DNA of 34,278 bases from contig JBBTSE010000009.1 of the NCBI GenBank assembly GCA_038064855.1, positions 1 through 34,278 of the forward strand. Direction: 5' to 3'. The notes beneath the pieces were generated by a model that had not been told where the DNA came from, made no database searches, and saw nothing but the letters and a program-made list of their open reading frames with translations. Position 1 is the stretch's first letter. Each line of letters begins with the position of its first letter. Shown piece after piece: positions 1 through 34,278 of the stretch. The position numbers and the translations under genes were made by a program. This DNA is from Patescibacteria group bacterium (GTDB taxonomy: Bacteria > Patescibacteriota > Minisyncoccia > Ryanbacterales > GWA2-47-10b).

Positions 1-52
1 TAAGTCGTAACAAGGCACGCGTAGCGGAAGCTGTGCGTGGATTTTCTCCTAG
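1..52 (+). rRNA. rrs: 16S ribosomal RNA, 3' end only
   Basis: The window opens inside the highly conserved 16S 3' end (AAGTCGTAACAAGG at 2-15). Helix 45 is complete: CACGC-GUAGC pairs with GCUGU-GCGUG around the GGAA tetraloop at 26-29, the KsgA dimethylation site. Aligned without gaps to E. coli numbering (window position = E. coli position minus 1490), the tail reads GGAUUUUCUCCUAG. The anti-Shine-Dalgarno core CUCCU (46-50) is kept, but positions equivalent to 1533-1535 (43-45) are UUU instead of CAC. The 3' end is placed at about 52 by this alignment; the true mature end is not visible. Confidence 0.95.
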
Positions 53-242
53 TAAGGATTACCACGAGGAGTCGTGGGGTCTCGCGCAAGCGAGATATAC
101 TTACGAGGTCGGTTTTACATTAAGTGTAAAAAAAGCTATTAGTCGTGGAGGCTTCAAATCACGACTCGGATGCCTACCAAGGGGGTAGGACACGTAAGAT
201 CTTCGGCGGATTTTTGAGTTTCCATATATTTATATTATTAGG
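53..242 (+). other. Hairpin-rich 16S trailer / intergenic spacer
   Basis: No gene was found here. The stretch carries consecutive perfect hairpins: CCACGA/TCGTGG at 62-77, TCTCGC/GCGAGA with a GCAA tetraloop at 80-95, TTTTACA/TGTAAAA at 113-131, AGTCGTG/CACGACT at 141-166 and CCTACC/GGTAGG at 173-189. No tRNA, 23S or 5S follows, unlike a standard rrn operon. It may be the processed 3' trailer of a stand-alone 16S transcript or a small structured RNA. No clear U-run terminator closes it. Confidence 0.5.
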
Positions 243-248
243 TATACT
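243..248 (+). promoter_or_regulatory. -10 promoter element for the zinc-ribbon gene
   Basis: TATACT lies immediately before an ATG at 249 and exactly 6 nt before a second in-frame ATG at 255. The 6-nt spacing matches several other genes here (rpsF, secG, uvrC, the gene at 19195, glycerate kinase, the glycosidase-like gene), so transcription probably begins at or next to 255. Confidence 0.55.
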
Positions 249-254
249 ATGCTT

Positions 255-419
255 ATGGATGAAAAGATTGAAGGTCATTGCATGAAATGCAAGACCAAGA
301 GGGAGATGAAGGATGTTGAAGTCGTAGAGATGCGCCCAGGCACGAAAGCTGCCAAGGGCAAGTGCACCGTCTGCGGTTGCGGCATGTACAAGATTCTTCC
401 GAAAAACAAAGCAGCGTAA
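255..419 (+). CDS. Small zinc-ribbon protein, DUF5679-type
   Basis: This 54-residue basic protein has two CxxC knuckles, CMKC near the N-terminus and CTVCGC near the C-terminus, which would form one zinc ribbon. The pattern CMKCKTKREM, then a short beta-rich stretch, then KGKCTVCGCGMYKIL matches the DUF5679 family common in CPR and archaeal genomes. Its function is unknown; a nucleic-acid or ribosome-associated role is only a guess. An in-frame ATG at 249 would add two residues. The ATG at 255 is preferred because it lies 6 nt after a TATACT element, the window's usual leaderless layout, and there is no Shine-Dalgarno. The gene stands alone between the 16S trailer and a strong terminator. Confidence 0.85.
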   Translation: MDEKIEGHCMKCKTKREMKDVEVVEMRPGTKAAKGKCTVCGCGMYKILPKNKAA

Positions 420-430
420 GACCTGCTTCA

Positions 431-458
431 AAAAACCCTCGCGTTGCGAGGATTTTTT
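431..458 (+). terminator. Rho-independent terminator after the zinc-ribbon gene
   Basis: Stem CCTCGC (437-442), loop GTT, stem GCGAGG (446-451), then a T-run at 453-458. An A-run upstream (429-435) could make it work in both directions. It lies 10-20 nt after the stop codon. Confidence 0.85.
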
Positions 459-639
459 GTTTTTAATATTGACGAGTATGTATATATGTGATACGGATGT
501 ACCAGTTCTGAACTTTTCATTTCTAGCACCAGGTTCCATTCTGAGCTCTACCTCCGAACACCTCTAGTGATAGCAACATCCCGCACGGTGCGGGTGAGCA
601 GGGGTTTGATAATAACCCCATAGAGAGAAGGAGGCAGTC

Positions 640-1872
640 ATGTTCCATCGCAGTAGTCATTTGATGGGGGCCATCATGATGATGACCGTGGGCTTTGTGC
701 TCACACAGACGGGCAAGGATGCCAACGCTTTTGAGGTACCCTCGGTCTTCGAGACGTACTTCGTGCAAGAGTTGCCGGTGCTTTCGCGTACCGGGGAGGC
801 GCGCCTTGCGTCTCAGGAGGCCACGTCAACGCCCCCCGCGATCAAGATCATTTCGATCAAGGGTGGCAAGGTAGCGATCGGCGGAGGTGGTACTCTGCCG
901 GTCATTCGCAACCGCAAGGTGGTCGTCGGCGTCGCCGAGGATCGTCGTGGCCGTCGGGTCCACTTCAAGGTGGTACGCGGTGATCGTGTACCATCCGTTG
1001 AGCGTGCGACCGCAACCTTTCCGTTTGAGATGTCGGCGTGCTTTACCGACGCAGACGGGAACTCCATGTTTCAATTTGCCGTAGGAGAGCCGGTCGGGGA
1101 CACGATCCCCGAGTGCGGGCCTCCTCACGAAGAAGGAGCGGTGGAGAGTTTGTCAGCCGAGTCCGATGCCTTGCCGACAGCGCGCGAGCAGGCGCATCGG
1201 ATGAAGGCGACCATCAACACGATGGGAGCTCTCGCGAAGCTCGGGTTTACCCCCGACTTCTCTGAAGAGTTCCGTGCGTTGACCGAAGGACGCAAAGCTC
1301 TTCGTAAGGCACACAAGCCTAACAAGGAGATTGTCGCGTCCGACTCAGTGATCATCCTCGACGAGGATGGCAGCCCGGTTACGGCTGGCACTACGCTTGC
1401 CGAGGCAGACCTGGCAGCCGCATTGGGCAGGGCGGGGTCGTCTGACCTTGCTACACCCCAGGTGACTTGGATGCGTGGCCGGCGGCACGTCGCCGAGATG
1501 CACGCGGACTACATCCACAACACAGCACAGCTAGCGGAACACTCCGCTACCTATACGGCGCGCTACGAAGAATCGCCGGCGCCGTTCGGAAGGTTCTACG
1601 ATGTCCGATCGAACTGCAACCACGGGCGGTGTCCGTGGGAGATGACCTTTCGGTATCTGCTCTTTTCAGCACCACGGTCGTGGACCCATGTCCATAACTG
1701 GTTCTGTACTACTGGGTACAATGCGGTCTCTTGGACGGGGACTCACAACTGTCACGATGACACGGTGTGCACCACCAGGTCGGTGCGACTCGATACGCAC
1801 TGGCCAGCAAACTGGGGTACACCATGTTCCGACCCATGGGTTCGGCGCTACGCGCCTCCGTGGTACGAGTAA
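640..1872 (+). CDS. Exported protein of unknown family with Cys/Trp-rich C-terminal domain
   Basis: This 410-residue protein has a plausible Sec signal peptide: a hydrophobic core at about 8-22 and an ANA motif with cleavage after residue 30. Residues about 95-215 (C134 and C159) are homologous to the protein of the next gene: both share GRxVxF-x-VRG, an EMS-x-CF motif, a second Cys after about 24 residues, then an ARE helix and AKL-x-F-x-P. The extra C-terminal domain (about 320-410) has six cysteines (326, 331, 356, 371, 377, 396) and many tryptophans, suggesting a disulfide-bonded extracellular module. No known family is recognised. It has a strong Shine-Dalgarno (AAGGAGG, 5 nt before ATG), GC-rich codons and its own terminator, all unlike its neighbours, so acquisition by transfer is possible. 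A short hairpin series (about 574-620) lies in the leader. Confidence 0.85.
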   Translation: MFHRSSHLMGAIMMMTVGFVLTQTGKDANAFEVPSVFETYFVQELPVLSRTGEARLASQEATSTPPAIKIISIKGGKVAIGGGGTLPVIRNRKVVVGVAEDRRGRRVHFKVVRGDRVPSVERATATFPFEMSACFTDADGNSMFQFAVGEPVGDTIPECGPPHEEGAVESLSAESDALPTAREQAHRMKATINTMGALAKLGFTPDFSEEFRALTEGRKALRKAHKPNKEIVASDSVIILDEDGSPVTAGTTLAEADLAAALGRAGSSDLATPQVTWMRGRRHVAEMHADYIHNTAQLAEHSATYTARYEESPAPFGRFYDVRSNCNHGRCPWEMTFRYLLFSAPRSWTHVHNWFCTTGYNAVSWTGTHNCHDDTVCTTRSVRLDTHWPANWGTPCSDPWVRRYAPPWYE

Positions 1873-1905
1873 CCAATAACTGAGCCCACCAAGGGCTCCA
1901 CAGCA

Positions 1906-1937
1906 GGGGCTTCCGACGATGTCGGAAGCCCCTTTTT
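1906..1937 (+). terminator. Strong rho-independent terminator
   Basis: A perfect 12-bp GC-rich stem (GGGGCTTCCGAC with its complement, 1906-1917 and 1921-1932) has a 3-nt GAT loop and is followed by TTTTT. It closes the upstream exported-protein gene, so the downstream paralogue needs its own promoter. Confidence 0.95.
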
Positions 1938-1939
1938 CA

Positions 1940-1968
1940 TTGCTAAAAATACATAAGTATGGTATGGA
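1940..1968 (+). promoter_or_regulatory. Possible sigma70-type promoter for the second paralogue
   Basis: TTGCTA (1940-1945), a 17-nt spacer and TATGGA (1963-1968) preceded by TGG (extended -10). It sits directly after the upstream terminator and about 28 nt before the ATG. The -10 match is imperfect. Confidence 0.4.
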
Positions 1969-1995
1969 TATAAACGGAAAGAGAGGTGCGTTCTT

Positions 1996-2565
1996 ATGAA
2001 AAAAGGATTTTGGCAGTTCATGATCTCGGCCGCAATCGCAGGACCGATCGTCTTTCTCGTGATCTACTGTGCTCGACTCGCCATCACCAATGCGGCGGGT
2101 GTCTCTACTCCCCTCGAGGCAGGTACGAAGCTGCCTCCCGAGTTCACCCACTTGGTCGTGGGTAATGGGCAGGCAGGCATACAGCTTCGTGGCGCTTACC
2201 GCAAGGAAGGCCGCGAAGTTCGGTTCTTCACGGTGCGTGGGCTTGCCATCTCGATGTTTGAACGGAGGCCAGGCGCCCCCGATGTCGAGATGAGTATGTG
2301 TTTCGTAAACGAGCAGGGCTACCCGCTCTTCACTGTTGCCGGCGGCGACGGGGTGCCGATTTCTGAGTGCAACAAAGCGGGTGGGGAGTTCGATTCCGAT
2401 AAAACGACAGACGAGGAGATGCAGCTTGCCCGCGAGGCGATGCGGGCGATTGCCAAGCTTTCGTTTCGGCCCGAGTATGAGCCCGAGCGGTGGGTTCTCG
2501 TAGGTTCCCTCGCGATCGCCAACACATTCGATCATGTGCTCGCTGATGAAATCCACTTGCCGTAG
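1996..2565 (+). CDS. Membrane-anchored paralogue of the upstream exported protein
   Basis: This 189-residue protein begins with a single N-terminal hydrophobic segment (about 8-30) with no evident cleavage site, so it is probably a signal anchor with the rest outside the cell. Residues about 65-165 align with residues about 95-215 of the preceding gene: GREVRFFTVRG, VEMSMCF, a second Cys (C102 and C125, probably a disulfide), and AREAMRAIAKLSFRPE. It lacks the Cys/Trp-rich C-terminal domain. The start is supported by a GAGAGG-type Shine-Dalgarno upstream of ATG. GC-rich codon use matches its paralogue, not the surrounding genes. The function is unknown; tandem duplication followed by loss or gain of the C-terminal domain is inferred. 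Confidence 0.82.
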   Translation: MKKGFWQFMISAAIAGPIVFLVIYCARLAITNAAGVSTPLEAGTKLPPEFTHLVVGNGQAGIQLRGAYRKEGREVRFFTVRGLAISMFERRPGAPDVEMSMCFVNEQGYPLFTVAGGDGVPISECNKAGGEFDSDKTTDEEMQLAREAMRAIAKLSFRPEYEPERWVLVGSLAIANTFDHVLADEIHLP

Positions 2566-2592
2566 GCATCAAGTCCTGCGGTCACAACTACG

Positions 2593-2626
2593 AAGGTCCC
2601 TCACTCAGTGAGGGACCTTTTTTCTT
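2593..2626 (+). terminator. Rho-independent terminator after the paralogue pair
   Basis: A perfect 12-bp stem AAGGTCCCTCAC (2593-2604) has a TCA loop and its complement at 2608-2619, followed by a T-run. It has the same design as the terminator at 1906-1937 (12-bp stem, 3-nt loop). Confidence 0.93.
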
Positions 2627-2641
2627 TATATAGAGTAAGTG

Positions 2642-2713
2642 TGGGTGTGGGAGGGATCGAACCTCCGACCTCTTCATTATCAGTGAAGTGCTCTACCACT
2701 GAGCTACACACCC
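2642..2713 (-). tRNA. ileT: tRNA-Ile (GAT anticodon)
   Basis: On the minus strand the cloverleaf starts GGGTGTG (acceptor, paired with CACACCC at the 3' end), followed by the D-arm AGCTCAGTGGTAGAGC, the anticodon arm CTTCA-CTGATAA-TGAAG giving GAT, and the T-arm with GGTTCGATCC. The discriminator is A; the CCA tail is not encoded (the next bases are CTT), so it must be added by a nucleotidyltransferase. It lies 38 nt downstream of rpsR on the same strand and may be co-transcribed with the S6 operon. An imperfect inverted repeat (2718-2737) lies just upstream of its 5' end. Confidence 0.95.
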
Positions 2714-2751
2714 AAGAACTGGAGTGGGTACCCCAGTAGTTTAAAATATCT

Positions 2752-3006
2752 TTAGCGAAGTGTGAATGGTACGACGGCCATGATGCGAGCGTGTTTGATG
2801 GCTTCCGCCAAGCGGCGCTGGTGCAGAGCACACAGGCCCGTTCTGCGGCGTGGCTGGATGCGTGCCTGCGGGGTCATGAATGTACGCAGGGTCTCGTTGT
2901 CCTTATAGTTCACCACGCGCGAGTTGGTCGTACAGAAATGGCATTGCTTGCGTACAGTGGGCGGATGTTGAATACGAGGTTTTGATTTTTTAGAATGGGA
3001 TTTCAT
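2752..3006 (-). CDS. rpsR: 30S ribosomal protein bS18
   Basis: This 84-residue basic protein of the small-subunit platform binds 16S rRNA next to bS6. The family core is visible: the DNETLRTFMTPQARIQPRRRTGLCALHQRRLAEAI region with the C-terminal KHARIMAVVPF. The N-terminal CHFC knuckle plus later Cys/His residues suggest a zinc-retaining form, but this is not certain. The ATG overlaps the last 17 nt of ssb in another frame, implying translational coupling in the rpsF-ssb-rpsR operon, an arrangement found across bacteria. No separate ribosome-binding site is apparent. Confidence 0.96.
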   Translation of the reverse strand: MKSHSKKSKPRIQHPPTVRKQCHFCTTNSRVVNYKDNETLRTFMTPQARIQPRRRTGLCALHQRRLAEAIKHARIMAVVPFTLR

Positions 3007-3433
3007 CGGGGTTTATTTCACCTTCATCCGGATATTGGATTGTTTCGACCTCTTCTTTTTGCTGTGGACTCATTTCACTCTGTGGGCCGCCGCCTCCACC
3101 CATATCACTATCGCGCGGGCCCATCTGCATTTCTTCGGCGACGATCTCGGTGCGCGATTTCTTTTGGCCATCCTTTTCCCATGATCGGGTCTGGATGCGA
3201 CCTTCGATAAAGACCATCTTGCCGCGACCAAGGTATTGTTTGGCGATTTCTGCCAAACGACCAAACATCACGATATTGTGATATTCAGCCATAGTCTGAC
3301 GCGCGCCACTCTTGTCTTTCCAGGTGCGGTTCGACGCGATACTAAAAGTACAGACCGGCTGACCTGAAGGCAAGGTGCGCATCTCAGGGTCGCGGGTGAG
3401 GTTGCCGATAATAAATACTTTATTGAGATTCAT
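2990..3433 (-). CDS. ssb: Single-stranded DNA-binding protein
   Basis: This 147-residue SSB coats single-stranded DNA in replication and repair. The OB-fold occupies about the first 105 residues, beginning MNLNKVFIIGNLTRDPE and including SIASNRTWKDK and FIEGRIQTRSWEKDG. A flexible Gly/Gln-rich linker follows, ending in the acidic partner-binding tip (PDEIPF), so the C-terminus is intact. The open frame extends 11 codons upstream, but the conserved N-terminus and the ATG at 3431-3433 fix the start. That ATG lies inside the end of rpsF (14-nt overlap), and the stop overlaps rpsR by 17 nt, giving a tightly coupled three-gene operon. Confidence 0.96.
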   Translation of the reverse strand: MNLNKVFIIGNLTRDPEMRTLPSGQPVCTFSIASNRTWKDKSGARQTMAEYHNIVMFGRLAEIAKQYLGRGKMVFIEGRIQTRSWEKDGQKKSRTEIVAEEMQMGPRDSDMGGGGGPQSEMSPQQKEEVETIQYPDEGEINPDEIPF

Positions 3434-3848
3434 TGGTTGGAGTTTGTTCACCAAACATTGCTTCAAGTTTATCGTCGAGCGCTTTCGCGTCTACGGGTAC
3501 TTGATCTTCTTTTGGTGCAACGCGGGGCTTCATCGGTTTGCGAGGGGTTGGCTTGTGCCACTGCATAAGGGTAAAGCGAATCACCTTTGTATCTTCGCGG
3601 AGCTTTTCTTGCAAGGTGGGTGCGTTTACGCGTTCAGTGGTAAAGCGAATAGCACCAAAATAGGCATCAGTCGCTTTATTGATGGGGTAAGAAAGATTCT
3701 TGCGTTTTGGGGTATCCCAAGTGTCTACCGTCGCGTTAAAGCCGCCCAAGATCTCACGGATCTCATTTTCTGCGGCTCCCGCATCTTCGGGCGAGAGAGA
3801 TGGGCTCAAAAGGTAAGCCAATTCATAATATTTTGTATCTAATACCAT
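3420..3848 (-). CDS. rpsF: 30S ribosomal protein bS6
   Basis: This 142-residue protein is longer than the usual bS6 of about 95-135 residues because of a charged, Pro/Lys-rich C-terminal tail (about 100-142). The fold is recognised from YYELAYLLSP at the N-terminus, the central KRKNLSYPINKATDAYFGAIRF and the strand RFTLMQW. It pairs with bS18 on the small-subunit platform. It is the first gene of the rpsF-ssb-rpsR operon. The start ATG lies 6 nt after a TGG-TAGAGT extended -10 element with a TTGCCT -35, so its mRNA is predicted to be leaderless. Confidence 0.95.
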   Translation of the reverse strand: MVLDTKYYELAYLLSPSLSPEDAGAAENEIREILGGFNATVDTWDTPKRKNLSYPINKATDAYFGAIRFTTERVNAPTLQEKLREDTKVIRFTLMQWHKPTPRKPMKPRVAPKEDQVPVDAKALDDKLEAMFGEQTPTNESQ

Positions 3849-3854
3849 AGAGCG

Positions 3855-3883
3855 ACTCTACCAGATTTTGAGCGAGTAGGCAA
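3855..3883 (-). promoter_or_regulatory. Promoter of the rpsF operon, leaderless layout
   Basis: On the minus strand: -35 TTGCCT (3878-3883), a 17-nt spacer, and -10 TAGAGT (3855-3860) preceded by TGG. Only 6 nt separate the -10 from the rpsF ATG, putting the start point at or beside the start codon. Confidence 0.65.
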
Positions 3884-3891
3884 GGGTTGGA

Positions 3892-4908
3892 TTACACCTT
3901 AAATTCGATGACATCACCGTCTTGCACGATGTATTCTTTGCCCTCGGTACGCACCAAACCCTTCTCGCGAGCCTTGCCGTAAGAGCCGGCATCAAGGAGA
4001 TCTTTCCAAAAAATAATTTCGGCACGGATGAATTTCTCTTCAAAATCAGAATGAATAGCGCGCCCAGCTCGCTTGGCGGTAGAACCAACGGGAATCGTCC
4101 ACGCGCGCGTTTCGTCCTCGCCAGTAGTAAAGTAGCTCATGAGTCCCAGAAGTTTGTAGGCGGCATGGGCGAGCTTACCGAGTTGCGGCTCCATACCAAG
4201 CTCGTGTTGTTCATCTGGTGACATGCCCGAGAGTTCTTCTTCAAGTTTTATATTGAGATATAGTCTGCCATCAGATGCGGTAGGTAATGGTTCAGTGGTG
4301 GTATTGTAAAGATAGAGGATCGGTTTCGCGGTTAGAAGCTGAAATGCTCGGGCGTCTTCTCGAAGCTCTTCGGGAATGAGCGCGCCGCCAGCAACAATGC
4401 TGTGGATTTTATGCGCGATCTCTGCCTGTTTTTTTGTATCAGCTGATCCCGAGCGCGCTTCTTTCTCGGTACGCGCGACTGCTTTTTCCATTGTGGCAAG
4501 ATCAGCCATCATCAGCTCGGTCTCGATGATGCCGCGATCACGCTCGGGGTCGATAGACGATTCGACATGTATAATGTTGCTGTTTTCAAATGCGCGTACT
4601 ACTTCTACGATCGCATCTACTTCACGGATGTGCGCGAGGAATTGATTGCCAAGTCCTTCACCTTCGGATGCGCCTTTGACGAGCCCCGCGATATCGACAA
4701 ACTCGATGGCGGCAGGTATGCGCTTGGCACTTTTAGAAAAGTCAGCCAGCATGTCGATGCGCGCGTCTTTTACCTCGACGATACCGATATTTGGTTCGAT
4801 GGTAGCAAACGGATAGTTTGATGTATCGACAGTCTTTTGAGTGAGTGCCTGAAAAAGTGTCGATTTGCCGACATTGGGAAGACCCACGATGCCAATTTTG
4901 AGAGACAT
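3892..4908 (-). CDS. ychF: Redox-responsive ribosome-binding ATPase YchF/Ola1 family
   Basis: This 338-residue OBG-family P-loop NTPase binds the ribosome; the family prefers ATP over GTP. Visible motifs are the P-loop GLPNVGKST near the N-terminus, G2 around NYPFATIEP, and G3 DIAGLVKGASEGEGLGNQFL. The normal NKxD is replaced by LYLYNTTTE, as expected for this family. The C-terminal TGS domain ends VQDGDVIEFKV. The length is slightly below the usual 360-365. ATG at 4906-4908 (MSLKIGIVG) is chosen over a TTG two codons upstream because it fits the conserved N-terminus. It is divergent from pgm with only 25 nt between the start codons. Confidence 0.95.
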   Translation of the reverse strand: MSLKIGIVGLPNVGKSTLFQALTQKTVDTSNYPFATIEPNIGIVEVKDARIDMLADFSKSAKRIPAAIEFVDIAGLVKGASEGEGLGNQFLAHIREVDAIVEVVRAFENSNIIHVESSIDPERDRGIIETELMMADLATMEKAVARTEKEARSGSADTKKQAEIAHKIHSIVAGGALIPEELREDARAFQLLTAKPILYLYNTTTEPLPTASDGRLYLNIKLEEELSGMSPDEQHELGMEPQLGKLAHAAYKLLGLMSYFTTGEDETRAWTIPVGSTAKRAGRAIHSDFEEKFIRAEIIFWKDLLDAGSYGKAREKGLVRTEGKEYIVQDGDVIEFKV

Positions 4909-4919
4909 AGCCAAGATGG

Positions 4920-4925
4920 TAAACT
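4920..4925 (+). promoter_or_regulatory. -10 element of the phosphohexomutase gene
   Basis: TAAACT preceded by TGG (extended -10) lies 8 nt before the ATG at 4934. Any -35 would fall inside the start of divergent ychF. The layout predicts a leaderless or nearly leaderless mRNA. Confidence 0.45.
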
Positions 4926-4933
4926 AATAATCA

Positions 4934-6286
4934 ATGTATGTAAATCCTGAAATCTTCAAAGCCTATGATATCCGTGGTATTTTCCCTGAGGAGATCAACG
5001 GTAAGACATCCTATCTGGTCGCCCGTGCTTTTGCCGAGCATATACGAGGCAAGTCAAAATTGCCTTTGCGGATTATTGTGGCGGCTGATGCGCGGCCCTC
5101 CTCCCCCGAGATAAAAAAGGGTGTGATCGAAGGGCTCCTTGATGAAGGGGTTGAGGTGATTGATATGGGTCTCGCGACAACGCCGCAGCATTATTTTACG
5201 GTGGTACAGTCAGGCGCTGATGGCGGTATGATGGTAACCGCGTCACACAATGCATACCGTACCAATGGGCTTAAATTCACCAAAAAAGGTGGCGAGCAAA
5301 TAGGCGAGGGACTTGAGGTGATGCGTCAGATGGTACGCCGGTCTATTTTCCAAAATGCTCCGACCCGCGGCAAATTGGCAGAGGTACCAGTGACGCGCGA
5401 GTATATCGAGTATCTTGTGTCAAAAGTCGATCTTTCAGGTGCCAAAGATTTAAAGATTATCTGTGATGCGGGTGGCGGTATGACATCGTTGTTAATCCCA
5501 CAAATGATACGCAACTTGCCCTGCAAGATAACCGTGATGAATGGCGATCTCGCGTTTGATATGATGCACGAGCCGCTCAATCCCGCGCGCGAAGAAAGTT
5601 TGGCACCGCTCAAAAATGCGGTGTTAGAGGCGCGCGCTGACTTTGGTATTGCTTTTGATCCTGATGGGGATCGGTGCGGGATCGTGACCGGCAATGCGCG
5701 CTATTTCCGGCCTGATTATGTGGCAGCATTTTTTGCGCGAGAGTTTCTCAAGACCAATGAGGGCGCGGCGATTGTGTATGATGTGCGCTCATCAAACATT
5801 TTCCGTGAGACAATCATGGCGCACGGTGGCCGTGCACTCGAATCACGCGTGGGGCATCGGTTTATCAAGGAGCTAATGCGCAAGGAAGATGCGATATTTG
5901 CAGGAGAGCTTTCAGGGCATTTTTATTTCAAAGAGGCGTTTTATATGGACTCTGATTTTTTGCCGATGTTCTATATGATGCAGTTTCTCACAAAGCTCGG
6001 CAAGACTGCTGACGAGGTACTCGATGAGTTTGCGATCTATCCATCATCAGGCGAATTGAGCTTTAAGGTAAAGCCAAACGAGAACTATTTGGAGCAAATT
6101 GCCGCGCACTATAAAGACGCTAAAGAGGTAAGATGGGTGGATGGGCTCTCAGTCTATTATGAAGATTGGTGGGCAAATGTACGCCAATCAAATACCGAGC
6201 CGGTTGTGCGCATCAATGTCGAGGCCCGTACACGCGAAGTGCTCAACGAAAAAGTAGAAGAGTTAAAAAAACTGCTCGGCGTCTAA
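4934..6286 (+). CDS. manB: Phosphomannomutase/phosphoglucomutase
   Basis: This 450-residue alpha-D-phosphohexomutase interconverts hexose-6-phosphate and hexose-1-phosphate through a phosphoserine and feeds sugar-nucleotide synthesis. All four signature loops are present: the catalytic-serine loop TASHN (Ser104), the Mg-binding loop DPDGDR (242-247), the sugar-binding loop GELSGH (324-329) and the phosphate-binding loop RQSNTEP (417-423). Length and domain order match bifunctional ManB/AlgC-type enzymes; preference for mannose or glucose cannot be read from sequence. The TAA stop overlaps the stop codon of convergent trpS by 4 nt. Confidence 0.95.
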   Translation: MYVNPEIFKAYDIRGIFPEEINGKTSYLVARAFAEHIRGKSKLPLRIIVAADARPSSPEIKKGVIEGLLDEGVEVIDMGLATTPQHYFTVVQSGADGGMMVTASHNAYRTNGLKFTKKGGEQIGEGLEVMRQMVRRSIFQNAPTRGKLAEVPVTREYIEYLVSKVDLSGAKDLKIICDAGGGMTSLLIPQMIRNLPCKITVMNGDLAFDMMHEPLNPAREESLAPLKNAVLEARADFGIAFDPDGDRCGIVTGNARYFRPDYVAAFFAREFLKTNEGAAIVYDVRSSNIFRETIMAHGGRALESRVGHRFIKELMRKEDAIFAGELSGHFYFKEAFYMDSDFLPMFYMMQFLTKLGKTADEVLDEFAIYPSSGELSFKVKPNENYLEQIAAHYKDAKEVRWVDGLSVYYEDWWANVRQSNTEPVVRINVEARTREVLNEKVEELKKLLGV

Positions 6287-7290
6287 AAGAGGCCGATATT
6301 TTTCTTGGCTTCTGCCAAAGTTTTTTGTGCTACTTTTTGTGCGGCCTTGCTGCCGTCTATCAAGAGTTTCTCGATAGCTTTTTTATTTTTAGCGATCTCA
6401 AAGTAGCGGGCTTGGATTGGTTCGAGAAGTATCGTGAGAGAGTTCGCAACTGCTTCTTTGAATTCGCCGTACCCGCGGCCGGCAAAGCGCGCCTCAATTG
6501 TTTTAATAGATTCGCCCGATGCCAAATGCATGAGAAACATAAGGTTTGAAAGGCCGGGTTTATTTTGCGGATCAAAGATGATATCTTTGCCCGAATCAGT
6601 CACCGCGGTTTTTATTTTTTTGAGTATCTGATCGGGCGTATCGAGAAGGCTGATATTGGTATTCTCGCCGTGCGATTTTGACATTTTTTTAGTCGGATCT
6701 TGGAGCGAGAGGATTTTGAGATCTTGTGTGATTTTCGATTGTGGCTCAGGGAACATCTCGCCCGACTTGGCTCGGCGAGACAGGCCAAAGCGTGCGTTGA
6801 ATCGTCGTGCAATCTCACGCGTGAGTTCAAGGTGTGGGAGCTGGTCGCGCCCCACAGGGACGACGCTAGCTTTGTAAGAAAGAATATCAGCGGCTTGCAG
6901 TACGGGGTAGGCGAGGAGGCCAAGGTTGGTGGCCTTGGGATTTTCGGCAAGCATTTCTTTATATACAGGATTGAGCTCGAGCATTGACTTGGGCACGATC
7001 ATGCTGAATAATGTGGCCAGCGCGATCTGCTCGGGTACGAGCGATTGTACAAAAAGTGTCACTTTTCTGGGATCAACACCACATGCCAAGTAGAGCATGA
7101 CGATCTTGAGTGTGTTTTCGCGTATATCTTTCGTGTCCTCAAGTGTGGTGAGTGCGTGTATATCCGCCACCATCAAGTAAGTCTTATATTGCTTTTGATA
7201 TTCAATGAGTGGCTTGAGTGCGCCAAAATAGTTGCCCACATGGAGGCTGCTCGTAGGTCGAAGTCCAGTTAGTAGAATTTGTTTAGGCAT
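6283..7290 (-). CDS. trpS: Tryptophan--tRNA ligase
   Basis: This 335-residue class I aminoacyl-tRNA synthetase charges tRNA-Trp. The HIGH-equivalent is TSSLHVGN (13-20), KMSKS is present as KKMSKSHG, and the TrpRS-specific region contains NPVYKEML and LAYPVLQAADIL followed by VGRDQLPHLELTR. The length is normal for bacterial TrpRS. The ATG is 3 nt after the stop of a small membrane-protein gene on the same strand, so the two are probably co-transcribed. No T-box leader is visible. The stop codon overlaps that of pgm. Confidence 0.97.
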   Translation of the reverse strand: MPKQILLTGLRPTSSLHVGNYFGALKPLIEYQKQYKTYLMVADIHALTTLEDTKDIRENTLKIVMLYLACGVDPRKVTLFVQSLVPEQIALATLFSMIVPKSMLELNPVYKEMLAENPKATNLGLLAYPVLQAADILSYKASVVPVGRDQLPHLELTREIARRFNARFGLSRRAKSGEMFPEPQSKITQDLKILSLQDPTKKMSKSHGENTNISLLDTPDQILKKIKTAVTDSGKDIIFDPQNKPGLSNLMFLMHLASGESIKTIEARFAGRGYGEFKEAVANSLTILLEPIQARYFEIAKNKKAIEKLLIDGSKAAQKVAQKTLAEAKKNIGLF

Positions 7291-7293
7291 AAT

Positions 7294-7482
7294 TTATTTA
7301 TTATATTTACGTGCTATGCGATATTTTAGAACAAGTAAACAACATACAATATATAGTGCTGGCGCTAAACTTATCCACGTTGAATTAAATTTACTAGTCA
7401 TGATTAGGGGTATTCCAAATGTCACAAAAAGTAAGACTTTAGAGAGATCTGGTTTTAAAGTATTCGCTATTGCTTTCAACAT
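7294..7482 (-). CDS. Small two-helix membrane protein
   Basis: This 62-residue hydrophobic protein has an amphipathic N-terminus (MLKAIANTLKPDLSK), two predicted transmembrane segments (about 15-30 and 36-53) and a basic tail. Similar NTLKP-type small membrane proteins seem common in CPR genomes, but no function is known. A TAGAAT element preceded by TGG lies 9 nt before the ATG. It is the first gene of a two-gene unit with trpS (3 nt apart). The stretch is visibly AT-richer than trpS. Confidence 0.6.
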   Translation of the reverse strand: MLKAIANTLKPDLSKVLLFVTFGIPLIMTSKFNSTWISLAPALYIVCCLLVLKYRIARKYNK

Positions 7483-7501
7483 AATGCTTTTATTCTACCA
7501 C

Positions 7502-7534
7502 CAAAAAACCGCCATCGGAAGGGCGGTTTTTTTT
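7502..7534 (-). terminator. Bidirectional rho-independent terminator
   Basis: Stem AAAAAACCGCC (7503-7513) pairs with GGCGGTTTTTT, giving U-runs on both strands. On the minus strand it ends the secG-to-membrane-protein run just after 7543; on the plus strand nothing obvious needs it. Confidence 0.85.
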
Positions 7535-7542
7535 GCGAAGAG

Positions 7543-7800
7543 TTAGATGGTTAGCCAGAGTAAAATTGGCCAGAGGTCGAAGAGAGCAAATAAGATAGCA
7601 GCAAAAGCTATAAATGCGCCTCGTTCGTGCGATCGCTTGATTTGGTGCCGTGATATAATCGCAAGTGTGATTGCGGCGGCCACCAAGAAAAGCGTTGAGA
7701 TGAGGTGGTAAGGGCCGTCTAACAAGAGTGATGGGTTAATAAATCCTAAGAAAGCAATCAGGAAAGCGTAGATCGCAAACTGGTTCCAATGTGTTTTCAT
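7543..7800 (-). CDS. Small multi-pass membrane protein
   Basis: This 85-residue protein has about three predicted transmembrane segments (about 8-24, 32-50, 60-82) separated by a basic loop (RHQIKRSHERG). The family is not recognised. The ATG at 7798-7800 (MKTHWNQF) is 7 nt beyond the RNase J stop; an ATG at 7818 would overlap rnj by 11 nt. It is the last gene of the secG-oppA-tRNA-Leu-rnj run, directly before a strong terminator. Confidence 0.7.
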   Translation of the reverse strand: MKTHWNQFAIYAFLIAFLGFINPSLLLDGPYHLISTLFLVAAAITLAIISRHQIKRSHERGAFIAFAAILFALFDLWPILLWLTI

Positions 7801-7807
7801 GAGATTA

Positions 7808-9613
7808 TTATATCTCAATAACTACGGGTATTACCATCGGCCTACGCTCAGTTTTTTGGAAGAGGAACTGGGCGATTTTTTCTCGGAGTTCTTCTTTGAT
7901 GTACTGCACATTGATCGGATGCATTTTTTCGGTCATTTCTTCGATATGCTTTTTGGTTCTGTTGCGCGTCTCGTAGAGCAAATCTTTTGATTCTTTCAAG
8001 TAGATAAACCCACGCGAGATGATGTCGGGTGACCCGCGTACTTTACCGGTTTTTTGGTCGATAATTGCGATGATGACAAACATGCCGTCAGACGCCATCG
8101 CTTGGCGGTCACGCAATACCACTTCTTTGATATCGCCTACACCCAAGCCGTCGACAAATACCGCGCTTGCATCAACCGCTTCTTTGGTGAGCGTTATCGT
8201 GTCTGCGGTGACATCTATAATGCGGCCGTTTTCAGGGATCACGATGTTTTCATCTTTGATGCCGAGCTCTTTGGCAAGTCGCGTGTGGAGCTTCAACATA
8301 TAGTAGTTACCATGAATAGGCATAAAGAACTTTGGTTTCATAATACCGATCATGAGCTTGAGATCTTCTTGTTGGGCGTGACCGCCCGCATGAATGTCCA
8401 TCATTTGATAGTGAAAGACTTCGGCGCCTTCGCGGTAAATAGTGTCTTTAAGATATTGCACGCTTCGTTCGTTGCCGGGGATGACCGATGACGAGAATAC
8501 TACCGTATCGCCCGCGTGAAGTCGCACATGGCGGTGTTCACGGGTTGCGACACGCATGAGTACCGCGCCACCCTCGCCCTGTGCGCCGGTGCACAGGAAT
8601 AGAATTTTATCATCAGGGTGATTGCTGACATCTTTGATATCAATCATGATGCCTTTCGGTATTTTGAGATATCCCAATTCTTGCGAAAGAGCCACATTGC
8701 TCTTCATTGAATAGCCGTCGATCGCGACCTTACGGCCGTATTTGTGGGCAAGCGAGATGAGCTGTTGCAAGCGCGAGATGAGCGATGCAAAAGTAGCGAC
8801 AATAATGCGTCCCTTAGCTTGCTTGAATATATCTTCGAGATTTTGTTCGATGTCTTGCTCGGAGAGTGAGTGCCCGGGCTTTTCAGCGCCCGTCGAGTCA
8901 GACATTAGGAGTAGTACGCCTTCTTTTGCAAAGCGTTCCATCTTTGCGTAGTCTGCTGGCACATCGCCTACAGGATGCGCGTCAAATTTGAAGTCGGCGG
9001 TATGACAAACGGTACCTACTGGCGTGTGGACTGCTACGCCAACCGTATCAAAGATATTGTGGTTCACATGGAAAAATTCAATGTTAAACACGCCAAGTTT
9101 TAGTTTGGTATCTTGCTTGACCTCTTCGGTGTGCAAGCGTGGCAAGTGCGTAAAATCGCCTTGGCGCTTGAGGATGATGGCGCGCGTGAGTGGCAGGGTA
9201 TAGATAGTAGGGCTGCCAAGTTCTGCCGACAGATAGGGGATTGCGCCGATGTGGTCATAGTGACCGTGGGTGATAATGACACCGCGGATGTTTTTCTGTT
9301 TGGTTTTAAGATATGAGACATTAGGGATAATAAAATCAATTCCCGGCGTACTCTCTTCGGGGAATTGGAGTCCCATATCAAGGATGATGATGTCATCACC
9401 GTATTCGAGAAACATCATGTTGCGCCCGATTTGTTCGACTCCGCCGAGCACGACAACGCGTAGTACGCCCTTTTGGACATTACCGACTACCGTCTGCTCG
9501 ACGCGAAAAGGTGTATGGCTCGGCATGCGACGGGCGCCGCCTGCGCGAGGAGGTCGCGCGCCTCGTCGTGGCGGGCGTGATGACCTCTCTGGTGGTTGTG
9601 GTTTATTGATCAT
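7808..9613 (-). CDS. rnj: Ribonuclease J
   Basis: This 601-residue metallo-beta-lactamase/beta-CASP ribonuclease acts in 5'-to-3' and endonucleolytic RNA turnover and rRNA maturation. The zinc motif HGHYDH is at 116-121, with further metal ligands around the VCHTADFKFD and beta-CASP regions (LLMSDSTGAEKPGHS, STGSQGE-like CTGAQGEGGA, and HAGGHAQQEDL). The N-terminal 35 residues are a disordered Pro/Arg/Gly-rich extension, probably RNA-binding, a known feature of some RNase J proteins. The reading frame stays open through the upstream tRNA-Leu, but the ATG at 9611-9613 is the realistic start. It probably shares the tRNA-Leu promoter. Confidence 0.95.
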   Translation of the reverse strand: MINKPQPPERSSRPPRRGARPPRAGGARRMPSHTPFRVEQTVVGNVQKGVLRVVVLGGVEQIGRNMMFLEYGDDIIILDMGLQFPEESTPGIDFIIPNVSYLKTKQKNIRGVIITHGHYDHIGAIPYLSAELGSPTIYTLPLTRAIILKRQGDFTHLPRLHTEEVKQDTKLKLGVFNIEFFHVNHNIFDTVGVAVHTPVGTVCHTADFKFDAHPVGDVPADYAKMERFAKEGVLLLMSDSTGAEKPGHSLSEQDIEQNLEDIFKQAKGRIIVATFASLISRLQQLISLAHKYGRKVAIDGYSMKSNVALSQELGYLKIPKGIMIDIKDVSNHPDDKILFLCTGAQGEGGAVLMRVATREHRHVRLHAGDTVVFSSSVIPGNERSVQYLKDTIYREGAEVFHYQMMDIHAGGHAQQEDLKLMIGIMKPKFFMPIHGNYYMLKLHTRLAKELGIKDENIVIPENGRIIDVTADTITLTKEAVDASAVFVDGLGVGDIKEVVLRDRQAMASDGMFVIIAIIDQKTGKVRGSPDIISRGFIYLKESKDLLYETRNRTKKHIEEMTEKMHPINVQYIKEELREKIAQFLFQKTERRPMVIPVVIEI

Positions 9614-9658
9614 ATGCAAAAGGAAAAAATAAAATAAATAGTATTGCTGACACGAGTG

Positions 9659-9742
9659 TGCCGAGGGGGGGAGTTGAACCCCCACTCCCTTGCGGGAACA
9701 GCGCTCTGAACGCTGCGTGTCTGCCAGTTTCACCACCTCGGC
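9659..9742 (-). tRNA. leuU: tRNA-Leu (CAG anticodon)
   Basis: This 84-nt class II tRNA begins GCCGAGG, paired with CCTCGGC. The D-arm has GTGAAACTGGCAGAC, the anticodon arm CAGCG-TTCAGAG-CGCTG gives CAG, the long variable arm is TTCCCGCAAGGGA, and the T-arm contains GGTTCAACTCC. The discriminator is A; a complete CCA is not encoded. It sits between oppA and rnj on the same strand with its own consensus promoter upstream. Confidence 0.95.
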
Positions 9743-9784
9743 GGGTGGTATATGTGCGATATAGTTTTTTACATTAGTGCTGTC

Positions 9785-9813
9785 AGTATATCGCTCTTTT
9801 ACTCCTTTGTCAA
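9785..9813 (-). promoter_or_regulatory. Near-consensus sigma70 promoter for tRNA-Leu and rnj
   Basis: On the minus strand a perfect -35 TTGACA (9808-9813), a 17-nt spacer and -10 TATACT (9785-9790) lie about 43 nt before the tRNA 5' end. The -35 is inside the last codons of oppA. This is the best promoter match in the window. Confidence 0.85.
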
Positions 9814-11508
9814 GATATTCCAGACACTCTTGGTTTGAGTATACCACGCATCAATAGTGCTGAAACGCTCTTGGGGAAATGGAATGATACGGGCGCCGAT
9901 GCCGCCGAGATCTTTATAGGTCGCATACAAATAATGGGGGCTATAGAGAAATATCGCAGGGCGATCTTTGGCGATTTCTTCTTGGAAGAGCGTATAGAGC
10001 TCGACACGCTTGTCGTTGCTCGTAGTATTTTGCGCGTTTTCCAAAAGTGTATCTACTTTGGTATTTGCGTAGAGCGCGATGTTTGAGCCCGGGTGTTTTA
10101 TTTGGCGCGCGTGCCAAAAACCAAGTGGGTCGACATCGTACCCCATCACGAGACCATAGAGGAGCGCGTCATAGTTTCGTGGGCGGATGAAGTTTTGATC
10201 AAGGTCGCCTTTTTCATATGCTTGCACGGTAACTTCCACGCCGATCTCACGCCACATATCGCGCACCATCTCGGCTGCACGCACGAGTTCAGGTGTTTGG
10301 ATGGTGGTGATGGTAAATGAAATTTTTACGCGATCTTTTTTGCCTTCGAGTTTTTCGATGATGCCGTCACCATCCGTATCTTCGTATTTTGCCTTCGCGA
10401 GTATTTCCTTGGCACCCTCGATATTGCGCTTGGTATTTTCAAGAGTTGACGCGTGAGCAAAGGTGCCCGGGGGGATAGGTAGCGAGGTCGCGGTAGCTCT
10501 CCCGCCAAGAATTTCATTCACAATGCGCTCTCGATCGGTTGCCTTGGCGAGCGCTTCACGCAGTACGGGGTCGCGGAGTGGTGTGTAGGTGTCTTGGTTG
10601 AAGAAAATACCTACAACGCGTGGGAGGCTCATCTCGTGTACGATGCTTTGCGATGGTGTGTGCCATGAGTGATCGATACTTGCGGCATCAATCGCATTGT
10701 CTTCAAATGCAGTGCGGAGTGCCGCGTCTGTCGGGTAAAAGTAAAAGGTAATAGTGTCGAGGTATGGAGGGCGCGGGAGGTATCCTTTGAAGCGTTTGAG
10801 ATAAAATGCCGTGATGACACCACGGTCGTCTTTGGTGACGGTATCAATATGAAAGGGTCCCGCGCCGACTGGCTCCGTGTTGAGCGACGAGAGAGGGAAC
10901 GCTTCGGGTTGTGTGTCGTGCCACAAGTGTTTTGGTAAAATACCCATGGTGGCATTTCCCAAAAACGGTGCGTAGGGACGCTTGAGATGAAAAACTATTT
11001 CTCGCTCGTTTTTAATTTCAATACCAACACCTTCCCAGTGCGCGAGGCGGTGACTTCGGATGGCAGGATTTTTTGCAAGTTCTACGGTAAAGGCAATGTC
11101 TGCGGCAGTGAGTATTTCTCCATCATGCCAGCGCAATCCTTCGCGTAGCCAAAAGGTATAGGTAAGGCCGTCTTCTGAAATCTCATAGCGTTCCGCAAGC
11201 TCGGGGACAAATCCACCTTTGCCGTCGGGCTTTACGAGTCCCGCGTACACAATGCGGGCGAGGTCACGATCAACATCAGATAGAGCAAGGAGTGGATTGA
11301 TGAAGCGCGGTATGCCCACTATGCCTTCCGTCAACGATCCGCCCCGCGCGGGGATTTCTTTTGAAAAATCACGATCGACGCGCACCAGGAGTACATTGAT
11401 CGCTGCCCACGCGACAAACAAAAAAAAGAGAAAAGCTATTTTCTCACGACGGGTAAGAGTGTCGAAGAGAGTCCGCCACTCGGAGCGCGTTGGCATAAGC
11501 CGACCCAT
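9799..11508 (-). CDS. Membrane-anchored peptide/solute-binding protein (SBP family 5)
   Basis: This 569-residue protein resembles the OppA/DppA substrate-binding component of ABC peptide importers. Family features are the FINPLLALSDVDRDLARIVYAGLVK region, YTFWLREGLRWHDGEILTAADIAFTVEL (the hallmark SBP_bac_5 stretch), VGAGPFHIDTV, and the VDTLLENAQNT-x-RVELYTLFQEEIAKD region near the C-terminus. A transmembrane segment at about 23-43 has no lipobox Cys, so the protein is probably tethered to the membrane. No permease or ATPase gene is nearby, so it works with unlinked components or independently. It follows secG by 6 nt. The start could also be Met5. Confidence 0.92.
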   Translation of the reverse strand: MGRLMPTRSEWRTLFDTLTRREKIAFLFFLFVAWAAINVLLVRVDRDFSKEIPARGGSLTEGIVGIPRFINPLLALSDVDRDLARIVYAGLVKPDGKGGFVPELAERYEISEDGLTYTFWLREGLRWHDGEILTAADIAFTVELAKNPAIRSHRLAHWEGVGIEIKNEREIVFHLKRPYAPFLGNATMGILPKHLWHDTQPEAFPLSSLNTEPVGAGPFHIDTVTKDDRGVITAFYLKRFKGYLPRPPYLDTITFYFYPTDAALRTAFEDNAIDAASIDHSWHTPSQSIVHEMSLPRVVGIFFNQDTYTPLRDPVLREALAKATDRERIVNEILGGRATATSLPIPPGTFAHASTLENTKRNIEGAKEILAKAKYEDTDGDGIIEKLEGKKDRVKISFTITTIQTPELVRAAEMVRDMWREIGVEVTVQAYEKGDLDQNFIRPRNYDALLYGLVMGYDVDPLGFWHARQIKHPGSNIALYANTKVDTLLENAQNTTSNDKRVELYTLFQEEIAKDRPAIFLYSPHYLYATYKDLGGIGARIIPFPQERFSTIDAWYTQTKSVWNILTKE

Positions 11509-11514
11509 GAGTAC

Positions 11515-11733
11515 TTAGCGCAAAAAGAGCGGAGCGAGGGTAGATACTATGAATAACGCACCGAGGAGGATGGTCGCGCGAAAGAGCCACTTTTCAGCAC
11601 CCCTGCGGGAATTGTAGGTTGCGGAGTCTCCGCCAAATGATCCGCCCAAGCTCGAGCCGCGCTGTTGCAAAAGCACGAGTGCGACAATGAGTATCGAGAT
11701 AAGTATTTGGATATAGGGCAATATAGTTTGCAT
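11515..11733 (-). CDS. secG: Preprotein translocase subunit SecG
   Basis: This 72-residue protein has two transmembrane segments (about 5-22 and 50-70) flanking the conserved LVLLQQRGSSLGGSFGGDSATYNSRRGAEKWLFRAT loop. It is the accessory subunit of the SecYEG channel. The ATG lies 6 nt after a TATACT -10 with a TTGTCG -35 at 17-nt spacing, predicting a leaderless mRNA. It is the first gene of a run leading into the peptide-binding protein. Confidence 0.95.
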   Translation of the reverse strand: MQTILPYIQILISILIVALVLLQQRGSSLGGSFGGDSATYNSRRGAEKWLFRATILLGALFIVSTLAPLFLR

Positions 11734-11739
11734 TGCTCT

Positions 11740-11768
11740 AGTATACGCAGATTACCCTCGTACGACAA
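11740..11768 (-). promoter_or_regulatory. Promoter of secG, leaderless layout
   Basis: On the minus strand: TTGTCG (11763-11768), a 17-nt spacer, TATACT (11740-11745), then 6 nt to the secG ATG. The -35 lies inside the 3' end of uvrC. Confidence 0.7.
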
Positions 11769-13011
11769 GCTGTCGGCTTCGTGCCCTATGAAAGGAAATA
11801 GCAAAGCGGTGCGCTTCGTCTCGGAGTGCCGTAATAAGATTGAAGAGCGGTTGGGGGAGTGTTTTGAGCGCAAAGGGCGCACGCCGGCCCGGTACATAGA
11901 GTTCTTCTTCGCGCTTTGCGATTGACGCGATGGGTATTGAATGTTTTTCGGCAAGTTTTGCGACCGCGCTCAACTGTCCTTTTCCGCCATCAATGATAAT
12001 AAGATCAGGTTTTGGCCAGTCATCACGGCGAAGGCGGCGGCCTACTACCTCGTAGAGTGACGCAAAATCATCGACACCTTTGACTGTTTTGACGATAAAT
12101 TTTCGATACTGATCTTTAGCTGGCATACCTCCCGCAAATACCGCCATTGACGCTACTGACGATGATCCTTGGTGATGTGAGATATCAAAGCACTCGATGC
12201 GCCCGGGTGGGTGGTCGAGCTGTAGTAATTCTGCGAGCAGTCGGAGCGCGCGCTGGCGTTCGGCCGCCATATCGTTTTGCAAATACGGTTGATGCTCAAA
12301 GATGTGCGCGAGACTCGTTATCTGATCGCGCAGTTTTTGCGCTTCTTCGTAGTGGCGCGTCTTGGCGGCGCGTTCCATCTTTGTAGAGAGTTCGCGTGCG
12401 AGTGTTTTTGTTTTACCCATCAGTACTTTGCGTATCGCTTCCATATTGAGCTTGTATTGTTTTTTGTCAGCGGGCGTTGAGAGCGTGTCAACGCAGCAAA
12501 AACCAAGACATCTACCGATCTGCGCGTTTACGCATCGGCGCTTGTGTCGCGGTCGCGGAGGGCAGGTGCAGTAGGGGAACGCTCTGCGTAAGAGCATGAC
12601 TACGCGCTTGATAGCGGCACCATCGGTAAAGGGCCCGATCGCGCGCGATTGCTTCTCGGCACCCGGTTGGTGGGTTAGATAGATGCGCGGGAAAGTATCT
12701 TTGGAAAAGGCGACAAAAAAATAATTTTTGTCATCACGCATGACAAGGTTATATTTTGGTTTATACGATTTGATGTATGCTGACTCAGTGATGAGTGCTT
12801 CGATATCAGAGGTGAGCTCTTTCCATTCGACATTGGCGGCCTCGCGCACCATATCGTTTTTCCAGCCCCCTTGTGTGTACGAGCGTAGGCGCGCGCGCAA
12901 ATTTGCCGCCTTTCCTATATAGATGACGCGTCCGCGAGCATTCTTAAAAAAATAGACCCCCGGTGTTTGAGGCGCAGTTTTGATAATGCCCGAGAGTTCT
13001 TGTTGCTGCAT
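11752..13011 (-). CDS. uvrC: Excinuclease ABC subunit C, short form lacking the C-terminal HhH domain
   Basis: This 419-residue protein makes the incisions in nucleotide excision repair. The GIY-YIG nuclease is at the N-terminus (PGVYFFKNARGRVIYIGKA). A Cys cluster follows (CTCPPRPRHKRRC through CCVD), then the UVR motif around ATKTRHYEEAQKLRDQI-like residues, and the RNase H-like domain (IECFDISHHQG, LIIIDGGKGQLSA, HRFAISFHR). It stops right after the RNase H core and lacks the tandem helix-hairpin-helix domain of the usual 600-residue UvrC. No remnant fits in the 18 nt before secG. ATG at 13009-13011 is preferred over an ATG 14 codons upstream, because TATGAT lies 6 nt before it. Head to head with uvrA. 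Confidence 0.9.
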   Translation of the reverse strand: MQQQELSGIIKTAPQTPGVYFFKNARGRVIYIGKAANLRARLRSYTQGGWKNDMVREAANVEWKELTSDIEALITESAYIKSYKPKYNLVMRDDKNYFFVAFSKDTFPRIYLTHQPGAEKQSRAIGPFTDGAAIKRVVMLLRRAFPYCTCPPRPRHKRRCVNAQIGRCLGFCCVDTLSTPADKKQYKLNMEAIRKVLMGKTKTLARELSTKMERAAKTRHYEEAQKLRDQITSLAHIFEHQPYLQNDMAAERQRALRLLAELLQLDHPPGRIECFDISHHQGSSSVASMAVFAGGMPAKDQYRKFIVKTVKGVDDFASLYEVVGRRLRRDDWPKPDLIIIDGGKGQLSAVAKLAEKHSIPIASIAKREEELYVPGRRAPFALKTLPQPLFNLITALRDEAHRFAISFHRARSRQLVVRG

Positions 13012-13017
13012 AGAGGC

Positions 13018-13023
13018 ATCATA
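13018..13023 (-). promoter_or_regulatory. -10 element of uvrC
   Basis: On the minus strand TATGAT lies 6 nt before the preferred uvrC ATG, as in the other leaderless-type genes here. The -35 is weak. Confidence 0.45.
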
Positions 13024-13054
13024 TGGGCATTTTGCGCCTCGGTCTACCCACATC

Positions 13055-13083
13055 TTGAAGTGAAAACTTTTCGGGGGTATAAT
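13055..13083 (+). promoter_or_regulatory. Sigma70-type promoter of uvrA
   Basis: TTGAAG (13055-13060), a 17-nt spacer and a perfect TATAAT (13078-13083). The uvrA ATG follows 35 nt later, so this is one of the few genes here with a normal leader. A GGGG run in the leader (13101-13104) is only a weak Shine-Dalgarno candidate. No LexA-type operator is evident. Confidence 0.8.
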
Positions 13084-13117
13084 GCATTACTTCTTAAAAA
13101 GGGGATCTTAAAAACTC

Positions 13118-15910
13118 ATGAAGAAAAGCGACCAACATTTTATCAAGCTACGAGGTGCGCGCGTACACAACCTCAAGAATGTTGATGTTGATATCCCCAA
13201 AAATTCTCTCGTTGTCATCACAGGGCTTTCCGGCTCTGGCAAGTCGTCGCTCGCGTTTGATACTATCTATGCCGAGGCCGAGCGAAGATTTGTCGAATCA
13301 CTCTCAAGCTACGCGCGGCAATTTTTAGGCATCAAAGAAAAACCCGATCTCGAATCGATCGAAGGATTGTCACCGGCGATTGCGATCGATCAAAAAACAA
13401 TTTCAAAAAATCCACGCAGTACGGTGGGTACCATCACTGAGATTCATGACTATTTGCGTCTTTTGTATTCTCGCGCGGGTATCCCACATTGTCCTAACTG
13501 TGGCAAGCCGGTACGCCGCCAGACGCCTGATGAGATTATGAAAAAAATTGTTTCGTTTGATCTCGGTACCAAAATGCTCCTTCTTGCGCCAGTGGTGCGC
13601 GGCAAAAAGGGCGAACACAAATCAGTGCTTGGTGAAGTTGAGCGCGGCGGGTTTCTGCGCGTGCGTTTTGATGGCGAGGTCATGCGCATCGAGGAGGCAA
13701 AAGATCTTGAACCCGATCCAAAGAAAAAACATACTATCGAAGTCGTTATCGATCGCCTCGTGATTGATGGCGAGCTTGATAAAGCACGATTGCGCGACTC
13801 GATAGAGACAGCGATAAAAATCGGCAAAGGGTTTTTGGTAGCAAACAATACGCAAGAAGATATATTGTTTTCCGAACACTTGGCATGTCCTGATTGTGGC
13901 ATTTCCCTTTTTGATTTGGAGCCGCGCGCTTTTTCTTTTAATAGTCCGTATGGCGCGTGCCCTGCATGTACTGGTATTGGCTCGACGCTCGAGGTTGACG
14001 CAAAACTTGTGATCCCCAACGAAAAGCTTTCATTACTTGAAGGCGCCATTCAGCCATGGGCGCGCGCATCGCACAAGGTTGGCCGTCAGTCATGGTATTG
14101 GTGGATGCTCGAAGATTTGGCATCACGCTACCACTTCGCGCTTGATAAGCCAGTGAGCACGCTGCCGAAAAAAATCATTGAAACTATTTTGAACGGCGAG
14201 GAGGGTGTGTTTGAAGGCGTTGTCCCAAACCTCAAACGCCGATGGAAAGATACCGAGTCCGAATGGACGCGAGGCGAGATTGAAAGGTATATGGTAGTCC
14301 AGCCGTGTAGCGCGTGCGGTGGCAAGCGTCTTAAGCCAGAAGCAATCGGCGTGACCGTTGATGGTAGAAACATTGCAGATATATCAAATCTTTCAATCTC
14401 GGAAGTTTTACAGTTTTTCAAAACATATTTAAAAAAAGCGCCCCGCGAGACACACTTGATACTCAAAGAAATCATTCGTCGCGTCGAGTTTTTGATGAAT
14501 GTCGGTCTTGAATATATGACGCTCTCACGCACTTCGACTACGCTTGCGGGAGGTGAGGCGCAGCGCGTGCGACTTGCAACACAGATTGGCTCGCAACTCA
14601 CTGGCGTTATTTACGTGCTCGATGAGCCGTCAATCGGTCTTCATTCGCGTGATCATGCAATGTTGCTCGAGACCATCAAACATCTGCGCGATTTGGGTAA
14701 CACGGTATTGGTGGTAGAGCATGACGCAGAGACTATGGAAGGTGCTGATTGGATTGTGGATTTGGGGCCGGGCGCTGGTAAACACGGCGGTAAAATAATC
14801 TTTGAAGGAACCTACAAAAAAATATTGTCTGCCAAAACACTCACGGGTGAATATTTGTCAGGACGCAAAAAAGTAGAAATAGCGCATCGTGACAAGCGCA
14901 AGGGTCGCGCCAAAGATTGGATCACACTGGAAGGCGCGTCCGAACACAATTTAAAAAATGTGACACTCAAACTCCCGCTCGGTAAATTCGTATGTGTGTC
15001 GGGCGTATCAGGTTCGGGCAAATCAACGCTCATCAATGATACGCTCTCGGCAATTTTGCTCGAGCATTTTTATGGTACACGTGGGTCGATTGGTGCATAT
15101 AAAAACATTTCAGGCCTCGATAAGATTGATAAGGCGATCGTCGTTGACCAGTCACCGATCGGTCGTACGCCGCGCTCGAATCCTGCGACCTACACAGGCA
15201 TGTTCGGTCCTATCCGCGACTTGTATTCAAAAACACGCGAGGCACGAGCGCGCGGCTATGGTCCGGGCAGGTTTAGTTTCAATGTAAAAGGTGGGCGGTG
15301 CGAAGAGTGCGAAGGGCAGGGGGTGAAAAAAATCGAGATGTATTTTTTGCCCGATCTCTACCAAGAGTGCGAAGAATGTCATGGTACGCGGTACAACCGT
15401 GAAGCGCTTGAGATTGAATATCAGCGCAAAAATATCGCGCAAGTACTCGACATGTCTGCCGAAGAAGCGGCAACCTTTTTTACTGATATCCCCGTAGTGC
15501 GCGAGCGCGCGGAGACTTTAGTAAAAGTCGGTTTGGGTTATATGAAACTTGGCCAACCCGCCACCACCCTTTCAGGGGGCGAGGCGCAACGAGTAAAGCT
15601 CGCAACCGAACTCGCACGCCGCTCGACTGGCAAAACACTCTACATATTAGATGAGCCGACGACAGGGCTTCATTTTGATGATATTCAAAAGCTCATGATC
15701 GTACTCGATGCACTCGTAGAGCGTGGCAACACGGTGCTCGTCATCGAACACAATATTGATGTACTTAAAAACGCTGATTGGATTATAGACTTGGGCCCTG
15801 AGGGGGGATCGGGTGGCGGCATGATCATCGCCGAAGGTACACCCGAAGAAGTGGCGAAAGTCGCCAAATCATATACCGGCCAGTGGCTGAAAAAAGAATT
15901 CGGTAAATAG
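13118..15910 (+). CDS. uvrA: Excinuclease ABC subunit A
   Basis: This 930-residue DNA-damage sensor is a double ABC-type ATPase. Walker A of the first half is GLSGSGKS (36-43). The first zinc module (CPNCGKPV), the second CxxC pair ([16 protein letters not shown]) and the ABC signature [16 protein letters not shown] with Walker [11 protein letters not shown] are visible. The second half has GVSGSGKST, the zinc finger [18 protein letters not shown], the signature [16 protein letters not shown] and Walker [11 protein letters not shown]. Length and domain order match full-length UvrA. It is transcribed away from uvrC. Confidence 0.98.
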
Positions 15911-15930
15911 GTTCTATAAAAAAGAAAAAT

Positions 15931-15961
15931 GCGCCACCCCTACTTGGTTTCGGGGTGGCGC
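15931..15961 (-). terminator. Terminator hairpin between uvrA and the hydrolase unit
   Basis: Stem GCGCCACCCC (15931-15940) pairs with GGGGTGGCGC (15952-15961) across an 11-nt loop. On the minus strand it is followed by ATTTTTCTTTTT, a good U-tract, so it ends the leftward hydrolase unit. The stop codon of the small ORF lies at the stem-loop boundary. Confidence 0.8.
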
Positions 15962-16137
15962 GTTGCGTCTGGTGGAGGAGGAATGTCAGCCTGTTCGCGG
16001 CGCTGTTCGGCGCGCGAGGAGCGCAGACCGTGGATTCCGCTTTCGGAAGGTTTTGATGACCTGCCGGTGCGTGGATCGATATCGCCGGTTTGTGTTTCGA
16101 GATGGATGACTTTTGGTTTTGATGTTTCAGGCGGCAT
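15940..16137 (-). CDS. Small disordered hydrophilic protein coupled to the hydrolase
   Basis: This 65-residue Pro/Arg/Glu-rich protein has no hydrophobic segment and is probably disordered. The family is not recognised. Its ATG lies within the last codons of the hydrolase gene (11-nt overlap, different frame), an arrangement typical of translational coupling. Its TAG stop falls in the terminator hairpin. Being open up to the terminator supports it as a real gene, but it is short and could be chance. Confidence 0.45.
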   Translation of the reverse strand: MPPETSKPKVIHLETQTGDIDPRTGRSSKPSESGIHGLRSSRAEQRREQADIPPPPDATRHPETK

Positions 16138-16897
16138 GAGCTCTCGCTTGGTTTTCGCGGATAGTCGCGAGTACTTGCTCGCGAATGTGGTAGGCGATAC
16201 CCGTGTGGCTGTGCCACATATCGGGCCATGATTTTTTCTCGGCCTTGATGGTATGGCGCGCACCTTCGAGTTCAGCTTCGCGAGCCGGTACTACGGGGTC
16301 ATAGTCACTGACAGCGACCACTATTTTGGCGAGCAGTGTCGGATCCGTGAGTGATGACGGATCAAAGGGTAGGTTATGCTCACCTGACGCAAGCGAGAGA
16401 TAGAGGTTGAGTGCACGAAGAGACGCGCCCCTGAGTGGTGAGCTTGCGAAGATCGCAAGTTCGATCTCGGGATGATCGGGGAGTGTGCCGAGGATGTCGG
16501 CGCCACCCTTGGAGTGACCCATGAGGATTGGTACAGCACCCGTGGCGTCTTCGTCTACTTTGATCGCGCGCGAGAGTAGCTCATGTGATTCTCGCCAGCC
16601 GAGCGTATTGCGGCGCAGGTTCGTGGGGATGATCAGCTTCACGCCGTTTTCGCGCAAGTATGCGCCGAGGCGCAGGTAGTATTCAAAGCGTGCGAAAAAC
16701 CCTGGCATGAAGATTACATGAGGCGTTAGCGCCTCCTCAGTACCTACTTCATCGTCGATGAGGAGTGAGTCGAGAAACATCGCGGTTGCCGCAGGGAGCT
16801 CTCGGGCGATATTCCACAAGTTGCCGATGCGGCCTACTTCTGCGGTTACATGGCGAAAGTCTCTGGCGACGAGCCGCAGTACTTCTTGCATACTCAT
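16127..16897 (-). CDS. Alpha/beta-hydrolase (lipase/esterase-like)
   Basis: This 256-residue protein has an alpha/beta-hydrolase core. VIFMPGFFAR (about 61-70) matches the strand-3/oxyanion region, GHSKGG holds the nucleophile Ser129, VSDYDPVVP supplies the acid (Asp198 or Asp200) and HSHTGI supplies the His (about 231). The GHSKGG elbow resembles triacylglycerol-lipase and PGAP1-like hydrolases. The substrate is unknown. No signal peptide is seen, so it is probably cytoplasmic. The start is fixed by a strong Shine-Dalgarno (AAGGAGG, 7 nt before ATG), which is unusual here and shared with the exported protein at 640. A coupled small ORF follows. Confidence 0.85.
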   Translation of the reverse strand: MSMQEVLRLVARDFRHVTAEVGRIGNLWNIARELPAATAMFLDSLLIDDEVGTEEALTPHVIFMPGFFARFEYYLRLGAYLRENGVKLIIPTNLRRNTLGWRESHELLSRAIKVDEDATGAVPILMGHSKGGADILGTLPDHPEIELAIFASSPLRGASLRALNLYLSLASGEHNLPFDPSSLTDPTLLAKIVVAVSDYDPVVPAREAELEGARHTIKAEKKSWPDMWHSHTGIAYHIREQVLATIRENQARAHAA

Positions 16898-16994
16898 CGC
16901 ATTTCCTCCTTTAAGTTTTTAGTTGCGTTGTCGGGTTGTCGAGGTGCTCTGCTTTTAGACTACTCTTGCCCCACACGCACGCAAGGCGGAGCGC

Positions 16995-17022
16995 TTGACA
17001 TACCTAAGTTTTTCTTTAGAAT
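16995..17022 (+). promoter_or_regulatory. Promoter of groES-groEL
   Basis: A perfect -35 TTGACA (16995-17000), a 16-nt spacer and -10 TAGAAT (17017-17022). The CIRCE operator starts 7 nt downstream of the -10, where bound HrcA would block transcription. Confidence 0.85.
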
Positions 17023-17029
17023 GGCTCTA

Positions 17030-17056
17030 TTAGCACTCTTGAGTCGAGAGTGCTAA
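17030..17056 (+). promoter_or_regulatory. CIRCE operator (HrcA binding site)
   Basis: A perfect inverted repeat, TTAGCACTC (17030-17038), 9-nt spacer, GAGTGCTAA (17048-17056), matches the consensus CIRCE element exactly. It sits between the groE promoter and groES. In other bacteria HrcA binds it and releases it on heat or misfolding stress. hrcA is not in this window. Confidence 0.97.
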
Positions 17057-17085
17057 ATATTAAAATTTCTATTATATAAGCATAT

Positions 17086-19108
<2,023 letters not shown>

Positions 19109-19124
19109 GCTAGCCGGTCATTTA

Positions 19125-19170
19125 AAAACGAAAAACCTTTCCCCTGTGGAAAGGTTTTTCGTTTTTATTC
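19125..19170 (+). terminator. Long terminator after groEL
   Basis: An 18-bp perfect stem, AAAACGAAAAACCTTTCC (19125-19142) with its complement at 19148-19165, has a CCTGT loop followed by a T-rich tract. Confidence 0.93.
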
Positions 19171-19182
19171 ATTTCTTTTTGC

Positions 19183-19188
19183 TACACT
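19183..19188 (+). promoter_or_regulatory. -10 element of the coiled-coil gene
   Basis: TACACT lies 6 nt before the ATG at 19195; the upstream -35 region overlaps the groEL terminator and is weak. The layout predicts a leaderless mRNA. Confidence 0.4.
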
Positions 19189-19194
19189 ATATAT

Positions 19195-20958
19195 ATGGAA
19201 AAGGCACCAAGCCCATCTCCCGAATCTTCTGAAGAACCAAAACAGCAACCTGAGCGGCCAGCACTGACAAAAAAAGATCAAGATATTGACGATTACAATG
19301 ATCGACTTCAGGCGTTTTTTGAGCGTAATGGTGAGAAGGAGGTCGCAGGTGACATAGCGGCAGAGCGTAAGGATCAAGAAGGCCCTGCGCGCGAGCGTGG
19401 CGCAGATGCCGAGCTTCAAGAGCACAAACGCTCTCTCCAAGAGCTTGAGAAGGATGCACAAGAAAACCGTCTTACCGAGCGGTATAAGGATGCTGGATAC
19501 AACCGTACGCGAGCAAATGAATTAGCAGAAGAAGAGTCAGAGAGGCGTACTACTCGTATCCGCGAACTCGAAGATATGAAAGCTGGCAGAGAGAAAAAGC
19601 CAGAGGTTATTGAACTCGCCGAAGACATGGTTATCCAGAAACCAGAAAGAGTGCGTGATAAATATGATAAAACACTTGAAGACGATCCTCGCGTTGATAC
19701 GGATAAGCTCAACGAACGATATAATAAAACGCTTGAGAACGATCTAGGCGCTGTCGCTGAAAAACCAGCAACAAAGAAAGAGCGCTCAAAAGACCCACTG
19801 GCTGACGCGCGCCCGGGTGTGCGCGAATATTTAATGGCGGCGGGCATGCGGGGTGCAGCGACACTTGCTGAGCGCGGCGTACTCATGCTGGGTGGTAAGG
19901 GTATGGAGCTTTACGAGCGTTTTGTAGGATATCCTTCACTCAAACGCGAACGCGCACAAAAGGCGGCGAATGATGAGGAGCAGGCACTTGATGCAAACCG
20001 AAAGGAACAAAAGAAATATGCAGATGATCCAAAAAGATTGCAGATTTTGCGATCCGAAGAAGAGCGACTCGAAAGTCGTATCATTGACGCGCGTGCAGAG
20101 CTTGGAAAAAGGGAAAACGAAGAAACAAATTTTAAAAATCAGAAACGCTTTTTTGAAAACGGTATGCGCACGCTGGCTTCAGGTGTGCTTGAGAAGATCG
20201 ATAAGCGGCTCGACCCGTATGAGTCCCAGCTCAAAGTCGCCCGGGCCACTATCGACAAGGCCGATAAGCGTCTTGCGCTGGTAAACCGCCGTCTCGATGC
20301 ATATGAGGAGAAGCTCACAGAAAAGCGCAATGCGCTACGCCGCGAGCCTGACCCCGTGAAGCGCAAGACATTAGAAAATGACATTCAAAGACTGCAGGGC
20401 ATCGCAAAAAGTAGAAAACCGTTTATTAAGCGTGTGATCGAAAAAAAGGACTATGCGCAGGACGAGCTAAAAGAAAATGAGGCGGCGGCTCGTCCATTTC
20501 GTCAGCAACAGCGGCGATTTGCGCGTGCGGCAGGACTCGAAGTGCGTGATGATATTATTGCCAAGGGTTCGCCACCCGAAGACTTGCCCGTGATGCCCAA
20601 AGGAGGTTTACGCGTGATTGAGGGTGGCAATAAAAACAAAAAAGAAACAAAAGAGGGCTCTGCGAACATTGATACCTTTATCAAAAAATGGAATAAAGAA
20701 GCAGTGCTTGATGGTCGTCTGACTTGGCGTATCACTGATCCGGCGCGTTTTAAGTATTTAGCGGGGGAGAGCGAAACACTCACGCCTATGCGCGCAGGGC
20801 ATATTGCTCGCAAATACTTTGAGGCTGAGGCAATGAGCAAGGGCCGCACATTATCACCACGGCAATATAACAAAGCTGAAAGCATAGGACGTTCTATCGC
20901 TGGGAAAGTATTCCCCGAGGGGAATATAATAAAGAGAGCAATAAAGAGAGTCCTATGA
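19195..20958 (+). CDS. Large charged coiled-coil protein of unknown function
   Basis: This 587-residue protein is very rich in Lys, Glu, Arg and Asp. The N-terminal 60 residues look disordered (Pro/Ser/Glu-rich). Long heptad-like helices cover about 70-125 and about 255-455. A short imperfect repeat, KYDKTLEDD then RYNKTLEND, lies near residues 160-185. A hydrophobic/Gly-rich segment (about 212-245) could be membrane-associated or structural. A compact C-terminal domain (about 515-587) contains FIKKWNKEA, LAGESETLTPMRAGHIARKYF and SPRQYNKAESIGRSIAGK. No family is recognised; a structural or scaffold role is conceivable but unproven. The stop overlaps the next start as ATGA. Confidence 0.8.
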   Translation: MEKAPSPSPESSEEPKQQPERPALTKKDQDIDDYNDRLQAFFERNGEKEVAGDIAAERKDQEGPARERGADAELQEHKRSLQELEKDAQENRLTERYKDAGYNRTRANELAEEESERRTTRIRELEDMKAGREKKPEVIELAEDMVIQKPERVRDKYDKTLEDDPRVDTDKLNERYNKTLENDLGAVAEKPATKKERSKDPLADARPGVREYLMAAGMRGAATLAERGVLMLGGKGMELYERFVGYPSLKRERAQKAANDEEQALDANRKEQKKYADDPKRLQILRSEEERLESRIIDARAELGKRENEETNFKNQKRFFENGMRTLASGVLEKIDKRLDPYESQLKVARATIDKADKRLALVNRRLDAYEEKLTEKRNALRREPDPVKRKTLENDIQRLQGIAKSRKPFIKRVIEKKDYAQDELKENEAAARPFRQQQRRFARAAGLEVRDDIIAKGSPPEDLPVMPKGGLRVIEGGNKNKKETKEGSANIDTFIKKWNKEAVLDGRLTWRITDPARFKYLAGESETLTPMRAGHIARKYFEAEAMSKGRTLSPRQYNKAESIGRSIAGKVFPEGNIIKRAIKRVL

Positions 20959-21227
20959 ATGCCGCGGATGACAACTCGTTAAATATTCAACAGCTTCGTG
21001 CCGAGGCGCATCGGTTTTTTGGTGAACTCAAAAGTGAACTTGGATCTATCGAAGATGACCTTGATGTGTTGAATCGTGAGCTCGCGACGCTTAATGGTAT
21101 GGAGGAAAAACTCGCGCGCGAGATCGGCGCCATTGAAGAAGACGCAGTTGAGCGTATGGACAGAGAGCTTATCGGCCTTCTCAATAAGGCAGACGAAGAG
21201 ACTGACTTTGAGATGGGCATGGGTTAG
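20955..21227 (+). CDS. Small coiled-coil protein coupled to the upstream gene
   Basis: This 90-residue acidic protein is almost entirely predicted helix. Heptad-like Leu/Ile spacing runs from about residue 10 to 78, ending in an acidic tail. Its ATG overlaps the upstream stop as ATGA, indicating translational coupling, so the two coiled-coil proteins are probably made together and may bind each other. No family is recognised. Confidence 0.7.
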   Translation: MNAADDNSLNIQQLRAEAHRFFGELKSELGSIEDDLDVLNRELATLNGMEEKLAREIGAIEEDAVERMDRELIGLLNKADEETDFEMGMG

Positions 21228-21253
21228 CTCTTTTGCATTATTTTCTTTTGTGG

Positions 21254-21259
21254 TATAAT
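21254..21259 (+). promoter_or_regulatory. Extended -10 promoter of lemA
   Basis: A perfect TATAAT preceded by TGG lies 7 nt before the lemA ATG. The -35 (TTTTGC at 21231-21236, 17-nt spacing) is weak. It predicts a leaderless lemA-htpX-pyk mRNA. Confidence 0.6.
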
Positions 21260-21266
21260 AGACGCT

Positions 21267-21830
21267 ATGAATACGACTCTTTATATCGTTATCGGAGTTC
21301 TCGGTGTCGTGGTGTTGTGGGCCATTTTCGCCTTCAATCGCTTTGTTCGTTTGCGCAATCGTGTACGCGAGGCATGGAGTGATATCGAAGTGCAGCTCAA
21401 GCGTCGCTATGATCTCATCCCAAACCTTATAGAAACCGTCAAAGGGTACGCGAAGCACGAATCACAAGCATTTGAAAATGTGACCAAGGCACGCGCGTCC
21501 GCACTCGCTGGCGGTGGCAATGCGCACGACCGCGCGGAGAAAGAAAACATGCTTACGGGAGCTCTCAAGAGCATTTTTGCTATTGCGGAGGCATATCCGG
21601 ATCTTAAGGCAAATACCAATTTCCTCGAACTTCAACGCGAATTGTCAGACACCGAAAATAAGATTCAGGCGGCTCGTCGTTTCTTTAACACCAATGTGAT
21701 GGAGCTCAATACAGCTGTTGAATCGTTTCCATCAAATATCATCGCGGGTAGCTTTGGCTTTAAAAAAGAAGAATTCTTTGATCTCGACGAGACTCCTGCC
21801 GCGCGCGAGCCGGTCAAAGTAGCATTTTAG
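21267..21830 (+). CDS. lemA: LemA family membrane protein
   Basis: This 187-residue protein has an N-terminal transmembrane segment (about 4-24), then the conserved helical LemA core: FNRFVRLRNRVREAWSDIEVQLKRRYDLIPNLIETVKGYAKHE, then YPDLKANTNFLELQRELSDTENKIQAARRFFNTNV and the Asn/Pro-rich ESFPSNIIAGSFGF. The biochemical function is unclear; it is very often encoded next to the HtpX protease, as here (6-nt gap), pointing to membrane-protein quality control. Confidence 0.95.
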   Translation: MNTTLYIVIGVLGVVVLWAIFAFNRFVRLRNRVREAWSDIEVQLKRRYDLIPNLIETVKGYAKHESQAFENVTKARASALAGGGNAHDRAEKENMLTGALKSIFAIAEAYPDLKANTNFLELQRELSDTENKIQAARRFFNTNVMELNTAVESFPSNIIAGSFGFKKEEFFDLDETPAAREPVKVAF

Positions 21831-21836
21831 GAAAAC

Positions 21837-22742
21837 ATGGCAACACTCTGGACGCACAAGGATTCTAATATCCGAAAGACTTGGCTTTTGATGACAGTGT
21901 TTTTTGCGCTCGTCATGTCGATCGGGTGGATATTTTCTCAGGCTTATGGCAACCTTGGTATTTTGCTGTTCGCAGTTATCTTGAGTACTACTATGAGCGT
22001 TGCTTCATATTGGTGGTCTGATAAGCTCGTGATCGCCACTACGGGTGCCAAAGAGCTTAAAGACGCGGAAGCCCCTGATCTACACAATATTATCGAAAAC
22101 CTCGCGATCACCGCAGGCCTCCCCAAGCCCCGCATCTATCTAGTACAAACCGCACAACCCAATGCATTTGCCACGGGTCGCAATCCCCAGCACGCGATGA
22201 TAGCGGTCACGACAGGTCTTTTGGAGCGCATGAATCGCACAGAGCTTGAAGGCGTGCTCGCGCATGAGATGTCTCACATTGGCAATCGTGACATGTTGGT
22301 ATCAACCGTCGCGGTAGTGCTGGTAGGTGTTATCCAGCTGATGGCTGATATGTTTATCCGCCGCATGTGGTGGAGCGGATCTGATAGAGAGCGTGGTGGG
22401 CAGGCGCAAATTGTTTTTATCATCATTGGTATCGCGCTCTCGCTTTTAGCGCCGCTTTTGGCAACGCTCATGCAACTTGCGGTCTCGCGTAGGCGTGAAT
22501 ATTTAGCTGATGCGTCAGGCGCACTACTTACTCGGTATCCTGAAGGCCTCGCATCAGCCCTCGAAAAGTTGGCGCAAGATCATACGCCCATGGCGCAGGC
22601 AAATCACGCGACAGCGCACCTGTGGCTTGATGACCCGTATCAGGGCAAAGAAAAAAAAGTGTCGTGGCTCACCAAGATGTTTATGACACATCCGCCGATC
22701 GAAGACCGAGTTCGCATCTTGCGTGGCATGAAAGTAGATTAA
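21837..22742 (+). CDS. htpX: Membrane zinc protease HtpX (M48 family)
   Basis: This 301-residue integral-membrane metalloprotease degrades misfolded membrane proteins. Two N-terminal transmembrane segments (about 15-33 and 40-58) are followed by the zinc motif HEMSH (His143, Glu144, His147). Two more transmembrane segments (about 155-172 and 190-215) precede the third-ligand region RRREYLADASGALLTRYPEGL. The C-terminal MTHPPIEDRVRILRGM is typical of HtpX. It sits between lemA and pyk in a tight plus-strand unit. Confidence 0.96.
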   Translation: MATLWTHKDSNIRKTWLLMTVFFALVMSIGWIFSQAYGNLGILLFAVILSTTMSVASYWWSDKLVIATTGAKELKDAEAPDLHNIIENLAITAGLPKPRIYLVQTAQPNAFATGRNPQHAMIAVTTGLLERMNRTELEGVLAHEMSHIGNRDMLVSTVAVVLVGVIQLMADMFIRRMWWSGSDRERGGQAQIVFIIIGIALSLLAPLLATLMQLAVSRRREYLADASGALLTRYPEGLASALEKLAQDHTPMAQANHATAHLWLDDPYQGKEKKVSWLTKMFMTHPPIEDRVRILRGMKVD

Positions 22743-22745
22743 TAT

Positions 22746-24167
22746 ATGCATTTACAACGAAAGACAAAAATCATCGCAACTATCGGGCCCGCGTCAGAAT
22801 CGCGGGAAAACCTTTCACGCTTGCTCGCCGAGGGCGTAGATGCTGCGCGTCTCAATTTTTCGCATGGCGTGCAAGCTGATCATGGCCGTCGTATCAAATT
22901 GATCCGCGAGTTTGAGCGCGAGACGGGTAAATTTATCGGTATCATTGCTGACTTACAGGGTCCCAAAATGCGTGTGGGCGCGCTGCCAAAAGAAGGCGTG
23001 CTATTGCGCGATGATGCCGAAGTGATCCTTGATACAACCATTTCCAAGTATGAGGAAGGTGGCGCAATACCAGTACCGTCGCCTATTTTTGCGAAAGGCG
23101 CCTCAAAGGGCAGTCGCATGTTTCTCGATGACGGCTCACTCTTGCTCGAGGTTATCGGCACCAAGGGGCTTTTAGGTAGGCAGTTTGTAGCGCGCGTGTT
23201 GCGTGGCGGTACGCTGTATTCACACAAAGGTATCAATGTACCCGAACTTAAACTGCGCGCCAACATTTTTGAAGAAAAAGATAAGAGCGATATGGCGTAT
23301 GCAATTCGCCAAAAAGTTGATTATATCGCTGTCTCTTTTATCCGCAACGGTGATGATATGCGTGAGGCACGCAAGCTCATTGGATCCGCACCTATCAAAT
23401 TGATCGCCAAAATCGAACGGCCCGAAGCATTGCAAAACCTCGAAGATATCATCAATGAGTCTGACGCCGTGATGGTCGCCAGAGGAGACCTTGGTATTGA
23501 GACTCCGCTCTGGCAATTACCCATGCGTCAGAAAGAAATTATCGAGAAGGCACACAAAGCTATGAAGCCGGTGATTGTGGCTACGCAAATGCTTGAGAGT
23601 ATGACTAAAAATGCTATTCCCACGCGTGCCGAGGTCAATGACGTTGCCAATGCAGTATATGACTCTGCAGATGCTGTTATGCTGTCGGCGGAATCGGCAT
23701 CAGGCAAGTATCCACTCGAGTCTGTCCGCATGATGCGTCAGATCCTCGAAGAGACTGAGAAAGACGTGGGCGAACCGTTTTTAAAAGAAAAAGATGGGTA
23801 TCATTCTATCGATGTTGCTATTGGCAAATCAGCAAAATATGTTGCCGCACAAGTCGGAGCACATATCATTTTGGTCGGCACGGTTTCCGGCCATAGCGCA
23901 CGCGCCATTTCACGATATCGTCCGCAGACATGCATTATCGCTGCAACGCCAAGCGAAGCAATTGCGCGGCGCATGAGTATTGTATGGGGCGTCTCATCAA
24001 TCGTCGTTACTGGTACTCGCACGATTGTTGAGCTTGAGAAGAAAGCGCTCACTATGCTCAAAAAATCCAGACATCTATCAAATGGAGATTTGGTGGTATT
24101 TGTGTCCGGTGCGAAGCTCGGGGCAATTGGCGCTACAAACGCTATTTCAGTCACAAAAGTTCTGTAA
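22746..24167 (+). CDS. pyk: Pyruvate kinase
   Basis: This 473-residue enzyme transfers phosphate from PEP to ADP, giving pyruvate and ATP. Motifs are KTKIIATIGPAS at the N-terminus, LNFSHG, ADLQGPKMRVG, the catalytic Lys region LIAKIERPEALQNL, the metal/PEP loop VMVARGDLGIE, and the helix NDVANAVYDSADAVMLSAESASGKYP. A C-terminal domain is present (about 355-473), so it may be allosteric. It starts 3 nt after htpX; this linkage looks like packing, not a functional pairing. Confidence 0.97.
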   Translation: MHLQRKTKIIATIGPASESRENLSRLLAEGVDAARLNFSHGVQADHGRRIKLIREFERETGKFIGIIADLQGPKMRVGALPKEGVLLRDDAEVILDTTISKYEEGGAIPVPSPIFAKGASKGSRMFLDDGSLLLEVIGTKGLLGRQFVARVLRGGTLYSHKGINVPELKLRANIFEEKDKSDMAYAIRQKVDYIAVSFIRNGDDMREARKLIGSAPIKLIAKIERPEALQNLEDIINESDAVMVARGDLGIETPLWQLPMRQKEIIEKAHKAMKPVIVATQMLESMTKNAIPTRAEVNDVANAVYDSADAVMLSAESASGKYPLESVRMMRQILEETEKDVGEPFLKEKDGYHSIDVAIGKSAKYVAAQVGAHIILVGTVSGHSARAISRYRPQTCIIAATPSEAIARRMSIVWGVSSIVVTGTRTIVELEKKALTMLKKSRHLSNGDLVVFVSGAKLGAIGATNAISVTKVL

Positions 24168-24186
24168 AGTTTAGACGTATTCATGG

Positions 24187-24192
24187 TATACT
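24187..24192 (+). promoter_or_regulatory. Extended -10 promoter of the glycerate kinase operon
   Basis: TATACT preceded by TGG lies exactly 6 nt before the ATG at 24199; the -35 is weak. It predicts a leaderless transcript for the kinase-ppsA-ldh-ybaB operon. Confidence 0.6.
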
Positions 24193-24198
24193 GGCCTC

Positions 24199-25506
24199 AT
24201 GGATGACGTTCATGCTCAAAAAATAAAAAATATTGATACACTCACCTCAACACCGTTGCGGCGTGACGCACTACATATCCTAGAGGCAGGATTGCAAGCA
24301 ATCGATACTGGTCGTGCGATCCGTGAATCTATTACGTTTCGTGATGATGCCTTATGTATACGTGATGAGGTATGTTCTCTTACTCTTACTAATCGCGTTT
24401 TTTTTATTGGCATAGGCAAGTGCGCGTCTGAAGCTGCTGTTGCGATGGAAGATATATTGGGCGACCGGCTTACGGGGGGTATTGTGCTCGATGTGGCGAT
24501 TGCCGATACGTGTAAGACGCAGCGCATTGAGTGTTTTACGGGCACTCACCCATACCCGACCGATCAAAATGTCGAGGTAACCCGCCGCATCGTGGATAGA
24601 CTTCAGCGCCTTACTGAGCGCGATCTAGTTATTGTGTTCGTCTCGGGCGGTGGATCAACTTTGTTGTGCTTACCTGGCGAAGGAGCGTCATGTATCGATG
24701 AGAGGCTTGTACTAAGCATGCTCATTAAGGCTGGCGCCACCATTCAAGAAATAAATACTGTTCGCAAACACATATCGCTCGCTCGCGGCGGGCATTTGGC
24801 TCGCTACGCGTATCCAGCGCAGGTGATATCGCTTATCGTTTCTGATGTGCCAGGCGACGACATTTCATTTGTAGCGTCAGGACCCACAATCAAAGATGAG
24901 ACATCTGCGATTGATGCGCTCAAAATTTTAAACGAGTACCGTGTTCCACTCGGCGATCGTCCGGTTGAACTGCTCGAGACTCCTAAAGATAATAGATATT
25001 TTAATAATGTTTGGAATGTTTTATTGATATCGAATGAGCGTGCTCTAAGCGCGATGGCAAAAGAGGCACGGCGTCTCGGTTATGCGGCTGACGTTAAAAC
25101 ACGATCGCTCTCAGGCGAGGCGTGCGATGTGGCAGGAGCCATTATGGCGGACCTCCATGCAGCGCCGTCCAAATCCGCATTGCTTTATGGAGGTGAGACG
25201 ACCGTCGTCGTGCGCGGTCACGGGGTAGGCGGGCGCAACCAAGAGCTTTCGCTTGCAGCACTTGCTGATATTAAAGAGGGTGAGTTGATAGTATCACTTG
25301 CGTCTGATGGGAGGGATAATTCTGACGTAGCGGGCGGTATCGCTGATGCTGAGACGCAGCGGCACGCGTCGCGCGAGAGTATTATGGGCGATACGTATCT
25401 TGCCGAAAACGATGCGTATACATTTTTTGCGCGTACAGGTGATGCTATTTCGACAGGTCATACCGGTTCCAATGTATCGGATCTTATTCTTGCGCTAAAA
25501 TCATAA
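24199..25506 (+). CDS. Glycerate 2-kinase, MOFRL family
   Basis: This 435-residue enzyme phosphorylates D-glycerate to 2-phosphoglycerate with ATP. The N-terminal DUF4147/GckA domain shows RVFFIGIGKCASEAAVAMED, CFTGTHPYPTDQN, the phosphate-binding VIVFVSGGGSTLLCLPGEG and NTVRKHISLARGGHLAR. The C-terminal MOFRL domain shows LYGGETTVVVRGHGVGGRNQELSLAAL, ASDGRDNSDVAGGI and the ending AISTGHTGSNVSDLILAL. The length fits the family. It is the first gene of an operon followed after 1 nt by ppsA, feeding 2-phosphoglycerate towards PEP. Enolase is not in this window. Confidence 0.95.
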   Translation: MDDVHAQKIKNIDTLTSTPLRRDALHILEAGLQAIDTGRAIRESITFRDDALCIRDEVCSLTLTNRVFFIGIGKCASEAAVAMEDILGDRLTGGIVLDVAIADTCKTQRIECFTGTHPYPTDQNVEVTRRIVDRLQRLTERDLVIVFVSGGGSTLLCLPGEGASCIDERLVLSMLIKAGATIQEINTVRKHISLARGGHLARYAYPAQVISLIVSDVPGDDISFVASGPTIKDETSAIDALKILNEYRVPLGDRPVELLETPKDNRYFNNVWNVLLISNERALSAMAKEARRLGYAADVKTRSLSGEACDVAGAIMADLHAAPSKSALLYGGETTVVVRGHGVGGRNQELSLAALADIKEGELIVSLASDGRDNSDVAGGIADAETQRHASRESIMGDTYLAENDAYTFFARTGDAISTGHTGSNVSDLILALKS

Positions 25507-25507
25507 T

Positions 25508-27928
25508 ATGAATAAAAAATATATTGTATGGATGGAAGAGGTAGGTATCGATGATGTAGCTCGCGTGGGAGGTAAAAATGCCTCGCTTGGCGAGATGATC
25601 CGCAACCTTACCGCAAAGGGCATTCGTGTGCCGTCTGGCTTTATCACAACTGCTGATGCTTATCGATATTTTCTTGACTCAACAGGTCTAACAGCACAAA
25701 TAGCTCAAGCGCTCAAAGGTCTCGATACGAGCAATCTCAAGGATTTAGCTCGTCGAGGTAAGGCTGTTCGAACGATGATCTTGCGTGCTCGCATGCCCGA
25801 TGATCTCGCTACTGACATTGCTGGTGCATATGCCGAGATGGAGCAGCGGTATGGCAAAAATATTGATGTCGCCGTTCGTTCAAGTGCTACTGCAGAAGAT
25901 TTGCCGGGGGCAAGTTTCGCGGGAGAGCATGAGACATATTTGGGGATTCGTGGCGTACGCGATGTGACGACTGGCATACAGTCAGCTATGGCGTCACTCT
26001 TTACCGATCGCGCGATTTCCTACCGTGTTGATAAAGGATTTGCGCATGAGCAGATTGCACTCTCAGTTGGCATTCAGCAGATGGTACGCTCCGATCTTGG
26101 TGCTTCAGGTGTGATGTTTTCTATCGATACCGAGAGCGGGTTTAAAGATGTAGTAGTGATCAACGCCGTGTGGGGTCTTGGTGAGATGATCGTACAGGGG
26201 CACGTGACGCCTGATGAGTATTTGGTTTTTAAGCCCATGCTTGGCAAGGCGCAGAGCGCCATTATTGAAAAAAAACTCGCGGACAAATCAAAAAAGATGA
26301 TATACGCGAAGGGAGGTGGCGCTGGAGTCAAGAAAACAAAAGTTGTCTCAACCTCTGCCCGTGATCGATTGAGCTTCGTGATGAGTGATGCTGAAGTTGC
26401 TACGCTTGCAGGGTGGGCCGTTGAAATAGAACAGCACTATTCAGAAAAGCGGGGACGCTGGACGCCCATGGATATGGAGTGGGCACGTGATGGCAAAACA
26501 GGCGAACTTTTTATCGTGCAGGCGCGACCTGAAACGGTTCAAGCAGAACGCGATTTTACAAAGGTGACCGAATATGTGCGTACTGAGAATAGTAAAGAAT
26601 TGGTGCGCGGTATTTCGGTTGGTAGTAAGGTAGCGGTAGGCAAGGTGCGCGTCATTCTGAATCCTAAAGATATTAGTAAGTTTCAAAAAGGCGAGGTGCT
26701 CGTCACGACTATGACGGATCCTGATTGGGAGCCGATTATGAAGATTGCTTCAGCTATCGTGACAGATAAAGGTGGGAGGACGTCGCATGCGGCTATTGTC
26801 AGTCGTGAGCTTGGAATCCCAGCTATTGTAGGATGTGGCAACGCGACGCGCGCACTCAAGACCGGTACCGATGTGACGATTGATACAACAGGCAGCGAAG
26901 GTATAGTGCTTGCGGGTCGTCTGAAATTTAAAATGATGTCGCATGATATGAAGGCGCTGCCGTCGCCAAAGACTAAGGTGATGGTGAATATTGCTACTCC
27001 TGATATCGCGTTTGAACGCTCCTTTTTGCCAGTGATGGGCGTAGGGCTCGCACGCGAGGAGTTTATTATCGCATCACACATCGGTATTCACCCCATGGCG
27101 TTGCTACAGTTTTCAAAACTTTCGCCAAAGATCAAAAAAGAGATTGAACATCGCACCGCAGGGTGGCACGATAAAACAGCATTTTATGTAGATAACCTTG
27201 CTTACGGTATCGCAAAAATAGGTGCGGCGTTTTATCCACGTCCGGTAATCGTGCGTTTCTCTGACTTTAAGACAAATGAATATCGAACACTTTTGGGTGG
27301 CGAAGCATTTGAGCCTGTTGAAGAAAATCCCATGATCGGTTGGCGAGGGGCATCTCGCTACTATGATCCGAAGTTCAAAGAGGCTTTTATGCTTGAATGT
27401 CATGCGATTAAAAAAGTCCGCGATGAAATGGGGCTTACCAATGTGATACCGATGGTACCGTTTTGCCGAACAATCGAAGAGGGAAAACAGACCTTACAGA
27501 TTATGGCGTCAGTTGGATTGGTGGCGAAATCACTCGCGCCAGACAAGGCAGATGCCGTACCCGTCTATGTTATGTGTGAGATTCCCTCTAATGTACTTCT
27601 TGCTGACCAGTTTCTTGATTTATTTGATGGCATGTCAATCGGTTCCAATGACCTGACTCAATTGGCGTTGGGACTTGATCGAGACTCGGGTATCGTGAGT
27701 CATATCTCAAATGAAAATGATCCTACGGTACGTGAGCTTATTGCTCAAGCCATCAAGGTATGCCGTCGACGCGGTAAATATATCGGCATTTGCGGACAGG
27801 GGCCATCAGATTTACCGGACTTCGCACTTTTCTTAATTGAGCAAGGTATCGAAAGTATTTCACTCAATCCTGATACAGTCGTCAAGACGATTATCTCTAT
27901 CGCAGAAAAAGAAAAAACGTTAGGATAG
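25508..27928 (+). CDS. ppsA: Phosphoenolpyruvate synthase
   Basis: This 806-residue enzyme converts pyruvate and ATP to PEP, AMP and phosphate. The N-terminal ATP-grasp domain begins VGGKNASLGEM and contains VRSSATAEDLPGASFAGEHETYL. The swivelling phosphohistidine domain has TDKGGRTSHAAIVSRELGIPAIVGCG with His427. The C-terminal PEP/pyruvate barrel has RFSDFKTNEYRTLLGG, EENPMIGWRGASRYY, GSNDLTQLALGLDRD and ICGQGPSD with catalytic Cys762. It lies 1 nt after the glycerate kinase stop. It reverses pyruvate kinase, encoded about 3 kb upstream. Family enzymes can also run towards pyruvate, making ATP from AMP. Confidence 0.97.
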   Translation: MNKKYIVWMEEVGIDDVARVGGKNASLGEMIRNLTAKGIRVPSGFITTADAYRYFLDSTGLTAQIAQALKGLDTSNLKDLARRGKAVRTMILRARMPDDLATDIAGAYAEMEQRYGKNIDVAVRSSATAEDLPGASFAGEHETYLGIRGVRDVTTGIQSAMASLFTDRAISYRVDKGFAHEQIALSVGIQQMVRSDLGASGVMFSIDTESGFKDVVVINAVWGLGEMIVQGHVTPDEYLVFKPMLGKAQSAIIEKKLADKSKKMIYAKGGGAGVKKTKVVSTSARDRLSFVMSDAEVATLAGWAVEIEQHYSEKRGRWTPMDMEWARDGKTGELFIVQARPETVQAERDFTKVTEYVRTENSKELVRGISVGSKVAVGKVRVILNPKDISKFQKGEVLVTTMTDPDWEPIMKIASAIVTDKGGRTSHAAIVSRELGIPAIVGCGNATRALKTGTDVTIDTTGSEGIVLAGRLKFKMMSHDMKALPSPKTKVMVNIATPDIAFERSFLPVMGVGLAREEFIIASHIGIHPMALLQFSKLSPKIKKEIEHRTAGWHDKTAFYVDNLAYGIAKIGAAFYPRPVIVRFSDFKTNEYRTLLGGEAFEPVEENPMIGWRGASRYYDPKFKEAFMLECHAIKKVRDEMGLTNVIPMVPFCRTIEEGKQTLQIMASVGLVAKSLAPDKADAVPVYVMCEIPSNVLLADQFLDLFDGMSIGSNDLTQLALGLDRDSGIVSHISNENDPTVRELIAQAIKVCRRRGKYIGICGQGPSDLPDFALFLIEQGIESISLNPDTVVKTIISIAEKEKTLG

Positions 27929-27933
27929 TACGC

Positions 27934-28953
27934 ATGAAGACAACTTTTTTCGGAACAAAACTTTGGGAGCAGGAATACTTACAGCAAAAAATTGCCAAAC
28001 GAGCGCTCGCTGTGGAACCGTCATTTGTCACTGATATTGTGACGCCAGATAAGCTACCACAAGATACATCGGCTGAGATTGCCTGTGTGTTTGTGGATTC
28101 GGTGGTTTCAAAGCCAGTCATCGACGCATTACCAAATCTCAAGTTTATCCCTACTCGCTCGACTGGTTACGATCATGTTGATCTTGTGGCTGCGGCAGCA
28201 AAAAATATTCCCGTATCTAACGTACCGTCATATGGAGAGAACACGGTAGCAGAGCAAGCTTTTGCTCTTTTGCTTTCGATTTCACGTAAGATATACCTTG
28301 CGTATGATCAGATTCGCGAGACGGGCAGTTTCAAGTTTGATGCGCTCCAAGGGTTTGATCTCAAGGGAAAGACCATCGGTGTTATTGGCACGGGGCGTAT
28401 TGGCAAGCATAGTATCAAGATTGCCAAAGGTTTTGATATGCGTGTAGTCGCCTATGACCCACATCCAAACCAAGATTTGGCTAAAGAGTTTAACTTCGAA
28501 TATATGTCACTCGAAGACGTGCTACGCGCAAGCGATGTGGTAACGATTCATGTACCATATATGCCCGAGACACATCATTTGTTCAATGAAAAATCATTTC
28601 CGTTTATGAAAAAAAATGCAGTGCTCATCAATACGAGTCGTGGTCCAGTGGTAGATACGCAAGCCTTGGTTATGGCACTTAAAAATGGACAGATTGGTGG
28701 CGCGGGTCTTGATGTACTTGAAGAAGAAGGGGTTATTAAAGATGAACTTGATTTTATTGTGCATGGGCACCCAGAGGGGCATGATCTTAAAACAATTCTT
28801 GCCAATCACGTGCTCTTTGATATGCCCAATGTAGTGATTACGCCACATAATGCATTTAATACTCGTGAAGCACTTCAGCGCATTCTTGATACGACGCTCG
28901 ATAATATCGAAGCTTTCTTGAAAGGGGCGCCGATTAATGTAGTAAAGAAATAA
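27934..28953 (+). CDS. ldhA: D-lactate dehydrogenase-like 2-hydroxyacid dehydrogenase
   Basis: This 339-residue NAD-dependent D-2-hydroxyacid dehydrogenase has the Rossmann motif GTGRIG (152-157), acidic Asp175 after strand 2 (NAD preference), and the catalytic set Arg236 (NTSRGPVVD), Glu264 (DVLEEE) and His305 (ITPHNAF). The N-terminal TRSTGYDHVDL matches the substrate-binding domain of D-lactate dehydrogenases. It would reduce pyruvate to D-lactate and recycle NADH; other 2-keto acids are possible. It lies 5 nt after ppsA in the same operon. Confidence 0.92.
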   Translation: MKTTFFGTKLWEQEYLQQKIAKRALAVEPSFVTDIVTPDKLPQDTSAEIACVFVDSVVSKPVIDALPNLKFIPTRSTGYDHVDLVAAAAKNIPVSNVPSYGENTVAEQAFALLLSISRKIYLAYDQIRETGSFKFDALQGFDLKGKTIGVIGTGRIGKHSIKIAKGFDMRVVAYDPHPNQDLAKEFNFEYMSLEDVLRASDVVTIHVPYMPETHHLFNEKSFPFMKKNAVLINTSRGPVVDTQALVMALKNGQIGGAGLDVLEEEGVIKDELDFIVHGHPEGHDLKTILANHVLFDMPNVVITPHNAFNTREALQRILDTTLDNIEAFLKGAPINVVKK

Positions 28954-28954
28954 T

Positions 28955-29206
28955 ATGTTCGACAAACTCAAGCAAATAAACGAATTGCGTAAGATGCAGC
29001 AGATGGTGGCGGGTGAGCGGGTGACCGCCGAGTGCAATGGCGTGAAGGTGACGGTGAACGGTACCTTGGTGGTAGAAGAGATCTCACTCAACTCACAACT
29101 TTCGCAGACAGATCAAGAACGCGCGCTCAAAGATGCGCTTAACGATGCAAACAAAAAAATGCAAACCCAGCTCGCCCAAAAACTCGGCGGTATGATGCCG
29201 AGGTAA
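28955..29206 (+). CDS. ybaB: Nucleoid-associated protein YbaB/EbfC
   Basis: This 83-residue dimeric DNA-binding protein has the family layout: an N-terminal helix (MFDKLKQINELRKMQQMV), a three-strand sheet (VTAECNGVKVTVNGTLVVEEISLN) and a C-terminal helix (ALKDALNDANKKMQTQLAQKL). It is slightly shorter than the usual 100-110 residues. It starts 1 nt after the dehydrogenase stop and is the last gene of the operon. Confidence 0.92.
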   Translation: MFDKLKQINELRKMQQMVAGERVTAECNGVKVTVNGTLVVEEISLNSQLSQTDQERALKDALNDANKKMQTQLAQKLGGMMPR

Positions 29207-29211
29207 GCTTG

Positions 29212-30381
29212 CTATCTTCGATACGATTGAGCGTTGTAGAGATCCCAAACCTCCAATGATTTTTTTGGAGTGCCGTCACTTTTTTGCAGTCCAGTATAGG
29301 CAAAGAAGTTCGCAAAATCACGCACGATGGGTGGGAATGACGCCGCGAGCTTATCAGAATCGATTGATGACCAGTTTGTGATAAACAAGAACTTTTTTTG
29401 TTGAGCGGTACGCAGGAGCATATTGATGTATTGTGTTTGTTCGGCTTCGGTAAACTCCCAGTTCATGAGATACGCACGGAAGTTTTGGCTTGGCATGCCG
29501 GTTTCCGCGATAGCCAGAGGTTTGCCAAACGCGAGTGCGGTATCAAAATATGAATCGGGTACAGGCGAGAGTTTACCACCAGTATACTCCCAGCCGTAGG
29601 GGTACGCTGAGAGGGCGATATAGTCGAGATACGGAAGGAGTGAGCGTATCTCCTGCTCCTGCGCGGTTTTGTCAGAGCCGTTGGGGAGGCCTTCGAGATG
29701 CGGCAACGAGAATGATGCCGAGATGAGAAGATTCGGATAGAGCTTTTTGAGTTCGGCATAGGTATGCTTGTGCAGTTCTTTGTACGCACGCCACGCTGAT
29801 TCATCTTTTGTCAGCGCGACATTGACTTCAATACCGATGACTAAATAATTTGGCTGATAGTGTGCAACAATGCGTTTTGCGTAGTTTGTGTATGCGCGTT
29901 TTACCTCCATACTATCGAGCGCATAAGTATTCCACGGGGCGGGGATTGCCATATTGTCTGCCGATCCCAGATACTTTGCCATCGCATCGCGCGAGTCCGC
30001 GAGCGGTGTAATCGCGACATACACAGCATGACCAGCGGGTGTTTTTGATTTTGAAAGATTCCAGTCATCCATTACATGTTTGGAAAACGCGCTGTCAGCA
30101 TACGCCTCAGGCCACGGTACACCCGCGTCATAATGATGCGCGAGAAGATCACCGTGCTCTCCTATAAATTTCCACATGTCATCGATTGCTTGTGCGGAGA
30201 AGTCAGGCGGCCAGCGTGTAAAGCCGAGATGGAATGATCGAGTAGTACTTGTTGGTGGGTCTAGCTTGACGGTCTTCCCACTCAAATCTGGTTCGTCAGG
30301 ATCTGATTCTTTATTCATGCCACCAAGTATAAGGATGATGATCAAGACAATACCTCCGTAGAAAAGTATTTTTCGTATCAT
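29212..30381 (-). CDS. Membrane-anchored glycosidase-like TIM-barrel protein
   Basis: This 389-residue protein has an N-terminal transmembrane anchor (about 6-21) and a short acidic linker, then an extracytoplasmic domain resembling clan GH-A glycosidases. The strand end VIGIEVNVAL (Glu185) matches an acid/base position, ISASFSLPHL and YIALSAYPYGWEY are typical barrel strands, and PLAIAETGMPS (Glu293) matches a nucleophile position, as in GH53-like enzymes. The substrate is unknown. The frame is open 11 codons further upstream, but the ATG at 30379-30381 is chosen because TATACT lies 6 nt before it and the anchor starts there. Confidence 0.8.
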   Translation of the reverse strand: MIRKILFYGGIVLIIILILGGMNKESDPDEPDLSGKTVKLDPPTSTTRSFHLGFTRWPPDFSAQAIDDMWKFIGEHGDLLAHHYDAGVPWPEAYADSAFSKHVMDDWNLSKSKTPAGHAVYVAITPLADSRDAMAKYLGSADNMAIPAPWNTYALDSMEVKRAYTNYAKRIVAHYQPNYLVIGIEVNVALTKDESAWRAYKELHKHTYAELKKLYPNLLISASFSLPHLEGLPNGSDKTAQEQEIRSLLPYLDYIALSAYPYGWEYTGGKLSPVPDSYFDTALAFGKPLAIAETGMPSQNFRAYLMNWEFTEAEQTQYINMLLRTAQQKKFLFITNWSSIDSDKLAASFPPIVRDFANFFAYTGLQKSDGTPKKSLEVWDLYNAQSYRR

Positions 30382-30387
30382 AGTATT

Positions 30388-30393
30388 AGTATA
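30388..30393 (-). promoter_or_regulatory. -10 element of the glycosidase-like gene
   Basis: On the minus strand TATACT lies 6 nt before the ATG. A possible -35 would lie inside the adjacent terminator hairpin, so terminator and promoter are packed together. Confidence 0.5.
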
Positions 30394-30400
30394 GGGCAAA

Positions 30401-30431
30401 AAATAAAGCGCCAATAGGCGCTTTATTTTTT
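30401..30431 (-). terminator. Bidirectional terminator upstream of the glycosidase-like gene
   Basis: A perfect 12-bp stem AAATAAAGCGCC (30401-30412) has an AATA loop and its complement at 30417-30428, with T-runs on both strands. On the minus strand it would stop transcripts from the GHKL cassette before the glycosidase-like promoter. Confidence 0.88.
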
Positions 30432-30432
30432 C

Positions 30433-30611
30433 TGACTGGCGGGGACGATGCCCGGAACTTTGAACCGAAAGTACGGCTCAAATTCGAGGATCTTGATAGA
30501 AGTATACAGAAACTACGGGCTATCTACAAAGTTCATCCGGAGTGGTTTGAGACACCGAAGCCCAAATCTGATAAAGGGCGAAACGCAGTCGATTATTCGG
30601 TGAAAGGATAA
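30433..30611 (+). pseudogene. Orphan C-terminal coding remnant
   Basis: About 57 codons are open with no plausible start codon, beginning at the terminator and ending in TAA at 30609-30611. The translation is protein-like (LKFEDLDRSIQKLRAIYKVHPEWFE, ending AVDYSVKG), suggesting the tail of a gene whose front is gone. The family is not recognised. Its place just before a DNA methyltransferase fragment on the same strand would fit a lost restriction endonuclease or another R-M partner, but that is inference. Confidence 0.35.
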
Positions 30612-30638
30612 CCCAAGTATTCAAGGTTTTGGAAAAAA

Positions 30639-30647
30639 TGCTATAAT
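30639..30647 (+). promoter_or_regulatory. Extended -10 promoter in front of the methyltransferase remnant
   Basis: TGC followed by a perfect TATAAT (30642-30647) lies 15 nt before the ATG at 30663. The -35 is weak. The promoter seems to have outlived the gene it served. Confidence 0.5.
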
Positions 30648-30662
30648 TGCTTTATCAAACCT

Positions 30663-30815
30663 ATGCTAGCTACTGCAACTATCATCAGAGTGTTCACAAC
30701 ATTGAAACCTCGCGAGGAGTGGTCTTTTCGCAGTGCGGGACGGTCGCAAACAACTGCTTTCACTCACGATTATCATCGCTATCCGGCAAAGTTTATTCCG
30801 CAAATTAATGGTTAA
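30663..30815 (+). pseudogene. DNA methyltransferase, N-terminal fragment
   Basis: Only 50 residues remain before a TAA at 30813-30815. The end, FTHDYHRYPAKFIPQI, matches the N-terminal motif of beta-class-type DNA (N4-cytosine/N6-adenine) methyltransferases, in which a TH-x-YHxYPAKF-x-PQ stretch precedes the AdoMet-binding core. The catalytic and AdoMet-binding motifs are missing. The fragment ends exactly where the convergent DUF6339-like gene ends (their stop codons overlap), so the rest was probably replaced when the neighbouring cassette arrived. Confidence 0.65.
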
Positions 30816-31543
30816 TCAACCAATGATTCCTTAAGGATATTTCTCAAATTTTTATCGTCGAGTGCTGGTAAAATTCTATAAGCACCGACAAAATTTAACC
30901 GACGCATTAGCGCACGAACTTTATCCTCTTTGAATTGTTCAAAATACTTTGGATTATTTGAAATAAAATCAAGCAGAACATGAACAAATGAGTCAGATTT
31001 ACCAAGAGAGCCGTCTAGTTGTCTTGTATACTCATAAAGTGCAAAAAATTCTCGCGTAAGTTCAAAAGGGTCCTCCCTTTTTTCATCGTAAGTAATATGT
31101 GCTCCCCACCAAAGTAAAGCGATACCATGGCGTAAATACGCTGTGGTTGTCTGTGTGCCTACAAACCAGTGTTGGGCAATGTATCGTGAACGTTTTTCTT
31201 CTGACTGGTCTGCAACCGGCCATCGTTTTGCCATATAGTCCATAAATGGCACATGAGCTAGCCACGCCCACAGTCGTTGATCCGATGCCATAGTACGATC
31301 TAATCCACGCAACGACTCATAAAGAGCTCGCGCATTTTCAAATGCGGTAAGATCGGCATCAAGTTTTGGTAATGCTTCAATTTCAAGAATAGTGTCTCTG
31401 ACATCGGACGCAGAAAAACTTGGGGCTTTGCCCGCAACATATCCACGAATTGCATCTTCGCTCTGAAGCCGTTGGCCCAGTCTTTGAAGAAATGGTGTAG
31501 TAAATACTTTAATGCGTTCCATAATTTTAATCTTCTGGCTCAT
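30812..31543 (-). CDS. DUF6339-like protein, third gene of the GHKL cassette
   Basis: This 243-residue soluble, mostly helical protein has a conserved-looking centre: LWAWLAHVPFMDYMAKRW, then RYIAQHWFVG, then RHGIALLWWGAHITYDEKREDPFELT, matching the W-rich core and YDE-x-R-x-DPYELT motif I associate with DUF6339 (from memory, not searched). The function is unknown. The ATG at 31541-31543 overlaps the upstream stop by 17 nt; an alternative ATG at 31520-31522 lies just after it. It is AT-richer than the chromosomal core around it. Confidence 0.75.
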   Translation of the reverse strand: MSQKIKIMERIKVFTTPFLQRLGQRLQSEDAIRGYVAGKAPSFSASDVRDTILEIEALPKLDADLTAFENARALYESLRGLDRTMASDQRLWAWLAHVPFMDYMAKRWPVADQSEEKRSRYIAQHWFVGTQTTTAYLRHGIALLWWGAHITYDEKREDPFELTREFFALYEYTRQLDGSLGKSDSFVHVLLDFISNNPKYFEQFKEDKVRALMRRLNFVGAYRILPALDDKNLRNILKESLVD

Positions 31544-32366
31544 CTATTATTTCTTTTAATCCTGACAACATGCGCTCGACCGGTCTTTTTAATATAGTTT
31601 GCACAATGTTAGAGATATTTTCCTTACCCCACTCAATATTTGCTTTTTCCGCGCGTTCTTTCAGAACGCTGAACCACATAAATTGTTGGTGGTATTCAGG
31701 ATCCTCAAAAGCATATTGCATAGCAATGAGAATGGCGGGAAAGGCAACACCCGATTGAATTATTGAATTTAACTTTTCTGTTTTTGATCCTGCGAAAATT
31801 GCTAGTTTGTCATAATCAACACTAGGCAATCTCACGATTATCTTATCTTGGTTTGGTTCTACAGTCATCGGACCGGAAAGATGTGGGTCACGGACCACCT
31901 CAAGAAAATCAGAAATGTTTCTTGTTCCGGCATATCTCTTTTTGGCATCAAATTTTTCCGATTCGCCGTCAGCAAGAATATCACCCGGAACAAGATTGAC
32001 GGTGGCGCCCTCATAATCAGAGTGAGCCACATTGTTTGCGTAATCTGAAATGTTTTTTGTTGCGACAGCAAAATATCCCAAGGAGACAACGCCTCGGAGA
32101 TCTACTGCCGGAACAGAAACCTCGAATTGGCTGTCTGTAAAAAGATAACATCGGCGAAAGTGGGTAGCAATGCATGTAATTTGCAATACATATTTTGCCT
32201 GTCTACTATCTATCAGGTCTTGGATTGTCTTATTATCCAAATTAAAATTACCACGAATAACAATAGTATCCGGTCCTAGATTGACTTCAACGATTGGTGA
32301 GTATGTGCCAGAAATGGCATCGCCATCACCAAGCACTGGCCAAGGATAATGTGAGGTTATATTCAT
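31527..32366 (-). CDS. Conserved beta-rich protein, second gene of the GHKL cassette
   Basis: This 279-residue protein has no signal peptide or membrane segment. The first 170 residues alternate short strands (IVEVNLGPDTIVIRGNFNL, YVLQITCIATHFRRCYLF, FEVSVPAVDLRGVVSLGYFAVA) and include a GDILADGE motif; the C-terminal 110 residues are mainly helical (SGVAFPAILIAMQYAFEDPEY). The layout resembles conserved hypothetical proteins found beside GHKL ATPases and DUF6339 genes, but no function is established. It starts within the stop of the ATPase gene (ATGA overlap) and overlaps the DUF6339-like gene, so the three are translated as one unit. Confidence 0.78.
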   Translation of the reverse strand: MNITSHYPWPVLGDGDAISGTYSPIVEVNLGPDTIVIRGNFNLDNKTIQDLIDSRQAKYVLQITCIATHFRRCYLFTDSQFEVSVPAVDLRGVVSLGYFAVATKNISDYANNVAHSDYEGATVNLVPGDILADGESEKFDAKKRYAGTRNISDFLEVVRDPHLSGPMTVEPNQDKIIVRLPSVDYDKLAIFAGSKTEKLNSIIQSGVAFPAILIAMQYAFEDPEYHQQFMWFSVLKERAEKANIEWGKENISNIVQTILKRPVERMLSGLKEIIDEPED

Positions 32367-34270
32367 GGCAGAATTCGTAAATTAGGATCTAGGGCGACAA
32401 TCCACGGCTCTTTTAACTGAACAGAAAGATATGCGCTCCCTGAATCATCCAAAGAAAAGTCACAATGTTCTTGCCCAAGCTTAACTATTTTTGTTCCTTT
32501 TTCCCCAACAACATTAGATATAGAAAGCAGTTCGTCACTTCCATCGTCTGCGCGAGCATACAACCTAATTCGAACTACGGGCTTCTCGCTTTTATTATCG
32601 GTATGAATAATGACACGATATAATCGTCCATCTTTCGTTTTATTTCCTACAATGTACCGAACTGTTGCGTTCTCCAATTCTTGGGATTTAACCGATTTGC
32701 CTTTCTCATCGGGTTTCGGTAGCGGATTCGGTACACCGTATGGTCTTGGAGGGGTAGGAGGGCTTGGGGGTGTCGGCGGATTTTCTGTACGCACTTTTAT
32801 ATATCTTGCGACTCTGATGGGTCGTATTGTATGGAATGAGCTTGCTGTGTCCTCTACATCAGAGCCAATCTCAATACCAGTTTCTTCTTCTACAACCTCC
32901 TTTACTTGATTTTTTGCATCACCGATATTTGCACTACTCCCTTCTTTCGCTGGTACGCCAATATGTTCTGCCAAGCCCGGAATGCTTGTTGATTGCGACA
33001 CCGGAGCATATAACAGGCCCCCCAACCCGCCGGCTATAAAAAGTTCTAGTTCATTGTAAGCAGTTTTTCCATCCTCGACATGGTGTCCGTGTTCGTCTTT
33101 CCAGTTATGCCAATCCCACTCTGTATGTGCGGGATTTTCCATCTTCCGAAGTATCTCACTACCTTTTTTATTCCTACATTCAAAAATTGCTGCATATTTT
33201 GTTAGATGAGATGATCTCCCCTTGAAGTCAACTATCATGCCAGTGTTCCTAACAAGTGCAGTTTTGTTTGGATATGGTAAGTCGTCAGAAGTGCGACCAT
33301 AGAAGGAAACTTCTCCAAGCACATCAGGACTTTCGGTCAATTTCTTCTCGGAGTTGGTGTAAGCATCAAAAAAATGCAGTGGGTTGTGTGGTTTGAAAGA
33401 TTTTTTTTCGTCTGGCGAAAAAAACTCACTCATCCGTTCGCGTAAATTAGTAGCATTAAACTCTTTATCGCCAACTTTTACAGTAAGGATCCCCCAATGT
33501 ATTGATGGCCAAAACCAACCCAAAACTGCGCGACAAATGGTATCTTGCCAGTCGTTACTACCTAGAAAATTAACAACCCAAATATCAGTGCCCTTATCGC
33601 TTCTCTGGAACATCTCTGGAATATCCTTTTTATTCTGTACGGGTAATTGTCTAGGGAGTCCGAAAGTTCCGTTACCTTGCATCAATTCGTTATCTTGGTC
33701 GAATGACAAGAGGCGTAGCTTACCGGCAAATTTAACTCCATCGTCCGTAACAGTTGAAACGAAAATAGTTCTAAAGAGTGAATTAGCAAAGAAAGCTCCC
33801 TTACCTAATCCAAATGCGCCTCCAGCCCCTGCTTCACCAGCATTAAATCCAACACCTCGCATGAACATAAACCAGCGGCCATCATTGGTGTCGCCAGTTA
33901 AACCGCAAGTATTGTAGTCGGCAATACGCAATAGTGGAATGCTTGCGCCACTTTTTAAAACATCTGCTTGCGACTTATAATGTTTTGCCGCGGGGACAAC
34001 CTTTCTTTTTTCAGCGTATTCAGCACACTTTCTAAATATCTGTTCTAGCCGTTCAGGATTTGGCAATGATCCAACTGGCACATTCTTGAGATCAAACTCT
34101 GCTCGTGCTGGCGATTTTCCGGGAAGTCTGGCATCGATAATATTTTGGATGGCCTCTCTAATCAAACTATCCGTGAGATTTCCTTCGTATGCAAAATTTG
34201 CAGCTACAGGATCATTAAACCCCGCGACATCACCGCCATCTGTTTTACCAAAATGATAATCTGTTGCCAT
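32363..34270 (-). CDS. GHKL-type (HSP90/MutL/MORC-like) ATPase, first gene of a probable defence cassette
   Basis: This 635-residue protein has the Bergerat ATP-binding fold near its N-terminus: N-box LIREAIQNIIDA (Glu39, Asn43, Asp46), a D-x-G type loop RIADYNTCGLTG (Asp118, Gly123), and the Gly-rich lid GAGGAFGLGKGAFFANS (148-164) followed by RTIFVST. The middle region (about 180-480) resembles the transducer part of such ATPases only in a general way. A Pro-rich linker (PPTPPSPPTPPRP) near residue 495 leads to a beta-rich C-terminal domain (about 525-635). No helicase or nuclease motif is seen. The start lies 8 nt from the window end (TATAAACT precedes the ATG), so upstream partners are unseen. 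Confidence 0.85.
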   Translation of the reverse strand: MATDYHFGKTDGGDVAGFNDPVAANFAYEGNLTDSLIREAIQNIIDARLPGKSPARAEFDLKNVPVGSLPNPERLEQIFRKCAEYAEKRKVVPAAKHYKSQADVLKSGASIPLLRIADYNTCGLTGDTNDGRWFMFMRGVGFNAGEAGAGGAFGLGKGAFFANSLFRTIFVSTVTDDGVKFAGKLRLLSFDQDNELMQGNGTFGLPRQLPVQNKKDIPEMFQRSDKGTDIWVVNFLGSNDWQDTICRAVLGWFWPSIHWGILTVKVGDKEFNATNLRERMSEFFSPDEKKSFKPHNPLHFFDAYTNSEKKLTESPDVLGEVSFYGRTSDDLPYPNKTALVRNTGMIVDFKGRSSHLTKYAAIFECRNKKGSEILRKMENPAHTEWDWHNWKDEHGHHVEDGKTAYNELELFIAGGLGGLLYAPVSQSTSIPGLAEHIGVPAKEGSSANIGDAKNQVKEVVEEETGIEIGSDVEDTASSFHTIRPIRVARYIKVRTENPPTPPSPPTPPRPYGVPNPLPKPDEKGKSVKSQELENATVRYIVGNKTKDGRLYRVIIHTDNKSEKPVVRIRLYARADDGSDELLSISNVVGEKGTKIVKLGQEHCDFSLDDSGSAYLSVQLKEPWIVALDPNLRILP

Positions 34271-34278
34271 AGTTTATA

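What the first reader, a model, noticed from the sequence alone, without database searches (positions are those of the whole stretch)
30663..34278. Three-gene GHKL-ATPase / beta-rich protein / DUF6339-like cassette: candidate uncharacterised defence system
The sequence shows three minus-strand genes with overlapping start/stop codons (ATGA, then a 17-nt overlap). The first has a full Bergerat-fold ATP site; the other two have no known activity. The cassette is AT-richer than its surroundings and abuts a truncated DNA methyltransferase. GHKL (MutL/MORC-like) ATPases are known from restriction-modification and other anti-phage islands. Inference: this is a compact ATPase-sensor system in which the ATPase signals to the DUF6339-like protein, perhaps as effector. 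No nuclease, helicase or methylase motif is present in the intact genes, so the mechanism would be new or the missing parts lie beyond the window end.
Basis: partly seen in the sequence, partly recalled or inferred. Interest (0 to 1): 0.78.

Follow-up and report, generated by a model that had tools for sequence, protein, structure and literature searches.

The report
R-M-linked GHKL ATPase defence cassette (PDC-M33)
Three overlapping bacterial genes at the edge of this contig form an already catalogued but untested candidate anti-phage cassette; in almost every relative it sits beside a DNA-methylating restriction system, often behind a tiny, previously unnoted fourth gene.

Summary
The trio is real and correctly placed: C (DUF6339, 243 aa), B (279 aa) and A (GHKL ATPase, 635 aa), minus strand, with 17- and 4-base overlaps. 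It is not uncharted: all three match PADLOC's phage-defence candidate PDC-M33 (A 1.8e-87, B 1.4e-49, C 1.9e-41). I found it in Patescibacteria and on plasmids of Bacillota, Actinomycetota, Deinococcota, Cyanobacteriota and haloarchaea. Beside it was a C5-cytosine methyltransferase in 14 of 16 loci with usable flank, often with Vsr and a type II restriction enzyme; the other two have N6-type methyltransferases. A carries GHKL motifs plus an invariant ExxxH, the signature published for 'paraMORC2' ATPases of restriction-modification operons. B and C have no conserved catalytic residues, so 'DUF6339 is the effector' is not supported. Eight trio loci have a small gene D (72-85 aa) just upstream of A; the window's last 8 bases match the tail of D in relative L002, so the cassette is cut by the contig end. 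D also leads other GHKL families, 18 of 21 loci in all. The window's cassette is 89.6% identical in DNA to one in another class: recent transfer. Best reading: a mobile ATPase accessory module of type II restriction-modification loci. Phage defence is inferred, untested.

The parts
32363..34270 (-). A: GHKL ATPase, PDC-M33A, paraMORC2-like (635 aa). Motifs R38-E39-x-x-Q42-N43-x-x-D46-A, D118-x-x-T121-x-G123, G151-x-x-G154-x-G156-K157, G227-T228, E378-x-x-x-H382; Pro-rich linker ~495-520, small C-terminal region
   Evidence: PADLOC PDC-M33A 1.8e-87; alignment of 15 homologues; hhalign to MutL 49% and HtpG 42% against <2% for unrelated controls
31527..32366 (-). B: PDC-M33B, 279 aa, starts with 'YPWPVLGDGDA' near its N-terminus; no Pfam family; ATGA overlap with A
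   Evidence: PADLOC PDC-M33B 1.4e-49; alignment A2; no Pfam, PDB or catalytic-residue signal
30812..31543 (-). C: DUF6339 / PDC-M33C, 243 aa, Trp-rich; 17-nt overlap with B
   Evidence: PF19866 1.3e-47; PDC-M33C 1.9e-41; only A86, W92, L95, W145, W146, T163 conserved
34271..34278 (-). Probable last bases of gene D: TA|TAA|ACT before the ATPase ATG, against TTA|TAA|ACC in L002; the rest of D lies beyond the contig end
   Evidence: direct comparison; D upstream of A in eight relatives
30663..30806 (+). 5' remnant (48 codons) of a type II DNA methyltransferase, convergent to the trio, truncated where the cassette begins; neighbour, not part of the cassette
   Evidence: DNA similarity to the L003 cassette starts at 30821

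Best explanation
The three genes are a PDC-M33 cassette: a mobile GHKL (paraMORC2-type) ATPase module, with B and C as non-enzymatic partner subunits and, beyond the contig end, a small fourth protein D, that accompanies type II (mostly 5-methylcytosine) restriction-modification systems. Proposed mechanism: ATP binding dimerises A into a clamp on DNA, as in MutL, MORC and Hsp90 relatives; B, C and D assemble on it and tell self from non-self DNA or engaged restriction sites; the complex loops or holds the DNA and licenses the neighbouring nuclease, so restriction is strengthened or resists evasion. Shown here: gene content, ATPase motifs, co-inheritance, R-M linkage in relatives, recent horizontal transfer. 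Inferred: clamp mechanism, subunit roles, phage defence. In this genome the R-M partner was not seen, because the contig stops at the ATPase start and no C5 methyltransferase was detected elsewhere in the assembly.
For: PADLOC PDC-M33A/B/C. GHKL motifs and an invariant ExxxH in 15/15 homologues, the feature PMC2292703 gives for paraMORC2, a family it places in R-M operons with DNA methylases and Vsr. MutL/HtpG profile match against controls. C5 methyltransferase near the trio in 14 of 16 loci, N6-type methyltransferases in the other two. Vsr in L002, L011, L016, L018, L021; EcoRII-C, MutH/Sau3AI, AlwI-like and other restriction enzymes. In L022 the methyltransferase start overlaps the end of C by 4 nt. 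Background: roughly 110 C5 methyltransferases in 380 Patescibacteria genomes, about 360 Mb (my estimate). A/B, A/C, B/C distances correlate (r 0.75, 0.74, 0.61; permutation p 0.0002), and A, B, C against the methyltransferase r 0.53-0.57, p<=0.0034. Transfer: 89.6% DNA identity over 2772 bp to a genome outside this class whose SecY is 50% identical.
Against: No functional data found for any member; 'DUF6339' and 'PDC-M33' give no paper in the library. In the window no R-M partner is visible and no C5 methyltransferase was found in the 805-kb assembly. Restriction enzymes and methyltransferases vary between loci, so the module may be an island neighbour rather than a subunit. Distance correlations are confounded by host relatedness and by saturated distances. 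No usable structure: AlphaFold2 mean pLDDT 43 for C and 30 for A. D was not detected in Lactobacillales, haloarchaeal or cyanobacterial trio loci. No paraMORC2 sequence from the 2008 paper was aligned directly.
Confidence: 0.55

Rival explanations
1. Stand-alone anti-phage system: A senses infection through ATP, B transmits, and DUF6339 (C) is the effector; R-M genes are only island neighbours.
For: Listed on its own as PDC-M33 in PADLOC; Shedu, AbiGI/GII, DISARM-like, Pycsar and SAVED genes also occur near relatives; no single restriction enzyme is shared.
Against: C and B show no conserved catalytic residues; the association is specifically with DNA methyltransferases, often next to the module on the same strand.
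Confidence: 0.2
2. R-M guard module, PrrC-like: stays silent while the restriction system works and kills or arrests the cell when a phage inhibits it.
For: Tight R-M linkage; PMC3710099 proposes this role for paraMORC-HEPN fusions in R-M loci.
Against: No toxin-like or RNase residues conserved in B or C. One short weak match of C to a Csx1/Csm6 model (E 4e-4, 43 residues) is not enough.
Confidence: 0.13
3. Repair accessory of 5-methylcytosine: a MutL-like ATPase that helps Vsr or a mismatch glycosylase mend T:G mismatches caused by the C5 methyltransferase.
For: Vsr adjacent in five loci; an HhH-GPD glycosylase follows the C5 methyltransferase in Halomicrobium; MutL assists Vsr in E. coli (established knowledge).
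Against: Several loci lack Vsr; Lactococcus loci carry Dam-like adenine methyltransferases instead.
Confidence: 0.07
4. Decaying or inactive remnant in this genome: the R-M part was lost and the trio is hitchhiking.
For: Truncated methyltransferase beside it; a truncated PLD-helicase gene beside the L003 copy; no C5 methyltransferase found in the assembly.
Against: All three frames intact with conserved motifs, and kept intact in L003 except where its contig ends.
Confidence: 0.05

Closest known systems
PDC-M33 (PADLOC-DB 2.0.0 phage-defence candidate)
   Same: All three genes, order and lengths; full-length profile matches
   Different: No PADLOC model matches gene D and no mechanism is given; R-M linkage and D come from this work
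paraMORC2 family of R-M-associated GHKL ATPases (Iyer, Abhiman and Aravind 2008, PMC2292703)
   Same: N-terminal GHKL motifs, invariant ExxxH, neighbourhood of cytosine methylases and Vsr, sporadic spread in cyanobacteria and Gram-positives
   Different: The passages read do not describe B, DUF6339 or D; S5 domain not confirmed by structure; sequences not compared directly
Prokaryotic MORC / HATPase_c_3 ATPases next to C5 methyltransferases (e.g. L043, L083)
   Same: GHKL ATPase beside a C5 methyltransferase; L083 also has D upstream
   Different: A is not recognised by PF13589 and hhalign to L043 is at background (1.5%)
VcSduA, Shedu nuclease with a GHKL domain (PMC12137116)
   Same: GHKL ATPase in a demonstrated anti-phage protein where ATPase and nuclease are both needed
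   Different: No DUF4263 nuclease domain in A; separate partner genes instead

Membership tests
PDC-M33 (PADLOC) | Homologues of PDC-M33A, B and C encoded together | tested here: met
   E 1.8e-87, 1.4e-49, 1.9e-41; overlapping same-strand genes
PDC-M33 (PADLOC) | Anti-phage activity | not testable with these tools
   No assay; no paper found
DUF6339 (PF19866) | Profile match above gathering score | tested here: met
   162.3 bits against 23.2
GHKL / Bergerat ATPase | N-box, DxGxG-like, G2 box and GT motifs | tested here: met
   Invariant E39/D46, D118/G123, G151/G154/G156, G227/T228; N43 14/15; MutL/HtpG profile match against controls. Pfam GHKL models gave no hit
paraMORC2 | Conserved ExxxH in the C-terminal part of the S5 domain | tested here: met
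   E378 and H382 in 15/15; wording in PMC2292703. The S5 placement itself was not shown
paraMORC2 | S5-fold domain after the GHKL domain | tested here: inconclusive
   AlphaFold2 model unusable, pLDDT 30
paraMORC2 | R-M gene neighbourhood | tested here: met
   14/16 relatives with a C5 methyltransferase, 16/16 with a DNA methyltransferase. In the window itself only a convergent methyltransferase remnant
MORC family proper | Specific GhXhhpXXRhl motif | not tested
   Motif not searched; hhalign to a prokaryotic MORC-type protein at background
Shedu with GHKL domain | DUF4263 PD-(D/E)xK domain in the ATPase protein | tested here: not met
   No Pfam match in A at E<=1
PrrC-like R-M guard | Toxin or RNase active site in a partner protein | tested here: not met
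   No conserved catalytic residue in B or C

The most novel reading that the evidence does not exclude
The small gene D is a portable partner of prokaryotic MORC-type ATPases in general: one conserved small-protein family (about 70-90 aa) that precedes several unrelated GHKL ATPase families, each with its own partner proteins, in R-M and defence loci. PDC-M33 would then be one branch of a wider D-GHKL class in which D is the shared loader, inhibitor or trigger of the ATPase.
Probability: 0.35. Interest if true: 0.7.

Novelty: new member of a known kind. Interest (0 to 1): 0.45.

Why it matters
Bacterial relatives of MORC and MutL have been tied to restriction-modification since 2008, yet what the ATPase does there is unknown. 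This cassette offers a compact version (A, B, C, D) found on plasmids of tractable bacteria beside identifiable restriction systems, so the question becomes testable. The linkage suggests PDC-M33 should be assayed with its R-M neighbours and with gene D. The D-GHKL pairing could unify several candidate defence systems and hint at how MORC-type ATPases are controlled.

Tried and rejected
AlphaFold2 for C (single sequence, pLDDT 43) and A (three sequences, pLDDT 30): unusable, so no fold search was run. PDB profile searches with A and B: no credible match. Pfam on every member of A and B: nothing credible. NCBIfam and PHROGs: only chance hits. One unannotated 'phage' record, MT837792, carries the trio plus a C5 methyltransferase, but I do not count it as proof of a phage origin. 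Literature searches for PDC-M33 and DUF6339: none. L014 (a weak C-terminal hit in G328) showed none of the genes and was dropped. ORF 30399-30611 has no Pfam match and only weak local tblastn hits. I first took D to be specific to the trio; wider searches showed it is not.

Full report
OBSERVATION. The cassette is AT-richer than most of the contig. The window is an entire contig, C9 of an 805-kb, 11-contig Patescibacteria assembly, and ends 8 bases before the start codon of A.

WHAT THE PROTEINS ARE. C is DUF6339 (PF19866, 1.3e-47). All three match PADLOC's candidate system PDC-M33 over nearly full length, so the cassette was catalogued before, without function; neither name occurs in the paper library. 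A has no Pfam hit, but across 15 homologues the residues RExxQN(14/15)xxD, DxxTxG, GxxGxG, GT, R341, M345 and E378xxxH382 are invariant. A profile of A aligns with MutL (49%, E 1.8e-4) and HtpG (42%) through the second and third motifs, while SecY, MutS, PEP synthase, a C5 methyltransferase set and a restriction enzyme score below 2%; one prokaryotic MORC-type protein (L043) also scored at that background level. The conserved ExxxH is the feature given for the paraMORC2 family in PMC2292703, a family described there in R-M operons with cytosine methylases and Vsr. I regard A as paraMORC2-like; I could not align it with that paper's own sequences. B and C keep only structural-looking residues (B: P8, P10, R71, G128, A132, W231; C: A86, W92, L95, W145, W146, T163), which argues against either being an enzyme.

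CONSERVATION AND CONTEXT. The trio recurs in Patescibacteria (L002, L003, L011, L012) and on plasmids of Deinococcus, Arthrobacter, Paenarthrobacter, Priestia, Planococcus, Ligilactobacillus, Lactococcus, Synechococcus and four haloarchaea. The haloarchaeal and cyanobacterial B proteins are diverged, L011 is cut before C, and some copies carry frame breaks (Paenarthrobacter C, Haloplanus A). In 380 Patescibacteria genomes, DUF6339 was found in three and each has A beside it. With home-made profiles, 14 of 16 loci with usable flank carry a C5 methyltransferase within about 5 kb (L002, L011, L012, L016-L019, L021-L023, L025, L035-L037). The other two, Lactococcus and Ligilactobacillus, have AlwI plus two Dam-like methyltransferases and an N6 methylase with an S subunit. 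For background, one search found roughly 110 C5 methyltransferases in 380 Patescibacteria genomes (about 360 Mb, my estimate), so a random 2-kb stretch would have one with a chance near 6e-4, whereas all three Patescibacteria loci with upstream sequence do. This ignores clustering in defence islands. Restriction enzymes vary: EcoRII-C, MutH/Sau3AI, AlwI-like, NOV_C, a GHKL-containing type II enzyme. In Synechococcus the methyltransferase start overlaps the end of C by 4 nt.

A FOURTH GENE. Directly upstream of A in eight loci lies a small ORF D (72-85 aa) with a common pattern RLAExR...LGNLxNxxNYxY...IF..IE..L. No Pfam or PADLOC model matches it. The window's last 8 bases read TA-TAA-ACT before the ATG, against TTA-TAA-ACC in L002, where TTA-TAA ends D: the window very probably contains the last bases of D. 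D is not exclusive to the trio: in 380 Patescibacteria genomes ten have it. In L013, L080, L083, L084 and L086 the next gene, and in L081 and L085 the next but one, reads as a GHKL ATPase; only L081 and L083 are supported by a Pfam match (HATPase_c_3), L083 above its cut-off, and the rest by motifs or by similarity to the A family. Agrobacterium, Ensifer and Dinoroseobacter plasmids show the same, by motifs. Exceptions are L082 (Fic next) and two weak hits, L090 and L091. In total 18 of 21 D loci precede a GHKL gene. D was not detected in Lactobacillales, haloarchaeal or cyanobacterial trio loci.

MOBILITY. Over 2772 bp the cassette is 89.6% identical in DNA to L003, a Jacksonbacteria genome (G298) placed outside this genome's class, whose SecY is only 50% identical. 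Similarity stops at 30821, inside the last codons of C. On the other side of that junction the window has 48 codons of a convergent methyltransferase gene, and L003 has a truncated convergent PLD-helicase gene. The cassette thus moved recently and lies against broken R-M genes in both genomes. Both contigs break in or next to A, so chimeric assembly cannot be fully excluded.

MECHANISM. Shown: ATPase motifs, gene linkage, correlated A, B, C and methyltransferase distances (confounded by host relatedness). From established knowledge of MutL, Hsp90 and MORC: ATP-driven dimer clamps. Inferred: B, C and D are partner subunits, and the complex acts on DNA together with the neighbouring restriction enzyme or Vsr. 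My confidence is about 0.97 that this is PDC-M33, about 0.75 that it is an R-M-linked module, about 0.4 for the clamp mechanism, and about 0.7 that its role is defence.

LIMITS. No structure could be obtained, no function is known, and in this genome no C5 methyltransferase was detected in the assembly, so it may be an orphan copy or the partner may lie in the gap.

Noticed in passing
L080, L081, L083-L086, L013, L087-L089: Gene D precedes GHKL ATPases of several other families, with partners such as a SIR2-like protein by motif (L080), a shared 215-233 aa protein (L081, L085, L088) or a 213-228 aa protein (L013, L084, L086).
   Followed up: partly
window 30663-30806: 5' remnant of a type II DNA methyltransferase, cut at codon 48 where the cassette begins.
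   Followed up: yes
window 30398-30431: Perfect 15-bp inverted repeat with T/A runs overlapping the start of the 29212-30414 minus-strand ORF; may be a terminator-like hairpin.
   Followed up: no
window 29212-30414: 400-aa minus-strand ORF with no Pfam match and no homologue in 53 other relatives searched: a lineage-specific, possibly exported protein.
   Followed up: partly
L003 2712-3869: Truncated PLD/helicase-type gene convergent with the trio in the Jacksonbacteria genome.
   Followed up: partly
L025 and L037: Halomicrobium and Halobacterium plasmids carry two divergent copies of A and B-like genes around a C5 methyltransferase; in L025 an HhH-GPD glycosylase gene follows it.
   Followed up: no
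L035, L036: In two haloarchaeal plasmids the trio lies between a helicase / Zn-binding or hypothetical / phospholipase D gene run that looks DISARM-like and a C5 methyltransferase.
   Followed up: no
L016 17925-20551: Deinococcus plasmid: nucleotidyltransferase plus SAVED-domain gene, CBASS-like, a few kb from the trio.
   Followed up: no
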